Source: a virus
Length of the DNA: 64,000 bases
Virus record (IMG/VR): IMGVR_UViG_3300045974_000166
Span: 124,001 to 188,000 of that record
Direction: 5' to 3' (one strand)
Shown here: piece by piece, positions 1 to 64,000 of the stretch
Layout: each line of letters begins with the position of its first letter
Numbering within the stretch: position 1 is the first letter of the stretch
The notes under the pieces: model-generated
Database searches by the model: none
What the model was told of the DNA's origin: nothing
Seen by the model: only the letters and a program-made list of their open reading frames with translations
Program-made: the position numbers and the translations under genes

Positions 1-527
1 TTCATCAAACTACTCAAAATGAAGAATCTATGGAGAAGTTAGGGCGAGAATTATATAAAGTTTTTAATGGAGATGATAGATTTACGTATGATATTCAGGA
101 CGTTCGTGACTTGGGCGGGGACAAAGGAAAGAATATTGAAAAGTTACCAAAAAATTATTTTGAAATTAGAAGAGATAAATTGATTGCCATACTTTTCCCA
201 GAGAATTTAAGAAATTCTGTAGACAAACACCACGAAGAAATAAAGGGAAATCCAGTATCATATATTTGTTATGCATCAAAACCGAATCATTTTTTGATTA
301 GGTCAACGGGAAGAATTGGTAAATGTACTGTTGCATTAGAGGATGAACGGAATGATATAGGCGAACTTCATATAGATGGATCAATGACATTCGATAACGA
401 TTTGCTAATGCAATGGTCGAAGGGCTTTAATACATTTGATCAAAAGAATCTTGCGTGTCCAGCCTGGAAGGTTGAGATGCCAAAAACGAGCAAACGCATT
501 ATTCCAATTGGCGTAGCTACAACCTAG
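1..527 (+). CDS. C-terminal part of a radical SAM/SPASM-type peptide maturase (5' end outside window)
   Basis: The frame is open to the left edge, so only the last ~174 codons are seen; the ATG at 30 is internal. The visible part looks like the C-terminal domain of peptide-modifying radical SAM enzymes: YASKPNHFLIR, then GRIGKCTVALEDERNDIGEL and ACPAW, the spaced Cys typical of auxiliary Fe-S (SPASM-like) domains. The CX3CXXC radical SAM motif would lie upstream and cannot be checked. It sits 39 bp before a double-glycine precursor peptide and its exporter, so it probably modifies that peptide. Family call from remembered motif pattern; moderate to good confidence. Confidence 0.7.
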   Translation, partial: HQTTQNEESMEKLGRELYKVFNGDDRFTYDIQDVRDLGGDKGKNIEKLPKNYFEIRRDKLIAILFPENLRNSVDKHHEEIKGNPVSYICYASKPNHFLIRSTGRIGKCTVALEDERNDIGELHIDGSMTFDNDLLMQWSKGFNTFDQKNLACPAWKVEMPKTSKRIIPIGVATT

Positions 528-566
528 GTTGTAATAATTTAAATTGGCTTTTAAAGGAAAATAGAA

Positions 567-785
567 ATGAAATTCTCAGTAAATAAATTCGGTAAAACTA
601 TGTTGAATGACGAAATGCTTTCGTCGATTGAAGCTAATGTGTCATTGGCCACGGCCGGTGGCCAGACTACCACCAATTCTAAGAATTGCAGTAGTTCAAC
701 AAATGAAGTGTGTAGAAACACCGGTGATTGTACTAACGCCAATAATACACTTGTTTGTACTGGCACCAAAGTACTCCCTCAGTAA
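567..785 (+). CDS. RiPP/bacteriocin-type precursor peptide with double-glycine leader
   Basis: 72 aa with SD AAGGAAA. The N-terminal leader ends in SLATAGG (Gly31-Gly32), a double-glycine site of the kind cut by C39 peptidases. The predicted 40-residue core has Cys at 41, 49, 55 and 64 and is rich in Thr, Asn and Ser. It lies between a radical SAM maturase end and a C39 exporter, which is the classic order of a modified-peptide locus. Class (sactipeptide, ranthipeptide or other) cannot be told from sequence. Seen: leader, Cys pattern, neighbours. Inferred: modification and export. Confidence 0.8.
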   Translation: MKFSVNKFGKTMLNDEMLSSIEANVSLATAGGQTTTNSKNCSSSTNEVCRNTGDCTNANNTLVCTGTKVLPQ

Positions 786-820
786 GTAGTAATTATTTAA
801 AATAGTCTAGTTTAGATTTT

Positions 821-840
821 AGGGGAAACTAGTTTCCCCT
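821..840 (+). other. 20-bp perfect palindrome between precursor and exporter genes
   Basis: AGGGGAAACT followed by its exact reverse complement. In RNA it would form a hairpin of up to 8 bp with a 4-nt loop. No U-run follows on the + strand, so it is more likely an RNA-stability or attenuation element that lets the precursor be made in excess over the transporter than a full terminator. Confidence 0.5.
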
Positions 841-876
841 AAAAAGTATATTTTGAAATATAATTATGAGAACTTA

Positions 877-2976
877 ATGTCTTTATCATTTGTCTTTGAT
901 CATAAAAATAAATGGCCCAGTGTAAAAAGGCCATTCGTCCCATTACAAACAAATCAGGCAGAGTGTGGTGTAGTTGCCGCAACAGCACTTGCTTGGATGT
1001 ACGGTGTACGTGTTAGTTACTCTGCTCTTTTAAATGTTGCCGGTGGAGCAACTCGGGGTCTTACATTAAGTCAAGTAAGAAGTTTACTTCGTCGAACTGG
1101 ATTTCAATGTGAAGTATATACAAGTGATCCAGAAACAATAGCAAATCAGTCGGGTTGCTCAATAGTACTCAAAAAGACAGGACATTTTTTGACTTTGGGC
1201 CCGCTTACCAGATGGGGTACACGAGAAGTTTTTGACCCAGCATTCGGCTGGTCTAAAATTGGTGTGAAAGATCTTGCAGAAGCCATTGAACCATATTCAA
1301 TAGAAATACTGCCAATACAGTCGGGATGTAAACTTCCGTTGCACCCAAAATTCCCATGGAAGGAATTTTTGAAAGAAGTAATTAGTCAGCGAATGTTGAT
1401 TAAGACATTGCCGATTTTATTTGTTGCTCAATTAGTTGCCGTATTATTTCCTTTGCTATCTGCAAAGGCATTTGATTCTCAGTTCAATGCACCAACGCCT
1501 GGCCTACAATTAGCAGTATATATTGCTCTGGTAAGTGGCCTTGTTGGTACCGGAATTTCTTTAGTTGGTGGTTGGTTTAAATCTCAACTTAAAGCAGATT
1601 TGGTGGGTAGGTCAATCAATGACGCCGTCAAAAAAGTTTTTAATATAAAGTTATCATTTCTGAGAAATAAATCAACAAATTCGCTAATTGGACTAGTCAA
1701 TTCTGTGGAGACAATAACACAAGAGATTCTGAACATTGTATCCGACTCTGCGGTAACTCTTATATTAGCTTTAGCGGCCTTTGTGATGCTTATGAAGGCT
1801 TCACCGATAATAGGTTTAATGTCATTTGGTTTAATTTGCTTAAGATGGTTAATAGATGTTTCAACCTATAAACAAATGGAACGGCTGGGAGAAAAGCATT
1901 TTAAGAACAGTGTCAGAAGTAAGCTTATGGTTTCTGATATGCTCCGTGCTATTATCCCAATGAGAATTGGTGGTACACAGATGCAAGCAGCACAACTTAT
2001 AAATGTACAAACCAACCATCTGGTAGAATCAGAGTATGAACTCGACAAATACAAACAGAATATTAATTCCATAATAAGTGTTTTCACAGTCATTGATAGG
2101 TTGGTATTAATGTTGGTAGGTGCCGAACTTGTCCGTCAAAATCTCATAACGCTTGGAACACTAATTTCGTTGTCAATTTATCGTGAAATGGTAAATTCCG
2201 GGGTTGGAGCAATTTCCTCTCTCTATAGTTCGACACATATAGCAGCTGCATATTCTCTTTCTCTGGCTGATGTGTATAAAGAACAAGAGAACACAATAAT
2301 TATTCATAGATTACCCGAAGATGGAAGTCTTAAGATTGATAACATTGATCTTTCATATTCTGAGTTGTCTGAACCTGTTCTCGTTGGTTTATCTTTGGAT
2401 ATTAAAAGCGGAGAAAATGTAGTTATAACGGGCCCTAGTGGTGCCGGGAAATCAACACTTTTAAAAGCAATTGCTGGACAACTCATACCAACATGTGGCA
2501 CAATCAAATTTGGTGGTATTGAATCATCAGAAGACACAATACATTGCATTACGAAATATATTGGATTCGTAATGCAAGATGATAAATTGATCCCAGCCAC
2601 AGTTGGTGAAAATATTAGACTATATAGAAAAGTTGATGACTCTGATCTAATTACTGCAGCTAAAGCAGCTGAACTCCACGATTTTATAATGTCCCTTCCG
2701 ATGCGATATGAAACCCCGATTTCCGAAGATGAATCTTCGTTTTCTGGTGGTCAAAGACAGCGTATTCTGCTAGCAAGAGCTTTATATGGAAGTCCTCTTG
2801 CCTTGATTTTAGATGAAGCAACAAGCTTTTTAGATACTGAAACTGCACAAGCCGTCTCAAAAAATCTAAAATCTATGGGAATAACCCGCATACATTTTGC
2901 CCACAGAATGGAATCGATTGAAGCAGCTGACCGTGTTATTGACATTAGGACATGCTCGATGCCCACTCTTTATTAA
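877..2976 (+). CDS. Peptidase-containing ABC transporter (C39 protease, TMD and ATPase), PCAT type
   Basis: 699 aa from ATG 877 (GAG 5 nt upstream); an alternative TTG at 853 adds 8 residues. The N-terminal C39 peptidase has QAECGVVAATALAW (Cys30), GHFLTLGPL (His103) and VFDPAFGW (Asp120), the Cys-His-Asp triad. A membrane domain with several hydrophobic segments covers roughly 165-450. The ATPase has Walker A GPSGAGKST (519-527), signature SGGQ (623-626), Walker B LILDEA (Asp646, Glu647) and H-loop His676. It should cut the leader after Gly-Gly and export the core peptide across the inner membrane. All catalytic residues are present, so it looks functional. Confidence 0.92.
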   Translation: MSLSFVFDHKNKWPSVKRPFVPLQTNQAECGVVAATALAWMYGVRVSYSALLNVAGGATRGLTLSQVRSLLRRTGFQCEVYTSDPETIANQSGCSIVLKKTGHFLTLGPLTRWGTREVFDPAFGWSKIGVKDLAEAIEPYSIEILPIQSGCKLPLHPKFPWKEFLKEVISQRMLIKTLPILFVAQLVAVLFPLLSAKAFDSQFNAPTPGLQLAVYIALVSGLVGTGISLVGGWFKSQLKADLVGRSINDAVKKVFNIKLSFLRNKSTNSLIGLVNSVETITQEILNIVSDSAVTLILALAAFVMLMKASPIIGLMSFGLICLRWLIDVSTYKQMERLGEKHFKNSVRSKLMVSDMLRAIIPMRIGGTQMQAAQLINVQTNHLVESEYELDKYKQNINSIISVFTVIDRLVLMLVGAELVRQNLITLGTLISLSIYREMVNSGVGAISSLYSSTHIAAAYSLSLADVYKEQENTIIIHRLPEDGSLKIDNIDLSYSELSEPVLVGLSLDIKSGENVVITGPSGAGKSTLLKAIAGQLIPTCGTIKFGGIESSEDTIHCITKYIGFVMQDDKLIPATVGENIRLYRKVDDSDLITAAKAAELHDFIMSLPMRYETPISEDESSFSGGQRQRILLARALYGSPLALILDEATSFLDTETAQAVSKNLKSMGITRIHFAHRMESIEAADRVIDIRTCSMPTLY

Positions 2977-2977
2977 A

Positions 2978-3006
2978 TTTACACATATTGTTTGATGTGA
3001 TATAAT
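2978..3006 (+). promoter_or_regulatory. Phage early-type promoter (TTTACACAT / TATAAT)
   Basis: -35 TTTACA 2978-2983, 17-nt spacer, -10 TATAAT 3001-3006. Same extended -35 (TTTACACAT) as many other promoters in the window, which ties the peptide cassette to the phage. Confidence 0.85.
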
Positions 3007-3011
3007 GAACT

Positions 3012-5204
3012 ATGTTCCAGAATACTAAATGTAATATGTTTAAAAAGACTTTGGTCAGTTTATCAAGTATTTTTTTCTTAAACAGCTTTTCACATGCACA
3101 GACAGATACGAACCAGCCCAAATCATTGGTGCTGCAACAATCTTCAGTGCCAAGCGACTGGGTTCACTCCTCAGAACTAGTGCCGTTGAATGCACTTCAC
3201 TCGGATCTCAAATATGAAATTGCTTCCGCGGCTTCATCAACAATTGTTCCAAGTAAGTACATAACCCGAGTCTCAACATTTCATGATCGCAATGCTTTGT
3301 ATGTTGAAATCAACGCGATAGACCCAACCCCAGATAAGATCATTGCTGCTAACGGAGTTCATGACACCGTAACAGTGGGTGATAAGGTTCAGTTATTTGT
3401 AGACCCATTGGGTACTGGTCGTAGGGCATATGTCTTTACTGTATCTGCCTCTGGTTCAACCGGTGATCAGATCATTAGTTCTGTTGGGGAAGCTTCCCCA
3501 AATTGGAATGGTCAATGGGAATCTAGTACAAAACGTACTAGTACCGGATATACGGTAAGGTATCGCATACCATTTCAAACAATAGAAGTTCAAGAAAACT
3601 CAAAAGACATAGCAATAAATGTTAATCGTTCCATAGGATATGGCCAGCGTGAAGTATTAAGTTGGGCTCCAGTTGACGTCCATCTTTCATGTGAGGTGTG
3701 TCAGTTTGAACATTTTAAACTTGATGATTTACAAGCACAAGAATCACAATTGCTATTGTCACCATATATTGTATCACGATATATTCAACAAACTGGTAAA
3801 AGTACTACTAAAGAAACTTACACAGGTTTAGATATGCAATGGTCAAAAAATGGGAACAAAATCATTGGAACAATTCGACCAGACTATTTGCAACTAGATT
3901 TTGATTCATTTCAAATTACAACCAATAGAAGATATGCAATTAATCTCACGGAAAATAGACCATTTTTCACACAAGACAGAGGCCCTTTTAACACAGAGAT
4001 GAGTTTAATTTATACCCGAGCAATTACTGATTTAGATTGGGGCGTTCAATATGTCGGCCGACAAGCTGATCAGACTTTTGGAGTCATAGTTGCCAAAGAC
4101 CGCTATACAAATATTGTTCGGCCGGAGATACTTGGGTCAAGTCTATCTTCACAAGAAAGTGGATCCACCAATGCTATCGTAAGTTATGGACTTCAACTGA
4201 ACGACAAACTAAGACTTGGGACATTGGCAACAGTGCGTTTTGGTGATAATTATCAAAACACTATGATATCTGGTTCACTCGGTTGGAGTCCTTCGGCCGA
4301 AAATTCATTCACAGTTGTAACAGCTTATTCGCAGACCCGCGATCCAATACAGGCAACTGTTCCTAATGGTAGCGCATTTTATTTGAATCATACTTATTCT
4401 GATAAGACTCTTTTTTCACAGTCTAGCATTACATACGTCGCCGAAAATTTCAGAGCTGACATGGGATATATGAATTTGGCTGGGGGAACCAGATTTTCAA
4501 ATTACGAAAGTTTGAACTTCGACCAGTCAGAAAATGACTTTATTACATCATATGGTGGTTATGTCACTTTTGATACGACTATAGATGCAGACAATAATCT
4601 AGTGAGTTATGACCAGACTTTGTCTGCATCTATAACTATGAAATCCCAGTATATATTTTCTATCAGTAAGCAAAAGAACATGTATATATTCGACACAAAG
4701 CGATTTTTGTCCGACCAAACAACTATCAATTTTGATGCAACACCATTTAACTGCTTCACTATTATGTCATCTTTCGGCCGTGGCACAACAACCGATTTCA
4801 ATGTTCTAGAACAGCGTCCACTTAGTAGTATGATGTTTACAACGGTGTGGCAAATTACATCACAGTGGAAAACTTCTACATCTATTATAAATGAAAAAGA
4901 CGCCGATTCAAACGATCTTGGATATAAAGCTAGGGTTGTCAATGTCAAACTGTCATATTCTCCCTCAAAATTCCACACTCTGAAATTACAATTGGCGCAG
5001 TCTAGTACTTTACAGAAAGATCTATTTGATGGGATTCTGTATGAACAACATTCAGTAAGTCAAAAAGAACAAATTGTTTACACATGGAATCCGCAAATAG
5101 GCACAACTTTAGTGCTTGGTTGGCAAGGTAATAGAACCAAGACTGATGGTAAGATTTCGACTCAAACAACTGCAGTCTTTGGTAAGTTTGTAAAAGTATT
5201 TTAA
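3012..5204 (+). CDS. Large secreted outer-membrane protein (DUF5916-like: CBM9-like domain plus beta-barrel)
   Basis: 730 aa from ATG 3012, only 5 nt after the -10 box (leaderless); ATG 3036 is an alternative. A signal peptide ends near SFSHA. Residues ~35-240 resemble the carbohydrate-binding-9-like domain that precedes the barrel in DUF5916 proteins. The rest alternates aromatic and polar residues and ends in Phe (KVF), like an outer-membrane barrel. It follows the exporter with its own promoter and may be the outer-membrane partner or receptor of the peptide. The family call rests on overall pattern. Confidence 0.6.
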   Translation: MFQNTKCNMFKKTLVSLSSIFFLNSFSHAQTDTNQPKSLVLQQSSVPSDWVHSSELVPLNALHSDLKYEIASAASSTIVPSKYITRVSTFHDRNALYVEINAIDPTPDKIIAANGVHDTVTVGDKVQLFVDPLGTGRRAYVFTVSASGSTGDQIISSVGEASPNWNGQWESSTKRTSTGYTVRYRIPFQTIEVQENSKDIAINVNRSIGYGQREVLSWAPVDVHLSCEVCQFEHFKLDDLQAQESQLLLSPYIVSRYIQQTGKSTTKETYTGLDMQWSKNGNKIIGTIRPDYLQLDFDSFQITTNRRYAINLTENRPFFTQDRGPFNTEMSLIYTRAITDLDWGVQYVGRQADQTFGVIVAKDRYTNIVRPEILGSSLSSQESGSTNAIVSYGLQLNDKLRLGTLATVRFGDNYQNTMISGSLGWSPSAENSFTVVTAYSQTRDPIQATVPNGSAFYLNHTYSDKTLFSQSSITYVAENFRADMGYMNLAGGTRFSNYESLNFDQSENDFITSYGGYVTFDTTIDADNNLVSYDQTLSASITMKSQYIFSISKQKNMYIFDTKRFLSDQTTINFDATPFNCFTIMSSFGRGTTTDFNVLEQRPLSSMMFTTVWQITSQWKTSTSIINEKDADSNDLGYKARVVNVKLSYSPSKFHTLKLQLAQSSTLQKDLFDGILYEQHSVSQKEQIVYTWNPQIGTTLVLGWQGNRTKTDGKISTQTTAVFGKFVKVF

Positions 5205-5233
5205 TTTACACATAATACTCGGTGGTTTATAAT
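5205..5233 (+). promoter_or_regulatory. Phage early-type promoter
   Basis: TTTACA 5205-5210, 17 nt, TATAAT 5228-5233. The stop codon of the preceding gene (TAA 5202-5204) is part of the conserved TAATTTACACAT box. Confidence 0.88.
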
Positions 5234-5262
5234 GAAACATCTTCTGAAACAAAGGAATAGAA

Positions 5263-5454
5263 ATGATCACTGTAGGAAAAATGGAGGACGGAAAGATTGT
5301 TCAAATCGTACGCACTGCCACCACAGTAGAATTTTCAAAGGTTCCTGGGTGGATCTGTATCTGTATTGACTTTGAAAAGCCGATTCGGAAGCAAGAACAA
5401 GTTAAGTGGATCCCAGGCGACACAAAGTTTACTTGGGTTCATGAATTCTCTTAG
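5263..5454 (+). CDS. Hypothetical protein (63 aa)
   Basis: SD AAGGAA 8 nt upstream; first gene after the promoter at 5205. No family recognised. Contains a Cys-X-Cys (ICICIDF). Followed after 8 bp by the next gene. Confidence 0.7.
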   Translation: MITVGKMEDGKIVQIVRTATTVEFSKVPGWICICIDFEKPIRKQEQVKWIPGDTKFTWVHEFS

Positions 5455-5462
5455 GAAACATT

Positions 5463-5753
5463 ATGGGTAAGAAAACATTCTCTGTCGAAAAAATGCGTCT
5501 TGACATTAACTCTAGTCTCAAGAATTCAACCTCTGACTATTGTTCGAAAGATGTTCGTCAAGGTCTCTGCAATGCTCTAGAGTATGTGCTTCATACTTCT
5601 GGAAACTACCACGGCTTTAAGTACCTTTGGCAAGATGCTGTGCCGCAGGGCGAATTACCGGGTATCGTTGTGCATGGGCTAATTGAAACCACGCCACAAG
5701 AAGTTCGCTTTGCCAAAGGTACTGTGGATGAAACCCGCCGGGAATACTTTTGA
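5463..5753 (+). CDS. Hypothetical protein (96 aa)
   Basis: Second gene of the operon; N-terminus MGKKTFSVEKMRLDINSSLK. Predicted soluble, no family recognised. Its stop TGA overlaps the TTG start of the next gene by 4 nt. Confidence 0.7.
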   Translation: MGKKTFSVEKMRLDINSSLKNSTSDYCSKDVRQGLCNALEYVLHTSGNYHGFKYLWQDAVPQGELPGIVVHGLIETTPQEVRFAKGTVDETRREYF

Positions 5754-5926
5754 AACCCAATAAAAAGATTCGGAAGTCAATTGCCGACTGGCAAAGTTCT
5801 CAAAAGCAAGTAGAACTTTGCCCGGCATGTTCTGGCTCGGGTTATTATGATGTGCAGGGAAGTCCAAAATGTGGATCCTGCTCTGGAACAGGAATTAAAA
5901 ATGAACCTAGTCGAACAAATCGTTGA
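5750..5926 (+). CDS. Small zinc-finger protein with two CxxCxGxG motifs
   Basis: 58-codon frame with TTG start coupled to the upstream stop (TTGA). Carries CPACSGSGYYD and CGSCSGTG, the DnaJ-type CxxCxGxG zinc-binding repeat, as in small phage anti-TRAP/DnaJ-finger proteins. No ATG is available. The function is probably protein-protein interaction or chaperone-like; not assigned. Confidence 0.6.
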   Translation: MKPNKKIRKSIADWQSSQKQVELCPACSGSGYYDVQGSPKCGSCSGTGIKNEPSRTNR

Positions 5927-6140
5927 ACTTGCCAAAGAGATTGAGGCAGAAGACCCGATTGATTTTGGAATGCTTAATGTGTCTGAAGACGTCGCGTATT
6001 CCATAATGGCCTCGGGCGTACTCGATTCGTATCTGATGAATGATCCCGAGGATCGCGATCTGATTCTTATGGCTACTGTTACTAAACTAATAGTAGAAAA
6101 TTTTGTACTTAACTTAGAAAAGGCTAAAAGAAATGAGTAA
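5901..6140 (+). CDS. Hypothetical acidic protein (79 aa)
   Basis: ATG 5901 preferred (AGGAAT upstream) over an in-frame ATG at 5847 inside the zinc-finger gene. Helical and acidic, N-terminus MNLVEQIVELAKEIEAED. Overlaps the preceding gene by 26 nt. Confidence 0.65.
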   Translation: MNLVEQIVELAKEIEAEDPIDFGMLNVSEDVAYSIMASGVLDSYLMNDPEDRDLILMATVTKLIVENFVLNLEKAKRNE

Positions 6141-6405
6141 ATTAGTAATGGTAGAATGTGTTTCTATGTTCCGAATTCGGTATGTCGTTGAGGTACCCGA
6201 TGACCACCCTGAGTATGCGCTTGATTCTGTCACGTGTCAAGAAGTTGAAGAATTTGATCAAGAACATCTCGGAGAAACTATTGTCTCACACCGCGTTGTT
6301 ACGGAACAAGAAGTGCTCGATCAATTTGAAAGCGGCAATCTTGCTTACTGCGCAGGTTGGACAAAAGAACAAAAACTCGCGAACGTCTTTAAGGTAGAAG
6401 TATGA
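6133..6405 (+). CDS. Hypothetical protein (90 aa)
   Basis: Overlaps the previous gene by 8 nt and the next by 4 nt (ATGA). Acidic, mixed alpha/beta; no family recognised. Confidence 0.7.
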   Translation: MSKLVMVECVSMFRIRYVVEVPDDHPEYALDSVTCQEVEEFDQEHLGETIVSHRVVTEQEVLDQFESGNLAYCAGWTKEQKLANVFKVEV

Positions 6406-6557
6406 ACGACTATATCACCGACACAATCGTTCGCGAAACTAGGTCTACTGTTTATAATGCAGGTCTTGTGGCCGATCAAATGGAACGGGTAGCATATCAA
6501 TTCGATACATTCGTTGAACTTTACAGACTTTTTTGGCAACTCCCACCTTCAAAATGA
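6402..6557 (+). CDS. Hypothetical protein (51 aa)
   Basis: Short frame joined by ATGA overlaps to both neighbours (6402-6405 and 6554-6557). Starts MNDYITDTIVRETRS. No family recognised; the coupling argues that it is real. Confidence 0.6.
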   Translation: MNDYITDTIVRETRSTVYNAGLVADQMERVAYQFDTFVELYRLFWQLPPSK

Positions 6558-7039
6558 GCATTTATACTATGAAATTTCTTCGGCCAACTTGCTATATGCT
6601 GATTGGTGTTCCTGCATCTGGGAAAACTACTTGGACTATCAAGAACCATCCGTCTATCGGATATGCTTCGACCGACAAGTATATTGACCGGTTTGCAGCT
6701 GAACGTGGTGTGTCTTACGATGATGCATTCGACACCAGCATCAAAGAAGCAACTTCGCTGATGATTGAAGAAGTTGGGACTTATGTCGTCGAAGAAAAGG
6801 ATTTTGTTTGGGATCAGACAAATCTGTCCAAGAAATCTCGAGCAAAGAAATTGAAATTTCTCAGTGACTACAATGTCGTTGCTGTTGTTTTTGAAACACC
6901 CGAAAAGAGTGTCTTGAAAGAACGTCTTGACCGCCGTCCTGGAAAAACTATTCCACACTCAGTGCTGAAATCAATGCTGGAAAGTTTCGAACTTCCTACC
7001 ATTGACGAAGGTTTCTCTAAAATTGTTATCGCCGAATAA
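6554..7039 (+). CDS. P-loop kinase, polynucleotide-kinase-like
   Basis: 161 aa from ATG 6554 (ATGA overlap). Walker A IGVPASGKTTW near residues 18-28, then WDQTNLSKKSRAKK and an Arg-rich lid (ERLDRRPGKT), the layout of T4 Pnk-like and zeta-toxin-like kinases. T4 Pnk kinase phosphorylates 5'-OH ends in tRNA repair. A metallophosphoesterase gene follows after 1 bp, recalling the kinase plus phosphatase pairing of bacterial Pnkp. Substrate is inferred. Confidence 0.7.
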   Translation: MSIYTMKFLRPTCYMLIGVPASGKTTWTIKNHPSIGYASTDKYIDRFAAERGVSYDDAFDTSIKEATSLMIEEVGTYVVEEKDFVWDQTNLSKKSRAKKLKFLSDYNVVAVVFETPEKSVLKERLDRRPGKTIPHSVLKSMLESFELPTIDEGFSKIVIAE

Positions 7040-7040
7040 A

Positions 7041-7598
7041 ATGATCTATTTCACTTCAGATCTTCACATTTACCACAGACGGATCCAAGAGTTCTGCCCA
7101 ACTACTCGGTCGGGTAAAGATTGGGAAGAAATGTCCGAGATTCTCTTGAGTAATTTAGAGCGAACTCTGAAGCCCGGTGATGTGCTGTACAACTTAGGTG
7201 ACGTAGCATTTCAGGGTGTTGATTTCTGCCATAAAGCACTGAGTCGTATTGCTGCGACTGGTGTCGAACACCATTTGATTTTGGGTAATCACGATCACCA
7301 CATGCGGAAGAACCAGCATCTCCGCGATCAATGTGCTTCGGTATCTCACATGAAGACTTTTGTGATTGAAAAGCAAATGGTTGTGCTATGTCACTTCCCA
7401 TTGGCACATTGGGAATCTGAAGAAACTAGTTTCCACCTTCACGGACACTGCCATGGGTCGTACCAAACGGACGGTAACATTCTCGATGTTGGAATCGACA
7501 ACCGAGCAGAAGCTGATATGATGCCATGGACTTGGGACGAAGTCAAGCAGTACATGAAGACTGTGAAGCCTAAGGTCGGTCATCACGGAGCCTCGTAA
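7041..7598 (+). CDS. Calcineurin-like metallophosphoesterase
   Basis: 185 aa from ATG 7041. Metal-binding motifs: SDLHIYH, LGDVAF, LGNHDHH, CHFPLAH and HGHCHG. Follows the P-loop kinase with a 1-bp gap, so the two are co-translated and may act together in nucleic-acid end repair. A wider nucleotidase role is possible. Confidence 0.85.
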   Translation: MIYFTSDLHIYHRRIQEFCPTTRSGKDWEEMSEILLSNLERTLKPGDVLYNLGDVAFQGVDFCHKALSRIAATGVEHHLILGNHDHHMRKNQHLRDQCASVSHMKTFVIEKQMVVLCHFPLAHWESEETSFHLHGHCHGSYQTDGNILDVGIDNRAEADMMPWTWDEVKQYMKTVKPKVGHHGAS

Positions 7599-7627
7599 TT
7601 TACACATAATACTCGTTGTAGTATAAT
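7599..7627 (+). promoter_or_regulatory. Phage early-type promoter
   Basis: TTTACA 7599-7604, 17 nt, TATAAT 7622-7627; TAA stop of the phosphoesterase gene is within the box. Confidence 0.88.
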
Positions 7628-7648
7628 AATTGAAATTGAAGGATCAAA

Positions 7649-7996
7649 ATGATTGATGCAAAAACGGCCCGGACTCTTGTTGAAGAGAGCGATACTTTGA
7701 TGGTAAAATACCTCGAAGATCTGGGGAATCTTATTGAACGCGAAGCTAAACTTGGTAAACGCCATGTTTTTCCAGCAAATTCCGGCCTTCAATTCAGATC
7801 AATTTATGATGTCGCCCATGAAGATTGCCGGGCATCAGAAATGAATGGTTTACAGAAGTTGATTAAAGCTAGACTCAAATTGCTTGGGTTTGATATGTGT
7901 CTAGAAAAGCAAAAAGTCCAGATTGGTGGCGGCTTGGGATGGATGGATGACGAAGTTCGGCATGAGTTTCATGCCTCCATCAAGATTTCTTGGTAA
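7649..7996 (+). CDS. Hypothetical protein (115 aa)
   Basis: SD AAGGA. Single gene between two promoters. Helical N-terminal half, C-terminal part with KQKVQIGGGLGWMDDEVRHE. No family recognised. Confidence 0.7.
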   Translation: MIDAKTARTLVEESDTLMVKYLEDLGNLIEREAKLGKRHVFPANSGLQFRSIYDVAHEDCRASEMNGLQKLIKARLKLLGFDMCLEKQKVQIGGGLGWMDDEVRHEFHASIKISW

Positions 7997-8025
7997 TTTA
8001 CACATAATGCTCGTTGTAGTATAAT
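7997..8025 (+). promoter_or_regulatory. Phage early-type promoter
   Basis: TTTACA 7997-8002, 17 nt, TATAAT 8020-8025. Confidence 0.87.
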
Positions 8026-8063
8026 TGATCCATACCGAATCACTGCGGAGAATTGAAGTGTTT

Positions 8064-8225
8064 ATGTTTAAACGTGTGTGGGGTGACCGAAAAGTCGTAG
8101 AAATTCAAGAATTGGAAATCGAAATTTCTAAACTTGAAATTGAACAGGGTGGAAAGTACGGCCACTTATCTCCAAAGATTTCAAAACTGCTTCATAAAGT
8201 GCAAAAACTTCGTAATTCTCTTTAA
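8064..8225 (+). CDS. Small coiled-coil hypothetical protein (53 aa)
   Basis: ATG 8064 chosen because an in-frame ATG at 8025 overlaps the -10 box. Repeated EIQELEIEISKLEIEQ suggests a coiled coil. Confidence 0.6.
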   Translation: MFKRVWGDRKVVEIQELEIEISKLEIEQGGKYGHLSPKISKLLHKVQKLRNSL

Positions 8226-8232
8226 GAAATAA

Positions 8233-8406
8233 ATGAAAAAAGTTGTCTACAAAGGTCTCACCCTTGCCAAAGGCTCCAAAGCACTTGAGCTCTGGGAAGA
8301 TTGGCAGCGTGACACCAAAGATCGCAATGCTGCACAAAAGAAATTGGACCAGCATATGAAAGATGTCGAAACCCGTTATCGTGAATTGCTGGAGAAAGCA
8401 AAATGA
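8233..8406 (+). CDS. Small basic helical protein (57 aa)
   Basis: Lys/Glu-rich (MKKVVYKGLTLAKGSK...), ends ATGA with the next gene. No family recognised. Confidence 0.6.
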   Translation: MKKVVYKGLTLAKGSKALELWEDWQRDTKDRNAAQKKLDQHMKDVETRYRELLEKAK

Positions 8407-8615
8407 ACAAGCGCACTATGGAACTTTGGAAGCAGGCAACCGAGCATGCTTTTTCTGTGACTACATTGAATGAGACTCCCAAGGAATTTGAAGAACTGAA
8501 GTTGGCCAAGTTTGCTGAGTTGATTGTGGGGGAATGTGTAGATATTGCATGGCCGAATATCAACGGATTCGTTATTGCAAAGAAGATTAAAGAACATTTC
8601 GGAGTTAAGAGTTAA
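8403..8615 (+). CDS. Small phage protein of the FAELIVxEC...HFGV family
   Basis: 70 aa. Contains KFAELIVGECVDIA and ends KEHFGVKS. At least four paralogues with the same core lie at 11100, 13748, 13966 and 16412. A common signature in small early phage proteins of unknown function. Confidence 0.75.
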   Translation: MNKRTMELWKQATEHAFSVTTLNETPKEFEELKLAKFAELIVGECVDIAWPNINGFVIAKKIKEHFGVKS

Positions 8616-8617
8616 AG

Positions 8618-8830
8618 ATGAAACCGACCCTTCTTAACTTTTCACTGCTCTCAGGGGCGGCCAAGTACAAGTCTTATCTTGATCCAGTGCCGTGTATAGT
8701 TCTTGCTAATGGAGAAGAACTTGAAAAATTTGCAGCAATGGTAGTCAAACATTCCGTTAACTATCTTAAAGATAATAATGCAGATTTTGAAGCTGAACAA
8801 CTGGAAGATTTTTGGAGAGAACATCTATGA
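8618..8830 (+). CDS. Hypothetical protein (70 aa)
   Basis: Contains KFAAMVVKHSVNYLKDN, a weak echo of the FAELIV family. ATGA overlap with the next gene. Confidence 0.65.
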   Translation: MKPTLLNFSLLSGAAKYKSYLDPVPCIVLANGEELEKFAAMVVKHSVNYLKDNNADFEAEQLEDFWREHL

Positions 8831-9039
8831 CACGCGAAGCAGGCAAAGGTGATAAACTGCGCAAAGGTGCAGACCTAGAAAAATATGCCGACGGATGGGA
8901 TCGTATCTTCGGTAAGAAGGAAAAATTAGTGCGTATCAAAAAGCATACTTGTCCGTACAAAGAAGATCTTTTTGGTGATTATAGAACTCTGTGTGACTGC
9001 GACCATGAAGCTACTCGGCAGTGTGCGCACGACATTTAA
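8827..9039 (+). CDS. Small conserved phage protein (GKGDKLRK...WDRIFG)
   Basis: 70 aa from ATG 8827 (ATGA). N-terminal REAGKGDKLRKG...YADGWDRIFGK is a motif found in many small phage proteins. The C-terminus CDCDHEATRQCAHDI may bind metal. Function unknown. Confidence 0.7.
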   Translation: MTREAGKGDKLRKGADLEKYADGWDRIFGKKEKLVRIKKHTCPYKEDLFGDYRTLCDCDHEATRQCAHDI

Positions 9040-9068
9040 TTTACACATAAAGACTTTTGGTTTATAAT
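9040..9068 (+). promoter_or_regulatory. Phage early-type promoter
   Basis: TTTACA 9040-9045, 17 nt, TATAAT 9063-9068. Confidence 0.87.
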
Positions 9069-9095
9069 GAACCATCTTAAACAAAAGGACAAATC

Positions 9096-9236
9096 GTGTC
9101 TGCAATGTCTACTCTGCATTTCGATGTCGTAGAACTCTACTACGAAGGTATGAATTCTCGGCAAATTGCCAATGAACTCGATGTGCCACATTATGTTGTG
9201 ATGGGTATTTTGGAATCATTGAATCAAGATTTTTGA
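9096..9236 (+). CDS. Small helix-turn-helix protein
   Basis: 46 aa from GTG 9096, SD AAAGGAC 5 nt upstream. YYEGMNSRQIANELDVPHY reads as a helix-turn-helix (R-Q-I-A-x-E-L-x-V). First gene after the promoter at 9040; could be a DNA-binding regulator. Confidence 0.6.
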   Translation: MSAMSTLHFDVVELYYEGMNSRQIANELDVPHYVVMGILESLNQDF

Positions 9237-9275
9237 AGGGTATTACTATGAAAAAAGTGCTTGGGACTATGCCAA

Positions 9276-9569
9276 ATGTTTAACTCTCGGTACGAAGAAT
9301 TAGTCTATCTTGCTGGTCAAGCACCAGCTGAACCACAGCCGTGGTTTAAGCCGAGTATGCGGCAACGCCCAAACTCAGATGTTTATGTATCTTATGATGG
9401 TAAGAGGAAATACACTTCGGCTTATATGGCCGAGCAGCAAGAAGGTGATGATTTTCTATTGGTCAACGAAAAAGAAATTGCCGCATGGGAAGAAGAATAT
9501 AAAAAAGAGAGATACATTCAATGGCCTTTAGCATGGGCCAGAGTGATTCGTGCAACGATAGTAGAATAA
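9276..9569 (+). CDS. Hypothetical protein (97 aa)
   Basis: ATG 9276 chosen; an in-frame TTG at 9261 is possible. Trp/Tyr-rich, no family recognised. One bp before the next ATG. Confidence 0.6.
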   Translation: MFNSRYEELVYLAGQAPAEPQPWFKPSMRQRPNSDVYVSYDGKRKYTSAYMAEQQEGDDFLLVNEKEIAAWEEEYKKERYIQWPLAWARVIRATIVE

Positions 9570-9570
9570 C

Positions 9571-10380
9571 ATGAAAATACAAATAGTCTCAGACTTACAC
9601 TTAGAATTTGGCACCACAGAAATCAAAAATGCCGGTGCCGATGTTTTGGTGCTGGCCGGAGACATTGTAGTTGCAGATGATATCTCAGAGACCACAGATC
9701 CAGATAGCCATAGATATCTAACTACTCTACGTTACCGACTGTTTTTTGAACAAGTAGCATCAGAGTTTAAGCATATAATCTATGTTGCAGGAAATCATGA
9801 ATTCTACAACGGCAAATGGGAAAAATCTTTAGAAATTCTTCGACACTTTTTGCAGAACTTTCCAAATGTACATTTCCTCGAACGTGAGCATATTGTCCTA
9901 GATGAAGTAGTTTTCATGGGTGGTACTCTCTGGACCGACATGAATAAAGGTGACCCACTGACCCTACATGCTACTCAAGACATGATGCACGATTTCACAT
10001 TGATTCGTAACGATGCTCTGGGATACCGGAAGCTCCGTGCATATGATACCGTACTTCGACATAGAGAAACTTTGGGGTACTTTAAAGTACTGGCCGACAT
10101 ATATCGAGATCAGAAGATTGTGATGGTAGAACATCACGCGCCTCACCAGAAATCTATTCATGAGAGATATGTGAACAATTATCTCATGAATGGCGCCTAT
10201 GCTTCGGATCTATCTGAATTCATCCTAGATCGGCCGCAGATTAAACTTGTGACTCACGGTCACATGCACAACAATTCTAATTACATGATCGGTGATACTC
10301 GAGTTGTATGTAATCCTAGAGGTTATGCACCCAATGATCTAAATGATCAATTTAACCCAAATTTTATAGTGGAGATTTAA
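9571..10380 (+). CDS. Calcineurin-like metallophosphoesterase
   Basis: 269 aa. Motifs in order: SDLHLEF, VLAGDIV, AGNHEFY, VEHHAPH and THGHMHNNSNY, followed by NPRGY. A complete metallophosphoesterase with the D-x-H, GD, GNH(E/D), H, GHxH set. Second such enzyme in the window, only distantly like the one at 7041. Substrate unknown. Confidence 0.88.
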   Translation: MKIQIVSDLHLEFGTTEIKNAGADVLVLAGDIVVADDISETTDPDSHRYLTTLRYRLFFEQVASEFKHIIYVAGNHEFYNGKWEKSLEILRHFLQNFPNVHFLEREHIVLDEVVFMGGTLWTDMNKGDPLTLHATQDMMHDFTLIRNDALGYRKLRAYDTVLRHRETLGYFKVLADIYRDQKIVMVEHHAPHQKSIHERYVNNYLMNGAYASDLSEFILDRPQIKLVTHGHMHNNSNYMIGDTRVVCNPRGYAPNDLNDQFNPNFIVEI

Positions 10381-10596
10381 ATGCTTGAATGCAAAGAATG
10401 TAAATTTTGTGATACTCAGTACGCAACTAAAGGTTACGGTTACTGTAACATCAAACTACCTGCTTGGATGGTCACCAACAGCAATTCGGCTTTTGGATCA
10501 GACAAATTGGTTTCGGTCAAAGAATCCGATGGTTGTGATCTAGCTCAACCATGCGATGAAGATGATTTTCAACCAACACAATCGAGTTTTCTATGA
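10381..10596 (+). CDS. Cys-rich small protein (71 aa)
   Basis: Starts LECKECKFCDTQYAT with further Cys; likely metal-binding. Abuts the phosphoesterase and overlaps the next gene by ATGA. Confidence 0.7.
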   Translation: MLECKECKFCDTQYATKGYGYCNIKLPAWMVTNSNSAFGSDKLVSVKESDGCDLAQPCDEDDFQPTQSSFL

Positions 10597-10787
10597 GAGA
10601 ATTTATCCGATACACAACCGAAGAAGCAATCCGTAAAGCTTTTGTAGAAGATTCGTGGGCAGTTCGAAATGTGCTAAAAGCAGCAGATGGTGATGAACTA
10701 ACTTTCAACATTACTTATACTTTTGACAAAGTTCCGGCAAAGTATGCCAAGGAAATTCTCAAGGACTACCTGGCCGAGAAACTTTAA
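10593..10787 (+). CDS. Hypothetical protein (64 aa)
   Basis: ATGA-coupled to the previous gene; helical, no family recognised. Its TAA stop is in the next promoter box. Confidence 0.65.
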   Translation: MREFIRYTTEEAIRKAFVEDSWAVRNVLKAADGDELTFNITYTFDKVPAKYAKEILKDYLAEKL

Positions 10788-10816
10788 TTTACACATAATC
10801 CACATTATAGTATAAT
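10788..10816 (+). promoter_or_regulatory. Phage early-type promoter
   Basis: TTTACA 10788-10793, 17 nt, TATAAT 10811-10816. Confidence 0.87.
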
Positions 10817-10848
10817 AAACCATCTAATCCGAAACTCAAAGGAACATC

Positions 10849-11103
10849 ATGAGATATCAATCGATTTCAAACATTCTTGAAGAACTGTATGAACGCCGGG
10901 TTGAACTTGCTGCTTCAAAATTTTCGGGTGTACACCGTGATGGGATCTTCTATCGTGTACACAAAGCAAACATCGTCCCGGCAATCTTTTATGACGATGA
11001 GAAAATTTCGAAGGATATTGCTTCTACCGTAGATATCGTCTACCATCAAGAGATGAAATTCAATACGGAAACTTCTTGGCTTACAATGTGGGATAGAAAA
11101 TGA
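10849..11103 (+). CDS. Hypothetical protein (84 aa)
   Basis: SD AAAGGA. First gene of an operon of ATGA/TAATG-linked genes to 11995. No family recognised. Confidence 0.7.
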   Translation: MRYQSISNILEELYERRVELAASKFSGVHRDGIFYRVHKANIVPAIFYDDEKISKDIASTVDIVYHQEMKFNTETSWLTMWDRK

Positions 11104-11354
11104 ACAGCACTCGAATTGCAGAACTTGCCAATCTGGCATCTGAATTGACAGACAAAATCACAAATGCCTGCGCCGATGAAACTGGCGCCTGGGTGCATAC
11201 CTGGAATGACATCTACGACCAAGAGTTTGCTAAGTTGATTATCCGCGAATGTCTTGGCCGTATTCAATTGCAATCTGTCCACGATGAAGTAACTGAATCC
11301 TGGGTGTATTCGAACCTTACGGATGACATCAAAGAAATATTTGGAGTTGAATAA
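11100..11354 (+). CDS. Small phage protein of the FAELIVxEC...HFGV family
   Basis: 84 aa; contains EFAKLIIRECLGRI and ends KEIFGVE. Paralogue of 8403. Also carries a DETGAWVHTWND segment. Confidence 0.72.
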   Translation: MNSTRIAELANLASELTDKITNACADETGAWVHTWNDIYDQEFAKLIIRECLGRIQLQSVHDEVTESWVYSNLTDDIKEIFGVE

Positions 11355-11569
11355 TGAAAATGCAGCTGACTGTTAGAACTTTCACGGGTGGTGTAAGTAT
11401 TGTTGCTCAATCCGATTGGGCAGAATGTACTCAGACTGAGTTTGATGACCTAGCTGAGTTTTCTGCAACGATGGCCAAACAAGGTCATTATATGACTGTT
11501 GCCAATACAATCATCCCGGGTGAGTTTCTTCGGAACCACTGTGTGATTGACGTCAGATCGGAAGACTGA
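11354..11569 (+). CDS. Hypothetical protein (71 aa)
   Basis: Start overlaps the previous stop (TAATG). Beta-rich, no family recognised. Confidence 0.65.
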   Translation: MKMQLTVRTFTGGVSIVAQSDWAECTQTEFDDLAEFSATMAKQGHYMTVANTIIPGEFLRNHCVIDVRSED

Positions 11570-11570
11570 A

Positions 11571-11792
11571 ATGAACGCGAACGCAGTTGACTATTACCTG
11601 ATCATCACTTACCCGCATTCGCGGAAACAGCATCTTATGACTGGTCCAGACCAAGCAATTGCTGCCACAGAAGAAAACAAGAACGTTCTTCTTGACATGG
11701 GTCAACGGTTGCTCAATGAAAACGTGATTGCGAGTTACCAACTGTTGAAAGTGGTTGCTGATGAAGTGAACAACATTTGGGAGAAATTGTAA
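11571..11792 (+). CDS. Hypothetical protein (73 aa)
   Basis: ATG 11571 with GGAAGACTGA upstream. Contains YYLIITYPHSRKQHL. No family recognised. Confidence 0.65.
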   Translation: MNANAVDYYLIITYPHSRKQHLMTGPDQAIAATEENKNVLLDMGQRLLNENVIASYQLLKVVADEVNNIWEKL

Positions 11793-11995
11793 TGTTTAAA
11801 ATGCTCGTTATTTATCCATCTGGTGATACAGATGATGTACTAACTGATTCTGTACCGCGTAGAGGTGACACATTTAGTATTGAAGGAAAAGGTTCACCTT
11901 TTCGGGTAGCATCTGTGACTTACCGAGCTGTTTCGGTATCCGCGCCGGCAACACATAAAGTAGCATTTGCGGCTATACAGTTGGAATTTGAATAA
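11792..11995 (+). CDS. Hypothetical protein (67 aa)
   Basis: TAATG overlap at 11792. Beta-rich small protein, no family recognised. Confidence 0.65.
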   Translation: MFKMLVIYPSGDTDDVLTDSVPRRGDTFSIEGKGSPFRVASVTYRAVSVSAPATHKVAFAAIQLEFE

Positions 11996-11998
11996 AAT

Positions 11999-12026
11999 TT
12001 TACACAAAATCTTTTTGTGATATAAT
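11999..12026 (+). promoter_or_regulatory. Phage early-type promoter, 16-nt spacer variant
   Basis: TTTACA 11999-12004, 16 nt, TATAAT 12021-12026. Drives the pnuC operon. Confidence 0.8.
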
Positions 12027-12058
12027 GAAATTATCTATAACAATCTAGGAGTTAGATT

Positions 12059-12637
12059 ATGAACTGGTTTACTTGGACGCCGCTCGAACTTTGGGCAAAT
12101 ATTTTCACAATTGCTTGTATCGTACTTGCAGGTCGCAACAGTATCCACACCTGGTGGACGGGGCTGGTTGGATGCGTATTATTCGGCATCATGTTCTATA
12201 ACGTACAACTATATGCTGATGCGACACTTCAGATATTCTTCTTTGCCACCGGGATTTACGGTTGGATGATGTGGAAAACTAAGGGCACCTCGGAAACAAA
12301 AGAACTAGAAATAAACAAAGCAGATAGAGTCTGGTTCATCATGGCGGTTATATCTGCACAGGTGGTTGCTTTGACATACGGATGGATACTACACTCGTTC
12401 ACTAATGCTTATGCGCCTTGGATAGACTCAACTGTACTTGCATTCTCGGTGGTTGCCCAGATTCTGCTAATGTCCCGTTCAATTGAGACCTGGAAAGTAT
12501 GGCTGATTGTGAACACACTGTCAGTCCCACTGTTCTGGAGTCGTGAACTGTACTTGACATCTGTGCTATATGGATTCTTCTGGGTCAATGCGCTGGTATC
12601 ATACTTCAACTGGAAGAAATTGATGGAGAAACAATAA
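12059..12637 (+). CDS. pnuC: Nicotinamide riboside transporter PnuC
   Basis: 192 aa, mostly hydrophobic with about seven membrane segments. The sequence around WANIFTIACIVLAGRNS and the central ATGIYGWMMWK region match PnuC, which carries nicotinamide riboside across the inner membrane. A NadR-like enzyme at 18911 would turn the substrate into NAD, so the two form a salvage route. SD AGGAG upstream. Confidence 0.85.
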   Translation: MNWFTWTPLELWANIFTIACIVLAGRNSIHTWWTGLVGCVLFGIMFYNVQLYADATLQIFFFATGIYGWMMWKTKGTSETKELEINKADRVWFIMAVISAQVVALTYGWILHSFTNAYAPWIDSTVLAFSVVAQILLMSRSIETWKVWLIVNTLSVPLFWSRELYLTSVLYGFFWVNALVSYFNWKKLMEKQ

Positions 12638-12873
12638 TGTGGTTCAATAAAACAACTACACCGGCGCCAGCGCCTGGTTCAAGAGGTCCTATTCCAAGTT
12701 TACGACCAATGGCACCCCCACGACAACCTGGAATTTATGAAGTACTAGCAGATATGAAAGATGCTGCAAAGGTACTTCAAGTCGAACTGAATACAAAAAG
12801 ACAGTGTGAGGATAAAATCAAACTTGCAGAATTTCTTCTTGGTTTGGCAAAAGAAAAATTGGAGAAACTATAA
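12637..12873 (+). CDS. Hypothetical protein with Pro-rich N-terminus (78 aa)
   Basis: TAATG overlap. Residues 8-32 are Pro/Ala-rich (PAPAPGSRGPIPSLRPMAPP), then a helical part. No family recognised. Confidence 0.65.
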   Translation: MWFNKTTTPAPAPGSRGPIPSLRPMAPPRQPGIYEVLADMKDAAKVLQVELNTKRQCEDKIKLAEFLLGLAKEKLEKL

Positions 12874-13070
12874 TGCTTAAAAATCGCGTAGAACTAATCG
12901 AAAATGATATTCGTAAACTTACTACTAAATGCGGCAAATCATATTTGGAAGCATTTAGATCTGGGGTGCCAGATGTTGGGTCTGAATATTTTACAGATTT
13001 AGAACTCATTGTTAGTCTGAAGGCACAACTCGAGATTATTAAAGATTTGATTAACAAAGGACACGAATGA
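12873..13070 (+). CDS. Small coiled-coil hypothetical protein (65 aa)
   Basis: TAATG overlap; helical, charged. No family recognised. Confidence 0.65.
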   Translation: MLKNRVELIENDIRKLTTKCGKSYLEAFRSGVPDVGSEYFTDLELIVSLKAQLEIIKDLINKGHE

Positions 13071-13240
13071 GAAATTTCTTTTTTGGCAAACAGCATTCAA
13101 TGCTTGATATTGTACTTATATCTACTACATTTTATCAATGTGGCGCAGGCTCCATCACAGCGTGGCAGACACTAGGAATAGTAGTTCTTGGTTCGATAAT
13201 TTTGTCTTTTGTCGATACAATTTACTTTGGAATAAAATGA
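13067..13240 (+). CDS. Small membrane protein (57 aa)
   Basis: ATGA overlap with both neighbours. Two hydrophobic stretches (around LDIVLISTTFY and LGIVVLGSIILSFV) suggest membrane insertion. Confidence 0.6.
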   Translation: MRNFFFGKQHSMLDIVLISTTFYQCGAGSITAWQTLGIVVLGSIILSFVDTIYFGIK

Positions 13241-13593
13241 ACAAAGCAACTAAACTCGCGGAAAAATGGGTTAATGCAGTTAATAAGGCAGATGATGCCC
13301 GAGATGACTTTGAATGTTATCTTATTCCAATTATCAAGGCGCTGCACCCGAAAAGAAATGTTTACTCATTTGTGAGAGTATATGAAACCGCCACCGATAT
13401 GTACGTCGAAACTCATGACGATCGAGATTATGACAATTGGAACCATTTTACTATTCCGCTGGCCGTTTTAAATGCAAAAGATCCACTCAAAGAAGCACAA
13501 GGCCGAGCAGTTGCCGCACAAGAAGCAACTGATGCTTGCCGACAAGCTCAAATTAAAGCAGAAATTGCACGACTACAGGAGTTGGTGAAATGA
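13237..13593 (+). CDS. Hypothetical helical protein (118 aa)
   Basis: ATG 13237 (ATGA overlap) is preferred to longer in-frame starts in the previous gene. Ala-rich C-terminal helix. No family recognised. Confidence 0.65.
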   Translation: MNKATKLAEKWVNAVNKADDARDDFECYLIPIIKALHPKRNVYSFVRVYETATDMYVETHDDRDYDNWNHFTIPLAVLNAKDPLKEAQGRAVAAQEATDACRQAQIKAEIARLQELVK

Positions 13594-13751
13594 GAACAAG
13601 TAGCATTGCGGGATATTTTGGATCTTATCGTGCTGCATACGAGGCAGTGGGTAAGAGATTCAAAATTAGTGGAAAGTATTCAATACAGCAAGTATGCTCG
13701 GATTACAGGATGCATCCTTGGGTGTTGATTTATTATGGGAATTTTGTATGA
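13590..13751 (+). CDS. Hypothetical protein (53 aa)
   Basis: ATGA-linked to both neighbours; MRTSSIAGYFGSYRAAYE. No family recognised. Confidence 0.55.
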   Translation: MRTSSIAGYFGSYRAAYEAVGKRFKISGKYSIQQVCSDYRMHPWVLIYYGNFV

Positions 13752-13969
13752 ACAAACGAATTAAAAAACTTGTCAAACAAGCAACACGACCTCGTGGTCC
13801 AAATAAGCCAGCAGAACTTGACACAGATTATTTGGCCGAACTGATTGTGCAGGAATGTGCGGCAATTGCCAAAGACTGCTATATTTACCACGAACCACTT
13901 TCAAAAGTGCCAGCACACATTATGAAATTTGAACGACTGAACGATGATAACATGGGACACAAACTATGA
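13748..13969 (+). CDS. Small phage protein of the FAELIVxEC family
   Basis: 73 aa from ATG 13748. Contains DYLAELIVQECAAIAKD; paralogue of 8403, lacking the terminal HFGV. Confidence 0.7.
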   Translation: MNKRIKKLVKQATRPRGPNKPAELDTDYLAELIVQECAAIAKDCYIYHEPLSKVPAHIMKFERLNDDNMGHKL

Positions 13970-14163
13970 ACCGAGATATAGTAAAAGGAATGTATATTGC
14001 CTCAGAAGGCATTTGCAGCAACATGGGAAGATCCGAAGCATGGTTATGGGAAGAAACTTTTGCTTCTTTGTTTGTTAAAGAATGTATGGCAGTTGCGGAC
14101 AAGGCAGTTAAGAACGGACTTGTCCCAAGTGAAGAAATAGCAAAACATTTTGGAGTTGAATAA
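13966..14163 (+). CDS. Small phage protein of the FAELIVxEC...HFGV family
   Basis: 65 aa; TFASLFVKECMAVADKA and terminal KHFGVE. Tandem with the paralogue at 13748. Confidence 0.72.
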   Translation: MNRDIVKGMYIASEGICSNMGRSEAWLWEETFASLFVKECMAVADKAVKNGLVPSEEIAKHFGVE

Positions 14164-14420
14164 TGAATGAAGTAGCTTGGTTAATAGAATGCAACTTGCC
14201 TGGTGTGGGCAGGGCTGAGTGGTTTACTGCTGGGCCAATTAGGTCTGGTAAAGTAGAGTTTAGCCCTGGTGCAGATAAAGCAGTACGGTTTAGCCGAAGA
14301 ACAGATGCTCAAGTAGTGTTAGACTGGTTGGCCGTAAATGAACAACTATTAATTTCACACTGTAACTATTTCGAAGTATATTCGGTAACCGAACACATGT
14401 GGATATGTGGGATAGAATAA
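14163..14420 (+). CDS. Hypothetical protein (85 aa)
   Basis: TAATG overlap. Contains WLIECNLPGVGRAEWFTAGP; no firm family. Confidence 0.68.
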   Translation: MNEVAWLIECNLPGVGRAEWFTAGPIRSGKVEFSPGADKAVRFSRRTDAQVVLDWLAVNEQLLISHCNYFEVYSVTEHMWICGIE

Positions 14421-14430
14421 GGATTTAATA

Positions 14431-14610
14431 ATGAAAATCGATTATCAAATAGCCGCCGAGTTAAATCAAGAACAGATTTTCGCAATTATGCGAGAGTCGA
14501 TTGAAAAGAAAACAGGTAAGCAATTAGCAAATATTTACTGGAATGAATCTGATGCTGGTGTTTCTTGTAAATTGATATTCCGAGATGAACCTGCGGAGTT
14601 AAAAGAATGA
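14431..14610 (+). CDS. Hypothetical protein (59 aa)
   Basis: GGA upstream, ATGA overlap with the next gene. Helical then beta; no family recognised. Confidence 0.6.
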   Translation: MKIDYQIAAELNQEQIFAIMRESIEKKTGKQLANIYWNESDAGVSCKLIFRDEPAELKE

Positions 14611-14906
14611 AAACCGAGAATTTTAAATGTGTTCAAGAAGCAAAAGTAATTGTGAAAAAGCAAATGGAGTTTTACAATAGCATGATGGCAGAGAAAAACA
14701 CCATGAAATCCCACAGAACTAAAGAAGAATGCTTTGAAGAATTTATGCGGAATACTTCCTCACGTAGCATTACTCCAGCAGAAGCATTTTACGCAGGCTG
14801 GTACAACTGTGCCACCGAGATCAATAATGGATACGATTCAGATGATCTTCAGGAACAACTTGAGACTGGTGATTTCTTGCTTCGTGAAAACACCGAGGAT
14901 GATTAA
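14607..14906 (+). CDS. Hypothetical protein (99 aa)
   Basis: ATGA-linked. Contains EAFYAGWYNCATE and an acidic tail. No family recognised. Confidence 0.68.
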   Translation: MKTENFKCVQEAKVIVKKQMEFYNSMMAEKNTMKSHRTKEECFEEFMRNTSSRSITPAEAFYAGWYNCATEINNGYDSDDLQEQLETGDFLLRENTEDD

Positions 14907-15056
14907 ATGAGAATTCACCATTACTATACTCAAGAAGAATGTCATCGAGCATTGTACCTACAAAGCGGTATGCAAGTTTGGAAAGTATGGGTCAAAGGTA
15001 ACTTACCAAACATGAATACTAATCAAGTAGCAAAACCAGTCGATAAGCAAAAATAG
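14907..15056 (+). CDS. Hypothetical protein (49 aa)
   Basis: Adjacent to the previous stop; MRIHHYYTQEECHRAL. No family recognised. Confidence 0.5.
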   Translation: MRIHHYYTQEECHRALYLQSGMQVWKVWVKGNLPNMNTNQVAKPVDKQK

Positions 15057-15085
15057 TTTACATGTAATCTACATTGTGTTAAAAT
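15057..15085 (+). promoter_or_regulatory. Promoter, weaker variant (TTTACA / TAAAAT)
   Basis: TTTACA 15057-15062, 17 nt, TAAAAT 15080-15085; the -35 extension reads TTTACATGT rather than TTTACACAT. Confidence 0.7.
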
Positions 15086-15104
15086 GAATCTTTAAGGAAA
15101 TTTT

Positions 15105-15317
15105 ATGGACAACAAACTTAGTTATGTATTGGGAGCAGCAGTTCTATTCTTTTTCGTTTTCCTGATAGGCAGCATGGTCATTTCAGGTATAAAGCGTGAT
15201 GAAGCAATTGCTACACTAGCAGCAAAGGGAGTAAATCCTATTTTGGCTCGGTGTTCTCTTGACAATCAATACACCAAAGATAATTCAACCCTATGCGCCG
15301 AAGCACTTAAGAAATGA
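15105..15317 (+). CDS. Small single-span membrane protein (70 aa)
   Basis: SD AAGGAAA. One hydrophobic segment (VLGAAVLFFFVFLIGSMVI), then a short soluble tail with two Cys. Confidence 0.7.
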   Translation: MDNKLSYVLGAAVLFFFVFLIGSMVISGIKRDEAIATLAAKGVNPILARCSLDNQYTKDNSTLCAEALKK

Positions 15318-15655
15318 GCAATTATTACCCCGACAAATGGGTCTTGGTAGAATTTGATTCTGCCAAACATGGTAAGATTACTAAGGTGCTAGCATCTTGG
15401 TACGGTGGATACTTAAATGGAGATTCTTGGAAGTTATCTTCTGGTGTTAACAAGATCACTGATACCTCAGAAGGATATGAGTTCTTAAATGATTCTGGGT
15501 CAACATATTTCTGTCACAAAGATGCTTATGGTATGTCTGGATATACAAGTTCTGTATATTCTAACTTTGTCGAACAAATCAAAGAAGCAAATGACGGATC
15601 AACTATCCGAATTTTGGACGAAGACAAAGTTGAGGAAGCGGTGCTGATTGTATGA
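15314..15655 (+). CDS. Hypothetical protein (113 aa)
   Basis: ATGA overlap. Beta-rich N-terminus (YPDKWVLVEF), a type seen in several phage genomes; function unknown. Confidence 0.7.
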   Translation: MSNYYPDKWVLVEFDSAKHGKITKVLASWYGGYLNGDSWKLSSGVNKITDTSEGYEFLNDSGSTYFCHKDAYGMSGYTSSVYSNFVEQIKEANDGSTIRILDEDKVEEAVLIV

Positions 15656-15831
15656 CTGAAGAAGATTATGATGTCGTTGTTGATGTCCTTCAAAAGCATT
15701 ACGATAAATTGCTCAAGATGACGCAGCAAAACATGAATGCTGACATGGACAATATCATGGATCAAATCCGACTTGAGCAATGTGCCCAACTTGGTAAGGC
15801 AATTATAATGTGGAAAACAAGGAGTAAATGA
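15652..15831 (+). CDS. Hypothetical helical protein (59 aa)
   Basis: ATGA overlap with both neighbours; acidic, helical, Met-rich. Confidence 0.55.
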   Translation: MTEEDYDVVVDVLQKHYDKLLKMTQQNMNADMDNIMDQIRLEQCAQLGKAIIMWKTRSK

Positions 15832-16016
15832 TGTTAAAAGTACAAAGCGCAAATTCTCGCGAACAATTAGATCGTATGATCTCGAAGTCAATGAGCGAGA
15901 AAAACTGGGCAGTCATGGAAGAAAATGCTGCATCGGTAAAATTCCCGTCAAAGTTTGTGGTGCTGTATGATCAGCAACTTCACCTTGCGACAATTGAACA
16001 TTTGGAATTTGCATGA
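15828..16016 (+). CDS. Hypothetical protein (62 aa)
   Basis: Starts ATGATG at 15828, overlapping the previous stop. No family recognised. Confidence 0.62.
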   Translation: MMLKVQSANSREQLDRMISKSMSEKNWAVMEENAASVKFPSKFVVLYDQQLHLATIEHLEFA

Positions 16017-16228
16017 ACGATCCAATCCGCGAAGCATTTGAGAGAATCACTGCACCAAATTTCCGAGATGTTGATGGTAAGTTCTCTTGTCAAAGAAACT
16101 CGCATGGTGAATATGTAAACCCAGGATTAGAAGATCACTGGCAGACATTCCAAGAAGGGTGGGAAGCGGCAATTGATTCTGCTATTCTAGTTTTGAATGC
16201 TCTCGATAAGGTGAATGGTAATGGATGA
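16013..16228 (+). CDS. Small conserved phage protein (71 aa)
   Basis: Contains REAFERITAPN and HWQTFQEGWEAA, a pattern common in phage proteins of unknown function. ATGA overlap at the start. Confidence 0.7.
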   Translation: MNDPIREAFERITAPNFRDVDGKFSCQRNSHGEYVNPGLEDHWQTFQEGWEAAIDSAILVLNALDKVNGNG

Positions 16229-16415
16229 ACAAGATTTAGTTTACCGACTACGTAAACGAGCAGAGATTCGACGCCAGATTCCATCACGGAAGTCTGTGCA
16301 AGAAGGTGCGGCGGATCGCATTGCTGATCTACTTGATGAAGCGGCAAACGAAATTACTTCTCTTCGAGATGAGATTCAAGGAATGTGGGAACATGAAGCA
16401 GGAGCATCATTATGA
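16221..16415 (+). CDS. Hypothetical protein (64 aa)
   Basis: ATG 16221 preferred; an in-frame ATG lies 6 nt upstream. LVYRLRKRAEIRRQI and a helical DEAANEITSLRDEI tail, a frequent phage small-protein pattern. Confidence 0.68.
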   Translation: MDEQDLVYRLRKRAEIRRQIPSRKSVQEGAADRIADLLDEAANEITSLRDEIQGMWEHEAGASL

Positions 16416-16663
16416 TTGAAAAATACAAAACTCTATCGTGTATTGCAGCAGACGTCTGTGTAGAACAATGCATCGGCCAAGATGAAAACATTCCATGGAT
16501 TTGGGAAGAAAAATATGCCGCTCTTGTTGTAGAAGCATGTATCGAAGAGGGCCGGAGAGCTGGTGGTCATGTGTGGCAAGAGTTAGTCACAACAGGTGAC
16601 ATCGAACATCGGATGCGCCGTGCCCTTGGTCTAGTTGGACCAAAAACATTAAGAAATCTATGA
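16412..16663 (+). CDS. Small phage protein related to the FAELIVxEC family
   Basis: 83 aa; KYAALVVEACIEEGRRAG replaces the EC core by EAC. Divergent paralogue. Confidence 0.65.
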   Translation: MIEKYKTLSCIAADVCVEQCIGQDENIPWIWEEKYAALVVEACIEEGRRAGGHVWQELVTTGDIEHRMRRALGLVGPKTLRNL

Positions 16664-17076
16664 AAATCGGAGTCACAGGCACCCGCAAAGCTCCTACTCA
16701 GGAGCAGTTAGATGCTGTACGAAAATTTTTAAATGCTGCACAGACTTATTGTAGAGAAAATGACGATTTCCTAGAACTGCATCACGGTGACTGTGTTGGC
16801 GCTGATGCAGCAGTAGCAGCAATCGCAAAAGAATTTGGAATCAAAACAGTAAGTCATCCACCTTCTAAAAGTGATCTTAGAGCATTCTTTGAATCAGATG
16901 AAACTAGATATCCAACGTCGTATTTTGCACGGAATAGAAACGTCGTAGATGGCACGGACTTTCTTTTGGTAGTACCATATCAAACTACACCTCAAACGTC
17001 TGGTGGCACTTGGTATACGCACGACTACGCGCTTAAGCAGGGCAAAGCAGTAAAGGTGATTTATCCAAATGTTTAA
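16660..17076 (+). CDS. SLOG-superfamily nucleotide-binding protein
   Basis: 138 aa. N-terminal GVTGTRKAPT, then HHGDCVGADAAVA and a C-terminal GGTWYTHDYA, matching the Rossmann-like SLOG/DprA-related fold that binds nucleotides or derivatives. Members occur in phages and in nucleotide-signalling immunity. Here it could sense, bind or sequester a nucleotide signal; this is inference. Confidence 0.7.
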   Translation: MKIGVTGTRKAPTQEQLDAVRKFLNAAQTYCRENDDFLELHHGDCVGADAAVAAIAKEFGIKTVSHPPSKSDLRAFFESDETRYPTSYFARNRNVVDGTDFLLVVPYQTTPQTSGGTWYTHDYALKQGKAVKVIYPNV

Positions 17077-17899
17077 ATTAAAAGAATTTAGCAAAACCAA
17101 AGAATGGGGTCTTGCTCTGTCACTTAAGACTGCATATGAATTTTACAAAGACGAACCAAATGTTCTTCACGTAGCATTATTTGGTTATTCATTCTGGTTC
17201 GAAGTACCACAGATTCTGAAACCAAAGTCTGTCTGGGTAGATACTTCAAGATATGAATGGGCCAAGGGTAATCCTAAAGCAGGATATACTAATCATATTT
17301 GCCGTGAGTATGGATTTTCTATATATGAAGATCATTTGCACATTAGATATGGAATTCAGCCAGGTTCTTGGTCGAGAAATGATCCTGAAAATTCCGACCA
17401 TTCTAAATGCTTCGAAATCCCATGGAAAGCTCGGCGACGGATGCACATCGATTACTTGAATCCAGATGAAACTTTATTCAAGAGATATTTTGACAAAAAG
17501 AATGGCGGCATTAACTTTGATGCCCTAGAAGAAATTAGAAATGCAGTACCAAAGTTAGTGATCAAGTTCAACGACTTTGACGGAGAAGAAATCACTGCTA
17601 CTTGCCACATCGAAGAATCAATGTATCGTCACGGCACATCTTGGATGAAATGGCTTGGATACATTAGAAAACCAGTATACTATAAACACGTTGACTTCTC
17701 TTTTGATAAAGAAGTGGGTCGGCAAAAAGGTGACTGGAAAGGCGGCACAACGGCACATTCGGCTGTCGTCGAAGAAGGTGATACTCTGTTTGAAGCATTT
17801 GTCAGATATGGAACATCTCTCGAACGCTGCAAAGGGTACGGCCAGGTTAACCGTGAATTTAGTAATATGAGGATAGTAAATGATCAAGCAATATCGTAA
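17069..17899 (+). CDS. Hypothetical protein (276 aa)
   Basis: Overlaps the SLOG gene by 8 nt. Trp/Tyr-rich, mixed alpha/beta, no motif recognised. C-terminal part has VVEEGDTLFEAFVRYGTS. Confidence 0.72.
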   Translation: MFKLKEFSKTKEWGLALSLKTAYEFYKDEPNVLHVALFGYSFWFEVPQILKPKSVWVDTSRYEWAKGNPKAGYTNHICREYGFSIYEDHLHIRYGIQPGSWSRNDPENSDHSKCFEIPWKARRRMHIDYLNPDETLFKRYFDKKNGGINFDALEEIRNAVPKLVIKFNDFDGEEITATCHIEESMYRHGTSWMKWLGYIRKPVYYKHVDFSFDKEVGRQKGDWKGGTTAHSAVVEEGDTLFEAFVRYGTSLERCKGYGQVNREFSNMRIVNDQAIS

Positions 17900-18170
17900 G
17901 AAACCAGTAGTAATTGAAGCAGTTCAGTTCGTCTATTCTAAAGAAGGAATTGAAGAACTGAAGGCATTCTGCGGTCCATATCTGCTGAAGACAAACAAGA
18001 ATCGACACATTGGTGCCATCGGCGAAGCTCACATCGGCACTTTGGAAGATGGGAATGTTCTTCAAGTAGACCACATCGCCGATGAAGGTGACTACATTAT
18101 CAAAGGTGTTGCTGGCGAATTTTACCCATGTAAACCCAGCATCTTCCATTCTACATACGAGGCTGTATGA
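17880..18170 (+). CDS. PGDYG-type conserved phage protein
   Basis: 96 aa. QYRKKPVVIEAVQF at the start and DYIIKGVAGEFYPCKPSIF near the end are the signature of a very widespread small phage family. Function unknown. Confidence 0.8.
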   Translation: MIKQYRKKPVVIEAVQFVYSKEGIEELKAFCGPYLLKTNKNRHIGAIGEAHIGTLEDGNVLQVDHIADEGDYIIKGVAGEFYPCKPSIFHSTYEAV

Positions 18171-18364
18171 CTAAAGTAGAAAAGCTCGAAAATAAAATTT
18201 TTAAACTGTATTCACAGATCGATGAAATCCAAAGGGCATGTCCGCATACTAATGCAAGCAAAGAGGGATTTTCTGACACAGGTAACTGGTGCAAAGCCGA
18301 TGATTGTTACTGGTGGGAATTCAGATGTCCAGACTGTGGAAAGATATGGACGGAGGATCAATAA
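18167..18364 (+). CDS. Small zinc-ribbon-like protein (65 aa)
   Basis: CPHTN ... CKADD ... CPDCGKIW suggests a metal site. ATGA overlap. Confidence 0.68.
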   Translation: MTKVEKLENKIFKLYSQIDEIQRACPHTNASKEGFSDTGNWCKADDCYWWEFRCPDCGKIWTEDQ

Positions 18365-18645
18365 TGGCTAACGGATATGCAGACATTACTGATGTAGCAA
18401 TTAAGTACGATGGTGTGATCTGGTCTCTACCGCGGCCAAATCGGCATCATCACGTGATTCGTCTTATTGCTTCTAAGAACGGAGTAGGCATCAAAGGGTC
18501 AGATGTTCAAGGTTTCCTAGATGAAAACGGTGAGTTTCTGAACCGCCAAGGTGCCTTCATTCGCGCACAAAGAACTGGGCAAATCATACGCCCAGCAGAA
18601 GGCGGTTATCAAGGTGGGAATTTATTCTCGGAAGATCTCTGGTAA
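18364..18645 (+). CDS. Conserved phage protein (VGIKGSDVQGFLDENG...LFSEDLW)
   Basis: 93 aa from ATG 18364 (TAATG). The terminal LFSEDLW and central GSDVQGFLDENGEFLNR recur in phage and bacterial proteins of unknown function. Confidence 0.78.
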   Translation: MANGYADITDVAIKYDGVIWSLPRPNRHHHVIRLIASKNGVGIKGSDVQGFLDENGEFLNRQGAFIRAQRTGQIIRPAEGGYQGGNLFSEDLW

Positions 18646-18674
18646 TTTACACATAAACTTTTTGATGTTATAAT
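18646..18674 (+). promoter_or_regulatory. Phage early-type promoter giving a leaderless start
   Basis: TTTACA 18646-18651, 17 nt, TATAAT 18669-18674; the next ATG is only 6 nt downstream at 18681. Confidence 0.87.
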
Positions 18675-18680
18675 GAACCT

Positions 18681-18929
18681 ATGAAATTTTGTATAGACTG
18701 TAAATACCACAGATATGGTGACGATTACCCATCAGAATGTCACCATCCGATGTCTAACTATAAGACAAATCTAGTATCTGGATATGAGTATTTCCGTGAT
18801 TGTACTTATATGAGAGTTGATTTTGCCACTGCAACCGGAATATCTATGCAGGCTGCTGTATGTGGTCCAGATGCAAAATTATTTGAACAAAAGAAACCTT
18901 GGTGGAAATTATGGCTAAGAAATTCGTAA
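18681..18929 (+). CDS. Cys-rich small phage protein (82 aa)
   Basis: FCIDCKYH ... CHHP ... DCTYMR ... VCGPDAKLFE: probable zinc-binding protein of a family common in phages. ATG sits at the predicted transcription start. Overlaps nadR by 19 nt. Confidence 0.72.
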   Translation: MKFCIDCKYHRYGDDYPSECHHPMSNYKTNLVSGYEYFRDCTYMRVDFATATGISMQAAVCGPDAKLFEQKKPWWKLWLRNS

Positions 18930-19939
18930 CCGGTTTGGTTGTCGGCAAGTTCTGCCCACTTCACGATGGGCACGTCAAAGTCATTGATACTGCCGCTGAG
19001 CAATGTGAGAATCTAATCATACTATCTTACACCTCGGGTAATTTCCCAGGCTGTGAAGCAGAGAAGCGGCAAGAGTGGTTAGAAATGGCCACAAAATTTT
19101 GGGACAGAACCAATATTACAATTGATGTCCTAGACACAAAATCCATTGTCATGGGCCTTGTGGATGACTCTTCGGAGTTTGCACATAGACAATTTTGTGC
19201 CGAACATTTGCTTGAAACTTTAGAAACTACCGTAGATGCCGTCTTTACATCCGAAGATTATGGACAGGGATTTGCCGATCATCTAGCACTTTACTTTACG
19301 TCGAAATTTTTGAATCCAGTTCATGTCGAACATGTGATGGTAGACAAAGATCGCCTTGAACATCCAATTTCTGGCACACAACTCCGGGAATCAACTAAGA
19401 ATATGGAACTATATACACCGTGGTATGTTCGAAAAGATTTTGTTCGTAAGGTATTATTCCTTGGTGCCGAATCAACTGGCAAAACTACTTTAGTACGTGC
19501 GCTTGGGGATGAACAACATACTGCTCTAGAATATGGCCGATTGCTGTACGATGCTCGGAATGGTAAACTTCGGTATGAAGACATGACTCTAATTGGTGCT
19601 CGGCAACTTCAAGTGGAAGATTTAAAGGCTGGCGGCATTAAAATGGATGAATTCATATACTGTGACACATCACCATTGACCACACTGTTTTACACCGAGC
19701 AGTGGTTTGGTCGAGTTCCACAAAAACTTTACGATATGGCAGCAAATTTGGATTCTTACTACAAGATCTTCCTGTGTGCGCCAGACTTTCCGATGGTGCA
19801 GGATGGCACCCGGCAGGATGAAAAGTTCCGGAACAAAGGGCATGCGTTCTATCTCAAAGAACTCGAAGGCAAGAAATATACTCTGCTCACAGGAAGTCTT
19901 GAAGAACGAATTGCTAAAGTGAAACAGGAATTACTATGA
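18911..19939 (+). CDS. nadR: NadR-like bifunctional NMN adenylyltransferase / ribosylnicotinamide kinase
   Basis: 342 aa from ATG 18911. N-terminal nucleotidyltransferase: VVGKFCPLHDGHVKVID (GxFxPxHxGH type) and the ISGTQLRES motif. C-terminal kinase: FLGAESTGKTTLVRAL (Walker A) and DTSPLTT. It would phosphorylate nicotinamide riboside and adenylylate NMN to NAD. The substrate is supplied by PnuC (12059). The pair can restore NAD during infection, including after NAD-depleting defence; this role is inferred. Confidence 0.9.
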   Translation: MAKKFVTGLVVGKFCPLHDGHVKVIDTAAEQCENLIILSYTSGNFPGCEAEKRQEWLEMATKFWDRTNITIDVLDTKSIVMGLVDDSSEFAHRQFCAEHLLETLETTVDAVFTSEDYGQGFADHLALYFTSKFLNPVHVEHVMVDKDRLEHPISGTQLRESTKNMELYTPWYVRKDFVRKVLFLGAESTGKTTLVRALGDEQHTALEYGRLLYDARNGKLRYEDMTLIGARQLQVEDLKAGGIKMDEFIYCDTSPLTTLFYTEQWFGRVPQKLYDMAANLDSYYKIFLCAPDFPMVQDGTRQDEKFRNKGHAFYLKELEGKKYTLLTGSLEERIAKVKQELL

Positions 19940-20271
19940 GTGATTACATGGAATTTAGAGGTAAGTGTAAAGAACTATCCGAAGCTGCATGTTTAGATGA
20001 TCCAACACTTAAATTAGTTCGAGGTCATTACTATTGTCCAATTTGGAATTCAGAAGAACAACATTGGTGGACAGTGAAAGAAGATGGGACGATTTATGAT
20101 CCATCTAAAGCTCAATTTCCATCTAAGGGACTTGGTACGTACACAGAATTTTCTGGTATGGTTGAATGTTCTGAATGCGGAAAAGAAATGAAAGAAGAAG
20201 ATGCAAGTTTCGATAGTAACTATGCATTTTGTTCTTATAAATGTCATGGTAGATTTGTAGGAGTATTTTAA
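19936..20271 (+). CDS. Conserved phage protein with C-terminal zinc finger (111 aa)
   Basis: RGHYYCPIW ... QHWWTVKEDGTIYDPSKAQFPS ... CSECGKEM ... AFCSYKCHGRFVG. A family seen in many phages; four Cys suggest zinc. ATGA overlap with nadR. Confidence 0.75.
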   Translation: MSDYMEFRGKCKELSEAACLDDPTLKLVRGHYYCPIWNSEEQHWWTVKEDGTIYDPSKAQFPSKGLGTYTEFSGMVECSECGKEMKEEDASFDSNYAFCSYKCHGRFVGVF

Positions 20272-20537
20272 TGAAACCGGTTTACACATTAGAAAATTGG
20301 GCAATAATATATGCCGTGGATAGTCCATATACGGCGCCCGAGGCTGCAGTGCCTTGTTTAGTGGGGGATAGAAATGGACTTTACGTAAAGACATCTAGAC
20401 TTCTTGGCAAATCTGGGAACTATGTGGTAACACAGAATTCTCTGTACAAGCTAGGGGAACCAGATCCAGAGTACGAAGCAGCTTATCCCGGTGCTCGTGG
20501 CCGAATGTTTACATCGTTGCAGAATGTAGAAGTATGA
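20271..20537 (+). CDS. Hypothetical protein (88 aa)
   Basis: TAATG overlap. Contains TSRLLGKSGNYVVTQNSLYKLG, resembling a small phage family of unknown role. Confidence 0.68.
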   Translation: MKPVYTLENWAIIYAVDSPYTAPEAAVPCLVGDRNGLYVKTSRLLGKSGNYVVTQNSLYKLGEPDPEYEAAYPGARGRMFTSLQNVEV

Positions 20538-20540
20538 GAC

Positions 20541-20744
20541 ATGATCAAAATCAATAATAATCTGTATGTAGCCGAAGATCAGATTTCAGAAGTCGCTTTA
20601 GATTACTATGGTGAACATGTCAAAGTGACTATGAAATCGGGTGAGATACACACCAAATCTAACGTTTATGGAGTTTCTGTCTACAAACAGTTGGATGACT
20701 TAGTCAAAGAAATTAATTTACACATAATGCGCGATGTAGTATAA
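20541..20744 (+). CDS. Hypothetical protein (67 aa) whose 3' end is a promoter
   Basis: Beta-rich N-terminus; the last nine codons (NLHIMRDVV) are the sequence of the next promoter box, so in this gene the frame reads through the conserved TAATTTACACAT instead of stopping in it. Confidence 0.6.
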   Translation: MIKINNNLYVAEDQISEVALDYYGEHVKVTMKSGEIHTKSNVYGVSVYKQLDDLVKEINLHIMRDVV

Positions 20745-20745
20745 T
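20717..20745 (+). promoter_or_regulatory. Phage early-type promoter inside the end of a gene
   Basis: TTTACA 20717-20722, 17 nt, TATAAT 20740-20745. Confidence 0.87.
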
Positions 20746-20775
20746 AAACCAACTTCTGAAACTCAAAGGAAAATC

Positions 20776-21126
20776 ATGTCTACATTCGATGAACTCTCGG
20801 TATCTGATCTGCACAAAGATGCGTTCGGTTGCCGTCCTTCTCAGTCTTGGTGGTATGGTTGGACCCATGCTACGGATGCCCAAAAGCAATTCCAATGGGA
20901 TTCTTTGGTGGAAGCCATGGTGCGCTCGGAAGACTACCGCAAAGAGCAAGAAGTGCGAGACATCGCTAAGTTCGAAGCTTCGGTTGCAGTTACCATTGAA
21001 GCTGGTGCAGCTGATCGTGCTACCGCCCTTCGGTGGCTCTTTGAAGCTGCTGATTGTTTTGGTGACTGGGAACATTTTGAATGGCAGAATGGTCTGCCGT
21101 TTCGGTATTTGACAAAGGAAATGTAA
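20776..21126 (+). CDS. Conserved phage protein (116 aa)
   Basis: SD AAAGGA. SDLHKDAFGCRPSQSWW at the start and DRATALRWLFEAA ... DWEHFEWQNGLP near the end mark a common phage family of unknown function. Confidence 0.78.
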   Translation: MSTFDELSVSDLHKDAFGCRPSQSWWYGWTHATDAQKQFQWDSLVEAMVRSEDYRKEQEVRDIAKFEASVAVTIEAGAADRATALRWLFEAADCFGDWEHFEWQNGLPFRYLTKEM

Positions 21127-21338
21127 TGTCTAGAGTAACTATGTCCGCGGCGTTCATTGTAAGCAACCCAGATGGTTGGCTGTATTCTGTTCGGGCGGAC
21201 GACGACAATTCCGAGTGCATTCGCATAGAACAAATCGATGACGGCAGTGGCACTCCGACTGGTCATCTTGTCTTCACAAAAGAGGAAGCAATGTTTATTG
21301 CTACCGCACTACAACGACTTGCTATTAACAAGGACTAA
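21126..21338 (+). CDS. Hypothetical protein (70 aa)
   Basis: TAATG overlap at 21126. Beta-rich; ends KEEAMFIATALQRLAINKD. Confidence 0.65.
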   Translation: MSRVTMSAAFIVSNPDGWLYSVRADDDNSECIRIEQIDDGSGTPTGHLVFTKEEAMFIATALQRLAINKD

Positions 21339-21339
21339 A

Positions 21340-21804
21340 ATGACCGATTACTTTGAATTAGAAGAAGGCATCCAGAATTGCTGGAATGTCACCACAGACA
21401 TCAAGGATATGTGTGAAGCCGGAGCTCCAGTGGAAGACATCAAAGCTCTGGCAACCGTGTATGCCTATCGCTTCGAAAAGCTCTGGAATACTTACGAGAG
21501 CATGATCCGGGAAAAACAATTTGTGAGTACTGAGGTTCCAACGGCCGAACAATTCTCAGATTTGCCGCCAAGCGGGGTTGACATGAGCGAGGCGGCAACT
21601 ACATCTGGCAACGGAATCTTTGGAGTCAATCTTGTGGATTCGGATAATCAGAATGTACGACTCTCGTACGGTATCTATGACACAGATGAAGGTCCCCAGC
21701 GGATCCTCGGTATTGGCCGCGGCACCGAAACTTTATCATCATCGATCAATGATCTTGATGTGTACATCAACGCACTTACTATCTTGAAGGCTTGTGTAAA
21801 ATGA
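21340..21804 (+). CDS. Hypothetical protein (154 aa)
   Basis: ATG 21340 chosen over longer in-frame starts inside the previous gene. N-terminal part contains WNVTTDIKDMCEAG; the second half is beta-rich. No family recognised. Confidence 0.68.
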   Translation: MTDYFELEEGIQNCWNVTTDIKDMCEAGAPVEDIKALATVYAYRFEKLWNTYESMIREKQFVSTEVPTAEQFSDLPPSGVDMSEAATTSGNGIFGVNLVDSDNQNVRLSYGIYDTDEGPQRILGIGRGTETLSSSINDLDVYINALTILKACVK

Positions 21805-22025
21805 ACTACCCCCGCGTGTATGGATTCACAGATCGTCAACTGAAACATGCCGACGTTCTTTGGGCGCTTCAGTCTACCGAGGATGTTGAGTACTACCTTA
21901 GTGGTTTGACTGGAGCCGATTTCACAGATGCTCAGGTTGCTCTCATGATGATTGCCGCCGAGATTTACGATGAAGTCACAGAGTTTGACTTTGATCTGAC
22001 TCAAGTTCTCGAGAATCTGAAATAA
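21801..22025 (+). CDS. Hypothetical acidic protein (74 aa)
   Basis: ATGA overlap. Acidic, helical; TAA stop is just before the next promoter. Confidence 0.65.
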   Translation: MNYPRVYGFTDRQLKHADVLWALQSTEDVEYYLSGLTGADFTDAQVALMMIAAEIYDEVTEFDFDLTQVLENLK

Positions 22026-22054
22026 TTTACACATATTGACTGTTGGGTTATAAT
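22026..22054 (+). promoter_or_regulatory. Phage early-type promoter giving a leaderless start
   Basis: TTTACA 22026-22031, 17 nt, TATAAT 22049-22054; ATG 22061 follows after 6 nt. Confidence 0.87.
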
Positions 22055-22060
22055 TAACCC

Positions 22061-22264
22061 ATGTCTAAAATCACTCTTAAAACAGTCAATAAAGCCCTGA
22101 AGGAAGAGGGAATTCCCCTCGAACTTCAACGTGGTTCTGGTTACTTTTACTTCACCGGCTATGTGTTGGATCTCCGTGATTCAACCTCGGTGATGGTAAA
22201 CTCACTGAACCAATTGACTCTCGGCGAGTGGATTGAAGAAGCTCAATCGTTGATCAAGGAATAA
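22061..22264 (+). CDS. Small conserved phage protein (67 aa)
   Basis: ATG at the predicted transcription start, no SD. KALKEEGIPLELQRGSGYFY is typical of a small phage family of unknown function. Confidence 0.72.
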   Translation: MSKITLKTVNKALKEEGIPLELQRGSGYFYFTGYVLDLRDSTSVMVNSLNQLTLGEWIEEAQSLIKE

Positions 22265-22266
22265 TC

Positions 22267-22545
22267 ATGCGTGGAAAATACAGCCCAACCGTTACTGCCG
22301 CTTACATGGCTGACCAGGAATGGTGGCACAAATACAGCCGTGAAGCCGAAGAATTCACTCAGTACGACCCAGAAGGTTTCGATTCTTACGGCTACGATGT
22401 GAACGACGTTGACCGTGCCGGCAACTGGGAATGTGTTTACTACGAGAACAATGCGCCAGAGTTTGTTGATGCCGACTACAACTGGAAGTACGAAGCGGCT
22501 CTGGATGAATGGACATTTGACGGTATGAAACCGGTAAGGAAATGA
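22267..22545 (+). CDS. Hypothetical Tyr/Trp-rich protein (92 aa)
   Basis: AAGGAATA upstream. Tyr/Asp-rich. No family recognised. Confidence 0.68.
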   Translation: MRGKYSPTVTAAYMADQEWWHKYSREAEEFTQYDPEGFDSYGYDVNDVDRAGNWECVYYENNAPEFVDADYNWKYEAALDEWTFDGMKPVRK

Positions 22546-22797
22546 ATGAATGCAGCAGAAGCACTTGACTTGGCAACAGCGGCTAGGTCGCTTGACGGTG
22601 AGTACAAACGCGAAGAAACCAACGAGGTTTTGAAAACAATCAAAGCTAATGCTAAAGTTGGCAATCTAGGTTGTATCATTTATGATCTCATTGATCCGAT
22701 AGTAGTGAATCGTCTGAGAATACTTGGGTATGCAGTCAGAGAGTCTGAGGACCAACGTGACGGCTACATGGCAGAAATTACTTGGGGTAAAAAATGA
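22546..22797 (+). CDS. Hypothetical protein (83 aa)
   Basis: Immediately follows the previous stop. Contains IIYDLIDPIVVNRLRILGY; a phage small-protein pattern. No function. Confidence 0.65.
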   Translation: MNAAEALDLATAARSLDGEYKREETNEVLKTIKANAKVGNLGCIIYDLIDPIVVNRLRILGYAVRESEDQRDGYMAEITWGKK

Positions 22798-22895
22798 GAC
22801 CAGCACATCTTTACATCACCGCATCAATCGTGATGTTCGCTCTCGGACATTGGATTGCCGGATCAATTTTGTTGTTTTTGTTTTTGATTGCATGA
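22794..22895 (+). CDS. Very small membrane protein (33 aa)
   Basis: ATGA-coupled; almost entirely hydrophobic (ASIVMFALGHWIAGSILLFL). Short but in a strict ATGA context. Confidence 0.5.
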   Translation: MRPAHLYITASIVMFALGHWIAGSILLFLFLIA

Positions 22896-22896
22896 T

Positions 22897-23130
22897 ATGA
22901 GGTACGATGAGTTTAGAATGGCTCACTATGCCACATATCAACCACAACTTCGTGGTCCAGGATTTGAAGATGAAAGCATCACCGATTGGAAAAACCGTTG
23001 GGTTACTCGTATGTCTTCTCTGCAAATCCGTACGTGCATGGTTCATGAATTTGGGCACTACAATAGTGAGTGGAAAGATGTTGCCGAGGTAGTTATTCCG
23101 GCGTCCGAATGGTATAAGGAAACAAAATGA
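22897..23130 (+). CDS. Hypothetical protein (77 aa)
   Basis: ATG 22897. Contains DWKNRWVTRMSSLQIRTCMVHEFGH. Overlaps the RNA ligase start by ATGA. Confidence 0.65.
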   Translation: MRYDEFRMAHYATYQPQLRGPGFEDESITDWKNRWVTRMSSLQIRTCMVHEFGHYNSEWKDVAEVVIPASEWYKETK

Positions 23131-24185
23131 CAGAAGTTTATGTTCGTAAAATGGCATCTATTCAAAAGATTGCCGAAGTAAAGGCTATCCCTGACGCAGA
23201 CAAGATCTGTGCTTACAGGGTGAATGGCTGGTGGATTGTTGACCAAGTCGGCAAGTATGTCGTGGGTGATCTTGTTGTGTACGCAGAACCAGATTCTTTC
23301 ATTCCGAGCACACTTGCACCTTTCTTGACGAAGCCAGGACATTTCCCCAAGACGTATCTTGGTGTCGAAGGTGAAAAACTTCGCACGATCCGTCTGCGCA
23401 AGCAATTGTCACAAGGGCTGTTGCTGCCATTTACTCCAGAAATTGCAATCAAGGGGTTGGGCGCTGGGCCTGGGGCAAAATTTTCGGATTATGAAGGTGC
23501 TGATGTTTCTGAATTTCTCGGCATTGTAAAGTGGGAAGCACCACCTGAGTTTACTTCTGCTGATGCTCGTGGATCATTCCCATCGTTCATCATCAAGACT
23601 GACCAAGAACGTGTGCAAAACTGCTTCCGTGATATGGAAGAACATTTTGAACACCAAACATGGGAAGTCACAGAGAAGTGCGAAGGCTCTTCAATGACCG
23701 TGTACCAACGTCAAGGTGATTTTGGTGTTTGCTCACGCAACTTGGATTTGAAAGAATCTGAGGACAACACATTCTGGAAGATGGCTATTGAGCTTGGTCT
23801 GAAGGAAAAGTTGATCGAAGGTGGGTTGAATATTGCTATTCAAGGTGAACTTTGTGGTCCTGGAATTCAGGGTAACATTTACAACTTGACCAAGCACATG
23901 TTCTTCGTGTTTGATATTTTTGACATTGACAAGTTTGAATACTTTAACCCGCACGAACGTAGGTTCCATACAGCACTGCTTGGGTTGACTGATGTGCCTG
24001 TGCTTGAACGTGAAGCAAATCTGGTTGGGCATACATGTGAATCACTGCTATCAAAGGCCGATGGCCAGTCTGTACTTGGGTTGATTGGATGCCTGCGTGA
24101 AGGTGAAGTTTACAAGTTGAATTCGAATCGGCGTATTTCATTCAAAGCAGTGTCAAATAAATATCTTGAAAAGGTTAAGGATTAA
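23127..24185 (+). CDS. RNA ligase, DraRnl (DRB0094) type
   Basis: 352 aa. Residues 1-110 form the OB-like N-terminal domain of this type (IPDADKICAYRVNGWWIV). Nucleotidyl-transfer motifs follow: EKCEGSSMTVY (motif I, KxxG), CSRNLDL, IQGELCGPGIQGN and SFKAVSNKYL (motif V). These enzymes seal nicked RNA; with the kinase and phosphatase at 6554-7598 it would complete a tRNA repair set. Length and motifs are intact. Confidence 0.88.
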   Translation: MTEVYVRKMASIQKIAEVKAIPDADKICAYRVNGWWIVDQVGKYVVGDLVVYAEPDSFIPSTLAPFLTKPGHFPKTYLGVEGEKLRTIRLRKQLSQGLLLPFTPEIAIKGLGAGPGAKFSDYEGADVSEFLGIVKWEAPPEFTSADARGSFPSFIIKTDQERVQNCFRDMEEHFEHQTWEVTEKCEGSSMTVYQRQGDFGVCSRNLDLKESEDNTFWKMAIELGLKEKLIEGGLNIAIQGELCGPGIQGNIYNLTKHMFFVFDIFDIDKFEYFNPHERRFHTALLGLTDVPVLEREANLVGHTCESLLSKADGQSVLGLIGCLREGEVYKLNSNRRISFKAVSNKYLEKVKD

Positions 24186-24186
24186 T

Positions 24187-24276
24187 ATGAAAGCAAAAAT
24201 TGTCGAGGCAGGTCTATATACGGCCATGACTATTGTGGTTTTGATTACTATCTACTTGTTTGCAATGCTACGATAA
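24187..24276 (+). CDS. Very small membrane protein (29 aa)
   Basis: Starts one base after the ligase stop; hydrophobic span TAMTIVVLITIYLFAML. Short; moderate confidence. Confidence 0.4.
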   Translation: MKAKIVEAGLYTAMTIVVLITIYLFAMLR

Positions 24277-24292
24277 ATATTAAATTTTAGTA

Positions 24293-24667
24293 ATGACTAT
24301 GAAAATAGGTTTAAGACTTGGATATTGTCTCCGCGATATAGTTAAAGGCACTGTAAAAACTTCAAGCATTTTTGTACTTATTGTAAATTCCAAATTTAAC
24401 CCAAATAATGATGATCATTGGGATGCAATTTGGGAATATTACATGGATAACAAAATCTGGGATACCGGCCATAGCGAAGATGTATATAAATTTGCACTGA
24501 GAAGATTGTACAAGGCTGGCAAAATACATCAACCAAGAATTTACGGTGGTCGAGTACATAAATTTACTGAATCATGGGTCGAAATGATCCCAGCATTAAT
24601 TAAAATGGCACCACAACAAGTTACCAGTTTTCCCGAACTGAGTACAATACCGGATATACTATTATGA
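24293..24667 (+). CDS. Hypothetical protein (124 aa)
   Basis: Start uncertain (24293 or 24299), no clear SD. No family recognised. ATGA overlap with the next gene. Confidence 0.62.
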   Translation: MTMKIGLRLGYCLRDIVKGTVKTSSIFVLIVNSKFNPNNDDHWDAIWEYYMDNKIWDTGHSEDVYKFALRRLYKAGKIHQPRIYGGRVHKFTESWVEMIPALIKMAPQQVTSFPELSTIPDILL

Positions 24668-25446
24668 GAATTTCTTATTGGTCGAATTCAAAGTTTGCCG
24701 CAAAGCTCCGAGAAGTCTTCGGACTTCCTAAGCAACCGACTTCTGCAACATGGGAAGAATGGAAGGAAATAGAAGCCGAAGAAAAGAAAGCATCTCGACT
24801 TGGTATTGCTATTATACACGGTTTTGATAAAATCCAGGGGGCAATCTATGCTGTTCCGGATGCACTTCACTCTGTAGCTTATTTTGCTGGTAATATTAAG
24901 AATCAGTCGAATGTTCTTCGTACTCGTACTAAATTTGGATCTTGGGCTGATTTGTCTAATAGAATTCCAGACGGCTTGATGTTTGCCGTAGTCGACTACT
25001 TTGAAAAAGAATGCTTTTGGATGAACTGTGCCTTTACTTCTAAAGAAGAAATGCATACACTCGAACCAGAAGTTCAAAAATACATACAACAATCTTACAT
25101 CCACCGAAAATTGTTTGGTGTCAAAGTTTCGGATGAAGTAAGAGCAAAGCATGCTCGAGAATGGATTGATTTCCAGATTAAAGAAGGTAACCCAGAATCA
25201 GCGTCTGGTTACGAAGCACTTTGGGCAGCTTACAAATTCGCCAAGGGTCGGTACCTTACATATGACGCTTGGGAAGAATCTGGCTATAATGCTAGAATGG
25301 ATGAAATTCATCGAGGCATTGGTAATGTGTCCGAAGAGCAAACTGCTCTATTTAGAAAAATTACCGAACTCGAAGAAGCATTTGAGAAGGAAGTAGAAAT
25401 TCATTGTACTTCTATTGTGAAATATCGTCAATTTATGTGGACTTAA
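24664..25446 (+). CDS. Hypothetical protein (260 aa)
   Basis: Helical C-terminal half (EEQTALFRKITELEEAFEKE). No motif recognised; longest unassigned gene of this operon. Confidence 0.7.
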   Translation: MRISYWSNSKFAAKLREVFGLPKQPTSATWEEWKEIEAEEKKASRLGIAIIHGFDKIQGAIYAVPDALHSVAYFAGNIKNQSNVLRTRTKFGSWADLSNRIPDGLMFAVVDYFEKECFWMNCAFTSKEEMHTLEPEVQKYIQQSYIHRKLFGVKVSDEVRAKHAREWIDFQIKEGNPESASGYEALWAAYKFAKGRYLTYDAWEESGYNARMDEIHRGIGNVSEEQTALFRKITELEEAFEKEVEIHCTSIVKYRQFMWT

Positions 25447-25447
25447 T

Positions 25448-25705
25448 ATGACAAACAATTTATATGATGGTTTAGAACTCAAAGAAATCAAACCGCTTGA
25501 GTATCAGTGGCCCAAAGATGGAGTTACAGATGGAGTTACTTATACTATTGCTAAAGAACTAGAACCGATCGGTTATTGGGTCTTGGGCTCTGGTGGATAT
25601 TCTACTATAAATTTTGCTATGTACGTTAAACCAACTGCGGATCAGATTTACAACACAGAGATGCTGCTTGGTTGGAAATGGAAAGATGCAATTAAGTACA
25701 AATAA
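25448..25705 (+). CDS. Hypothetical protein (85 aa)
   Basis: Two bp after the previous stop. No family recognised. Confidence 0.65.
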   Translation: MTNNLYDGLELKEIKPLEYQWPKDGVTDGVTYTIAKELEPIGYWVLGSGGYSTINFAMYVKPTADQIYNTEMLLGWKWKDAIKYK

Positions 25706-25715
25706 GAATGTCCGA

Positions 25716-25931
25716 ATGATTGCGGTAGAGTCAAATCTTATCGTAGAAGAATACAATGGGTTTGATCGCGCAGAACTTACTCAAGCTGAGATTGAGTTTG
25801 CCAAGGGCATCATTGCGCAGTGCATCTTTATTGTACAGTGTGGTGTCGTTCGGAATGGACATGATACTCCAGAGTACAAACGATCGGTGAGACACATCAC
25901 GGATCTGGAATATTTCAAGGACAACGTATGA
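25716..25931 (+). CDS. Hypothetical protein (71 aa)
   Basis: ATG 25716 (MIAVESNLIVEEYNG); an upstream in-frame start lies inside the previous gene. EIEFAKGIIAQCIFIVQ faintly recalls the FAELIV family. Confidence 0.6.
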   Translation: MIAVESNLIVEEYNGFDRAELTQAEIEFAKGIIAQCIFIVQCGVVRNGHDTPEYKRSVRHITDLEYFKDNV

Positions 25932-26149
25932 GTTGCAATCTTGTTCATGGTTTGGTAGATGACAAAAGATGTTGTTGCAATTGCAAATATCATCATGTAG
26001 ACTACCATCACTGCTGTACCACAGGTAAGAAAGCAGATGGTGCTTGTGTCTGTTCTAACCAACGGGGTTGGATCTGCTCGGGCACAGGTAGAATGCATTC
26101 TGGATGGACAGAACACGGACTCTGTGAAGAACACGATTACTCAATATGA
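25928..26149 (+). CDS. Cys/His-rich small protein (73 aa)
   Basis: RCCCNCKYHHVDYHHCCTTG plus further Cys and His; probably binds one or two metal ions. ATGA overlaps on both sides. Confidence 0.68.
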   Translation: MSCNLVHGLVDDKRCCCNCKYHHVDYHHCCTTGKKADGACVCSNQRGWICSGTGRMHSGWTEHGLCEEHDYSI

Positions 26150-26334
26150 TGTACCGAGAATATTTCCTGGCATTTCTGGATTCAAATCCAAGGAAAAATG
26201 AAATGTGGCAAGCACCACAACTAGATTGGTCTACGTGGCTTGGAAGTCCGATGTGGTATGATGGTGGATTCTATGTGAACCGAACACTGGAAGAACGAAA
26301 TGAACATGACAGAAGAACTCAAAGGAGAAGTTAG
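26146..26334 (+). CDS. Hypothetical protein (62 aa)
   Basis: ATGA overlap; Trp-rich centre, basic tail (ERRNEHDR-like, ends RRS). No family recognised. Confidence 0.6.
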   Translation: MMYREYFLAFLDSNPRKNEMWQAPQLDWSTWLGSPMWYDGGFYVNRTLEERNEHDRRTQRRS

Positions 26335-26335
26335 T

Positions 26336-26476
26336 ATGATTGCAACAGCAGTAACAATTGGTTTGGTAATGGTAGGATGGATGGCAATTTGGGCATTCGT
26401 TCACGGCGCTTCAGATGGATGCGGTGGGAACTGCAACCAAGGTCAAGATAAGTGTGATTGCAAAAAGTTTGAATAA
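26336..26476 (+). CDS. Small membrane protein with Cys-rich tail (46 aa)
   Basis: Strong SD AAAGGAG; an in-frame ATG at 26300 would add 12 residues. One membrane span (TIGLVMVGWMAIWAFV) then CGGNCNQGQDKCDCKK. Confidence 0.6.
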   Translation: MIATAVTIGLVMVGWMAIWAFVHGASDGCGGNCNQGQDKCDCKKFE

Positions 26477-26524
26477 ATTTTCGTTTTTCTGAGAAAAAGT
26501 TGGCTAACCACCATAAATAAGTAC

Positions 26525-26632
26525 ATGAAACAAAACCTCTTATCCTTGTCGATGCATCTCTCAAACGCTGTCTATAATAGCGGTTGCGCCATTGCACGCG
26601 GACAATTCACACCAGAATGGGATCAAACATAG
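26525..26632 (+). CDS. Possible 35-aa peptide before terminator
   Basis: Short frame (MKQNLLSLSMHLSNAVYN...) without SD, in the 220-bp tail between the last clear gene and a terminator. Low confidence; the stretch may simply be 3' untranslated RNA. Confidence 0.25.
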   Translation: MKQNLLSLSMHLSNAVYNSGCAIARGQFTPEWDQT

Positions 26633-26660
26633 AGGGACTTTGAAATTCTACGGAACACCA

Positions 26661-26686
26661 AAGGCCCTTGTAAGAAGGGCCTTTTT
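26661..26686 (+). terminator. Rho-independent terminator of the early operon
   Basis: AAGGCCC, 9-nt loop, GGGCCTT, then TTT. Ends the protein-coding block before the RNA region. Confidence 0.88.
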
Positions 26687-26703
26687 GATTGGTTCTAAAA
26701 TAA

Positions 26704-26732
26704 TTTACACATATTCCGGGATGGTTTATAAT
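26704..26732 (+). promoter_or_regulatory. Promoter L1 of the RNA region
   Basis: TTTACA 26704-26709, 17 nt, TATAAT 26727-26732. Followed by a hairpin and a boxA-like sequence, not by a gene. Confidence 0.87.
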
Positions 26733-26741
26733 CATTCCATA

Positions 26742-26781
26742 CCAACAAATCATCGTGTTTGTTGGATTGGTTCTTTAAAAA
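26742..26781 (+). promoter_or_regulatory. rrn-style antitermination leader 1 (hairpin plus boxA-like)
   Basis: Perfect 8-bp hairpin CCAACAAA/TTTGTTGG (26742-26765, loop with CATCG), then GGTTCTTTAAAAA (26769-26781). E. coli rrn boxA is TGCTCTTTAACA. The same hairpin plus boxA order recurs at 27029 and 29191. Confidence 0.65.
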
Positions 26782-26784
26782 GTT

Positions 26785-26973
26785 GTTGTTAGGTTCTGAC
26801 TCACTCTAAGGTGAGTATGGTAGCCCTGGGTATTAAGTCCCAATGGGTGAGGTGAAACCAATTAGTTGTTCGGACGTCACGCAAGTGAAGGGTAGCTCAA
26901 AAAGAGCAAGGTAAAGAACCGCAGTATCCGCAAGGACTGTAATTGGCGTAATGTAAGAAATTTCCCTAACAAC
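26785..26973 (+). ncRNA. Structured noncoding RNA, 189 nt, closed by a 9-bp terminal helix
   Basis: GTTGTTAGG (26785-26793) pairs perfectly with CCTAACAAC (26965-26973). Internal hairpins include ACTCAC/GTGAGT, TCAC-GCAA-GTGA, GCTC-AAAAA-GAGC and TCC-GCAA-GGA, two with GNRA loops. No open frame. It follows promoter L1 and its boxA leader. Does not match tmRNA, RNase P RNA or 6S RNA that I can recall; identity unknown. Confidence 0.65.
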
Positions 26974-26991
26974 TTCTGACTAAAGAAATAA

Positions 26992-27020
26992 TTTACACAT
27001 AATGCAAATTGTGGTATAAT
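26992..27020 (+). promoter_or_regulatory. Promoter L2 of the RNA region
   Basis: TTTACA 26992-26997, 17 nt, TATAAT 27015-27020. Confidence 0.87.
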
Positions 27021-27028
27021 TAATCTTT

Positions 27029-27068
27029 CAAACAGATCATCGAATTTGTTTGTTTAGTTCCTTAACAA
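27029..27068 (+). promoter_or_regulatory. rrn-style antitermination leader 2
   Basis: Hairpin CAAACA/TGTTTG (27029-27052, loop with ATCATCG), then AGTTCCTTAACAA (27056-27068), close to rrn boxA. Confidence 0.65.
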
Positions 27069-27178
27069 TATAGTAGACAAGATTCCTTGCATTGACGACA
27101 TAAAAAGTGTGTCCTCGATCGTGAGATTACAGGTGCTAACAGATAGGGTAAAACGTATCCAAGGCAAGTGTGAGGAGT

Positions 27179-27254
27179 CATTTTGAAGTATCGTAGGTGA
27201 TCCAAACTGCTCCACGAGGTTTGTGGTAGGTGATCTGGACGGTATTTCAAAATG
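27179..27254 (+). ncRNA. Hairpin module M1
   Basis: 13-bp closing helix CATTTTGAAGTAT / GTATTTCAAAATG (with G-U pairs) around a 50-nt core. Closing sequence shared with M2 and M4; followed directly by M2. Confidence 0.6.
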
Positions 27255-27255
27255 A

Positions 27256-27338
27256 CATTTTGAAGTATTTTAGTTTGAACGTACTCCTGGATCTTAATTG
27301 AAAAAGGCACGCCAGTATTCCTAAAGTATTTCAAAATG
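27256..27338 (+). ncRNA. Hairpin module M2
   Basis: Same 13-bp closing helix as M1 around an unrelated 57-nt core. Confidence 0.6.
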
Positions 27339-27414
27339 ATTATCCCAAGACAATAGCGCAACGATAAGATCCGTGCAGACACAATTCTACAATAGCAGCA
27401 CGATATTGGGATGT

Positions 27415-27502
27415 CATTTTAAAACATACTTAGATGCTAGTTCGATTCTAGGCCTGGGTAAGAGTAGCATAATTTGGCAATGCGAACGTATGTTTTAAAA
27501 TG
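27415..27502 (+). ncRNA. Hairpin module M3, tRNA-mimic-like core
   Basis: Perfect 15-bp helix CATTTTAAAACATAC / GTATGTTTTAAAATG. The core has a T-arm-like CTAG-TTCGATT-CTAG, then a D-arm-like GCAT-AATTTGGCA-ATGC: T-arm before D-arm, the reverse of a normal tRNA. Confidence 0.6.
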
Positions 27503-27544
27503 ATTGTCTGATTGTGCATTAGTAGTTTAAGCAGAGGAAGACGT

Positions 27545-27630
27545 CATTTTGAAGTATTTTGTGTAATTCCCGTCTCAACGGTATGCCGTCCCAACAGCTA
27601 ACCGCGTAGGTAACAAAGTATTTCAAAATG
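27545..27630 (+). ncRNA. Hairpin module M4
   Basis: Closing helix identical to M1/M2 (CATTTTGAAGTAT / GTATTTCAAAATG); core contains ACGG-TATG-CCGT. Confidence 0.6.
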
Positions 27631-27637
27631 ATTTTAT

Positions 27638-27731
27638 GGGCTAACACCGGTAGGATCCGGCCAGTGGTCGTCAATGACTCAGTATGGAATGAAAGCTTTG
27701 AAGTAGGTTCGAGTCCTACCTTGGTCCACCA
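27638..27731 (+). tRNA. tRNA-like element with T-arm and CCA, anticodon arm not recognisable
   Basis: 5' GGGCTAA can pair with 3' TTGGTCC before A-CCA; a good T-arm (GTAGG-TTCGAGT-CCTAC) is one base out of register with the acceptor. No standard anticodon arm in the 94 nt. May be a decayed or interrupted tRNA. Confidence 0.35.
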
Positions 27732-27939
27732 ATTTTATTCCTCGGACTGGAAATACAGTGATGAATCCGTAAGCCGCTCGATAGCCCAAGGGTCACTGTA
27801 TAGTTGTGTTTGGAGTTAATATTACCAAGCACAGTGAAGTTAGATTCTTCATAGGGGAGCCAAATCACGCTTAGAGGTTGGGTGAAACCTCCGAGTACTT
27901 AAATGTACAATCCGCAGTACAGTGAGAAGCCCTGCGTTT

Positions 27940-28003
27940 ATTTTAAAGCACATTGCCTGTGCGGACACAATGAGAAACATAGGTTCAAAGTGTGCTTTAA
28001 AAT
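27940..28003 (+). ncRNA. Hairpin module M5
   Basis: Perfect 13-bp helix ATTTTAAAGCACA / TGTGCTTTAAAAT around a 38-nt core with CATTG/CAATG. Confidence 0.6.
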
Positions 28004-28055
28004 GGAATTAGCAAGAGTAATTAACTTGCTCCATTATCGGGAGTCATGACCCGAT

Positions 28056-28147
28056 GAACTCGTAGTGATGGAATTGGTAGACATAGGGCCCTTTCCGGGT
28101 CCTGCCGTAAAAAGCGTACAGGTTCGAGTCCTGTCTACAATGAGTTC
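28056..28147 (+). tRNA. Class-II tRNA-like element without CCA, inside an extended acceptor helix
   Basis: GAACTC/GAGTTC outer helix, GTAG/CTAC inner helix, D-arm ATG-GAATTGGTAGA-CAT, anticodon-like arm GGGCC-CTTTCCG-GGTCC, long variable region and T-arm ACAGG-TTCGAGT-CCTGT. No CCA encoded. Leu-like body but a non-Leu anticodon; probably not a working tRNA. Confidence 0.4.
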
Positions 28148-28148
28148 G

Positions 28149-28258
28149 CATTTTAAAGTATTCTGCAACGGCCGATTGTGGTCAAATAGACGAAGAGCGT
28201 ATAAGGTTGGTACCAACCTAAATCCCAGTAGGTTTATGAAGTAGAATGCTTTAAAATG
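28149..28258 (+). ncRNA. Hairpin module M6
   Basis: 16-bp closing helix (CATTTTAAAGTATTCT / AGAATGCTTTAAAATG, one G-U); core has the palindrome AGGTTGGTACCAACCT. Confidence 0.6.
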
Positions 28259-28377
28259 ATTTCAATCCACAATCCTCGCTCATCTGGGGATTACAATATG
28301 GGAATTAACCCTAAATGCGATGAGGCATTGACATCCTGTAAGGGTGTATAGCTTGAATTAACAGGGTGGATCGAAAT
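28259..28377 (+). ncRNA. Hairpin module between M6 and M7
   Basis: ATTTCAATCCAC / GTGGATCGAAAT pairs with one mismatch; starts directly after M6. Confidence 0.45.
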
Positions 28378-28380
28378 GAT

Positions 28381-28530
28381 TTTATAGTTGAAGGCATTGC
28401 ACTATCTGAGAAACACATCAGTAGGGTTGCTCCTACACCGGTGTGAAAAGTCGGAATTCGTTCTTCGCAGAGTTCAATAACCGTATTGGGACGAAGGTAA
28501 AGTGTTTTGAACAGTGCCTTCAACTATAAA
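28381..28530 (+). ncRNA. Hairpin module M7
   Basis: 14-16 bp closing helix built on TATAGTTGAAGGCA / TGCCTTCAACTATA around a ~118-nt core. Ten bases before tRNA-Ala. Confidence 0.6.
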
Positions 28531-28539
28531 TAGAAATAT

Positions 28540-28615
28540 GGGCTGGTAGTGATACTGGGGTACACGAGGCACTTGCAATGCTTAGATTGGAGTTCGATCC
28601 TCCACCGGTCCACCA
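28540..28615 (+). tRNA. tRNA-Ala(TGC)
   Basis: 76 nt. Acceptor GGGCTGG/CCGGTCC, anticodon arm AGGCA-CTTGCAA-TGCTT, T-arm TGGAG-TTCGATC-CTCCA, A-CCA encoded. Confidence 0.9.
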
Positions 28616-28622
28616 AAAATTT

Positions 28623-28694
28623 GCGGGTTGTTTGTGGAATACGTTTAGCCTTCCAAGCTGAAAGATGCAGGTTCGAACCCTGTAGCCCGCTCCA
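28623..28694 (+). tRNA. tRNA-Gly(TCC)
   Basis: 72 nt. GCGGGTT/AGCCCGC, anticodon arm TTAGC-CTTCCAA-GCTGA, T-arm with TTCGAAC, T-CCA encoded. Confidence 0.9.
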
Positions 28695-28703
28695 CTTTAA
28701 TGA

Positions 28704-28780
28704 GTCCCAGTAGCCGAATAGGTATAGGCAGCTGTCTTAAAAGCAGTAATCTGTGGGTTCGAGTCCCACTTGGGACACCA
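28704..28780 (+). tRNA. tRNA-Leu(TAA), short variable loop
   Basis: 77 nt. GTCCCAG/TTGGGAC, anticodon arm GCTGT-CTTAAAA-GCAGT, variable loop only 5 nt although bacterial Leu tRNAs are class II. A-CCA encoded. Confidence 0.85.
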
Positions 28781-28787
28781 AGAATAA

Positions 28788-28863
28788 GCCAATGTGGGAC
28801 AGGGGTTGTCCAGCTGATTGTCTATCAGCCTTTATGACGGTTCGAGTCCGTTCGTTGGCGCCA
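28788..28863 (+). tRNA. tRNA-Asp(GTC)
   Basis: 76 nt. GCCAATG/CGTTGGC, D-stem GGAC/GTCC, anticodon arm GCTGA-TTGTCTA-TCAGC, G-CCA encoded. Confidence 0.92.
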
Positions 28864-28868
28864 AGTTA

Positions 28869-28931
28869 AGGATCAGTTCAGCAAAAACTAAAAACTTTGA
28901 ATCATTCTCAAACTAAAAGTTGATCCTGTTA
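28869..28931 (+). repeat. R element 1 (candidate Y-RNA-like)
   Basis: 7-bp stem AGGATCA/TGATCCT; GTTCAGCA follows the left strand and GTTA the right strand, as in the other R elements. A 5-bp/7-nt arm (TTTGA-ATCATTC-TCAAA) lies inside. Confidence 0.7.
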
Positions 28932-28932
28932 A

Positions 28933-28961
28933 TTTACACATATTGATGAATGTTTTATAAT
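28933..28961 (+). promoter_or_regulatory. Phage early-type promoter
   Basis: TTTACA 28933-28938, 17 nt, TATAAT 28956-28961; precedes the small gene at 28987. Confidence 0.87.
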
Positions 28962-28986
28962 AACACATCAAATACGGAATTGCAAA

Positions 28987-29151
28987 ATGATTAAAGTTAA
29001 CATGAAACAAATGAAAAATTGGAAGGTTACTTCTGATAACGTTAAATTCTATGACTCAATCATGAAAACAAAAGGTTCTGTAGTTACTTTAGACAAAAGA
29101 CCTTATGTTGAATTACTTTGTGAGTTCAACATAATGTTTACGGCAAAATAA
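28987..29151 (+). CDS. Hypothetical protein (54 aa) inside the tRNA region
   Basis: Own promoter and leader with GGA; MIKVNMKQMKNWKVTSDN... TAA stop lies in the next promoter box. Only protein gene between two RNA transcription units; no family recognised. Confidence 0.65.
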   Translation: MIKVNMKQMKNWKVTSDNVKFYDSIMKTKGSVVTLDKRPYVELLCEFNIMFTAK

Positions 29152-29180
29152 TTTACACATAATATGGAATGATTTTAAAT
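29152..29180 (+). promoter_or_regulatory. Promoter L3 of the RNA region
   Basis: TTTACA 29152-29157, 17 nt, weaker -10 TTAAAT 29175-29180. Confidence 0.78.
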
Positions 29181-29190
29181 CATTCCATCC

Positions 29191-29228
29191 AATCAAACAT
29201 CGCTTTGATTGACTAGGTTCATTAAAAA
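29191..29228 (+). promoter_or_regulatory. rrn-style antitermination leader 3
   Basis: 7-bp hairpin AATCAAA-CATCGC-TTTGATT (29191-29210), then GGTTCATTAAAAA (29216-29228). The CATCG loop is common to all three leaders. Confidence 0.65.
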
Positions 29229-29271
29229 GTTATTGAAGGATTTTCTGTGTTGACACTTAGTTGGCACAGAG

Positions 29272-29360
29272 ATCATTCCGAAGCATAAAGCAACCGTGGC
29301 AGAGATCGTCACAACTAACCATGGAATAGATGTGTTGCTCCATGTATGCTTCGGAATGAT
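29272..29360 (+). ncRNA. Hairpin module M8
   Basis: Perfect 16-bp helix ATCATTCCGAAGCATA / TATGCTTCGGAATGAT; inner AGCAAC/GTTGCT. Ends seven bases before tRNA-Tyr. Confidence 0.6.
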
Positions 29361-29367
29361 GAATATT

Positions 29368-29453
29368 GGAGTAGACGCCTGAGTGGAAGGGCTCCCGGCT
29401 GTAACCCGGAGGACAGTAATGCTGTGTAGGTTCGAACCCTACCTGCTCCACCA
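29368..29453 (+). tRNA. tRNA-Tyr(GTA)
   Basis: 86 nt, class II. GGAGTAG/CTGCTCC, loop CTGTAAC, variable arm ACAG-TAAT-GCTGT, A-CCA encoded. Confidence 0.9.
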
Positions 29454-29460
29454 ATTTTAT

Positions 29461-29539
29461 TGACCATAAGCCGACAAGGTGTTAGGCGCTTGACTGTTAA
29501 TCAAGAATGAGGTAGGTTCGATTCCTACATGGTCAGCCA
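29461..29539 (+). tRNA. tRNA-Asn(GTT)
   Basis: 79 nt. TGACCAT/ATGGTCA, anticodon arm CTTGA-CTGTTAA-TCAAG, G-CCA encoded. Confidence 0.9.
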
Positions 29540-29545
29540 AGTTAT

Positions 29546-29803
29546 TTCGTTGTAGTATAGAGGAAGGTAGAGTAGTATTGAGTATGTGAGATAAGGCATC
29601 TAGTAGTGCAAAGTAGATAACAATCGCGTAGGCTTAAAAAAACCAAACACTGTGAGCCGGGGAAGTGCCGGACAGGTTGAAATGCATGAAGAGTGAGATA
29701 AGGCGCAGAGGGGATATGAGGGTAACTTTGGGAAATACACGGGCCACCCAGCATACGCGATTTTGGGCCCTAGTCGCAGGTTCGAGCCCTGCCAATGAAG
29801 CCA
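29546..29803 (+). tRNA. Interrupted tRNA-like element, 258 nt (possible insertion in a tRNA)
   Basis: Outer ends match a tRNA: TTCGTTG pairs fully with CAATGAA, followed by G-CCA, and a good T-arm GCAGG-TTCGAGC-CCTGC sits before it. About 180 nt of extra sequence lie between acceptor 5' strand and T-arm. A 12-nt direct repeat GTGAGATAAGGC occurs at 29586 and 29693. U1-A72 and G73 would suit Gln or Asn. Intron, fused RNA or decay cannot be decided. Confidence 0.45.
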
Positions 29804-29806
29804 AGT

Positions 29807-29959
29807 TTTGAAGTGTAGATGTTGAGAACACAGGAACTCGAAAGCCCTGTAAGCAGATTTAGCGATCTATGTACCAACTATTACTACGTATCTCTAACCC
29901 ACCGCGGCTAGTATTCATGGGTAAAATGGTTCCGAATGAGGGAGACGGAACACTTCAAA
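29807..29959 (+). ncRNA. Hairpin module M9
   Basis: Perfect 10-bp helix TTTGAAGTGT / ACACTTCAAA around a 133-nt core with GTTCCG/CGGAAC and AGAT/ATCT hairpins. Confidence 0.5.
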
Positions 29960-29968
29960 TTCATTTTT

Positions 29969-30027
29969 AGGTTCCGTTCAGCAAATTCAAAAATTTCACT
30001 TTTAATGAAAAAATAAGGAACCTGTTA
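29969..30027 (+). repeat. R element 2 (candidate Y-RNA-like)
   Basis: 7-bp stem AGGTTCC/GGAACCT with GTTCAGCA after the left and GTTA after the right strand. Inside is TTTCA-CTTTTAA-TGAAA, identical in loop to a Lys(UUU) anticodon arm. Confidence 0.72.
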
Positions 30028-30031
30028 TTTT

Positions 30032-30107
30032 AGCCTTGTATTCAATCGTAGTTGAAACCTCTCTCATAAAGAGGATATAGGCGGTTAGACTCCGTCCTAG
30101 GCCACCA
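30032..30107 (+). tRNA. tRNA-Met/Ile2-type(CAT), 1-72 mismatch
   Basis: 76 nt. A1/C72 mismatch, D-stem TTCAA/TTGAA, anticodon arm CCTCT-CTCATAA-AGAGG, unusual T-loop TTAGACT, A-CCA encoded. CAT could be initiator, elongator or lysidine-type Ile. Confidence 0.78.
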
Positions 30108-30116
30108 AATACTAAG

Positions 30117-30230
30117 TTGTTTGCTAGTAGTAGAGTAGATGGAAACCGAGCCGGAAAGATGTTCCGGTCTTCACAGAAATGTGACAAACGATAAGCAAAG
30201 TCGGTCCAGTAGGGAGTCGAAAGCAAACAA
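30117..30230 (+). ncRNA. Structured RNA module
   Basis: TTGTTTGC/GCAAACAA closing helix; inner CCGGAA/TTCCGG and TCACA-GAAA-TGTGA hairpins. No gene; function unknown. Confidence 0.45.
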
Positions 30231-30310
30231 TGGCGGAAAGACCTGCCGAGGACAGAAGTTAAGATCATACACAGACGGCCCACATGGTACCGACTGGCAA
30301 TTCGATCCTA

Positions 30311-30417
30311 ACGCCGTGTATTCCTTCCCAAATTGAATCAAGTGGAAAGCAAGAGCCACAAAGTAAATGTTAGATGATCATGGCTGCTCGGTCATCTTTG
30401 CTGTGATACACGGCGTC
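30311..30417 (+). ncRNA. Structured RNA module
   Basis: Perfect 11-bp helix ACGCCGTGTAT / ATACACGGCGT. A noncoding stretch of about 380 nt separates tRNA-Met and tRNA-Glu; this and the 30117 module fill most of it. Confidence 0.45.
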
Positions 30418-30489
30418 AGTTGTCCGCAAGGGTAGCAATTGAGAAACAACGGGGTAAGAATCCCAACTAAGAGTATGCCTCCAATTTTC

Positions 30490-30564
30490 ACCGCGTTCGA
30501 CTTCTGGTGAGGTCAACAGCCTTTCAAGCTGTGTAGACGGGCTCGAAACCCGTACGCGGTACCA
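30490..30564 (+). tRNA. tRNA-Glu(TTC)
   Basis: 75 nt. ACCGCGT/ACGCGGT, anticodon arm ACAGC-CTTTCAA-GCTGT, T-loop CTCGAAA, A-CCA encoded. Confidence 0.88.
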
Positions 30565-30566
30565 AC

Positions 30567-30618
30567 ATTTGAAGACGCCAAGGTTACCTGCACCATAACG
30601 GCAAGCAGGACTTCAAAT
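30567..30618 (+). ncRNA. Small hairpin module
   Basis: ATTTGAAG/CTTCAAAT outer and CCTGC/GCAGG inner helix, between tRNA-Glu and tRNA-Ile. Closing motif TTTGAAG recalls M1, M4 and M9. Confidence 0.45.
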
Positions 30619-30625
30619 TCAATTC

Positions 30626-30699
30626 GCCTATGTAGCTCAATGGTAGAGCAATCGACTGATAATCGATCGACGAAGGTCCGATTCCTTACGTAGGCACCA
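30626..30699 (+). tRNA. tRNA-Ile(GAT)
   Basis: 74 nt. GCCTATG/CGTAGGC, D-stem GCTC/GAGC, anticodon arm ATCGA-CTGATAA-TCGAT, A-CCA encoded. Confidence 0.92.
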
Positions 30700-30704
30700 A
30701 ATAT

Positions 30705-30782
30705 GAGGCGTGAGCTAGTGTGGTCATTCAGCGACGGTCTGAAAAGCCGTAGAACAAGGTCCGATTCCTTGACGCCCCACCA
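30705..30782 (+). tRNA. tRNA-Phe(GAA)
   Basis: 78 nt. GAGGCGT/ACGCCCC (one mismatch), anticodon arm ACGGT-CTGAAAA-GCCGT, A-CCA encoded. Confidence 0.88.
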
Positions 30783-30789
30783 AAGTTAT

Positions 30790-30882
30790 GGAGATGTGGT
30801 CGAGTCTGGTTTATGGCAACGGTCTTGAAAACCGTCGGGGACTAACCCTCCCCCGTGAGTTCGAATCTCACCGTCTCCGCCA
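30790..30882 (+). tRNA. tRNA-Ser(TGA)
   Basis: 93 nt, class II. GGAGATG/CGTCTCC, anticodon arm ACGGT-CTTGAAA-ACCGT, long variable arm, G-CCA encoded. Confidence 0.92.
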
Positions 30883-30890
30883 AAATTTAT

Positions 30891-30964
30891 GCACTTAGAG
30901 CCGGTTGGATAGGCAGCGGATTGCAAACCCGTGTAACTCAGTTCGATTCTGAGTAGGTGTTCCA
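30891..30964 (+). tRNA. tRNA-Cys(GCA)
   Basis: 74 nt. GCACTTA/TAGGTGT, loop TTGCAAA, T-arm CTCAG-TTCGATT-CTGAG, U73 as usual for Cys, CCA encoded. Confidence 0.9.
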
Positions 30965-30970
30965 GTATTT

Positions 30971-31044
30971 CTCGGTATAGTTTAATAGTAGAATTTATGC
31001 TTTGGGAGCATGGGATGGGGGTGCGATTCCTCCTACCGAGACCA
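30971..31044 (+). tRNA. tRNA-Pro(TGG), copy 1
   Basis: 74 nt. CTCGGTA/TACCGAG with C1-G72 as in bacterial tRNA-Pro; anticodon arm TATGC-TTTGGGA-GCATG, A-CCA encoded. Confidence 0.9.
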
Positions 31045-31050
31045 ATTTAA

Positions 31051-31127
31051 CAGTATGTGGTGACAAGTGGACGTCGACTAGTTTTGGAAACTAGAATATA
31101 TCGGTTCGAGGCCGATCATACTGACCA
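31051..31127 (+). tRNA. tRNA-Pro(TGG), copy 2
   Basis: 77 nt. CAGTATG/CATACTG (C1-G72), anticodon arm CTAGT-TTTGGAA-ACTAG, A-CCA encoded. Sequence quite different from copy 1, so not a recent duplication. Confidence 0.88.
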
Positions 31128-31228
31128 TTTTAAGTAAGACATTCGGGTTGACCACAAGGCCACGTGCCAAGGTAAGGTGTCTGAAGTATAAGCAACAGGT
31201 TTGGTCATGCTTATGCACGAAAAAGTTT

Positions 31229-31310
31229 TGAGTAGTTACAGCAATTAATAAAATCTGGCTGAGGGTTTCGATTTCCCTCTTTAATCAAAAAGTAGATCAC
31301 TACTCAGTTA
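31229..31310 (+). repeat. R element 7 (divergent; candidate Y-RNA-like)
   Basis: TGAGTAGT/ACTACTCA stem; GTTACAGCA spans the left strand end and GTTA follows the right strand. Core holds a T-arm-like GAGGG-TTTCGATTT-CCCTC. Just upstream lies ATAAGCA/TGCTTAT. Confidence 0.5.
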
Positions 31311-31316
31311 TATTAC

Positions 31317-31391
31317 CTGCCATTCGTATAGTGAATAATACAACTTTCTTCTAAAGAGTGAACGGGAGTTTGATTCTCTCATGGCGGACCA
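31317..31391 (+). tRNA. tRNA-Arg(TCT)
   Basis: 75 nt. CTGCCAT/ATGGCGG, D-stem GTAT/ATAC, anticodon arm ACTTT-CTTCTAA-AGAGT, A-CCA encoded. Confidence 0.88.
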
Positions 31392-31431
31392 AAGATCATT
31401 AAGAATAAAAATAACTATAAATAGTAAGTAT

Positions 31432-31505
31432 GTGGGGTTAGTTAAATGGTAGAACCAAACGTTGCCAACGTTTAGACACGGGTCCGATTCCCGTACCTCA
31501 CACCA
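31432..31505 (+). tRNA. tRNA-Gly(GCC)
   Basis: 74 nt. GTGGGGT/ACCTCAC, anticodon arm AAACG-TTGCCAA-CGTTT, A-CCA encoded. TATAAATA lies 15 nt upstream. Confidence 0.92.
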
Positions 31506-31510
31506 AATTT

Positions 31511-31585
31511 GCTCTCAAAGCATAGACAGCGATGCAGGGGTCTTGTAAGCCTCAGAGTAGGGCGCAAGTCCTTATGGGAGCACCA
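31511..31585 (+). tRNA. tRNA-Thr(TGT)
   Basis: 75 nt. GCTCTCA/TGGGAGC, anticodon arm GGGGT-CTTGTAA-GCCTC, T-loop CGCAAGT, A-CCA encoded. Confidence 0.88.
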
Positions 31586-31590
31586 AATTA

Positions 31591-31664
31591 CGCAGGTAGT
31601 GTAGCCAACAATCCTCTCTCATAAGGACGGATCATCGGAGGTGCGAATCCTTCACCTGCACCCA
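31591..31664 (+). tRNA. tRNA-Met(CAT), initiator-like
   Basis: 74 nt. C1/A72 mismatch at the acceptor end, the hallmark of bacterial initiator tRNA; anticodon CAT in CTCATAA; C-CCA encoded. Anticodon stem lacks the usual three G-C pairs, so initiator identity is tentative. Confidence 0.78.
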
Positions 31665-31689
31665 TTTAATCATAGAAAGGCATCATATC

Positions 31690-32253
31690 ATGAATAGGTA
31701 TCCATTAGTGCTAACACTAGATTCTGCAGGTATTCCGCAGAGATGGTCTACCTGGGAAGAAGGTGTCGTGGCAAAATACAAAGGCGTTATCGCTTGGTCA
31801 CTTGGTGAAGAAACCATCTACCGGGGCGGTAACTCAAGACTTACTGGCGAACAATCAACCGTAGCAGTTCCATCTATTATTGCTATTCGATCTATGGGTC
31901 GTACAAAGAACCGAGCAGTGCCACTTACAAACAAGAATTTGTTTGGGCGTGACCGGAACATTTGTTGTTACTGTGGTACTCATGTGAAAGATCATGACGC
32001 TACACGTGACCATATTGTTCCGTATGCTAAGAAAGGTACGAACGTTTGGATGAATGTTGTTACTGCATGTAAGCCTTGCAATAACTATAAGGATGACAAA
32101 ACTGTAGAACAAGCTGGGCTAGAGATGCTATATGCACCTTATGTCCCAGATCGTGCAGAAGCTTTGATTCTTGCCAACCGTAACATTTTGGCAGATCAAA
32201 TGGAATTCTTATTGGCACATTTGCCTAAGCATTCTCGGGCACGACCACATTAG
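31690..32253 (+). CDS. HNH endonuclease within the tRNA array
   Basis: 187 aa. HNH core: CCYCGTHVKDHDATRDHIVP, then KPCNNYKDDKT; two CxxC pairs and His-Asn. N-terminal ~90 residues (IYRGGNSRLTGEQSTVAVPSII) are shared with a bacterial/phage HNH family. SD AAAGG. The last G of its TAG stop is the first base of tRNA-Ser. Could be a homing or defence nuclease. Confidence 0.85.
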   Translation: MNRYPLVLTLDSAGIPQRWSTWEEGVVAKYKGVIAWSLGEETIYRGGNSRLTGEQSTVAVPSIIAIRSMGRTKNRAVPLTNKNLFGRDRNICCYCGTHVKDHDATRDHIVPYAKKGTNVWMNVVTACKPCNNYKDDKTVEQAGLEMLYAPYVPDRAEALILANRNILADQMEFLLAHLPKHSRARPH

Positions 32254-32342
32254 GGGTGTGGGCAGGATGGTAATGCAGCGGTTTGCTAAACCGTAGAGTC
32301 CCTCAAAAGGCTCACAGGGTCCGATTCCCTGACACTCCGCCA
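32253..32342 (+). tRNA. tRNA-Ser(GCT)
   Basis: 90 nt, class II. GGGGTGT/ACACTCC, anticodon arm GCGGT-TTGCTAA-ACCGT, G-CCA encoded. Shares one base with the HNH stop codon. Confidence 0.9.
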
Positions 32343-32347
32343 ATTTT

Positions 32348-32463
32348 AGGATCAGTTCAGCATTTAATATACCAAGCAGCTTGTTGTGAGTTCGATTCTC
32401 ACCTTCCGAGTAATCGGTTGTAGTTCAACGGTAGAACAGCCGCCAATTAAAGTGATCCTGCTA
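32348..32463 (+). ncRNA. R element 3: Y-RNA-like tRNA mimic (YrlA-type architecture)
   Basis: 7-bp stem AGGATCA/TGATCCT with GTTCAGCA and GCTA flanks. Core in order: GCAGC, T-arm GTGAG-TTCGATT-CTCAC, acceptor-like CTTCCGA-GTAA-TCGGTTG (4 bp plus C-G, capped by a GNRA loop), TA, D-arm GTTC-AACGGTA-GAAC, GCCGC. This is a tRNA cut open in the anticodon and closed at the acceptor, the known layout of the YrlA effector module, with the Ro60-binding stem in the anticodon place. Confidence 0.7.
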
Positions 32464-32470
32464 AATATAC

Positions 32471-32546
32471 TGGGGGTTTGTCATTTGGTAATGACACTGC
32501 GCTTTGACCGCAGGAAAGTCGGGTCCGATTCCCACACCCTCTGCCA
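32471..32546 (+). tRNA. tRNA-Gln(TTG)
   Basis: 76 nt. TGGGGGT/ACCCTCT (1-72 U-U), D-stem GTCA/TGAC, anticodon arm CTGCG-CTTTGAC-CGCAG, G-CCA encoded. T-stem has two mismatches. Confidence 0.82.
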
Positions 32547-32581
32547 ACATTATTGATTTTTAACTAGATGGAGTACTCCAA

Positions 32582-32734
32582 ATGAAAGATAGAAGTGTGA
32601 AACATAAAGAAGCCCTGAGCCGTAACACGGAATGGGCAAAACTTTCCCCTACTGAGCAATTAGCTCAACTGGATAAGTTGGGTTTGGTAGCAACCAAACA
32701 GCGAAAGAAAATTGCTGCTAAAATGGCAGCTTGA
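32582..32734 (+). CDS. Hypothetical protein (50 aa) inside the tRNA array
   Basis: Basic, Lys/Ala-rich (MKDRSVKHKEALSRNTEWAK...). GGAG 9 nt upstream of ATG. No family recognised. Confidence 0.6.
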   Translation: MKDRSVKHKEALSRNTEWAKLSPTEQLAQLDKLGLVATKQRKKIAAKMAA

Positions 32735-32741
32735 GATATAC

Positions 32742-32815
32742 AGGTGGTTGGTGTAATGGCAACATTGCGGTCTCCAAAATCGTCGATCGGGGTTCGAGTC
32801 CCTGGCTGCCTGCCA
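32742..32815 (+). tRNA. tRNA-Trp(CCA)
   Basis: 74 nt. AGGTGGT/GCTGCCT, anticodon arm GCGGT-CTCCAAA-ATCGT, G-CCA encoded. Confidence 0.88.
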
Positions 32816-32817
32816 AG

Positions 32818-32909
32818 ACAATTTAGGTGTGGCCTTATCATAAAAGTAATGACCTAGGCTGTGAACTTAGTTAAGAGGGAGCATTACCCTCAGGTCACCC
32901 CTAAATTGT
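32818..32909 (+). ncRNA. Outer hairpin enclosing tRNA-His-like element
   Basis: Perfect 10-bp helix ACAATTTAGG / CCTAAATTGT stacked on the acceptor of the enclosed element. Confidence 0.65.
32829..32899 (+). tRNA. tRNA-His(GTG)-like, no CCA, degenerate T and D loops
   Basis: GTGGCCT/AGGTCAC acceptor, D-stem TCAT/ATGA (loop lacks GG), anticodon arm CTAGG-CTGTGAA-CTTAG, T-stem GAGGG/CCCTC but loop AGCATTA. C73, no CCA encoded. Only His candidate in the array. Confidence 0.65.
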
Positions 32910-32913
32910 TTTT

Positions 32914-32990
32914 GCGGATGTGGCGAAATTGGTAAACGCAGCGGTCTTAGAAGCCGTAGGCTGTGGGTTCGAGTCCCACCATCCGCACCA
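32914..32990 (+). tRNA. tRNA-Leu(TAG), short variable loop
   Basis: 77 nt. GCGGATG/CATCCGC, anticodon arm GCGGT-CTTAGAA-GCCGT, 5-nt variable loop, A-CCA encoded. Confidence 0.88.
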
Positions 32991-32994
32991 AAAT

Positions 32995-33061
32995 TTACGG
33001 GGAGCAACTAATCATTGCCGCTATATGTCCATACCCCGTGGGTATAGTGTTTCCCTGTAAA
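32995..33061 (+). ncRNA. Hairpin module
   Basis: TTACGGGGA/TCCCTGTAA closing helix (one G-U); inner GCAA-CTAATCA-TTGC and ATACCC-CGT-GGGTAT hairpins. Confidence 0.45.
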
Positions 33062-33067
33062 ACTTAC

Positions 33068-33142
33068 ATCTCTGTAGTACAACGGAAAGTATCTAAGTTT
33101 GCGAAACTTAAGACGGTGGTTCGACTCCACCCAGAGGTACCA
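33068..33142 (+). tRNA. tRNA-Arg(GCG)
   Basis: 75 nt. ATCTCTG/CAGAGGT, anticodon arm TAAGT-TTGCGAA-ACTTA, A-CCA encoded. Confidence 0.87.
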
Positions 33143-33158
33143 TCATTAAAGGAAAATC

Positions 33159-33347
33159 ATGAAAAAACTTATCGCTCTCATTACATTGGCTTTTGCCTCT
33201 ACCGCTTTTGCTGCTGCTTCGGCACCTCGCGTACATGTACAACTCAAGGTTGCTCAGCCACCAGTCCAAGCAGCTGTTAATGAAACAAAACTAAAGCAGC
33301 GTGCTGCTAAGTTGGCCAAGGCCAAGGCTAAAGCCGCTTCTAAGTAA
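33159..33347 (+). CDS. Small secreted basic protein (62 aa)
   Basis: SD AAGGAAAA. Signal peptide MKKLIALITLAFASTAFA, mature part Lys/Ala-rich (KQRAAKLAKAKAKAASK). Likely periplasmic; could bind nucleic acid or membranes by charge. Confidence 0.75.
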   Translation: MKKLIALITLAFASTAFAAASAPRVHVQLKVAQPPVQAAVNETKLKQRAAKLAKAKAKAASK

Positions 33348-33354
33348 GAAGTAC

Positions 33355-33388
33355 TCCGACACAGATACTGTATCTCGTCTGTGTTGGG
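33355..33388 (+). other. Hairpin after the secreted-protein gene
   Basis: CCGACACAGA/TCTGTGTTGG, followed by GGGTGG/CCACCC at ~33390-33409; no U-run, so processing or stability rather than termination. Confidence 0.45.
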
Positions 33389-33418
33389 GAGGGTGGAATA
33401 CAGCCACCCGAGAGATAC

Positions 33419-33495
33419 GTCCATGTAGCCGAATTGGTATAGGCACCTGTTTCAAAAGCAGTCATCTGTGGGTTCGAGTCCCACCTTGGACACCA
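33419..33495 (+). tRNA. tRNA-Leu(CAA), short variable loop
   Basis: 77 nt. GTCCATG/CTTGGAC, anticodon loop TTCAAAA, body very close to tRNA-Leu(TAA) at 28704, A-CCA encoded. Confidence 0.82.
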
Positions 33496-33505
33496 ACCAA
33501 ATTAT

Positions 33506-33580
33506 GCGCGGGTAGCTCAGAGGAAGAGCAACTCTTTTACACGGAGAAGGTCGAGATTTCAAAATTCTCCCTGCGCACCA
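33506..33580 (+). tRNA. tRNA-Val(TAC)
   Basis: 75 nt. GCGCGGG/CCTGCGC, D-stem GCTC/GAGC, anticodon loop TTTACAC, A-CCA encoded. Confidence 0.85.
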
Positions 33581-33588
33581 AAACATTA

Positions 33589-33663
33589 GGGTCGTTAGTA
33601 CAACGAATAGTATCATTGTCTTCGAAACAATAGATAAAGGTTTGACTCCTTTACGACCCCCCA
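33589..33663 (+). tRNA. tRNA-Arg(TCG)
   Basis: 75 nt. GGGTCGT/ACGACCC, anticodon arm ATTGT-CTTCGAA-ACAAT, C-CCA encoded. Confidence 0.88.
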
Positions 33664-33668
33664 ACATC

Positions 33669-33743
33669 GCCCAGTTATTTCAGTGGTAGTAATAAATCTT
33701 TGGTAAGGATTAGACGGGGGTTCGATTCCCCCACAGGGCACCA
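33669..33743 (+). tRNA. tRNA-Thr(GGT)
   Basis: 75 nt. GCCCAGT/ACAGGGC, anticodon arm AATCT-TTGGTAA-GGATT, A-CCA encoded. Confidence 0.87.
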
Positions 33744-33749
33744 AATAAA

Positions 33750-33834
33750 GCGAATGTGGCGTAACTGGTAGCCGCGCTAGTCTAAGAAGCTAGTGGAGAA
33801 ATCCGTGTCGGTTCGAGTCCGACCATTCGCACCA
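33750..33834 (+). tRNA. tRNA-Leu(AAG), class II with A34
   Basis: 85 nt. GCGAATG/CATTCGC, anticodon arm CTAGT-CTAAGAA-GCTAG, variable arm TGGA-GAAA-TCC, A-CCA encoded. A34 is rare in bacteria outside Arg(ACG). Confidence 0.87.
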
Positions 33835-33840
33835 TATTAA

Positions 33841-33869
33841 TGTACACATACTTCTGAGTATAGTATAAT
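33841..33869 (+). promoter_or_regulatory. Phage early-type promoter (TGTACA variant)
   Basis: TGTACACAT from 33841, 17-nt spacer, TATAAT 33864-33869. Confidence 0.8.
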
Positions 33870-33895
33870 GAACTATCTAAATTCAAAAGATTGTC

Positions 33896-34255
33896 ATGCT
33901 TTTAACATCTCTTATTGTCAGTGTTCACCTTTTAAGTCTTCACGATGCGCCTGGATTTCAGGCCGTTACTCCCGGACTTAGTATTCGTGAACCCGAAACT
34001 GGTTTGACTGTTGGGATACTCAAAAATTCCGAAGGCGGAGATTCAGTATTCGCCGGCAAACTTATGGAACACAAAAACTATGGACTATTCATTGGTGCAA
34101 TCACAGGATACAAATCTGCATCTGTGCTCCCAATGGTTGTCCCTAGTTACAAAATTAACCTAGCCAATGATGTTAATCTGCGGTTTAGTTATTTGGCCAA
34201 GGTTAACTCCAATGGCGCAAATGCAATTCACTTTTCAATTGAAAAGAAATTTTAA
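33896..34255 (+). CDS. Conserved phage exported protein, possible small beta-barrel (119 aa)
   Basis: Hydrophobic N-terminus, then HDAPGFQAVTPGLSIR and beta strands ending in KKF. Resembles a widespread phage family of small predicted membrane or outer-membrane proteins. Function unknown. Confidence 0.68.
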   Translation: MLLTSLIVSVHLLSLHDAPGFQAVTPGLSIREPETGLTVGILKNSEGGDSVFAGKLMEHKNYGLFIGAITGYKSASVLPMVVPSYKINLANDVNLRFSYLAKVNSNGANAIHFSIEKKF

Positions 34256-34301
34256 TCAAGGAAAATCAAAATGAAAACTAGTAAACGCTAGTGTCATTAC
34301 T

Positions 34302-34440
34302 CAACCCCGTGTAGGTTCTGTGATGGCACGTAAAAGAAATTTTATACACATCACCACCCTAAACTTTGATAGTGAAGTCCGGCCTCTTAAGCCGAGAGAA
34401 CTCAGTGCAATTCTGAGAGAGTGGACCATACACGGGGTTG
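34302..34440 (+). ncRNA. Hairpin M13 enclosing tRNA-Lys(CTT)
   Basis: Perfect 12-bp helix CAACCCCGTGTA / TACACGGGGTTG. Holds a GTGATG/CATCAC hairpin and then tRNA-Lys(CTT), whose CCA abuts the right strand. The right strand is also the acceptor 5' strand of the next tRNA-Lys, so the two folds exclude each other. Confidence 0.68.
34354..34428 (+). tRNA. tRNA-Lys(CTT)
   Basis: 75 nt. CCACCCT/AGAGTGG (one mismatch), D-stem ACTT/AAGT, anticodon arm CGGC-CTCTTAA-GCCG, T-arm CTCAG-TGCAATT-CTGAG, A-CCA encoded. Nested in M13. Confidence 0.75.
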
Positions 34441-34507
34441 AAACTTTAAAGTGAAGTACCGGTCTTTTAAACCGGCTAATTCGGAGCGTTACCGAACTAC
34501 CCTACCA
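34434..34507 (+). tRNA. tRNA-Lys(TTT)
   Basis: 74 nt. GGGGTTG/CTACCCT (one mismatch, one G-U), D-stem ACTT/AAGT, anticodon arm CCGGT-CTTTTAA-ACCGG, T-arm TTCGG-AGCGTTA-CCGAA, A-CCA encoded. CCA is the first triplet of hairpin M15. Confidence 0.78.
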
Positions 34508-34603
34508 TATCTAAATACACTATCGTTTGATCAACGACGCTTGGAGCTACCGGAACAGCATGCACCGGGTGAGGTTCGATTCCTCTAGTGTATTTAGATA
34601 TGG
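34505..34603 (+). ncRNA. Hairpin M15: tRNA-like core under a perfect 18-bp helix
   Basis: CCATATCTAAATACACTA pairs perfectly with bases 34586-34603. Core has a D-arm-like CGTT-TGATC-AACG and a T-arm GAGG-TTCGATT-CCTC but no standard anticodon arm. Its ends overlap the CCA of tRNA-Lys and the start of tRNA-Met. Confidence 0.65.
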
Positions 34604-34676
34604 TACAGTAGCATTAAGATAATGCAACATCTTCATACGGTGTCCTAAGTGGGTTTGATTCCCACCCGTACCACCA
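34602..34676 (+). tRNA. tRNA-Met/Ile2-type(CAT)
   Basis: 75 nt. GGTACAG/CCGTACC (one mismatch), D-stem GCAT/ATGC, anticodon arm ACATC-TTCATAC-GGTGT, A-CCA encoded. Confidence 0.85.
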
Positions 34677-34707
34677 AATTTGTCTACTATATTGTCACCG
34701 TTAAGCC

Positions 34708-34739
34708 AAAAGCCAAGATGTTAATTCGTCTTGGCTTTT
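34708..34739 (+). terminator. Rho-independent terminator of the tRNA region
   Basis: AAAAGCCAAGA, 10-nt loop, TCTTGGCTTTT. Last element of the RNA region. Confidence 0.85.
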
Positions 34740-34828
34740 AAAGTATCTGAAATATGTATTTCAATCTATATCAGAGGTAATATAGTGTACTATGTACGGC
34801 ACCAGACCAAAAAAATCGACCGTTTTCT

Positions 34829-34836
34829 TATAAATA
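34829..34836 (+). promoter_or_regulatory. T4-like late promoter -10 (TATAAATA)
   Basis: TATAAATA about 100 nt upstream of the gene at 34937, no -35 box; T4 late promoters have exactly this octamer. Confidence 0.55.
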
Positions 34837-34936
34837 CACAACAATGGGCTCACAAGGAACATTGTTCCTCCCATGTGGTTGTGAATACTTTACAACCATT
34901 GAATGGGCAGGATATTAATTCTAAAGGAGAATTAAA

Positions 34937-35629
34937 ATGGCAGATATCGTAACAGGTTCAGTAACTGGACAATTGGACGTAACATCATTAATCGAAGGTC
35001 ACTCAGACATTCGTCGTGAATCAGCACACCAAAGTGCTGACATTCGTAGAGAAAATGCTAAGGAAGCATCGGACGTTATTGATCAAATCAAGACTTCGGC
35101 ATGGGCAAATTCTGACCGTACAGGTACAGAAGCTGACCGCGTTGTTGCTCAAGAAACAGCATACTTCATTGCTGGTCAATCTCAAAACTTCTCTAATGCA
35201 ACCGCACTAGCAGCTCTAAAAGCTGGCACTGACATGCAGTTTGCAAACACTCTTGCAGCTATCAATTCATCTGCTCAGCAAGGTCAAGCAGCAACTGCTC
35301 TTGAAGGTGCTAAAAACGCTGCAGCAACAGCCCTAGGTCAAGCAAACATTACTAATGCAATTGCTACCGATGGTAATGCTACTCGCTCTTTGATCAATTC
35401 ATTGAAGATGGACGAATTGAATCGTGTTCTTGCAGAACGTCAAGCTGAAATTATTGAATATCGCGGTGACTCTCGTCACTACAGAGATGGTGTAAGCAAC
35501 TTGCAATCAGCAGCATTGTCAAATCAAATCAATGCTCTACATAGCCAATTCCAAGCCGCTACTCAAAAGACTGTGAACTTTGGAACAATGGGTGCAAATA
35601 CAAACACATCCTCAAACAATGTAGCATAA
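34937..35629 (+). CDS. Helical protein of unknown function, probably late/structural (230 aa)
   Basis: Strong SD AAAGGAG. Ala/Gln/Asn-rich, with repeated SADIRRENA-like segments near the start and long predicted helices; looks like a coiled-coil virion or core protein. Single-gene unit between a late promoter and a strong terminator. Confidence 0.65.
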   Translation: MADIVTGSVTGQLDVTSLIEGHSDIRRESAHQSADIRRENAKEASDVIDQIKTSAWANSDRTGTEADRVVAQETAYFIAGQSQNFSNATALAALKAGTDMQFANTLAAINSSAQQGQAATALEGAKNAAATALGQANITNAIATDGNATRSLINSLKMDELNRVLAERQAEIIEYRGDSRHYRDGVSNLQSAALSNQINALHSQFQAATQKTVNFGTMGANTNTSSNNVA

Positions 35630-35652
35630 AGCTATCTTATTATGATTTATAG

Positions 35653-35682
35653 GGTGGGAGAGAAATCTCCCACCTTTTTTTT
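35653..35682 (+). terminator. Strong rho-independent terminator
   Basis: GGTGGGAGA-GAAA-TCTCCCACC, perfect 9-bp stem with GNRA loop, then eight T. Confidence 0.95.
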
Positions 35683-35743
35683 GGTATAAACTATGATAAT
35701 ATTGTCATTAAATACTTGTTCTATGGCCAACATAACTAATATC

Positions 35744-36817
35744 ATGAAACCAACTATTCTATTCATTCTCAAACGTCGCGAAGATTACGACCAAGAGAAA
35801 CATTCACCACAGGGTTTGAGCACTGGCTTGTACAATTCTGCTTCATTCATGAGAGATATGCTACTTGCTGTCGGTGTAGATGCACGACTAGAAGTTGCAA
35901 TTGATAACAACTGTATTGATCGCCTAGTAACAAAGCATAAACCAACTCATGTGATTATAGAGGCTCTTTGGGTAGTACCTAGTAAATTTACAATTTTATC
36001 TCAACTACATAAATCTGTTACTTGGATAATTCGACTACATTCAGAGTTGCCATTTTTGGCCGGGGAAGGTATGGCAATGGATTGGATTGGCGACTACTCA
36101 AAGTATCCAAACATCATTATTGGTATTAATGCCCCACGACTTATGGAAGAAGTAAAAGTATATCTGCAGATTAAGAATAATTTGACAGATGAAGAACTTA
36201 AAAAGAAAGTTGTCTATCTGCCGAATTACTACCCACAGAACTATGTCAGAAAAGAATTTGATAATAGTAAAGAAACAATAGATGTTTGTTGCTTCGGAGC
36301 TGTAAGACCTTTCAAGAACCACATGATTCAGGCAATTGCTGCACTGAAATTTGCCAAAGTACTTGGTAAGAAATTAAATTTCCATATTAACTCTGGTCGA
36401 ACTGAGATGAAGGGTGAACCTGTACTAAGTAATCTCAGAGCAATGTTCCAGCATCTATATGATCAAGGCCATAGTCTTACAGGTCATGAATGGACACCTC
36501 GAGAAGAATTTTTAAAAACTTGCGCATCTATGGACATCGGAATGCAAGTATCATTTTCAGAAACTTTCAATATTGTCGGTGCCGACATCGTCAGTCAGGG
36601 TGTTCCTCTAGTTGGGTCAATTGAAATTCCATGGATGTCTACTCAGTGTACAGCTACGCCACAAAATCATGATGAAATTGTAAATACACTACTGCGTTCT
36701 TATGACAATCCTCAGGCAAATGTAAAAAATAACCAACAATTGCTAACCCATTATACCAACAAGACTCAGAAGATCTGGGTAAATTATTTTACACATGGGG
36801 TGACATATGCATTTTAA
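35744..36817 (+). CDS. Glycosyltransferase, GT-B type
   Basis: 357 aa from ATG 35744; upstream in-frame ATGs at 35693 and 35723 also lack an SD. TILFILKRREDY start, VIIEALWVVPSK, CCFGAVRPFKNH and SFSETFNIVGADIVSQGVPLVGS (nucleotide-sugar site with Glu) fit the GT4-like fold. Possibly acts on virion or host glycans. Confidence 0.75.
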   Translation: MKPTILFILKRREDYDQEKHSPQGLSTGLYNSASFMRDMLLAVGVDARLEVAIDNNCIDRLVTKHKPTHVIIEALWVVPSKFTILSQLHKSVTWIIRLHSELPFLAGEGMAMDWIGDYSKYPNIIIGINAPRLMEEVKVYLQIKNNLTDEELKKKVVYLPNYYPQNYVRKEFDNSKETIDVCCFGAVRPFKNHMIQAIAALKFAKVLGKKLNFHINSGRTEMKGEPVLSNLRAMFQHLYDQGHSLTGHEWTPREEFLKTCASMDIGMQVSFSETFNIVGADIVSQGVPLVGSIEIPWMSTQCTATPQNHDEIVNTLLRSYDNPQANVKNNQQLLTHYTNKTQKIWVNYFTHGVTYAF

Positions 36818-36998
36818 AGTACAATTATTTTATTACATCAACGAAATTTTAGAAATTTTTCATGTTAGATATGATGATTTAGTAGAAGCTATTAAATACG
36901 GTAATAAAAAGTCGTGTCATTCTTTCAAGGTATACGACAGTGATGGATGTTTACATCATGATTCGAAAGATCATGGCCAACACGATCACTATGTCTAA
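36807..36998 (+). CDS. Hypothetical His-rich protein (63 aa)
   Basis: Overlaps the glycosyltransferase by 11 nt. C-terminal HHDSKDHGQHDHYV could bind metal. Start and reality moderately supported. Confidence 0.5.
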   Translation: MHFKVQLFYYINEILEIFHVRYDDLVEAIKYGNKKSCHSFKVYDSDGCLHHDSKDHGQHDHYV

Positions 36999-37017
36999 AT
37001 ATAAATAAGGTCGCAGT

Positions 37018-37710
37018 GTGCTTACATTTAAACAATTCATTTCAGAAAAATTCCATCTGACGCTTAAGTATCATCATGGGCTCAATGCAAAGCTTTGGGA
37101 GAATTCAGAACTCAAAGATGGAATAGCATCCTATCTCATTAAGAATGCAAGAAAATTTGCATCTTTTGCCGATGTACCAAGAGTAGCGGTAAACGATATC
37201 GTAATGACTGGTGGTAACTGCAACTATAACTATACTAAGTTTTCTGATATCGATGTGCATATCATGTGCAACGAAATTGATCTAGACGATACGGAGTATT
37301 TCAAAAAGAAATCTGAATGGACTAAAGAACATCCAGAAATCAAAATACAGGGATACCCAGTTGAATACTATATCCAAGACGAAACAGAACATTTTCCAAA
37401 TGGGCAAGGTGTTTATTCCCTACTTCATGGAAAATGGCTAGTCGAACCAAAACATTTAGATTCAGTAGATATTCTAAAGGATCCGAAGGTTTTAGAACAA
37501 GTACAATTCTATATTCAGACTGCTAAAGATCTAGTAAAGAATGGTACCGAACAAGATATTTTAGACTTTAAAACAAAACTTTGGAAAATGAGATCAGCCG
37601 GCCTTGAACAAGGCGGCGAGTTCAGCTTTGAAAATGTGATGTACAAAGATCTTAGAAATCGCGGGTGGGTTGATAAATTAAATCATAAATTGGACGAACT
37701 AACTAAATGA
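37018..37710 (+). CDS. Nucleotidyltransferase-fold protein with capsid-targeting-like N-terminus
   Basis: 230 aa from GTG 37018, AAGG upstream. GGNCNYNYTKFSDIDVHIM (residues ~63-81) is the Gly-rich plus DxD core of the polymerase-beta NTase fold. The start, LTFKQFISE, resembles the T4 capsid-targeting sequence of internal proteins (TYQEFIAE), so it may be packaged and injected. TATAAATA lies at 37000. Substrate unknown. Confidence 0.72.
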   Translation: MLTFKQFISEKFHLTLKYHHGLNAKLWENSELKDGIASYLIKNARKFASFADVPRVAVNDIVMTGGNCNYNYTKFSDIDVHIMCNEIDLDDTEYFKKKSEWTKEHPEIKIQGYPVEYYIQDETEHFPNGQGVYSLLHGKWLVEPKHLDSVDILKDPKVLEQVQFYIQTAKDLVKNGTEQDILDFKTKLWKMRSAGLEQGGEFSFENVMYKDLRNRGWVDKLNHKLDELTK

Positions 37711-38075
37711 AAAAACTAATTGCACTTATTTTCTGTATCTGTAACATTGGATATACACAGACATTAGACCCACTGGTAGATTATAGATATGCCGGGGTCG
37801 TAGTCAGAGATGCCGATGGTAGTATCCATAGATCATCAAAACCTCTTACTGCTTTTAAAAAGAAATGGGCCTGTCCAAGTACTGGTGCTCATACTGGTGC
37901 TTGTCCAGGCTGGGCAATCGATCACGTAATTCCATTAGCTTGTGGTGGTGCAGATGCTATCTACAATATGCAATGGATGCCAGATGCAGGAAAATCTTGT
38001 GCAGCAGACTATTGCAAAGATAGATATGAACGTAAAATTTATGGTGGTAATGGCATGGGCAAAGCTTGCCCTTAA
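37707..38075 (+). CDS. Secreted HNH nuclease
   Basis: 122 aa. Signal peptide MKKLIALIFCICNIGYTQ; HNH core CPGWAIDHVIPLACGGADA...NMQW. Several Cys suit disulfides in the periplasm. ATGA overlap with the nucleotidyltransferase. A periplasmic nuclease could attack incoming DNA of rival phages or host debris; inferred. Confidence 0.8.
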   Translation: MKKLIALIFCICNIGYTQTLDPLVDYRYAGVVVRDADGSIHRSSKPLTAFKKKWACPSTGAHTGACPGWAIDHVIPLACGGADAIYNMQWMPDAGKSCAADYCKDRYERKIYGGNGMGKACP

Positions 38076-38097
38076 TTAGTAATTTTAGGAGAAAATA

Positions 38098-38328
38098 ATG
38101 ACGATAGAATCTAATGTAACAATGGCCGCAACCGATGTGTTGCTTTCGAATGCCTTAGGCAAAAAGTGGTACACATCTAAAACTTTTTGGGCCAATACTG
38201 TAGCTATTCTGGCCTTGATGGCACAGATCAAATATGGATTTTTGATCTCTCCAGAATTACAGGCAATTGGTATGTCATTCATCAACGTTGGTCTTCGTAA
38301 AATTACGTCCGAACCAATCATTTGGTAA
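38098..38328 (+). CDS. Holin-like small membrane protein (76 aa)
   Basis: SD AGGAG. KKWYTSKTFWANTVAILAL, a hydrophobic segment and RKITSEPIIW match a family annotated as phage holin-like. One to two membrane spans. Confidence 0.65.
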   Translation: MTIESNVTMAATDVLLSNALGKKWYTSKTFWANTVAILALMAQIKYGFLISPELQAIGMSFINVGLRKITSEPIIW

Positions 38329-38333
38329 TAGTA

Positions 38334-38543
38334 ATGGAATCGATAGAAGATTATCTGTTAACGGTAAAGTCATACTCTCAAGAACTTTACAATACTTTGG
38401 TACAACTCTGGGGTGAGATGGGTTTTGATTCTTACATCAAGAATCGTTTGGTTGAAATGGAAGATAAAGAAAACTTCATTTTGGCGTCGGCACTACTCAA
38501 ACTAGAAAAAGAACATTCGAGCTTGTTTCCCGAGTACGAATAA
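38334..38543 (+). CDS. Hypothetical protein (69 aa)
   Basis: ATG 38334. Acidic, helical; no family recognised. Confidence 0.62.
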   Translation: MESIEDYLLTVKSYSQELYNTLVQLWGEMGFDSYIKNRLVEMEDKENFILASALLKLEKEHSSLFPEYE

Positions 38544-38544
38544 T

Positions 38545-38572
38545 TTTACTTTCTTTCTAATCATGGTATAAT
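38545..38572 (+). promoter_or_regulatory. Second promoter class (TTTTACTTT / TATAAT, 16 nt), leaderless
   Basis: TTTACT 38545-38550, 16 nt, TATAAT 38567-38572; ATG 38580 is 7 nt on. Same TTTTACTT box and spacing as at 44478, 55818 and 59182. Confidence 0.75.
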
Positions 38573-38579
38573 TGAACTC

Positions 38580-39059
38580 ATGAAAGGGTTCAATGTGAAA
38601 CTAAAAGATCAAATTTTCTTCATGGAAGTGGCAAAGCTTGCCGCTCTTAGATCGTATGCTATCCGACTTCAGGTTGGTGGTGTAGTTTGCGATGCTCGTG
38701 GAGATATGGTAGCATTTGCTTACAATGGTACTGTCCACGGTATGGACAATTGTTGCGAAGATGTGCTTACAGACTCAGAAGGGAATCCACTTATTGATAC
38801 ACACGGAAAACCTTATCTTGTAACAAAACCAGACACTATTCACTGTGAACCAAATCTTATTGCACATGCTGCACGACGCGGCGTTTCGATTGCAGGTGGT
38901 TCTGTGTTTATTACACATTCGCCTTGTCAACCATGTGCGGCACTGATGCTTCAGGCCGGTATCAAAGAGGTTTATTTTCTAGAAGAACACAGATCGTTTG
39001 TAGATACAAGTGCAAAATATGGCAGAATGTTTAACCGACTTGAGAAATTTGTACCATGA
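38580..39059 (+). CDS. Deoxycytidylate deaminase
   Basis: 159 aa. Zinc site: HCEPNLIAHAARRG (H-x-E with Cys for the usual Ala) and SPCQPCAALM. Makes dUMP from dCMP for dTMP synthesis. ATG at the predicted transcription start. Confidence 0.88.
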   Translation: MKGFNVKLKDQIFFMEVAKLAALRSYAIRLQVGGVVCDARGDMVAFAYNGTVHGMDNCCEDVLTDSEGNPLIDTHGKPYLVTKPDTIHCEPNLIAHAARRGVSIAGGSVFITHSPCQPCAALMLQAGIKEVYFLEEHRSFVDTSAKYGRMFNRLEKFVP

Positions 39060-39589
39060 ATTTTCATGATTATTCACTAGTTAGATTATTTCAAAAAGAT
39101 TCAATTCAAATAATTGATCATATTTTAAAATTACCCGAAGCAGATCGTTATCTTCGATTTGGTTATAATTGTTCTGATGAGCGTGTAGAATTATATGTTC
39201 AAAATGCTTTAATACCAAGTCTTACACAACAGAATTTCTGGTATGGCATTTTTGATGGTGAATTGCTTGTTGCTACATTGCATATTGCTACAAATGGTGA
39301 TGTTGCAGAATTTGCATTTACCACAGATATTGAATATCGAAGTCAAAAATTAGGTCAGTTATTGTTTGCTCGTGGTTATCAATTAGTTACTGAGTTTCAA
39401 ATCAATCGTATATACATGGTATGTCTTAGCAAAAACTCCGCCATGCGCCATATCGCTAAGAAATTTGGTATGTCAGTAATGACTCAGGGATCAGATTCTG
39501 AAGCATCAGTTAATATTCAATACCCAGTACCATTATCCCGGTTAAATGAAGTTAAAATGTGCGTTATTGATAAAGGAATTGGCAAATGA
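39056..39589 (+). CDS. GNAT-family acetyltransferase
   Basis: 177 aa. Central VAEFAFTTDIEYRSQKLGQLLFARGYQL (acetyl-CoA loop region) and CLSKNSAMRHIAKKFGM fit the GNAT fold. Target unknown. ATGA overlap. Confidence 0.75.
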   Translation: MNFHDYSLVRLFQKDSIQIIDHILKLPEADRYLRFGYNCSDERVELYVQNALIPSLTQQNFWYGIFDGELLVATLHIATNGDVAEFAFTTDIEYRSQKLGQLLFARGYQLVTEFQINRIYMVCLSKNSAMRHIAKKFGMSVMTQGSDSEASVNIQYPVPLSRLNEVKMCVIDKGIGK

Positions 39590-39831
39590 GAGTATATTCT
39601 ACAGAATCAGCAGAAAAGATTTATAATTATACGAAAAATGAACTTGAATCAAAACTTGTGTCATTATCTCGTGTAAAACAGTTAATGAAATGGGTTAAGA
39701 AGTATTCAAATGTTGGCGCGTATCTTGAATGCGAAGAAGTTAAACCAAATCAATATCGAGTTGCTATCTTTGCCCCAAAGATTCACATTGACACGTATGG
39801 AAACATGGCTATCGTCAAGAGCCCTGCTTAG
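39586..39831 (+). CDS. Hypothetical protein (81 aa)
   Basis: ATGA overlap; helical N-terminus, then beta (RVAIFAPKIHID). No family recognised. Confidence 0.65.
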   Translation: MRVYSTESAEKIYNYTKNELESKLVSLSRVKQLMKWVKKYSNVGAYLECEEVKPNQYRVAIFAPKIHIDTYGNMAIVKSPA

Positions 39832-39907
39832 ATCGTCGTAGAATGATCGTCCAGTTCTGGGTAGGTATGTTACTATTCCCGAGCAAAATAGATCGTTGGA
39901 CTAGTAA

Positions 39908-39936
39908 TTTACACATATTCCTCATTGGTTTATAAT
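39908..39936 (+). promoter_or_regulatory. Phage early-type promoter, leaderless
   Basis: TTTACA 39908-39913, 17 nt, TATAAT 39931-39936; ATG 39943 follows after 6 nt. Confidence 0.87.
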
Positions 39937-39942
39937 CAATAC

Positions 39943-40104
39943 ATGGAAACGAAATATGAATTTGAAATCTTCTGGAAACAGAAGTCCATCATCGGAACCG
40001 AACTGGACTGTTCATTCAGAACGACTGCCGATGCTGTCAAAAAGCATCTTTCGTCCCTTCTGAAAAAGAAGAACCGTTTCGGCATTGGTTGCCGTAAGCT
40101 TTAA
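39943..40104 (+). CDS. Hypothetical basic protein (53 aa)
   Basis: METKYEFEIFWKQKSIIG..., basic tail. Single-gene leaderless unit between two promoters. Confidence 0.65.
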   Translation: METKYEFEIFWKQKSIIGTELDCSFRTTADAVKKHLSSLLKKKNRFGIGCRKL

Positions 40105-40133
40105 TTTACACATATTCAGCATTGTTTTATAAT
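40105..40133 (+). promoter_or_regulatory. Phage early-type promoter
   Basis: TTTACA 40105-40110, 17 nt, TATAAT 40128-40133. Confidence 0.87.
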
Positions 40134-40166
40134 AAACCAACTTCTCCAAATCACAAAGGAAAACAA

Positions 40167-41057
40167 ATGGCTAAAATCGAAAACAACTCTGGTGTCTATT
40201 CCTTCACAGACGTCGACGGCAAGGTCCGTAAATCTAAGAACGAATCACACATTCAGTACCTTTTCAAGAAGTCGTACGGCAAGAATGCTGTTGCTACTGC
40301 CGCTGATGTGGTTACCGAATCAGAATTCAGCATCAACGAACGCTTCGAATTCATTGAGAACTATGTTTCGATGGTTGCCGAACAAATTCAACCTTCAGTC
40401 ATTTTGACTGGTTCTGGTGGCATTGGCAAAACCTACACTGTGAACAAGGCTCTGAAGGCCGAAGGTTTCACTGATGTGTCGAACCTGGAATCGTTTGTCG
40501 AAGGTCAAGCTCTCCCACGTAAGCACTACCGTGTGATCAAGGGTTACTCCACTGCTAAGGCCATGTATCGTCTCTTGTATGAAAACAAGAATTCGATCCT
40601 GATTTTTGATGACTGTGACTCTGTGTTCAAGGATGCAGATGCTGCCAACGTTCTGAAAAGTGCTTTGGATTCTTCATCTGAACGGATTGTGTGCTGGAAT
40701 GCAGAAACCCGTGACGAAGATCTGCCTCGCTCTTTCCGTTACACCGGTGGCGTTATCTTTATATCTAACCTGTCTAAGGACAAGATTCCTCAAGCTCTGC
40801 GTACTCGTGCAGTTTGTGTTGATGTGTCCATGAAGTTGGAAGAAAAAATTGAACGGATGAAGCACATCCTGGAAGATTCTGAATTCATGCCTGAAGCTGA
40901 CATCAGTATCAAGCGTACGGCTCTGAAGATCATCGACCAGTACAAGGCACAGGCTCGTGAAGTGTCTATGCGCTCACTGATCCAAGTGATCCGTATCGGC
41001 CAAAAGTTCACAGGCGAAAAATTTGCCAAAATGGCTCAATACAGTCTTACGAATTAA
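40167..41057 (+). CDS. AAA+ ATPase
   Basis: 296 aa from ATG 40167, SD AAAGGAAA. Walker A LTGSGGIGKTYTV (~residues 87-99), Walker B ILIFDDCDSVF, sensor-1-like VIFISNLS and Arg finger region LRTRAVCVDV. Resembles single-domain AAA proteins; partner unknown. Confidence 0.82.
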   Translation: MAKIENNSGVYSFTDVDGKVRKSKNESHIQYLFKKSYGKNAVATAADVVTESEFSINERFEFIENYVSMVAEQIQPSVILTGSGGIGKTYTVNKALKAEGFTDVSNLESFVEGQALPRKHYRVIKGYSTAKAMYRLLYENKNSILIFDDCDSVFKDADAANVLKSALDSSSERIVCWNAETRDEDLPRSFRYTGGVIFISNLSKDKIPQALRTRAVCVDVSMKLEEKIERMKHILEDSEFMPEADISIKRTALKIIDQYKAQAREVSMRSLIQVIRIGQKFTGEKFAKMAQYSLTN

Positions 41058-41058
41058 A

Positions 41059-41214
41059 ATGAAATTTGATCATCACATAAATTACTGGGCTTGTTTTATT
41101 TTATCGGCTATTTGGGAGACAAGCGAAAAGCCCCATGCCGGAAGTATTGCCATATTTTGGTTCTGCTTAGCCCTATTTTTCATAGTTTTTAGGAGTAAAA
41201 ATGAAAACGATTAA
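41059..41214 (+). CDS. Small membrane protein (51 aa)
   Basis: Two hydrophobic stretches; overlaps the next gene by 14 nt. Confidence 0.5.
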   Translation: MKFDHHINYWACFILSAIWETSEKPHAGSIAIFWFCLALFFIVFRSKNEND

Positions 41215-41560
41215 ACTTGCCCTTGTGGGCCTTGCACTCAGTACCGCGGCAGTCGCTGCTTTTGCTCAACATCGTCACCCGGGATATTACGAAAATTCTG
41301 GTGATCGAGATCGTAATCTCGGCATTGGCCTGATCATCGGCGCACTGGGTGCTACGGCAATTTACCAGAGTCGCCAACCTGTGTATGAACAACCACCGGT
41401 AGTCGTTGTTCCACCTCCAGTGGTGTATTACCCAGCTCCGCCTGTGTACGTCGAACAACCACCTGTAGTTTATCTGCAGGACGGCACTCGGCTTACTTAT
41501 TCTTACCGCTCTGGTCTGTGGGTTGATAACCGCGGCCGGGCATATAACCTCCCACGTTAA
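41201..41560 (+). CDS. Secreted Pro-rich protein (119 aa)
   Basis: SD AGGAG. Signal peptide to AAFA, then a Gly-rich segment (LGIGLIIGALGATA) and Pro/Val repeats (PPVVVVPPPVVYYP), ending in a Tyr-rich domain. Resembles bacterial envelope proteins of unknown role. Confidence 0.7.
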   Translation: MKTIKLALVGLALSTAAVAAFAQHRHPGYYENSGDRDRNLGIGLIIGALGATAIYQSRQPVYEQPPVVVVPPPVVYYPAPPVYVEQPPVVYLQDGTRLTYSYRSGLWVDNRGRAYNLPR

Positions 41561-41563
41561 ATA

Positions 41564-41860
41564 ATGAACCTGCTAATACACGGCTATCGCTTAGTTCTGA
41601 CATGTTGCGCATGTCCAGAGCAGTACGATGTACACGATGATGAAGGTAAGCAAGTTGCTTACATTCGTTTACGACGTGGTGTCTGTTCTGTCCAATGCCC
41701 AGATTATGGTGGTGAAGTAGTTTATACTGCTGAACCAAAGGGTGATGGAATATTTCATGATGACGAACGGATGAAGTATCTGTATGCAGCTATTTTAGCT
41801 GTGCAGGAATGGCAGATCCGTGAACGGTATAAACCGACTAAGGAAGATGATGAGTCCTGA
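41564..41860 (+). CDS. Hypothetical protein (98 aa)
   Basis: Four Cys near the start and middle; typical small phage domain (AYIRLRRGVCSVQCPDYG). No function. Confidence 0.68.
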   Translation: MNLLIHGYRLVLTCCACPEQYDVHDDEGKQVAYIRLRRGVCSVQCPDYGGEVVYTAEPKGDGIFHDDERMKYLYAAILAVQEWQIRERYKPTKEDDES

Positions 41861-42392
41861 ACTCGACGAACAACTATGTAAGCGGTATCCGCTGATCTTT
41901 GAAAATCGCCATGCTTCTATGCAAGAAACCTGCATGTGCTGGGGCTTGGAAGTAGGTGATGGTTGGTACAACATTTTAGATCAACTGTGTGCGAATATTC
42001 AATGGCACATTGATGGTACTAAAAAGTCACGTGTGACCGCACTAGAATATAATTTTGTCCAACAACAAGCAAGACTTGGAAACTGGGATCCGTTTGATAA
42101 GTACTATGATTACATAAGTACTCCAGATCAGATTCGTCGATACAAGGATGATATTCTGAAATCTGGTGATCGGACTGTACCCGCGCTTGTTGAGCAAGTA
42201 ATTGCTACTCAAGTCAAAGAGAAATTTGGTACACTAAGATTTTATTACTCTGGTGGTGATGAAACAATTTCTGGTATGCTGTACATGGCCGAATCTATGA
42301 CAGAAGTAACATGTGAGGTATGTGGAGCTCCAGGTAAACGAAATGATAGTGGATGGCTTTCTGTTCGGTGTGAGGCACATAGACAAAAATAA
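41850..42392 (+). CDS. Conserved phage protein with zinc-finger C-terminus (180 aa)
   Basis: ATG 41850 (ATG also at 41847). KRYPLIFENR ... TCMCWGLEVGDGWYN ... VKEKFGTLRFYYSGGD ... CEVCGAPGKR...CEAH. This family recurs in very many phages; function unknown. Confidence 0.8.
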   Translation: MSPELDEQLCKRYPLIFENRHASMQETCMCWGLEVGDGWYNILDQLCANIQWHIDGTKKSRVTALEYNFVQQQARLGNWDPFDKYYDYISTPDQIRRYKDDILKSGDRTVPALVEQVIATQVKEKFGTLRFYYSGGDETISGMLYMAESMTEVTCEVCGAPGKRNDSGWLSVRCEAHRQK

Positions 42393-42394
42393 AT

Positions 42395-42423
42395 TTTATA
42401 ACCGTTTCTAATGGGTGTATAAT
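42395..42423 (+). promoter_or_regulatory. Promoter of the R-element RNA array
   Basis: TTTATA 42395-42400, 17 nt, TATAAT 42418-42423. Predicted start near 42430 is 3-4 nt before R element 4. Confidence 0.72.
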
Positions 42424-42432
42424 GAAGGTATA

Positions 42433-42553
42433 AGGATCGGTTCTGCAATATTAAAAATTAAAGGACGTTGCTTGATACCCGGACAACAAACTCCGGATTC
42501 AGTAACACACAAGCTCTAGATCTTGTAAAAAATCTATAAAGACGATCCTGTTA
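42433..42553 (+). ncRNA. R element 4: candidate Y-RNA-like RNA
   Basis: AGGATCG/CGATCCT terminal stem, then GTTCTGCA on the left and GTTA on the right. Inner hairpins CCGGA/TCCGG and ACAAG/CTTGT. Its 5' end nearly coincides with the predicted transcription start. Confidence 0.68.
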
Positions 42554-42565
42554 AAATTTGATTAG

Positions 42566-42685
42566 AGGTTGGGTTCAGCAAATACTTAGCGGCTTCGCGG
42601 CCGCACCTAGTAAGATGCCTTCGGGTATCACAGTGAGTTTGGAATGTCTCACTGCAAAAACAAAAAGTACAAAACCAACCTGTTA
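42566..42685 (+). ncRNA. R element 5: candidate Y-RNA-like RNA
   Basis: AGGTTGG/CCAACCT stem with GTTCAGCA and GTTA. Inner hairpins GATGCC-TTCG-GGTATC and CAGTGAG/CTCACTG. Confidence 0.7.
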
Positions 42686-42692
42686 TTTGTAA

Positions 42693-42954
42693 AGGATGAG
42701 TACAGCATTTAAAATACAAGCTAATGTCCGAAGAATGTGCCGGTAGGATGATAGAAATATCAGCTCTGATGATTTAAAATCAGGGCCACAGAAGGAACGG
42801 GATAGGTCGGCAAAGTACCGAATATATTGTCTCTGGTAGAAAAATCACAGAGACTAGGTAACATGAATTGTTGCTAGGGTCGCAGTAACTGAACCAAAAC
42901 ACAGGGGATGCAGGCGACCAGAACACTAAAATACTACGTTACACCATCCTGTTA
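42693..42954 (+). ncRNA. R element 6: candidate Y-RNA-like RNA, long form
   Basis: AGGATG/CATCCT stem with GTACAGCA and GTTA. 262 nt with hairpins CTGAT/ATCAG, TCGG/CCGA, GTCTCTG/CAGAGAC and GGTCGC/GCGACC. A mini stem AGGTC-GATATT-GACCT-GTTA follows at 42959-42978, before the gene's SD. Confidence 0.66.
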
Positions 42955-42993
42955 GTTTAGGTCGATATTGACCTGTTATAGAAAGAGAATATT

Positions 42994-44412
42994 ATGAACG
43001 CATTCGTAAACGCCATTGCTGAACAAATTCAACGTACCGAAAACGGTATGAAGGCTCGTGCATCCACAGCTAACGCCTGTGTTGACCTGTTTTTCGCTAT
43101 CGGTGCAAGCCGTGGCAAGAACATCATCCCTCAATTCACGGCGGCATTCGTAGAGAACTCTGACCTGGCTCTCCGCATCGTTGCGTGGGCTCGTGACGTT
43201 CGTGGTGGTGCGGGTGAACGTGAAATCTTCCGTTCGGTGCTTTCACATCTCGAAACCGCTAATCCAGCGGCCGCTGTGGCTCTTGTTAAGAAGGTGCCTG
43301 AATTGGGCCGCTTCGATGATCTGTTGATCTTCAAGACTAAGCCTCTGAAGGAAACTGCTTACACTATCTTGGGTGACGCTCTGCGCGCTCAAAATGGTCT
43401 GGCGGCAAAGTGGACTCCTCGTAAGGGTGATGTCGCACGTGAAATCCGTGAGTTCTTCGGTATGAGCCCAAAGTTTTACCGCAAGTCTTTGGTGACAATG
43501 TCTACTACTGTTGAGCAACAAATGTGTGCCGGCAAGTGGGATGACATCAACTACTCCCATGTGCCTTCGGTTGCTCATGCACGTTACAAGAAGGCCTTTG
43601 GTCGCCACGGTACAACCTATGCTGAGTACATCACCAAGTTGGTTAAGGGTGATGACCCAACTGTGAAGATCAATGCTTCGGCAATCTTCCCACATGACGT
43701 GCTGAAGGGTCGTATCGACGGCTACGACATGACTTGGAATAAGCAAGAGCTCGATGTGATCGAAGCTCAATGGGCTGCTCTGCCTAACTACATTGGTGAC
43801 GCTTCGGTGTTGCCATTGGTTGACGTGTCTGGCTCGATGACTTGTCCAGCGGGTAATAAGGGTACAACTACTTGTTTGGAAATTGCAGTGTCTCTGGGCC
43901 TGTACTTTGCAGACAAGAACAAGGGTGCCTTTAAGGACTGTATGCTGACTTTCAGCGACAAGCCACAGTTGGTGAAGCTGAAGGGCAACATCAACGAGAA
44001 GATCAACCAAATGGTCGCCGCTGATTGGGGCATGCGTACTAATCTGCACTCGGCATTCAACACAATCTTGGATGCAGCAGTGAAGAACTCTGTGCCATCG
44101 GCAGATATGCCAGGTACTATGGTTATCTTCTCGGATATGCAATTCAATGCTTGTGTGCGTAACGATGACTCTGCCATGGAGATGATTGAACGTAAGTTTG
44201 CGGATGCAGGTTACACTGTGCCTAAGATTGTGTTCTGGAACTTGAACGCTGGTAACAACGTTCCTGTGAAGTTCGACAAGACTGGTGCCGCTCTGGTATC
44301 TGGTTTCAGCCCAGCGGTTGCTTCGGCAATCTTGTCTGGTAATATAGACGACTTCACCCCAGAAGCGATCATGCTGAAGGCTGTGATGCAAACTCGATAC
44401 GATTTGGTATAA
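42994..44412 (+). CDS. Ro60/TROVE-like RNA-binding protein (HEAT-like repeats plus vWA domain)
   Basis: 472 aa. N-terminal helical repeats include ARDVRGGAGEREIFR, LVKKVPELGRFDDLL and a central YKKAFGRHGTTYAEY. The C-terminal von Willebrand A domain has MIDAS motif PLVDVSGSMT and FSDMQF. Ro60/Rsr proteins have this HEAT-ring plus vWA build and bind Y RNAs, which in bacteria are encoded next to the gene. Here three R elements lie directly upstream. A DUF2828-type vWA protein is the alternative label. Confidence 0.72.
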   Translation: MNAFVNAIAEQIQRTENGMKARASTANACVDLFFAIGASRGKNIIPQFTAAFVENSDLALRIVAWARDVRGGAGEREIFRSVLSHLETANPAAAVALVKKVPELGRFDDLLIFKTKPLKETAYTILGDALRAQNGLAAKWTPRKGDVAREIREFFGMSPKFYRKSLVTMSTTVEQQMCAGKWDDINYSHVPSVAHARYKKAFGRHGTTYAEYITKLVKGDDPTVKINASAIFPHDVLKGRIDGYDMTWNKQELDVIEAQWAALPNYIGDASVLPLVDVSGSMTCPAGNKGTTTCLEIAVSLGLYFADKNKGAFKDCMLTFSDKPQLVKLKGNINEKINQMVAADWGMRTNLHSAFNTILDAAVKNSVPSADMPGTMVIFSDMQFNACVRNDDSAMEMIERKFADAGYTVPKIVFWNLNAGNNVPVKFDKTGAALVSGFSPAVASAILSGNIDDFTPEAIMLKAVMQTRYDLV

Positions 44413-44431
44413 AGCTAAATCATCTATAAAT

Positions 44432-44461
44432 ACCCGTAAGGCTTCGGCTTTTCGGGTTTTT
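44432..44461 (+). terminator. Rho-independent terminator
   Basis: ACCCG / CGGGT with inner AAGGC-TTCG-GCTTT, then TTTT. A TATAAATA octamer sits just before it (44425-44432). Confidence 0.85.
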
Positions 44462-44477
44462 GCTTTGTAAAAAATAT

Positions 44478-44505
44478 TTTACTTTTCTTTCAAATTTGAT
44501 AGAAT
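44478..44505 (+). promoter_or_regulatory. Second-class promoter for gene 32
   Basis: TTTACT 44478-44483, 16 nt, TAGAAT 44500-44505. Confidence 0.68.
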
Positions 44506-44596
44506 AGTACTATAACTTGATTAAATAAGTATGTCGATTCCGGTACATTGCGACTACAATTAATGTACAAATTACTTTAAAAAGGCTTAGAAAACT

Positions 44597-45502
44597 ATGA
44601 TGAACTTCGAATCTCTTTTGTCACAAATTGACTCAGTGACTGCTAAAAAGAAAAATTATAATGAAGGCTCCGAAACATATTGGAGATTGACCAAGGACAA
44701 GGCTGGAAATGCTTCCGCTGTAATCCGATTCCTACCAAACAAAGAAATCAATGAGATTCCATTTGTGCGTTTGTACACTCATTCGTTCAAGGATCCAAGT
44801 ACTCAACGTTGGTACATTGAAAACTCGCTTTCTACTTTGGGCATCCAAGACTATATCTCAGAGGTGAATCGCGAACTCTGGAATACCGGTCTGGATGAAA
44901 ACAAGAAGATTGTATCGGCGCGTGGTCGTAAACTTAACTACATCTCAAACATCTTGGTTATCAAAGACCAAGAAAATCCTGAGAATGAAGGTAAGGTTTT
45001 CAAATTCAAGTACGGTAAGAAAATCTTTGACAAGATCGTGTCTGCTGCAAAGCCTGACGAAGATTTGGGTGAAGATCCAATCAACGTGTTCGACCCAGAA
45101 GAAGGCGCTGATTTCTTGCTGCGTATGACTATCGTTGCAAACTTCCCTAACTATGATACTTCTAAGTTCTCTTCTAAGAAACCAATTGCTGGTGGTAAGA
45201 AGAAGATTGATGAAGTTCTGTCCATGTGTTATCACTTGGAAGATGAAGTGGCTGCGGATAAGTTCAAGACTCCAGAAGAACTCAAGAAGAAATTCCTTTG
45301 GGTAACTGGTCAAGATGCTCCACGTAGTACACCTGCTGCTGACTATGACAAGGAACTTGATACACTTGCTAAGATTGCAGAGGAAGTTCCAGCTACAAAG
45401 GCTACAAAACCTGCTACTACTCAAAAGGCAAAAGCTCCTCCAGCAGCTACTGCTCCAGATGAGGATGAAGAAGCATTTTTTAACTCGCTCGTAAACGATT
45501 AA
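44597..45502 (+). CDS. 32: gp32-like single-stranded DNA-binding protein
   Basis: 301 aa. Starts MNFESLLSQIDSV; core SAVIRFLPNKEINEIPFVRLYTH and KFKYGKKIFDKI...D match T4 gp32. The C-terminus is acidic and flexible (APDEDEEAFFNSLVND), as needed for partner binding. The T4 zinc ligands (His plus three Cys) are not kept: only one Cys occurs in the whole protein. Coats ssDNA in replication and repair. Confidence 0.92.
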   Translation: MMNFESLLSQIDSVTAKKKNYNEGSETYWRLTKDKAGNASAVIRFLPNKEINEIPFVRLYTHSFKDPSTQRWYIENSLSTLGIQDYISEVNRELWNTGLDENKKIVSARGRKLNYISNILVIKDQENPENEGKVFKFKYGKKIFDKIVSAAKPDEDLGEDPINVFDPEEGADFLLRMTIVANFPNYDTSKFSSKKPIAGGKKKIDEVLSMCYHLEDEVAADKFKTPEELKKKFLWVTGQDAPRSTPAADYDKELDTLAKIAEEVPATKATKPATTQKAKAPPAATAPDEDEEAFFNSLVND

Positions 45503-45507
45503 AAAAT

Positions 45508-45544
45508 CTAGGTACGGCTTTAGTGTTTAGCCGTACCTAGTTTT
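45508..45544 (+). terminator. Rho-independent terminator after gene 32
   Basis: Perfect 12-bp stem CTAGGTACGGCT/AGCCGTACCTAG, then TTTT. Confidence 0.92.
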
Positions 45545-45574
45545 GAAAACACATTTTTATTATAGGAAAATCCA

Positions 45575-45811
45575 ATGACTCAAGAAAATTTTACACTCCA
45601 ACTCACTTCTACCACAACTGGTGTTACCCCAAACGAACTTCGTTTGCTCGGTGTAGCATCACCTTCGAAGGTTGTTTCACGTCTACGTCGTAAGGGTGCA
45701 TGCATCTTTACTAATCGCACCTCAGTTGGTACCGTATATCGTTTGGGTGCTCCAAGTGCTCGTATGATCGCTATGGCCTTTGCAGTTGCAGGCCCACGTG
45801 CTTACATGTAA
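45575..45811 (+). CDS. Small basic protein, possible DNA-binding (78 aa)
   Basis: SD AGGAAAA. LRLLGVASPSKVVSRLRRKGA resembles a helix-turn-helix. Single-gene unit between two terminators. Confidence 0.65.
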   Translation: MTQENFTLQLTSTTTGVTPNELRLLGVASPSKVVSRLRRKGACIFTNRTSVGTVYRLGAPSARMIAMAFAVAGPRAYM

Positions 45812-45851
45812 GTCACATAAATAGTTTTGTATCAATCAAAACTTTATTGAA

Positions 45852-45884
45852 GGGGTCGGATTGATAAAGTCCGATCCCTTTTTA
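45852..45884 (+). terminator. Rho-independent terminator
   Basis: GGGGTCGGA/TCCGATCCC (one G-U), then TTTTT. Confidence 0.9.
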
Positions 45885-45887
45885 GCT

Positions 45888-46055
45888 ATGAACAAACTGA
45901 TCCATAAAATTTTACACATAATCGGCAGAAATCGAGTTGATGTCATAACTTGGAAAGAAGAAGGCTTTATCCATTTTGGGCTCAAGTGTAAAGGGTGCGA
46001 GAGCATCAAAACAATAGAAAAAATCCCATTTGATGAAAGTGAAAATATAAAATGA
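45888..46055 (+). CDS. Hypothetical protein (55 aa)
   Basis: ATG 45888, directly after the terminator T-run; KCKGCESIK could bind metal. Expression signal not seen. Confidence 0.5.
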   Translation: MNKLIHKILHIIGRNRVDVITWKEEGFIHFGLKCKGCESIKTIEKIPFDESENIK

Positions 46056-46351
46056 GCACACAAGTTGTAATTTTGAAAATGATTGACGGTACAGAAATTT
46101 TAACAACCGTTTCTGAGAGCGCCGGTACATATTTCTGCCGAGATATTCTACAATTAGTTACTGATGTAGATGAACGTGGGCAGGGACGCATGGGTCTGCT
46201 TGACTTTATGCCGTATGCAGATAAGGAAGCAGGTTTTGCCGTACCATCGGCTGTTACCTCTCTGGCATTCCCATCAGAAGAATTGCTAAACCATTACAAT
46301 GAGCGATTCAAGAAAATCATTGTTCCACCAACTAAACTTACACTAGTATGA
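46052..46351 (+). CDS. Conserved phage protein, possible Sm/LSm-like fold (99 aa)
   Basis: VVILKMIDGTEILTTVSE followed by RMGLLDFMPYA resembles the small LSm-like proteins of T4-like phages near genes 32-62. Fold assignment tentative. Confidence 0.55.
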   Translation: MSTQVVILKMIDGTEILTTVSESAGTYFCRDILQLVTDVDERGQGRMGLLDFMPYADKEAGFAVPSAVTSLAFPSEELLNHYNERFKKIIVPPTKLTLV

Positions 46352-46587
46352 TTATGGTTACTCAATCAGCTATGGATGCACAAAAACTTTCTGGTTTTGC
46401 TCTATTAAAAGTTTTTGTGTACACTTTACTATTGTTTCCAGCATCTATAGTGATGCACACAATTTCTACACTTTTTGGATTTTTGATTACCATCATACTA
46501 ATTCCAACTTCAACTTATGATATCATCTATAAGTTTGAAAAAGCTAAATTAGTAATTAAAGAAAAGGCTAAAAATGGCACTCTATGA
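46348..46587 (+). CDS. Small membrane protein (79 aa)
   Basis: Two hydrophobic segments (around ALLKVFVYTLLLFPASIVM and TLFGFLITIILI), charged tail. Overlaps the next gene by 14 nt. Confidence 0.62.
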   Translation: MIMVTQSAMDAQKLSGFALLKVFVYTLLLFPASIVMHTISTLFGFLITIILIPTSTYDIIYKFEKAKLVIKEKAKNGTL

Positions 46588-46849
46588 CTATCTCTGCACT
46601 GGATGTAATCAGGTCTCAGAACTACCAAAGAAAATTGCCGATAGAGATGCCGTAGAAACTGATGCCTGTAATAGCTGTGGAGCTGTGGGTAAACTAACAC
46701 GACTCTTATCTTCAGCGACTATAGGATATTCTACTGTGGTCGCTGGTGGTTATGGGAACAAAGTGCCTGACGGCTTCAAAGAAGTACTTAAAAAGATCCA
46801 CCGAGCTGCACCAGGATCTCAAATGGACAAGACATCAACTTTCATGTAA
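46574..46849 (+). CDS. FmdB-type zinc-ribbon protein (91 aa)
   Basis: ALYDYLCTGCNQVSE ... CNSCGAVGKLTRLLS: the CxxC...CxxC layout of FmdB/regulatory zinc ribbons. Similar genes occur before phoH-like genes in T4-like phages. Confidence 0.78.
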   Translation: MALYDYLCTGCNQVSELPKKIADRDAVETDACNSCGAVGKLTRLLSSATIGYSTVVAGGYGNKVPDGFKEVLKKIHRAAPGSQMDKTSTFM

Positions 46850-46925
46850 ACATTAAATCGGTTTAGGAAGGAAAACCAAAAGTATCGTATTCTCAATTTC
46901 AAAATAACTCTAAGGGAAATACTAC

Positions 46926-47744
46926 ATGGCACGTGCTCCAGCAACACCAAGAAAATCAACTCCTTCAACACAAACAGAGCGTACAGCGAAACGCCTAGCC
47001 CGGCAACAAAAGGCATTAGAAAAAGATCTTATTAATGAAATGACCGCCAAGGTAGCACCAAATGGCGGAAAAATGGTCAAATTGGCAGACATTAAAAAAT
47101 TGTCTCCACTCACAGAAACTCAGAAGCATTTTTTCCAAGCTTGGGAAAATGGCGATGCAGATGGATATATCCTACACGGTACTGTAGGAACTGGTAAAAG
47201 TTTCATGGCAGTATATTTTGCTCTCATGGAAATTCTATATCAAGAATCTAAATTCAAGAAATTGATCATCATTCGCTCTTCGGTACCTACTCGTGATATG
47301 GGATTTTTGCCAGGTGATCTAGATGAAAAGATGGCCGTGTATGAAATGCCTTATGTACAAATTTGTGCAGAACTTACTAACAACAAGCATGCATATGAAA
47401 AGTTGAAGGAAACTGGTAAGATTGAATTCATGTCATCTTCATTCCTTCGCGGCACGACGTTCAGAGATGCTATTGTGTTAGTAGATGAAATTCAGGATTT
47501 GAACTGGCATGAAATTTCTACCGTCATTTCTCGTGTTGGTGAGAATACAATCATGATCTGCTGTGGTGATGGTAAGCAGGATGACTTGATTAAGTCTAAA
47601 AATGATGTATCTGGTTTCAGAGACTTCCTTTCTGCCACTCGGTTGATGCCTGAGTTTAGATCATTCCGATTTACTACCGAAGACATTGTGAGAAGTAGCT
47701 TTGTGAAGTCTTTTATTATTGCATGTGAGAAACTTGGACTATAG
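46926..47744 (+). CDS. phoH: PhoH-like ATPase
   Basis: 272 aa. Walker A HGTVGTGKSFMAVYFAL, then IIIRSSVPTRDMGFLPGDLDEKM and Walker B IVLVDEIQDL. PhoH proteins are P-loop ATPases with proposed RNA helicase or RNase roles and are common in T4-like phages. Basic N-terminal extension of ~45 residues. Confidence 0.9.
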   Translation: MARAPATPRKSTPSTQTERTAKRLARQQKALEKDLINEMTAKVAPNGGKMVKLADIKKLSPLTETQKHFFQAWENGDADGYILHGTVGTGKSFMAVYFALMEILYQESKFKKLIIIRSSVPTRDMGFLPGDLDEKMAVYEMPYVQICAELTNNKHAYEKLKETGKIEFMSSSFLRGTTFRDAIVLVDEIQDLNWHEISTVISRVGENTIMICCGDGKQDDLIKSKNDVSGFRDFLSATRLMPEFRSFRFTTEDIVRSSFVKSFIIACEKLGL

Positions 47745-48416
47745 ATGAAAAACTTTATTCGTTATGAAGATGTGAAACCCCAGAATTTTGAACTCTTCCG
47801 AGATGATTCTGGGCCGATAAGATACTACATTGACCCAGAAGGAAATAAGTACAGATCCGTTACTTCCTTTGTGGGTCAATTTAGTTCTGGCAAGGAAAGT
47901 ATTGCTGCATGGAGAGATGCCGTCGGACATACCGAGGCAGATAAAATCACTAAGGCAGCAGCTACTCGGGGCACAGCTATCCATTTGGCATGTGAAAACC
48001 TCCTCCTAAATAAGCCGTGGGACGATATATCTATGTTTTACAAACAAGATTTTCTTACCATGAAAAAGCATTTAGAAGAGCACGTAGATAATGTCTTTGT
48101 GCTTGAACATCAAATGTTCTCTAAGATGTTAAGTTTGGCAGGTACAGTAGATTGTATAGCAGAATATGATGGAAAACTTGCAATTGTTGACTTCAAAACT
48201 TCGTCTCGGCTGAAGTATAAAGAAGACATCAATGCTTATTTTCTACAGTGTGCTGCATATGCATGTATGGTATTTGAAAGATATGGAATTAGAATAAGTG
48301 AGTTGGTTATTCTAATGGTAGTAGAGGGTGGTGCAAATGTAGAGGTATTCACAGAGCCATCGGTCAAGTGGATGAAAGAATTATTAAAACTAACGGCAGA
48401 AGCCAATAAGGAATAA
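47745..48416 (+). CDS. PD-(D/E)XK nuclease, Cas4/RecB-exonuclease-like
   Basis: 223 aa. RGTAIHLACENLL (His), AGTVDCIAEYDGKLAIVDFKTSS (D...DxK) and QCAAYACM motifs give the RecB-type exonuclease core. Starts right after phoH. Likely DNA processing. Confidence 0.82.
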   Translation: MKNFIRYEDVKPQNFELFRDDSGPIRYYIDPEGNKYRSVTSFVGQFSSGKESIAAWRDAVGHTEADKITKAAATRGTAIHLACENLLLNKPWDDISMFYKQDFLTMKKHLEEHVDNVFVLEHQMFSKMLSLAGTVDCIAEYDGKLAIVDFKTSSRLKYKEDINAYFLQCAAYACMVFERYGIRISELVILMVVEGGANVEVFTEPSVKWMKELLKLTAEANKE

Positions 48417-48418
48417 CT

Positions 48419-49126
48419 ATGAAAATGAGAAATAACGACACAGAACAGATCATTGAACTTATTCAACAAGACAGTATGCCATCTATGATTAAAACTCATA
48501 AGCAGGCAGTTGCTGTTCACACAGTATTCTTTGATGAAGATATTGGACCTGCTTCAAAATACCGCGAGTTGATTCATCTGCTTTACTCTGCTGAAGAGTT
48601 TGATCAGTTTGTGTTTGTAGTAAATTCTTCTGGTGGAGATTTGGATGGAGCACTATCTATTATTGAAGGCATTAAAGCTTCAAATGCTACCGTACGAGCA
48701 ATCATTACCGGTAAATGTCATTCTGCTGCTTCTATCATCTCTTTGAATTGTGATGATGTCATGGTAACTGGATCTGCTCATATGTTAGTACATACTGCTT
48801 CTTATGGTGCCTATGGTTCTACCGGACAAGTTAAGTCAAATGTTGACTTCTCTACCAAGCAGATCAAGCAGATTTTGGAAAATACCTATGGTGGATTCTT
48901 GACTCCAGCTGAAATCATCGATGTTCATAAAGGTGTCGAGTTTTGGTTTGACAACAAGGAAATTGCCAAACGTCTACTCAGCAAAGTTAAATTTATTGAG
49001 GAAACAGCTGTACCTCATGCTAAGGTAGCTAAACTAAAAAAGGAACCAGTACTTCCACCAGTCAAGGAAGAAGTGAAGGTTCCAGTTAAAAAGATTCCTG
49101 TAAAGAAATCTAAGAAATCTGCTTAA
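48419..49126 (+). CDS. ClpP-like serine protease
   Basis: 235 aa. NSSGGDLDGALSIIEGI, GKCHSAASIISL (Ser nucleophile) and HMLVHTASYGA (His) fit ClpP/prohead protease-like fold. C-terminus is a Lys/Pro/Val-rich tail (KKIPVKKSKKSA). May process virion or host proteins. Confidence 0.82.
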   Translation: MKMRNNDTEQIIELIQQDSMPSMIKTHKQAVAVHTVFFDEDIGPASKYRELIHLLYSAEEFDQFVFVVNSSGGDLDGALSIIEGIKASNATVRAIITGKCHSAASIISLNCDDVMVTGSAHMLVHTASYGAYGSTGQVKSNVDFSTKQIKQILENTYGGFLTPAEIIDVHKGVEFWFDNKEIAKRLLSKVKFIEETAVPHAKVAKLKKEPVLPPVKEEVKVPVKKIPVKKSKKSA

Positions 49127-49194
49127 TACGTTGCATTGAAATTACCGCCGGTGGCTGTGAGGTCAACCGTGCTTATTGTTTGACCTGGTCCCAC
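49123..49194 (-). pseudogene. Remnant of a tail-fibre C-terminus (23 codons)
   Basis: GTG-start frame ending ATGGNFNATY, like the end of the protease-domain fibre gene just upstream (PLAGNFTAY). It is preceded by the 23-nt promoter repeat of 49188-49211. Looks like an internally deleted fibre gene. Confidence 0.5.
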
Positions 49195-49211
49195 GTTATG
49201 GCTTATTTAAT
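49188..49211 (-). repeat. 23-nt promoter-like repeat, copy 1 (late-promoter variant)
   Basis: Minus strand ATTAAATAAGCCATAAC then GTGGGA; 22 of 23 bases match copy 2 at 51930-51952. TTAAATAA resembles the T4 late octamer. Confidence 0.6.
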
Positions 49212-50415
49212 ATGCCGTGAAGTTTCCTGCGAGTGGGACAGTCTGTACTGTATAGACTGTAGCATCGCTATGCGCCGATGACATAGCATTCATGGCTGTT
49301 GTTATCATTGATATATCGATGCCATAATCAGGTCCTCCACCAGGAGTATAAAGTGCAGTTGCTAAAGTAGGATAATGTGTTGCGCCTATAGTAATCGGAT
49401 ATACTACGGGTCCACTAGAATCGCCCGAAATTATCGAACTTGTCCAATTAGTACATGTAGAGAATATTGAATGTGTTCCGATATTTCCTGTCACCCAGCC
49501 GCCATAGGCACCAAGTACACGATGATTACTTGAACCTATATTTGCCATCAAATTACAAGCAAGTGAGAAAAAAACAATATGACCAGTTTTTATGTAAGAA
49601 ATATAGTCATAAGGAAGAAAATAGTACGGAGTTATTGGTGGTTGGCCATTGTTCCAGCTTAGATAAACAACACAGATGTCGCCACCATTTACTGGGTATG
49701 TTATATCTACACAAGTTGCAGGCCATAGTACATTATTAGTGTCTAACCAGTATAGAGTTAAACCACGAAATAAACCCCCAGATTCTGCCCAATGCTTTGC
49801 ACATATAGCATGACGCGAACTAATAAGATGCATTGGATCTGACTGGCCATTAGCATTTGTGCCACCATAAAATCCCAAGGACGATGCAGCAAACACCCAA
49901 CTTGGAAATGGAGCATTTGGATTTCTCTGGAAGTTAGGGTAAGTTCCCGTGTAAGTTCTAGAATTTGCATCATTGTATGTTTTTCCAGATACCCATCCAG
50001 CAATTGTATCTAACATACTCCTTCTAAATGATCCGTTGATAAAACCGGTTATCAAATATGTTGGGGTATTTGCAGGAATATTTGTGATATATTTTGAGAC
50101 TACTATAGAACCTATGTCGTTGGTTATTAAAGTCTTAGAAGTTCCAGATGATACATAACTTACTTTTCCTAGAGAATCAACAGACGAAATACTTGGTGTC
50201 AAACTTGAAAAAGTACATCCACTTTTGCTAGGAATTATATTAAAATTTGTATTCTGAGACTGACTATTGTATGTGTCGAATGTATAATCAAGTAAACTAT
50301 TAGAACCTATATTAGAACCCACGGTGATTAGGTCATCAACTGTTGATGCATGTAGGTTCTCGAGAACAGAATAACCTCGTATTTTCACCGAGGTGCCACG
50401 TACTATGGAAGTCAT
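49207..50415 (-). CDS. Tail-fibre/virion protein with trypsin-like serine protease domain
   Basis: 402 aa from ATG 50415 (ATGA overlap with the upstream fibre gene). The C-terminal half has LISSRHAICAKHW (His), NGGDICVVYLSW (Asp) and IISGDSSGPVVYP (Ser), the chymotrypsin-fold triad. It lies in the tail-fibre operon, so it is probably exposed on the virion and may cleave surface proteins. Residues 1-120 are beta-rich with no clear family. Confidence 0.7.
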   Translation of the reverse strand: MTSIVRGTSVKIRGYSVLENLHASTVDDLITVGSNIGSNSLLDYTFDTYNSQSQNTNFNIIPSKSGCTFSSLTPSISSVDSLGKVSYVSSGTSKTLITNDIGSIVVSKYITNIPANTPTYLITGFINGSFRRSMLDTIAGWVSGKTYNDANSRTYTGTYPNFQRNPNAPFPSWVFAASSLGFYGGTNANGQSDPMHLISSRHAICAKHWAESGGLFRGLTLYWLDTNNVLWPATCVDITYPVNGGDICVVYLSWNNGQPPITPYYFLPYDYISYIKTGHIVFFSLACNLMANIGSSNHRVLGAYGGWVTGNIGTHSIFSTCTNWTSSIISGDSSGPVVYPITIGATHYPTLATALYTPGGGPDYGIDISMITTAMNAMSSAHSDATVYTVQTVPLAGNFTAY

Positions 50416-51923
50416 ACTGAGTACCAAACACTGCCGTCATTAGCAAGTATAGTACCAGAATTAACATTTGGTACTGCTTTACCGGCGGCAGGAGTTGTCT
50501 TTGATGCAGTTGCATCTACAATGACCCCTAGACCAGAAACTAAACGACTATTAATAGTAATATAAAGCCAATTTGGAAATGCGCTAACAGGTGTATTATG
50601 AAGATAGATATTAGATTCGGAACATACTTTACAACAGTTAGCCATTGTTATTGAAGATCCAGCTAATGAAATGGGTGCTGGCCCGATTAAACTGCTGTTA
50701 TTATTCAAATACAGAGAACTAGGATATGTTATCTCAGATACGTCTGGAGAACCAATAGAAATATCATTCACGTAAGTTAAATTACAACCATTGACTATGT
50801 TTAACGATGATGTCATTAAGTAACCACCATTAGAAAGTGATTCATTAGCATAACCATCAAACGTCACACCATCATGGAAAATAAGTGAATTTTCCATGTA
50901 TGGAAAATGGCCGCCTTTACTTTTAGTAATGACTACACCCACACCAAAGCCAGCAGCAGCTCCACCAAACGACACACATGTAAAACCCCCAAACCATGAT
51001 ATCTCCGGGGCCGATTCTATCCAAGATGCATTAGGATATAAACCAAATGAATCTACACCGCCCGGCGGCACACCTGCAACAGCTGTTGCATATACGTATT
51101 TGAAAGTTACTGTAGTAGAACTCAATGAATCAACTAAATATACGCCTCCAAATCTATATGATCCATGCAATAATCCAACTGGTTGACCTACAGAAAATTT
51201 ACCTATATCGATTACTGGATAAGATAAAACAAATGTTATTTTTCTTGTTGCATCAGTTGATCCTGACATGCTATATGAAGTTGTTGCGACCGCAGATGGA
51301 TTGATTGATGAACCTTGAATAAATAGCCACGGTAGAGATTTTGTCGGTTCAGTAATATAAGCTGTTCTACCTGGGGGTAGAACTAAAATTATTTTGACAT
51401 TTTCTAATGCATAACACTGCTGTAGAAAAACTATAGCAGTGTCTAATGTTGTAAAATGTGTGCCTATTGTATACGTTGCATTAGCGGTAAATAATCCTGG
51501 CTTATTATTGGCAGGAATTGTAGTAACAACAGCAGTGGGAATTGGATATGGATAGTAAACTGTTCCACCATTTGTAGAGCCGGAATATTGAACTATTGCT
51601 TTTGTATCTGTTGCTGATGCTAGTTCACCAATCCCACCAACTTGTGACAGCAGACCAGTGCCACCATAGGCACCAAGTACATCAGTTCGTGGTATTAGAT
51701 TAACTACTAATTCTGGTATAATTGTACCAGCTGAATCTCTTAAAATGCCATCATTAATACCAGAACTATTAGTTTTTAATCCAACAGAAACAAAAGTTGA
51801 TGGGGTACCTAGATTATTAAATGTTGCCCCAGAAAATCCATAACTACCTGGATTTGCTAGAACCTCGGCAGGAAAACTTCCAATACCGGTTTTTTGTAGT
51901 TGTTCTTTGTAAGATATTGCCAT
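50412..51923 (-). CDS. Tail-fibre/tailspike protein, beta-helix type
   Basis: 503 aa from ATG 51923 (GGGAG upstream); an in-frame ATG at 51935 overlaps the SD. The N-terminal KEQLQKTGIGSFPAEVLANPGSYG is shared with the GH5 fibre gene and is probably a baseplate anchor. Body is Gly/Ser/Asn/Thr-rich as in receptor-binding beta-helices. Confidence 0.75.
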   Translation of the reverse strand: MAISYKEQLQKTGIGSFPAEVLANPGSYGFSGATFNNLGTPSTFVSVGLKTNSSGINDGILRDSAGTIIPELVVNLIPRTDVLGAYGGTGLLSQVGGIGELASATDTKAIVQYSGSTNGGTVYYPYPIPTAVVTTIPANNKPGLFTANATYTIGTHFTTLDTAIVFLQQCYALENVKIILVLPPGRTAYITEPTKSLPWLFIQGSSINPSAVATTSYSMSGSTDATRKITFVLSYPVIDIGKFSVGQPVGLLHGSYRFGGVYLVDSLSSTTVTFKYVYATAVAGVPPGGVDSFGLYPNASWIESAPEISWFGGFTCVSFGGAAAGFGVGVVITKSKGGHFPYMENSLIFHDGVTFDGYANESLSNGGYLMTSSLNIVNGCNLTYVNDISIGSPDVSEITYPSSLYLNNNSSLIGPAPISLAGSSITMANCCKVCSESNIYLHNTPVSAFPNWLYITINSRLVSGLGVIVDATASKTTPAAGKAVPNVNSGTILANDGSVWYSV

Positions 51924-51929
51924 AATTGC

Positions 51930-51952
51930 TCCCATGTTATGGCTTATTTAAT
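51930..51952 (-). promoter_or_regulatory. Late-promoter-like repeat, copy 2
   Basis: Minus-strand TTAAATAA 20-30 bp upstream of the fibre gene start; see copy 1. Confidence 0.55.
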
Positions 51953-53677
51953 CTATGCTTCTTTCCAAATTGAGTATATCAAACTGCCGGCTGCAGCTCC
52001 AATTCGAGTTACTATAGTAAGAGTTAAAAAGTCTTGACTGTCACCAACAACACCAGTAATTGGTTGTATATTTCCACCAGGTGTCGGTGGAGTATAGCCC
52101 CATAGGTTCACAGTGTATACACCAGTGGCAAAATGACTAACATTCAATCCAATCTCGGCTACACCTATACTAGAAGTTTTTCCATAAGAACCATATTTTT
52201 GACCATTGGCAAGACCAGCAATGCTAAATTGAATGTTGATCACTTGGGTGCCACTTGCATTGGCTGGCCATGTTACAGTTTTAGTTGTCGTATTAATTGT
52301 CCAACCGGCCGATGTGTCAGAAACAATTCCATTTGTTGGAGTAGTATCCGTAGGTAGAGTTATGGTTGTCATTGGAGGATGATTTGAAATAACTCTTTGC
52401 ATACCTGAGACCCAAGACAGACCATCGGCATTGTAAATCTTGAAGTCTGTATTCCAATCCCATAGACTTACTGGCAATCCACTAGACAATGAAAATTGTC
52501 TGATAGACTGATAGTGTGTAAGTCTATCAGCTATTGTTGCTGTAATCTTGGCACCTGCTTCGCCGATGTACATCTTGCGGTTATGTGCTACACCCCAAGC
52601 AGCAATCGTATCAAAATTCCATGATAGTAATCTTGTACCATTGGCAGTTAGCGCAACACCAGAAGCTTGATGGGTGAAAGTAAATGGATCATACACGTGA
52701 ACAGATACACCAACATTGGCATCAGCTGGCAATATCAAATTGTTTAGATCAGTCAGATTTGCTTGTGTATATGATTCTACCCAAAGTACACGTGTAGTAT
52801 TTTTGCCACCAGTTGCTCGGATAGCTGCAACAATTGGTGCTATAGCATTTGACCATTCGGTTGAGGTTACACCGGCTGGTGTAGTCAAATTGGCGGCACC
52901 AGCCGTGCGTGGTTCAGCGTACGGTTCATTAAGCAAGTCAAAACTCAAACGACTAGACACTGCAGCATACCTAGTGGCAATTTGCACCCATATTGTCTGA
53001 AGTCGGACTAGATGCTGTGCTGCCGTATATGCAACAGTCGTTGAAGGATACTCACCCCAAGCATGTTGATTTACTAGCTGTAAGTATCCATGGAAGTCAA
53101 GAACAACTCGCTGAAACATACCAACACATTGTGTAACTAATGGATCAACATACGTCGTTAAAAATGTTTCATCAACTAGACCAGCTGCATTGGCATGTGC
53201 TGCAAAGTTAACTGGGATCCGAATGTTAGTAAGTCCACCTTCTGATACTGCGGCCGTGAGTTGTGCCGTATTGATCCAACCTCCCGGAGCACCAATGACT
53301 GGTGAATCAAGATAGTTTCCGAGGTTTAAGCCAAGACCCATATTTGCCACATACTCAGCGATCGTAGTAGGTTCCGTGAGTACTAACGTTGGGAAAATAT
53401 AATTAGTTGTTGTGGCTGGAATCAGTGATATTGTTGCTAGAGCAGCTTCGATGGCATTAAGTCTGGCGTGGACATTTGCTATATCTACACCACCGGCACC
53501 AACTACAATAATAGAAATTGGTCCAGCACCAGAAATTAATCTAATTTCTCCATTTACATCTGAGGAGACAATGCCTACGTTTGAACCGTAGGACCCCTGA
53601 TTAGATAGGACTTCGGCTGGAAAATCTCCAATGCCGGTTTTTTGTAATTGTTCTTTGAACGATAAAGTCATTTTCAT
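51953..53677 (-). CDS. Tail-fibre protein with GH5 (cellulase-type) glycoside hydrolase domain
   Basis: 574 aa (in-frame ATG also at 53671). N-terminal anchor FKEQLQKTGIGDFPAEVL. Residues ~110-430 form a GH5-like barrel: GLGLNLGNYLDSP, NIRIPVNF, VVLDFHGY, SFDLLNEPYA (acid/base Glu), VSVHVYDPF, MYIGEAGAK (nucleophile Glu) and LWDWNTDF. C-terminal ~130 residues are beta-rich. Would cut a beta-glucan-type surface polysaccharide as depolymerase. Confidence 0.85.
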   Translation of the reverse strand: MKMTLSFKEQLQKTGIGDFPAEVLSNQGSYGSNVGIVSSDVNGEIRLISGAGPISIIVVGAGGVDIANVHARLNAIEAALATISLIPATTTNYIFPTLVLTEPTTIAEYVANMGLGLNLGNYLDSPVIGAPGGWINTAQLTAAVSEGGLTNIRIPVNFAAHANAAGLVDETFLTTYVDPLVTQCVGMFQRVVLDFHGYLQLVNQHAWGEYPSTTVAYTAAQHLVRLQTIWVQIATRYAAVSSRLSFDLLNEPYAEPRTAGAANLTTPAGVTSTEWSNAIAPIVAAIRATGGKNTTRVLWVESYTQANLTDLNNLILPADANVGVSVHVYDPFTFTHQASGVALTANGTRLLSWNFDTIAAWGVAHNRKMYIGEAGAKITATIADRLTHYQSIRQFSLSSGLPVSLWDWNTDFKIYNADGLSWVSGMQRVISNHPPMTTITLPTDTTPTNGIVSDTSAGWTINTTTKTVTWPANASGTQVINIQFSIAGLANGQKYGSYGKTSSIGVAEIGLNVSHFATGVYTVNLWGYTPPTPGGNIQPITGVVGDSQDFLTLTIVTRIGAAAGSLIYSIWKEA

Positions 53678-53713
53678 TTTCTTTCAATAGTGTTGGCTGG
53701 GGGCCCCCACATT

Positions 53714-53721
53714 TATTTATA
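53714..53721 (-). promoter_or_regulatory. T4-like late promoter -10 (TATAAATA), minus strand
   Basis: Exact octamer 37 bp upstream of the GH5 fibre gene on the minus strand. Confidence 0.65.
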
Positions 53722-53782
53722 AGAAAATGATCGTTTTTGTTTGTACGGTAGATAACATAGTACACTATGTTACACTTAATAC

Positions 53783-55438
53783 TTACCGCTTTATCTCATA
53801 ACGATCTTTCCAGATGTTCTGAGTCGACTTGAATAGTGTTTCGGAAGACTTATCAAGAAAGTATGTGGCAGCTGTATCCTCTGAACTTCTTATGCTACGG
53901 CCCATGCCCTGCAGAATTTTATACAGCGTCATCTCTCTATAAATATCCCCATATGAATCGGCAATCTTTTTGACCCTAAGGTCACCAAGAGATGCGTATG
54001 GAGTCTTACAGACGATCTGATACCGAGATTCGTCATCCTTAAAGTCCAAGCCTTCAAATATAGAGGGCGACATAAGTACACCAGACCCAGTATGTTTTCT
54101 AAACGATTCTACGATCTCTGCCGAATTAGTTCCTTGTTCGTGTAGGAACAATCGGACAGACTTTGGAATCGCATTAGACAGCATCTTAGACGCATAGAAC
54201 GATGGAACTAGAATGATGCCCTTATCACCTTTGTGGTGGTCGACGATAAACTGAATCACCTTGGCCATATCCTTGAACGTCTGAGGATCTTTCATCTTTT
54301 GATAGTTCAGGTTTTCCTTACCGATAAAGAAGATCGGTTTGTTCTCTTTGGGAAATACATCTTCTGGATTGATATAAGCGGTGTCGGCAGGATCAAGATT
54401 GAAAGTCGTCTTTGCAAAACTCTTAGAAATTGTTGCTGACATGAAAAGATTGAAACGACCCAAAAGTAAATGCATCATATCTGAGACAAAGATTGGCTTG
54501 ATACTAATCTGTTTATCTACCGTATCATCAAAGACGTGGTCATAATCATGTTCAAAGAATGAAACGATAAGATCACCCAATCGAGAGAAACGAGAACCAA
54601 CCTTTCGAACTTTAATTTTAGCCTTTAGATCTGGAATCAGTGCAGCTTGGTGTGAGCAAATATCTACAATCGATTGATAGATTTTTAACAATTCATTAAT
54701 CTTTACTTTGTAATTGCTTATGTTGATTGCTCTTCGTTCTATATCCTTTTTGAACAAAACTAAATCTGCTTTTTGATTATCAGCTTTACCGTTCAGATCA
54801 TTTAACAGTGTACATAGTTTATCTAGTAGATCAACCGATACATCAATAGAAACTTGAGAGCAGAACGTTTCATTAAGCAAATGGGCCTCGTCAAAGACCT
54901 GTAGATTCCGTTCCATTAAATGTTCAGACTTGAGTTTGGAAATCAAGAAGTAAGAATAGTTTGTAATTAGATTTTGCGTCTTGTTGATGATCTTTTTATT
55001 CTGATCATACATACAATTCTTACAGTACTTGTTTTCTTCCATTTCTGAGAGTTCAGTCTTGACACAATCCTCTCCTGTAGCAAATTTGTTGCCGCGCTCA
55101 ATAAAATATTGGCAACCGTAGTTCCGAGCACCCTTTATTCGAAAGAATTTCATCTCAGGTAGATGCTTAAAAGAATCACCGTACTGGTCAATCAGTTGGT
55201 TTGTTGAGGATAAATATATTCCGGATAGGTTGGATTCGGCTACGGTTTTCATAACCTCAGCCACTACAGCTGCAATGATAGATTTACCGATACCAGTTCC
55301 TGCACAAAGAATTACATTTTTCTTTTTATCATCTAAGTAAGCCGATACTATATCATTGATGATTTCGACCTGATTATTTCTGGGTGAAAATCCTAGTACT
55401 TTAAAAGCAGTAAGAATTTCTTGATCACGATTTGCCAT
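53783..55438 (-). CDS. DinG/XPD-family helicase with Fe-S cysteine cluster
   Basis: 551 aa. Walker A LCAGTGIGKSIIAA, DEAH box FDEAHLL, four Cys between (NYGCQYF, GEDCVKTE, KYCKNCMY) as in the XPD/DinG 4Fe-4S domain, motif VI-like LQGMGRSIRS. Likely 5'-3' DNA helicase. Transcribed away from the right-hand operon. Confidence 0.88.
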   Translation of the reverse strand: MANRDQEILTAFKVLGFSPRNNQVEIINDIVSAYLDDKKKNVILCAGTGIGKSIIAAVVAEVMKTVAESNLSGIYLSSTNQLIDQYGDSFKHLPEMKFFRIKGARNYGCQYFIERGNKFATGEDCVKTELSEMEENKYCKNCMYDQNKKIINKTQNLITNYSYFLISKLKSEHLMERNLQVFDEAHLLNETFCSQVSIDVSVDLLDKLCTLLNDLNGKADNQKADLVLFKKDIERRAINISNYKVKINELLKIYQSIVDICSHQAALIPDLKAKIKVRKVGSRFSRLGDLIVSFFEHDYDHVFDDTVDKQISIKPIFVSDMMHLLLGRFNLFMSATISKSFAKTTFNLDPADTAYINPEDVFPKENKPIFFIGKENLNYQKMKDPQTFKDMAKVIQFIVDHHKGDKGIILVPSFYASKMLSNAIPKSVRLFLHEQGTNSAEIVESFRKHTGSGVLMSPSIFEGLDFKDDESRYQIVCKTPYASLGDLRVKKIADSYGDIYREMTLYKILQGMGRSIRSSEDTAATYFLDKSSETLFKSTQNIWKDRYEIKR

Positions 55439-55547
55439 GAAGGCCTTTCATTGTTAAATTGAATGGTTGATTATAATCTATTTTGAACAAAAAGTAAAAT
55501 TTTTAGCATCCCTTTATAGATCAACAACTTACACAGTCAAAAAAGAT

Positions 55548-55576
55548 TTTACATCTATAGAAATCTATGGTATAAT
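55548..55576 (+). promoter_or_regulatory. Promoter of the small RNA at 55583
   Basis: TTTACA 55548-55553, 17 nt, TATAAT 55571-55576; no frame follows. Confidence 0.75.
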
Positions 55577-55582
55577 TACCTT

Positions 55583-55805
55583 TAGAAACGCCTTAGAGTG
55601 TTCACGGCTCTCCCCTCTGTACGCCTACAGGCATGCGGAAGAAGAATCTAAAAGTACTCTATAGAATAAAAGCTAGACTACTAGCTTACCCGGAATGCAA
55701 TGGAGGGTGTACTTTACCGTGGACTAACTCTAGAGTATTCTTACACACTTATTGCTAAAGTAAGGGCATTCGGTACCCTCAGCCCTTGTAGCCCTAGCTA
55801 CTGAT
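55583..55805 (+). ncRNA. Candidate small noncoding RNA
   Basis: About 220 nt between a clear promoter and the next promoter without a useful frame. Contains the perfect hairpin AAGCTAG-ACTA-CTAGCTT (55670-55687), the palindrome ACTCTAGAGT and GGC repeats. No match to known RNAs that I can recall; ends not defined. Confidence 0.5.
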
Positions 55806-55817
55806 CCACTAAATAAT

Positions 55818-55845
55818 TTTACTTTGAATCTAAATTGATTAGAAT
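55818..55845 (+). promoter_or_regulatory. Second-class promoter
   Basis: TTTACT 55818-55823, 16 nt, TAGAAT 55840-55845, before the exonuclease gene. Confidence 0.68.
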
Positions 55846-55865
55846 AAAACAATTAAGGAAAACAT

Positions 55866-56396
55866 ATGAACGACTTCTCTGTGATGATAGATGTGGAAAC
55901 ATTCTCCACTAATAAAAATGCTGCACTAGCATCCATTGGTGCTTTAAAGTTTAACGATAAAGAAATCCTAGACAAATTCTACATCAATGTAGATCCTATT
56001 ACATCTAAAGCGGCTGGACTACACTTTAGTCAATCCACTATCGACTGGTGGAAATCTCAGAAACCTGAAGCATTTGCAGCTCTAAAGAATAACCGCTATA
56101 CATTATCCAATGCTCTAGATCAGTTCTCAGAGTGGTATGGCACTAAAGGTGTACCAACTTGGGCTAATAGTACAGATGTCTGGGCCTGTGGTCCGGATTT
56201 TGATCTAGTAATTATGGAAGCAAACTATGCAGCTGCAGGTAAAAAGCATCCTTGGAAATATTCCGACGCTAGATGCTTTAGAACTTTTAAGGCTATGTTT
56301 AAAGCTGCCACAGTCCGCCAAGGTGTCTACCATAATGCTTTGGATGATGCCATATTCCAAGCACAGTACATGATCGATGTACTAAATAAGAAATAA
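55866..56396 (+). CDS. DEDD-type 3'-5' exonuclease
   Basis: 176 aa, SD AAGGAAAA. MIDVETFSTNKNAALASIGAL (D-x-E), WACGPDFDLVIME and HNALDDAIFQAQYM (His-x4-Asp). Resembles the ExoVIII/DexA-like RNase-H-fold exonucleases of phages. Confidence 0.85.
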   Translation: MNDFSVMIDVETFSTNKNAALASIGALKFNDKEILDKFYINVDPITSKAAGLHFSQSTIDWWKSQKPEAFAALKNNRYTLSNALDQFSEWYGTKGVPTWANSTDVWACGPDFDLVIMEANYAAAGKKHPWKYSDARCFRTFKAMFKAATVRQGVYHNALDDAIFQAQYMIDVLNKK

Positions 56397-56412
56397 ACTT
56401 AAGGAAAACTAA

Positions 56413-56856
56413 ATGAGAAATTATGATCGCGTTAGTAACTGGCTAAAAGTTGCTGGTAAAGAACCATCTGTACAAACTATGTCAGTACAGACTGGTGTGA
56501 TGATTGAGGAATTTGTAGAGTTTCTTGAAACAATTTCATTCGGACACGGACCTTTTGAACAGACCCATCTAGATGAAGCAATCGAATCACTCCAAAAGGT
56601 TGCTCACGGACTCAAGAAAGATGGTAAGCTTTTGGACATCAGAAACCGTGTTAACTGTTTAGATGCTCTCTGTGACATTGATGTTACCTTGAACGGTGTA
56701 GCATTCCTGGCTGGTTTTGATAAGAATGGTGCCGATGATGAAGTGTTGGATTCAAACGACTCAAAATTTGTTGATGGCAGAGCAGTCATCCTCCCGGGTG
56801 GAAAAATTGGCAAAGGTCCATACTATGTTGCACCTAATCTGGAGTCATATACATGA
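56413..56856 (+). CDS. All-alpha NTP-pyrophosphatase-like (MazG/HisE fold)
   Basis: 147 aa. EEFVEFLETI and DALCDIDVTLNGVAFLAGFD give the E-x2-E / E-x2-D-like sites; C-terminal GKIGKGPYYVAPNL is shared with phage members. Probably hydrolyses a nucleotide. Confidence 0.72.
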   Translation: MRNYDRVSNWLKVAGKEPSVQTMSVQTGVMIEEFVEFLETISFGHGPFEQTHLDEAIESLQKVAHGLKKDGKLLDIRNRVNCLDALCDIDVTLNGVAFLAGFDKNGADDEVLDSNDSKFVDGRAVILPGGKIGKGPYYVAPNLESYT

Positions 56857-57107
56857 GTAATCTATTTAGAAAAGTTAGGATCATACACTCACCACTGGAA
56901 TCAAGATATGTAGTAGAGCAAAAATCTCTATTCGGATTCCGTTGGGATAAGATTGAAAATTATGACTATGTGACTGTACCCAATTATAGCATGCATGGGT
57001 CTCATGATCTTCCACCAGAAGCATTTGAAAAAGCTAAAAAGAAGGCAGAAATTCTTTTAGCAAAATCGGTAGTCTGGGAACAAACTAACTATTACTGGCA
57101 TGCATGA
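56853..57107 (+). CDS. Hypothetical protein (84 aa)
   Basis: ATGA overlap. Contains SRYVVEQKSLFGFRWDKIE, a small phage pattern. Confidence 0.65.
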   Translation: MSNLFRKVRIIHSPLESRYVVEQKSLFGFRWDKIENYDYVTVPNYSMHGSHDLPPEAFEKAKKKAEILLAKSVVWEQTNYYWHA

Positions 57108-57322
57108 GCGCACTAGGAAAACATTCGACCGATCAGTCTGCTGAAATTGCTAGACTGCAAAAAGAAGTATCTGAGGCTTACAAGAAAGGTCTAAATGATG
57201 CCATAGCTATTTGCGAATCTTGTGAGGTCATAGAAAGAGAATCTGGTCAAGTTGGCCTTGGTGAAATGCCATGGGTTATGTATTGTGTGCAGTGTATTGA
57301 ACAGGTCAGGGACTCAGAATGA
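57104..57322 (+). CDS. Hypothetical protein (72 aa)
   Basis: Helical N-terminus (SAEIARLQKEVSEAYKKG), a few Cys. ATGA-linked. Confidence 0.65.
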   Translation: MSALGKHSTDQSAEIARLQKEVSEAYKKGLNDAIAICESCEVIERESGQVGLGEMPWVMYCVQCIEQVRDSE

Positions 57323-57606
57323 TTTCAATTCCAACTCCCGTACCAGAACAAAAGTATTCATTCCTATGTACCAAGTGTGGTTCTAACAGATGTATTGAAG
57401 AAGATAAAGCAAAACAACACCCTCGTTGTGGCAATTTGGATTGTGGTTATATGGGTTTTGGATTTCCAAATAACTACACTAAAGAAGATATGGAAGCTTA
57501 TGGCAGAGCTGAATATGCCCGTGCTGTAGACGATGCAATTGAAATGGTGTGTTTCCATGGTGGCACAGTTCATTTGGAAGCTCATATCAGAGCACTGAAA
57601 GACTAA
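57319..57606 (+). CDS. Zinc-ribbon-like protein (95 aa)
   Basis: FLCTKCGSNRC ... HPRCGNLDCGYMG: four spaced Cys near the start. Function unknown. Confidence 0.68.
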   Translation: MISIPTPVPEQKYSFLCTKCGSNRCIEEDKAKQHPRCGNLDCGYMGFGFPNNYTKEDMEAYGRAEYARAVDDAIEMVCFHGGTVHLEAHIRALKD

Positions 57607-57610
57607 ATAG

Positions 57611-57639
57611 TTTACATGGCTTCATATCCATGTTAAAAT
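57611..57639 (+). promoter_or_regulatory. Promoter, weaker variant (TTTACA / TAAAAT)
   Basis: TTTACATG from 57611, 17 nt, TAAAAT 57634-57639; like the one at 15057. Confidence 0.68.
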
Positions 57640-57663
57640 TGACAAATTAGTAGAGAAACATCA

Positions 57664-57975
57664 ATGACAGATTTCATAGTAAAAAGCCCAACCAATCCCA
57701 CCCATGTCTTTTTCCATCACTTCGGAAAACGTGGTGTGTACAATGTAGCAACTGGCAAGATCAAAAGCTTTGAAGCCAATGATTCCAACTTCAAAAATCC
57801 TGCCAAGCTACTGGCAATTTCTGGTATCAATGCTCAACTGCACGTACAGATAAATGGAACGGCAATGACCGTAACGGATATGTACTACACAGACGGTTCA
57901 AGATTCTTTGAGCAAAAAGAGATTGCTAAATACTGTACTGGCTTCAAATGGAAATATGCTAATGAAACAAACTAG
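57664..57975 (+). CDS. Hypothetical protein (103 aa)
   Basis: Beta-rich; overlaps the glycosyltransferase start by 14 nt. No family recognised. Confidence 0.65.
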   Translation: MTDFIVKSPTNPTHVFFHHFGKRGVYNVATGKIKSFEANDSNFKNPAKLLAISGINAQLHVQINGTAMTVTDMYYTDGSRFFEQKEIAKYCTGFKWKYANETN

Positions 57976-58903
57976 ATATCCACTTTTTATTCTCTCTAAG
58001 GGTCGTTGGGAGTCTCGTATGACTTCTCGTACTCTAGAAGAAATTGGTGTAGACTACCACATCGTGATTGAAGAACAAGAATATGATAAGTATGCAGCTG
58101 TCATTGATCCCAAAAAGATTTTAGTTCTTCCATTTTCTAATCTTGGTCATGGTGGTATCCCGGCCCGGAATTGGATCTGGGAATATTCTATTTCTCAGGG
58201 TCATAAGCGCCATTGGGTGCTAGATGATAATATTCGCTATCTTTACCGGTCAATCCATAATACTAAGCTTCGAGTTAAGTCTACTGTACCATTTCGTTGT
58301 ATTGAAGATCTGACCGATCGGTATCAAAATGTTCCTATGTCAGGAATGAACTATCATTTCTTCCAACCAACATTTGTGAAGAAAGAACCTCTGTACATTA
58401 ATACTCGAGTCTATTCTTGTATTCTACTGTCCAATGAAACTGATAAGCGCTGGAGAGTTCTTGACTGGGATGATAGCCCTGCCCCTTATAACGAGGACAC
58501 TGATCTTTCGCTTCAGTTCCTAGAAGATGGAGATTGCACTCTGCTTTCAAACCACTTCTCAATCGGCAAGGCAGATTCTGGTGCAGTCAAGGGTGGAAAT
58601 AATTCTGAAGTCTATAAGTATGATGATCCAAATTATGATGCACGTTTTAAGTTTGCCGCATCACTGGCCAAGGCTCATCCGATGTATGTAGAAATTACTC
58701 AGAAACATAGACGGTATCACCACCAGGTAGACTATTCTAAGTTTCAAAATTTCTCGGTGCTAAAACTAAAACCCGGAGTCGTAGTACCAACTGGTGACAA
58801 TAACTATGGTCTGAAATTAGTGAAACTGGATGATCCAAAGAATATCTGTTCTGCTTACAAGGAAACTGGTGTAGAAAATTACCTGGAGATAGAAAATGAG
58901 TAA
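57962..58903 (+). CDS. TET-associated-type glycosyltransferase (candidate DNA-base glycosyltransferase)
   Basis: 313 aa from ATG 57962. YPLFILSKGRWESRMTSR, VVIE-like HIVIEEQEYDKY, LGHGGIPARNWIWEY and VLDDNIRYLY (Asp-Asp-Asn in the DxD place) match the phage GT-A proteins described as TET/JBP-associated glycosyltransferases, which act on modified bases. UDP-sugar genes follow at 59470 and 60434. Confidence 0.72.
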   Translation: MKQTRYPLFILSKGRWESRMTSRTLEEIGVDYHIVIEEQEYDKYAAVIDPKKILVLPFSNLGHGGIPARNWIWEYSISQGHKRHWVLDDNIRYLYRSIHNTKLRVKSTVPFRCIEDLTDRYQNVPMSGMNYHFFQPTFVKKEPLYINTRVYSCILLSNETDKRWRVLDWDDSPAPYNEDTDLSLQFLEDGDCTLLSNHFSIGKADSGAVKGGNNSEVYKYDDPNYDARFKFAASLAKAHPMYVEITQKHRRYHHQVDYSKFQNFSVLKLKPGVVVPTGDNNYGLKLVKLDDPKNICSAYKETGVENYLEIENE

Positions 58904-59180
58904 GAAGGAAAATCTATTCTCAATGCTCGGAGTTGACACAGATGTTCCAGTCTGGTCTGGTATGCCACATCACGTCCAGAATCAAGCCGAAGCAGAATAT
59001 GTCCTGTGTGTGAATCTTGAAACAAAAGAAGATCTACATGCATTTGCAGATTTGATCGGTCAGCCACAACTCAAGAACGAAGCAAAGACGAATCTGAAAT
59101 CTACATGGTTCCCAAGACTTGAACGCGGCGAACGCGGCTCAAATGGAAACTACATTTGGGTTTCCGATGAAGACCTTTAA
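58896..59180 (+). CDS. Hypothetical protein, paralogue of 59216 (94 aa)
   Basis: Contains LETKEDLHAFADLIGQPQLKN and KSTWFP; the same block occurs in the next gene. Function unknown. Confidence 0.7.
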   Translation: MSKKENLFSMLGVDTDVPVWSGMPHHVQNQAEAEYVLCVNLETKEDLHAFADLIGQPQLKNEAKTNLKSTWFPRLERGERGSNGNYIWVSDEDL

Positions 59181-59181
59181 T

Positions 59182-59209
59182 TTTACTTCTCAATCTATTT
59201 GGTTATAAT
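59182..59209 (+). promoter_or_regulatory. Second-class promoter, leaderless
   Basis: TTTACT 59182-59187, 16 nt, TATAAT 59204-59209; ATG 59216 after 6 nt. Confidence 0.75.
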
Positions 59210-59215
59210 TGAACT

Positions 59216-59452
59216 ATGAATGAACTAGAAGAACTGATGGCTCAAGAGGCCGATGACAATTCCGAACTACCTTTTAAGCTGGTCGACAAACAAGGACCAG
59301 GATATATCGCAGTGGTTCGTTTCAGAAACAAAGAAGACTACTTTGAATTTGCCGATCTGATCAAGCAACCAAAGCTGAAGGTCTATTCTAAATCGGCAAT
59401 GAGAGAAACTACCTGGCCCGTCAAGGAACCAGAAAATTCTCTGTTCGACTAA
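59216..59452 (+). CDS. Hypothetical protein, paralogue of 58896 (78 aa)
   Basis: FRNKEDYFEFADLIKQPKLKV and ETTWP mirror the upstream gene, arguing for a tandem duplication. ATG at the predicted transcription start. Confidence 0.7.
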   Translation: MNELEELMAQEADDNSELPFKLVDKQGPGYIAVVRFRNKEDYFEFADLIKQPKLKVYSKSAMRETTWPVKEPENSLFD

Positions 59453-59469
59453 TTAAACTTGGGGTGAAA

Positions 59470-60408
59470 ATGAAAAAACGTATTTTAGTTACTGGCGCAG
59501 CAGGATTCTTAGGTTCACATCTTGTGAAATCTCTACTTGATGATGGTCACTCTGTCCTAGGTATGGACAATCTCAGTACAGGTTCAATGAAGAACCTTGA
59601 GCAGTTTGATGGGAATATGAACTTTGGTTTTGCTAACCACGATGTCACCGTACCGTACCATTTTATTGTAGATGAAATCTACAATTTGGCATGTCCTGCT
59701 TCACCACCAGCATATCAAGCTGACCGGTATAAGACTCTTATGACTTCCGTTAAGGGTGTAGAGAATGCTTTGAAGTGCGCTTTCAGTATTGGTAATTGCA
59801 AGGTATTTCATGCTTCAACATCAGAAGTCTATGGTGACCCAATTGTACACCCACAAGTAGAATCATACTGGGGCAATGTGAATACAGTTGGACCTCGCTC
59901 CTGTTATGACGAAGGTAAACGTGTTGCAGAAACTATGCTCACAGACTTCTCAAAGCAATATGGTGTGCCAGTTAAGATTGTTCGTATCTTTAATACCTAT
60001 GGACCGAACATGGATCCACAAGATGGCCGAGTTGTGTCTAATTTCATTATGCAGGCTCTGCGTCACGAACCATTTACTATCTATGGCACCGGCCGCCAGA
60101 CTCGTTCGTTCTGTTATGTGTCCGATACGATTGCCGGTTTCCGTAAGCTTATGGATACAACTTCAGATTTGTTTATCGAACCAGTCAACATCGGTAATCC
60201 AAACGAGTTCACACTCATGGAACTTGCCGACATGATAGCTGAGAAGGTTGGAATTAAACCTGTGTTCATGTTCAAGTCCCTACCTGGTGATGATCCCAAA
60301 CAGCGTCGTCCTGACATTAGTAAAGCTCAAAGAGTTCTCAACTGGGATCCAAAAGTCATGCTCTCCGAAGGTCTAGATAAGACCATCGAATATTTCAAGA
60401 CTAAATAA
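59470..60408 (+). CDS. NAD-dependent epimerase/dehydratase, UDP-xylose-synthase-like
   Basis: 312 aa from ATG 59470 (GGGGTG upstream). Rossmann TGAAGFLGSHL, YNLACPASPPAYQ, HASTSEVYGDP and SCYDEGKRVAE (Tyr-x3-Lys) closely follow UDP-glucuronate decarboxylase. Together with the next enzyme it would give UDP-glucose to UDP-glucuronate to UDP-xylose. Confidence 0.85.
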   Translation: MKKRILVTGAAGFLGSHLVKSLLDDGHSVLGMDNLSTGSMKNLEQFDGNMNFGFANHDVTVPYHFIVDEIYNLACPASPPAYQADRYKTLMTSVKGVENALKCAFSIGNCKVFHASTSEVYGDPIVHPQVESYWGNVNTVGPRSCYDEGKRVAETMLTDFSKQYGVPVKIVRIFNTYGPNMDPQDGRVVSNFIMQALRHEPFTIYGTGRQTRSFCYVSDTIAGFRKLMDTTSDLFIEPVNIGNPNEFTLMELADMIAEKVGIKPVFMFKSLPGDDPKQRRPDISKAQRVLNWDPKVMLSEGLDKTIEYFKTK

Positions 60409-60433
60409 ACATATCTAAACTACGGAGTATATT

Positions 60434-61264
60434 ATGGGAAAATTGAACATTGGTATTGTTGGTCTTGGCTTTGTCGGTAAAGCGGCAGCACATGGTTTCC
60501 AGAACAACAACTTGTTTCTAGTAGATCCAAACTTGGGTACGGATACTTCTCTACTCAAGAATCAGAAAATGGATGCAGTTTTCATCTGTGTGCCAACCCC
60601 AATGGGTGCAGATGGATCGGTTGATATTTCTATTGTTGCTAAAGTTCTTTCTGAACTTAGAACTGTAGATACTCTTCTTGTTCTCAAGTCGACTGTGCCG
60701 CCAAATTTAGTTGCATGGTTTGCAGCAGAATATGAAAAGTTTGTTTACAATCCAGAATTCTTGACCGAACGGAATGCACTCTGGGACTTTGAAAATCCAA
60801 TCTCCAATGTGTATGGCGGCAAGTTGGAATACACCAAACAGCTCGAGCAGATTTACAAACATCACTCAATTTGTAAGGAAGCAAATACTTTCCATATGAC
60901 TGCAGAGGAAGCAAGTTTTGTCAAATACGGCATGAACACATTCTTGTCAACCAAGATTTCTTTCTGGAATCAGTTCTATGATGAAACGGAAAAGAGCGGC
61001 TGTGATTATAATGCCATCAAACGTGCAATTGGAAATGATCCTCGTATTGGTTCGTCTCACATGGATGTTCCCGGACATGATGGTCGCCGCGGCTTTGGTG
61101 GTGCATGTTTCTACAAAGACTGTGCAGCATTTTTGAAATTCTCTGGTTCAAATGGTATGTCAGTACTTCGCGAAGCATGGAACAAGAATGTTGACTATCG
61201 TATGTCATACGGAACTCTTCTTGATCGTGAAGTAGAACAACACGTGAACTTGATCAAACTATGA
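60434..61264 (+). CDS. UDP-glucose 6-dehydrogenase-like, short form
   Basis: 276 aa, against about 390-450 in the family. NAD site GIVGLGFVGKAAA, CVPTPMG, KSTVPPN, NPEFLTERNA and catalytic GFGGACFYKD (Cys) are kept; the usual C-terminal UDP-binding domain is missing. Short forms of this kind occur in phages. Confidence 0.83.
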   Translation: MGKLNIGIVGLGFVGKAAAHGFQNNNLFLVDPNLGTDTSLLKNQKMDAVFICVPTPMGADGSVDISIVAKVLSELRTVDTLLVLKSTVPPNLVAWFAAEYEKFVYNPEFLTERNALWDFENPISNVYGGKLEYTKQLEQIYKHHSICKEANTFHMTAEEASFVKYGMNTFLSTKISFWNQFYDETEKSGCDYNAIKRAIGNDPRIGSSHMDVPGHDGRRGFGGACFYKDCAAFLKFSGSNGMSVLREAWNKNVDYRMSYGTLLDREVEQHVNLIKL

Positions 61265-61437
61265 CCGAAGTTGAACAACTAAGAAAAGAACTCAATGAAC
61301 TGCGTGAACGTATAGCAGTTCTTGAACGTCGATCTGCCCCGGCAACTCAGCCACCCCCAAATTGGAGTCCAACTGTGCCGGTATGGCCTAAAGACCCACT
61401 TGCGCCACCATATACAATTACTTGTAAATCATCTTAA
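61261..61437 (+). CDS. Small protein with coiled coil and Pro-rich tail (58 aa)
   Basis: ATGA overlap. VEQLRKELNELRERIAVLE then PATQPPPNWSP. No function. Confidence 0.65.
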   Translation: MTEVEQLRKELNELRERIAVLERRSAPATQPPPNWSPTVPVWPKDPLAPPYTITCKSS

Positions 61438-61439
61438 AT

Positions 61440-61468
61440 TTTACAAATCATTCTAATTGGTTTATAAT
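61440..61468 (+). promoter_or_regulatory. Promoter of the clamp gene
   Basis: TTTACA 61440-61445, 17 nt, TATAAT 61463-61468; -35 extension TTTACAAAT. Confidence 0.75.
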
Positions 61469-61500
61469 CAACTATCTTGTTATGAAAAGGACCTTCCTAA

Positions 61501-62160
61501 ATGAAACTCTCTAAAACGACCCTTGAAGTTCTTCGCAACTTCTCCTCAATCAACCAAAACATCCTGATCAAGGCAGGTAAAACTCTTACGACACGAACTG
61601 TGGCCAAGAACATCTTTGTGACGGCTGAGGTTGATGATACGTTTGACCAAGAGTTCGGCATCTACAATTTGCCAGAGTTCCTCGGTGTTATTTCCCTGTT
61701 CTCTGACCCAGAGTTCACATTCAATGAAAATTCGGTCACTATTTCTCAGGGTAAGAACAAAGTGCAGTATGTCTTTGCTGCTCCTGAAGTTCTGGACTAT
61801 CCAGATAAGGCCATCAAAATGCCTAAGACCGATGCAGAATTTGAACTTGCCGAGGAAGATCTGAAATCCCTTCTGAAGGCTGGATCTGTTCTTTCGGCTA
61901 CCGATTTGCTCATCCAGGGTGACGGCTCTACAATTACTTGCACCGTGTTGGATCCAAAGAATCCAAGTTCAAACACCTTTGCGGTCGAAGTCGGAACTAC
62001 CGACCAGGTATTCTCGTCCTACATCAAGTTGGAAAACCTGAAGATGCCTGCTAGCATCTATACGGTCAGTCTGAGTTCTAAGAAGATTGCCCAATTCAGT
62101 TCCAAAACTATCAGCTACGAATTCTTCGCGGCTTGTGAAAAGAACTCTGCCTGGTCTTAA
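61501..62160 (+). CDS. 45: DNA polymerase sliding clamp (gp45-like)
   Basis: 219 aa. MKLSKTTLEVLRNFSSINQNI start, FGIYNLPEFLGVISLF and a DLxxLL-like EEDLKSLLKAG in the middle fit T4 gp45, a trimeric clamp for polymerase and, in T4, late transcription. Followed by the clamp loader. Confidence 0.93.
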   Translation: MKLSKTTLEVLRNFSSINQNILIKAGKTLTTRTVAKNIFVTAEVDDTFDQEFGIYNLPEFLGVISLFSDPEFTFNENSVTISQGKNKVQYVFAAPEVLDYPDKAIKMPKTDAEFELAEEDLKSLLKAGSVLSATDLLIQGDGSTITCTVLDPKNPSSNTFAVEVGTTDQVFSSYIKLENLKMPASIYTVSLSSKKIAQFSSKTISYEFFAACEKNSAWS

Positions 62161-62169
62161 TGTGATCAT

Positions 62170-62246
62170 AGATAGGTACGGAATATGTGTTCTTGTACCT
62201 ATCTATCGGTATGTGGCTAATGGTCATCTTTAGTGCCATTAGCCAC
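62170..62246 (+). other. Two perfect hairpins in the 45-44 intergenic region
   Basis: AGATAGGTAC/GTACCTATCT (62170-62204) and GTGGCTAATGG/CCATTAGCCAC (62213-62246). No U-run, so probably stability or translation control of the loader genes. Confidence 0.6.
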
Positions 62247-62323
62247 GTAAACCCAGTTAATGTACCATAAACCGCCCCTTAGCAGTGTAATGTCCTTTTT
62301 AAGTTACATAAGAAAGTTTTATT

Positions 62324-63262
62324 ATGAGTTTTGAGAACCAGGTATGGGAACATCGCTATCGTCCGAAAACTATCGACGACACAGTGCTTCCAGCCAATGT
62401 GAAAAAGATGTTGAAAGAACAACTTGAGTCCGGTAAACTTCCGAACTACTTGTTCTCTGGTCCACCCGGTACTGGTAAGACTACGTGTGCCTATGCTATT
62501 TCTGGTTTCCTTGATGCTGATGTACTTTTCATCAATGCATCGTTGGACGGGAACATAGATACACTTCGCACGAAAATTACTCAGTTTGTTTCAACTGTTT
62601 CATTCACCGATTCTAAAAAGATCGTGGTACTGGACGAAGCGGATTATCTAAATCCAAGTTCTGTGATGCCGGCTCTCCGCGGATTCTTGGATGAATTCAG
62701 CTCAAATGCACTGTTCATCTTCACGTGTAATTTCCCCGAACGGATTATCTCCCCTCTGCAATCTCGGCTGACTCGTATTGACTTCAAATTCTCCAAGGAA
62801 GAAAAGCAATCGGCCATGACTCAGATGTTCAAATCTGCATGTAAGATTCTAGACACCGAGGGTGTGACTTACGATAAGAAATCGGTGGCGGGCCTGGTAT
62901 CCAAAAACTTCCCAGACTTCCGTAAGACAATCGTTGAACTACAACGGTATTCATCTTCCGGAACTATTGACTCAGGTATCCTGGCAACTATAGACGACAC
63001 CGGTATCAATGAACTTGGAACCTTCCTGAAGGAAAAATCCTTTACTAAGGTTCGTCAGTGGATCGCAAACAATCAGATGGACTCGTCTCAGTTCTATCGG
63101 TTGTTCTATGATAAGATCTCAACTCAATTGCTTCCACAATCTATCCCTCAGTTGATTCTTCTCATTGGTGAGGCTCAGTTCAAGGCTTCTCACTCTATCG
63201 ACCAGGAAATCAACAATGCAGCATTTTGCATTCAAGTAATGCGTGACTGCCAATTCCAATGA
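62324..63262 (+). CDS. 44: Clamp loader large subunit (gp44-like)
   Basis: 312 aa. EHRYRPKTIDD, Walker A FSGPPGTGKTTCA, Walker B IVVLDEADYL, SRL(T)RIDF with the Arg finger. AAA+ ATPase opening the clamp. Confidence 0.94.
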   Translation: MSFENQVWEHRYRPKTIDDTVLPANVKKMLKEQLESGKLPNYLFSGPPGTGKTTCAYAISGFLDADVLFINASLDGNIDTLRTKITQFVSTVSFTDSKKIVVLDEADYLNPSSVMPALRGFLDEFSSNALFIFTCNFPERIISPLQSRLTRIDFKFSKEEKQSAMTQMFKSACKILDTEGVTYDKKSVAGLVSKNFPDFRKTIVELQRYSSSGTIDSGILATIDDTGINELGTFLKEKSFTKVRQWIANNQMDSSQFYRLFYDKISTQLLPQSIPQLILLIGEAQFKASHSIDQEINNAAFCIQVMRDCQFQ

Positions 63263-63669
63263 GCCCCTTTGACATTGCCAAGAGTATCCTCCAAACCAAA
63301 GAGGATTTATTTACCACAGACGAACTATTCAACAAAGAATATGCTCCGTTTATGGTAAATCGCATTCTGTCTAATTCAGACAGAACTGTACTCTTTGCCG
63401 AGTGTATGGACAAATATTGTGGTTTAGACAAGAAACTTCAGTATGACTTTTATCTAAAAGGTGTTCCTCAGAATCGTGCATTTCAAAAAATGTGGTCTAA
63501 GAAAGAATCTTCCCAATTAAATACTGATCATGTAGAGTATATTTGTTCTAGAATGAATGTGTCTGCTAAGCGTGGTACAGAAATTTATAAATTAATTGGT
63601 TCAGAAGCCGTTGAGGCAGAACTAACCAAACATGGTGGGAAGAATAATAATGAAAGAACAAAAACCTAG
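63259..63669 (+). CDS. 62: Clamp loader small subunit (gp62-like)
   Basis: 136 aa, ATGA-coupled to 44 as in T4. PFDIAKSILQTKEDL and YAPFMVNRILSNS...LFAECMDKY match the gp62 family; shorter than T4 gp62 (187 aa). Confidence 0.87.
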   Translation: MSPFDIAKSILQTKEDLFTTDELFNKEYAPFMVNRILSNSDRTVLFAECMDKYCGLDKKLQYDFYLKGVPQNRAFQKMWSKKESSQLNTDHVEYICSRMNVSAKRGTEIYKLIGSEAVEAELTKHGGKNNNERTKT

Positions 63670-64000
63670 TGTTGGGATTGAAATTGCTTTAGACAAACCA
63701 GATTCATTTCTACTTATTAAGGAAACACTTACAAGGATAGGAATCCCCTCTAAAAAGAATAAGACGTTGTTCCAAACGTGTCATATTCTACACAAACAGG
63801 GAAAGTATTTTATAGTTCACTTTAAAGAATTATTTCTACTTGATGGCAAAACTGCCGATATTTCTGAAGATGATTACCGTAGACGGAATACAATTACCAA
63901 ATTTTTGAATCAATGGAATTTGTGTTCTATATTAAATAAGATCGACATCGAATTTTTATCTGCCTCTTCGGAGATAAAAATTGTTCCATTCAAAGAGAAA
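63650..64000 (+). CDS. regA: RegA-like translational repressor (3' end outside window)
   Basis: 117 codons visible. IEIALDKPDSFLLIKETLTRIG, QTCHILHKQGKYFIVHFKE and the acidic SEDDYRRRNTI follow T4 RegA, which represses early mRNAs at their starts. Overlaps gene 62 by 20 nt. Confidence 0.92.
   Translation, partial: MKEQKPSVGIEIALDKPDSFLLIKETLTRIGIPSKKNKTLFQTCHILHKQGKYFIVHFKELFLLDGKTADISEDDYRRRNTITKFLNQWNLCSILNKIDIEFLSASSEIKIVPFKEK

What the first reader, a model, noticed from the sequence alone, without database searches (positions are those of the whole stretch)
42395..44412. Ro60/TROVE-like protein with three tandem structured RNAs directly upstream: a possible phage Ro60-Y RNA particle
The protein has helical repeats plus a vWA domain with an intact MIDAS. 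In bacteria Ro60 genes sit beside Y RNA genes. Here three RNAs (R4, R5, R6) with the same terminal-stem rule fill the 570 bp before it and the first begins almost at the predicted transcription start.
Basis: partly seen in the sequence, partly recalled or inferred. Interest (0 to 1): 0.92.

Follow-up and report, generated by a model that had tools for sequence, protein, structure and literature searches.

The report
Ro60-like protein with dedicated small RNAs
This phage carries a relative of the RNA-caring protein Ro60 directly behind three small structured RNAs that share one short end-stem-plus-CAGCA signature, and the same RNA–protein pairing recurs next to related genes in phages, bacteria and archaea and resembles a class of RNAs thought unique to social amoebae.

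Summary
Window 42994-44412 encodes a 472-aa DUF2828/DUF7788 protein. Pfam's TROVE model does not hit it, but its predicted fold matches Ro60/TROVE structures first (2NVO, E 4e-8) and its MIDAS is intact. Upstream, 42434-42953, lie three tandem RNAs (R4-R6); three more (R1-R3) lie in the tRNA array. They share a rule: a 6-bp terminal stem starting with G, then N-U(A/U)CAGCA(A), a variable body, then the closing strand followed by UGU. All 71 close viral relatives with enough upstream sequence have such RNAs before the gene (178 elements, 0 on the other strand). The stems covary. Contigs chosen only for the RNA carry DUF2828 in 24/29 cases, against 6/21 tRNA-selected controls. The pairing extends to Listeria, mycobacterial, Aeromonas, Campylobacter and Fusobacterium phages, and to bacterial and archaeal genomes (90 elements upstream in 47/74 loci; 0.2 by shuffling), where RtcB is often the next gene. 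The signature matches most defining features of Dictyostelium Class I RNAs; one window copy scores 36.6 bits (cut-off 41.5). Best reading: a DUF2828-type Ro60-like RNP with its own RNA family, bodies including permuted tRNA (YrlA-like) modules. Binding and function are inferred, not shown.

The parts
42994..44412 (+). Ro60-like protein (DUF2828 + DUF7788/vWA, 472 aa); MIDAS D277, S279, S281, T349, D381 invariant in 17 divergent relatives
42434..42552 (+). R4: GGATCG-GTTCTGCAA ... CGATCC-TGTT, 119 nt
   Evidence: conserved at the same place in L001
42567..42684 (+). R5: GGTTGG-GTTCAGCAA ... CCAACC-TGTT, 118 nt, with a T-arm-like hairpin and CAAAAAGTA tract
   Evidence: 21 relatives, stem 100% paired, covarying
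42694..42953 (+). R6: GGATG(A)-GTACAGCA ... (C)CATCC-TGTT, 260 nt, multi-helix body
   Evidence: 33 predicted pairs, 22 with compensatory changes in 19 relatives
42960..42978 (+). degenerate fourth element GGTC-GATATT-GACC-TGTTA just before the ribosome-binding site; a full 75-nt element stands there in L002
42418..42423 (+). TATAAT -10 box of the R4-R6/Ro-like unit (-35 TTTATA at 42395)
   Evidence: consensus match only, scan not clearly above chance
28870..28930 (+). R1: short (61 nt) R element in the tRNA array
29970..30026 (+). R2: short (57 nt) R element; RF01414 (Dictyostelium Class I RNA) 36.6 bits over the full model
32349..32462 (+). R3: R element whose body is a permuted tRNA (T-arm, closed acceptor, D-arm); RF02553 YrlA 31.3 bits over the full model

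Best explanation
The locus encodes a Ro60-like ribonucleoprotein. A DUF2828/DUF7788 ring-plus-vWA protein binds small RNAs by their terminal 6-8-bp stem, the CAGCA(A) box and the UGU tail. The RNA bodies are interchangeable modules: unstructured, T-arm-like, permuted-tRNA (YrlA-like) or a large structured fold. They adapt the particle to partners such as tRNA-handling enzymes, nucleases or RtcB/RNA ligases. In infection it most likely serves RNA (especially tRNA) surveillance, decay or repair. Shown here: fold match, RNA rule, covariation, gene-RNA association over phages, bacteria and archaea, and RtcB next to the gene in cellular relatives. Inferred: physical binding, processing of the RNAs, and the function.
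For: Fold: Ro60/TROVE entries are the top five PDB matches, and the profile of 17 relatives has Ro60/TROVE as its four best PDB sequence hits, though weak (E 0.02-0.04). RNAs: 492 elements vs 5 and 2 in controls, 53 different 5' stem 6-mers among 411 unique elements; R5-class stem covariation 0.414 vs 0.088 shuffled. Association: 71/71 close viral loci, 178 elements vs 0 on the other strand; 25 elements around 26 divergent Ro-like genes vs 0 on the other strand and 0.4 shuffled; 90 elements upstream in 74 bacterial/archaeal loci vs 0.2 shuffled and 1 elsewhere in 297 kb. RNA-first sampling: DUF2828 in 24/29 vs 6/21, Fisher p 1.6e-4. Context: RtcB downstream in many cellular relatives, near the gene in Listeria phages, RNA ligase just upstream of it in BF and GAP32. 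Published: in Listeria phage CKA15 the homologue is in purified virions and three abundant unannotated RNAs are made within 2 kb upstream (PMC12282133).
Against: No binding data. Pfam TROVE does not hit. The AlphaFold model is moderate (pLDDT 68.4, pTM 0.56) with global TM about 0.4-0.5. Some Ro-like loci show no strict element nearby (14 of 26 divergent phage-side loci; 27 of 74 cellular loci), though looser forms are visible in several. In some Straboviridae and jumbo phages the RNAs lie far from the gene. Of the CKA15 RNAs only one is located in the text (26,236-26,727), and that stretch is not the R triplet (25,215-25,611).
Confidence: 0.82

Rival explanations
1. The R RNAs are tRNA decoys: their tRNA-like bodies are held by the Ro-like protein and compete for host anticodon nucleases or other tRNA-attacking defences, sparing the phage's own tRNAs.
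For: Permuted or complete tRNA bodies are common; elements sit inside a tRNA array of more than 20 genes; Hughes et al. propose that YrlA competes for an anticodon nuclease (PMC7790460).
Against: Many R elements are short and unstructured or have large bodies unlike tRNA (R4, R6, short class); the system also occurs in bacterial and archaeal genomes.
Confidence: 0.3
2. The R elements are cis-acting leader structures (attenuators or autoregulatory sites) of the Ro-like mRNA, not free RNAs.
For: They lie directly upstream and in the same direction in most loci, a short one often just before the start codon.
Against: R1-R3 lie 10-14 kb away in the tRNA array; mycobacteriophage and Felix O1-like elements lie downstream of the gene; in GAP32 and BF the elements are about 200 kb away. 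They abut tRNAs with tRNA-like spacers.
Confidence: 0.1
3. The arrays are degenerate or permuted tRNA genes and spacer hairpins, and the nearby Ro-like gene is coincidence.
For: tRNA arrays contain fragments and inverted repeats.
Against: Signature, covariation and gene linkage far above controls in many lineages.
Confidence: 0.02

Closest known systems
Bacterial Ro60/Rsr with Y RNAs (YrlA, RF02553; rsr-yrlBA-rtcBA operon of Salmonella)
   Same: Ro60 fold with vWA/MIDAS, small RNAs encoded beside it, terminal stem plus permuted-tRNA module in some RNAs, RtcB next to the gene in cellular relatives.
   Different: Protein is DUF2828/DUF7788, not Pfam TROVE; RNAs carry the CAGCA box and UGU tail, occur in many copies with very different bodies; no RNA reaches the YrlA cut-off of 69 bits.
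Dictyostelium Class I RNAs (RF01414)
   Same: 6-bp terminal stem with invariant 5' G, CUGU end, conserved (UU)ACAGCAA box next to the 5' strand, variable body, length about 55-60 in the short class; the full model aligns at up to 36.6 bits.
   Different: Below the curated cut-off of 41.5; motif position 3 is U in only 148/410 phage elements; phage elements can be far longer; the known amoeba binder is Rnp1A, not a Ro-like protein.
Phage Ro-like RNA-binding proteins (phrog_850; mycobacteriophage, Felix O1-like, Listeria P100-like) and Ro60 of Thermus phage phiLo (9L5Y)
   Same: Same protein family (phrog_850) or fold (phiLo).
   Different: Nothing found in the library defines a shared RNA signature for them; for Listeria CKA15 the authors only propose Y RNAs (PMC12282133).

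Membership tests
Ro60/TROVE protein family | Match to the Pfam TROVE domain | tested here: not met
   Pfam scan at E <= 0.1 gives DUF7788, DUF2828 and VWA_2 only
Ro60/TROVE protein family | Ro60 fold: helical-repeat ring plus vWA domain | tested here: met
   Foldseek top five are Ro60/TROVE structures, E 4e-8 to 1e-5, on a moderate model
Ro60/TROVE protein family | Intact MIDAS | tested here: met
   D277, S279, S281, T349, D381 invariant in 17 divergent relatives
Ro60/TROVE protein family | Binds Y RNA and misfolded RNA | not testable with these tools
   needs protein and RNA
Bacterial Y RNA (YrlA, RF02553) | Score at or above the Rfam gathering cut-off | tested here: not met
   best in window 31.3 bits (cut-off 69), GAP32 44.7 bits
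Bacterial Y RNA (YrlA, RF02553) | Permuted tRNA module on a stem joining 5' and 3' ends, in a genome with a Ro60-like gene | tested here: met
   R3 32349-32462 aligns over the whole model within its R stem; R4-R6 do not have this module
Dictyostelium Class I RNA (RF01414) | Short (6-bp) stem joining the ends, invariant 5' G, CUGU end | tested here: met
   R1, R2, R4 and R5 (R3 ends CUGC; R6 has 5 pairs and a mismatch) and 410 related elements; features from PMC7919456
Dictyostelium Class I RNA (RF01414) | 11-nt motif CCUUACAGCAA with U3, C6, C9, A10, A11 nearly invariant | tested here: inconclusive
   C6, C9, A10 fixed by the search; A11 388/410 unconstrained; U3 only 148/410; exact motif in LAh_9
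Dictyostelium Class I RNA (RF01414) | Score at or above the gathering cut-off | tested here: not met
   36.6 bits vs 41.5; hits at E<=0.01 in 25/50 DUF2828-phage records, 0/14 cellular controls, 0/15 DUF2828-negative contigs
Dictyostelium Class I RNA (RF01414) | Bound by Rnp1A; DUSE promoter | not testable with these tools
   amoeba genomes are not held

The most novel reading that the evidence does not exclude
DUF2828-type Ro-like proteins and CAGCA/UGU stem RNAs form one ancient RNP system spanning phages, bacteria, archaea and eukaryotes; the Class I RNAs of social amoebae, reported as unique to dictyostelids and without known origin, are its eukaryotic members and would be bound by an amoebal DUF2828 protein.
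Probability: 0.4. Interest if true: 0.95.

Novelty: new variant of a known kind. Interest (0 to 1): 0.88.

Why it matters
It gives hundreds of 'hypothetical' or 'Ro-like' phage and bacterial proteins a specific set of RNA partners that can be recognised from sequence, separates a second Ro60-type RNP from the TROVE-Y RNA one, and makes the origin and function of dictyostelid Class I RNAs directly testable.

Tried and rejected
Rfam at gathering threshold: only tRNAs in the window; no Rfam family covers R4-R6. Partial YrlA matches (model 27-81) were set aside as probable cross-hits of neighbouring tRNAs, since 9 of 14 control genomes also ring. A pairing of the UGUUA tail with the CAGCA box was considered and dropped: with the terminal stem it would need a sterically impossible strand crossing (own reasoning). 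RF01414 in 30 cellular DUF2828 genomes: only the Woesearchaeota one rings, so that model is not sensitive to the GC-richer cellular forms. A mapping of the published CKA15 RNA coordinates to the R triplet failed: 26,236-26,727 lies upstream of it. Original papers on Class I binding proteins and reviews of bacterial Y RNAs were not held. The scan found no terminator after the Ro-like gene.

Full report
What is there. Window 42994-44412 encodes a 472-aa protein with DUF2828 (E 1.7e-28) and DUF7788, a vWA domain (E 8.5e-46), and belongs to phrog_850 'RNA-binding protein'. The window is part of a 192-kb virus record. 673 phage records hold a homologue. Pfam TROVE does not hit. An AlphaFold model from 20 relatives (pLDDT 68.4, pTM 0.56) has D. 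radiodurans Rsr (2NVO), a TROVE domain (9KOP), two chains of Thermus phage phiLo Ro60 (9L5Y) and human Ro60 (9NEN) as its five best PDB matches. A profile of 17 divergent relatives has Ro60/TROVE as its four best PDB sequences, but only at E 0.02-0.04. The MIDAS residues are invariant. So the protein is Ro60-like by fold, in a branch of its own.

The RNAs. Six complete R elements occur in the window, all on the + strand: R1 28870-28930, R2 29970-30026, R3 32349-32462 in the tRNA array, and R4 42434-42552, R5 42567-42684, R6 42694-42953 before the gene; a degenerate seventh lies at 42960-42978. Rule: (A)G-starting 6-bp terminal stem, one nucleotide, U(A/U)CAGCA(A), variable body, closing strand, UGU. 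A regex with this rule finds 492 elements in 3.2 Mb of held sequence, 411 unique, with 53 different 5' stem 6-mers, against 5 in shuffled and 2 in reversed/complemented sequence. Features not used in the search are conserved too: A after CAGCA in 388/410, A before the first G in 388/410, and a second U in the tail in 350/410. Detecting elements by motif alone and then testing the stem gives 75/211 full 6-bp stems against 10.9 by shuffling. In the R5 class (21 sequences) the stem is 100% paired with covariation 0.414 vs 0.088; the R6 class has 33 predicted pairs, 22 with compensatory changes.

Bodies differ. Short ones (about 50-60 nt) dominate; others carry T-arm-like hairpins (R5), a large multi-helix fold (R6) or tRNA-like modules, mostly permuted: T-arm, closed acceptor, D-arm. 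R3 aligns end to end with the YrlA model within its own R stem (31.3 bits, cut-off 69). This is the anatomy of bacterial Y RNA, with the anticodon arm replaced by the protein-binding stem (comparison from general knowledge of YrlA).

Association with the gene. All 71 close viral relatives with at least 400 nt upstream have elements within 1.2 kb of the gene: 178 on the coding strand, none on the other. Around 26 divergent Ro-like genes a strict scan gives 25 elements, none on the other strand, 0.4 by shuffling; 15 DUF2828-negative tRNA-bearing loci give 2 in 262 kb. These include Listeria LP-048 (three in tandem), Aeromonas LAh_9, Fusobacterium FNU3, Campylobacter NCTC12673, mycobacteriophage Lumos and a Felix O1-like phage. 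Taken the other way round, contigs picked only for the RNA pattern carry DUF2828 in 24 of 29, against 6 of 21 picked for a tRNA (Fisher p 1.6e-4), and each of those six has at least one R-like element before the gene under a looser rule. In cellular genome assemblies the family is common (at least 568 relatives), and 90 elements lie within 1.2 kb upstream in 47 of 74 loci, against 0 on the other strand, 0.2 shuffled and 1 elsewhere in 297 kb. Some of these contigs may be phage or prophage, but isolates such as Anaerotignum lactatifermentans and long contigs are among them. A Woesearchaeota and a Lokiarchaeota locus have R-like elements, the latter with a permuted-tRNA body. RtcB follows the gene in many Clostridia.

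Expression and protein. In the published Listeria phage CKA15 study the homologue CKA15_055 was found in purified virions (20 peptides) and three abundant unannotated RNAs are transcribed within 2 kb upstream; its authors propose Y RNAs (PMC12282133). The one region given by coordinates (26,236-26,727) is not the R triplet, which falls in the gap 25,215-25,611; that the triplet is another of the three is inference.

Mechanism. Committed reading: the protein binds the shared end module and the bodies tether or mimic partners, most likely in RNA, especially tRNA, surveillance, decay or repair. The operon partner RtcB and the Salmonella rsr-yrlBA-rtcBA precedent (PMC7790460) support repair; the tRNA-like bodies also fit a decoy for anticodon nucleases. 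I put about 0.82 on the RNP itself, and about 0.45 on surveillance/repair rather than decoy or another role.

Comparison. Fold and anatomy are those of Ro60-Y RNA; the RNA signature is not. It is nearly that of Dictyostelium Class I RNAs, described as unique to dictyostelids (PMC7919456): 6-bp stem, invariant 5' G, CUGU end and the ACAGCAA box. R2 aligns to the whole RF01414 model at 36.6 bits (cut-off 41.5), and RF01414 rings in 25/50 DUF2828-phage records but 0/14 cellular controls and 0/15 DUF2828-negative contigs. U3 of the amoeba motif is not conserved in phages. Whether this is common descent or convergence is open, and whether amoebae have a DUF2828 protein could not be tested here. I found no paper linking DUF2828 to RNAs in the open library.

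Noticed in passing
window 27177-27256, 27256-27338, 27413-27504, 27543-27632, 27937-28006, 28149-28258, 28381-28530, 29272-29360, 29807-29959: A second set of non-coding elements in the tRNA array, each closed by a 10-20-bp terminal stem, several sharing CATTTTGAAGTATT; one (27404-27516) hits the YrlA model at 28.7 bits. Not of the R type.
   Followed up: partly
L087 4896-5138; L085 about 4940-5125: Cronobacter S13 and Citrobacter Ci1 have normal-order tRNA-like genes whose anticodon loop holds a hairpin followed by UUCAGCA/UACAGCA, as if the R end module were closed into the anticodon arm.
   Followed up: no
L166 (reverse-strand element at 4696), L214 (reverse-strand element at 1459): Some R elements enclose a complete normal-order tRNA body with anticodon arm, the R stem standing in for the acceptor stem.
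   Followed up: no
L390 4450-7381: In Anaerotignum lactatifermentans the RtcB gene behind the Ro-like gene appears interrupted: a 154-aa RtcB start, then a 599-aa ORF and a group II intron end.
   Followed up: partly
L390 386-2534: WYL- and weakly WCX-matching regulator-like genes stand upstream of the cellular R array and Ro-like gene.
   Followed up: no
L098 914-1573 (CKA15 26,236-26,727): A highly transcribed unannotated RNA of Listeria CKA15 is a different, roughly 500-nt non-coding stretch without R elements.
   Followed up: no
window 31690-32253: An HNH endonuclease gene lies inside the tRNA array, just before R3.
   Followed up: no
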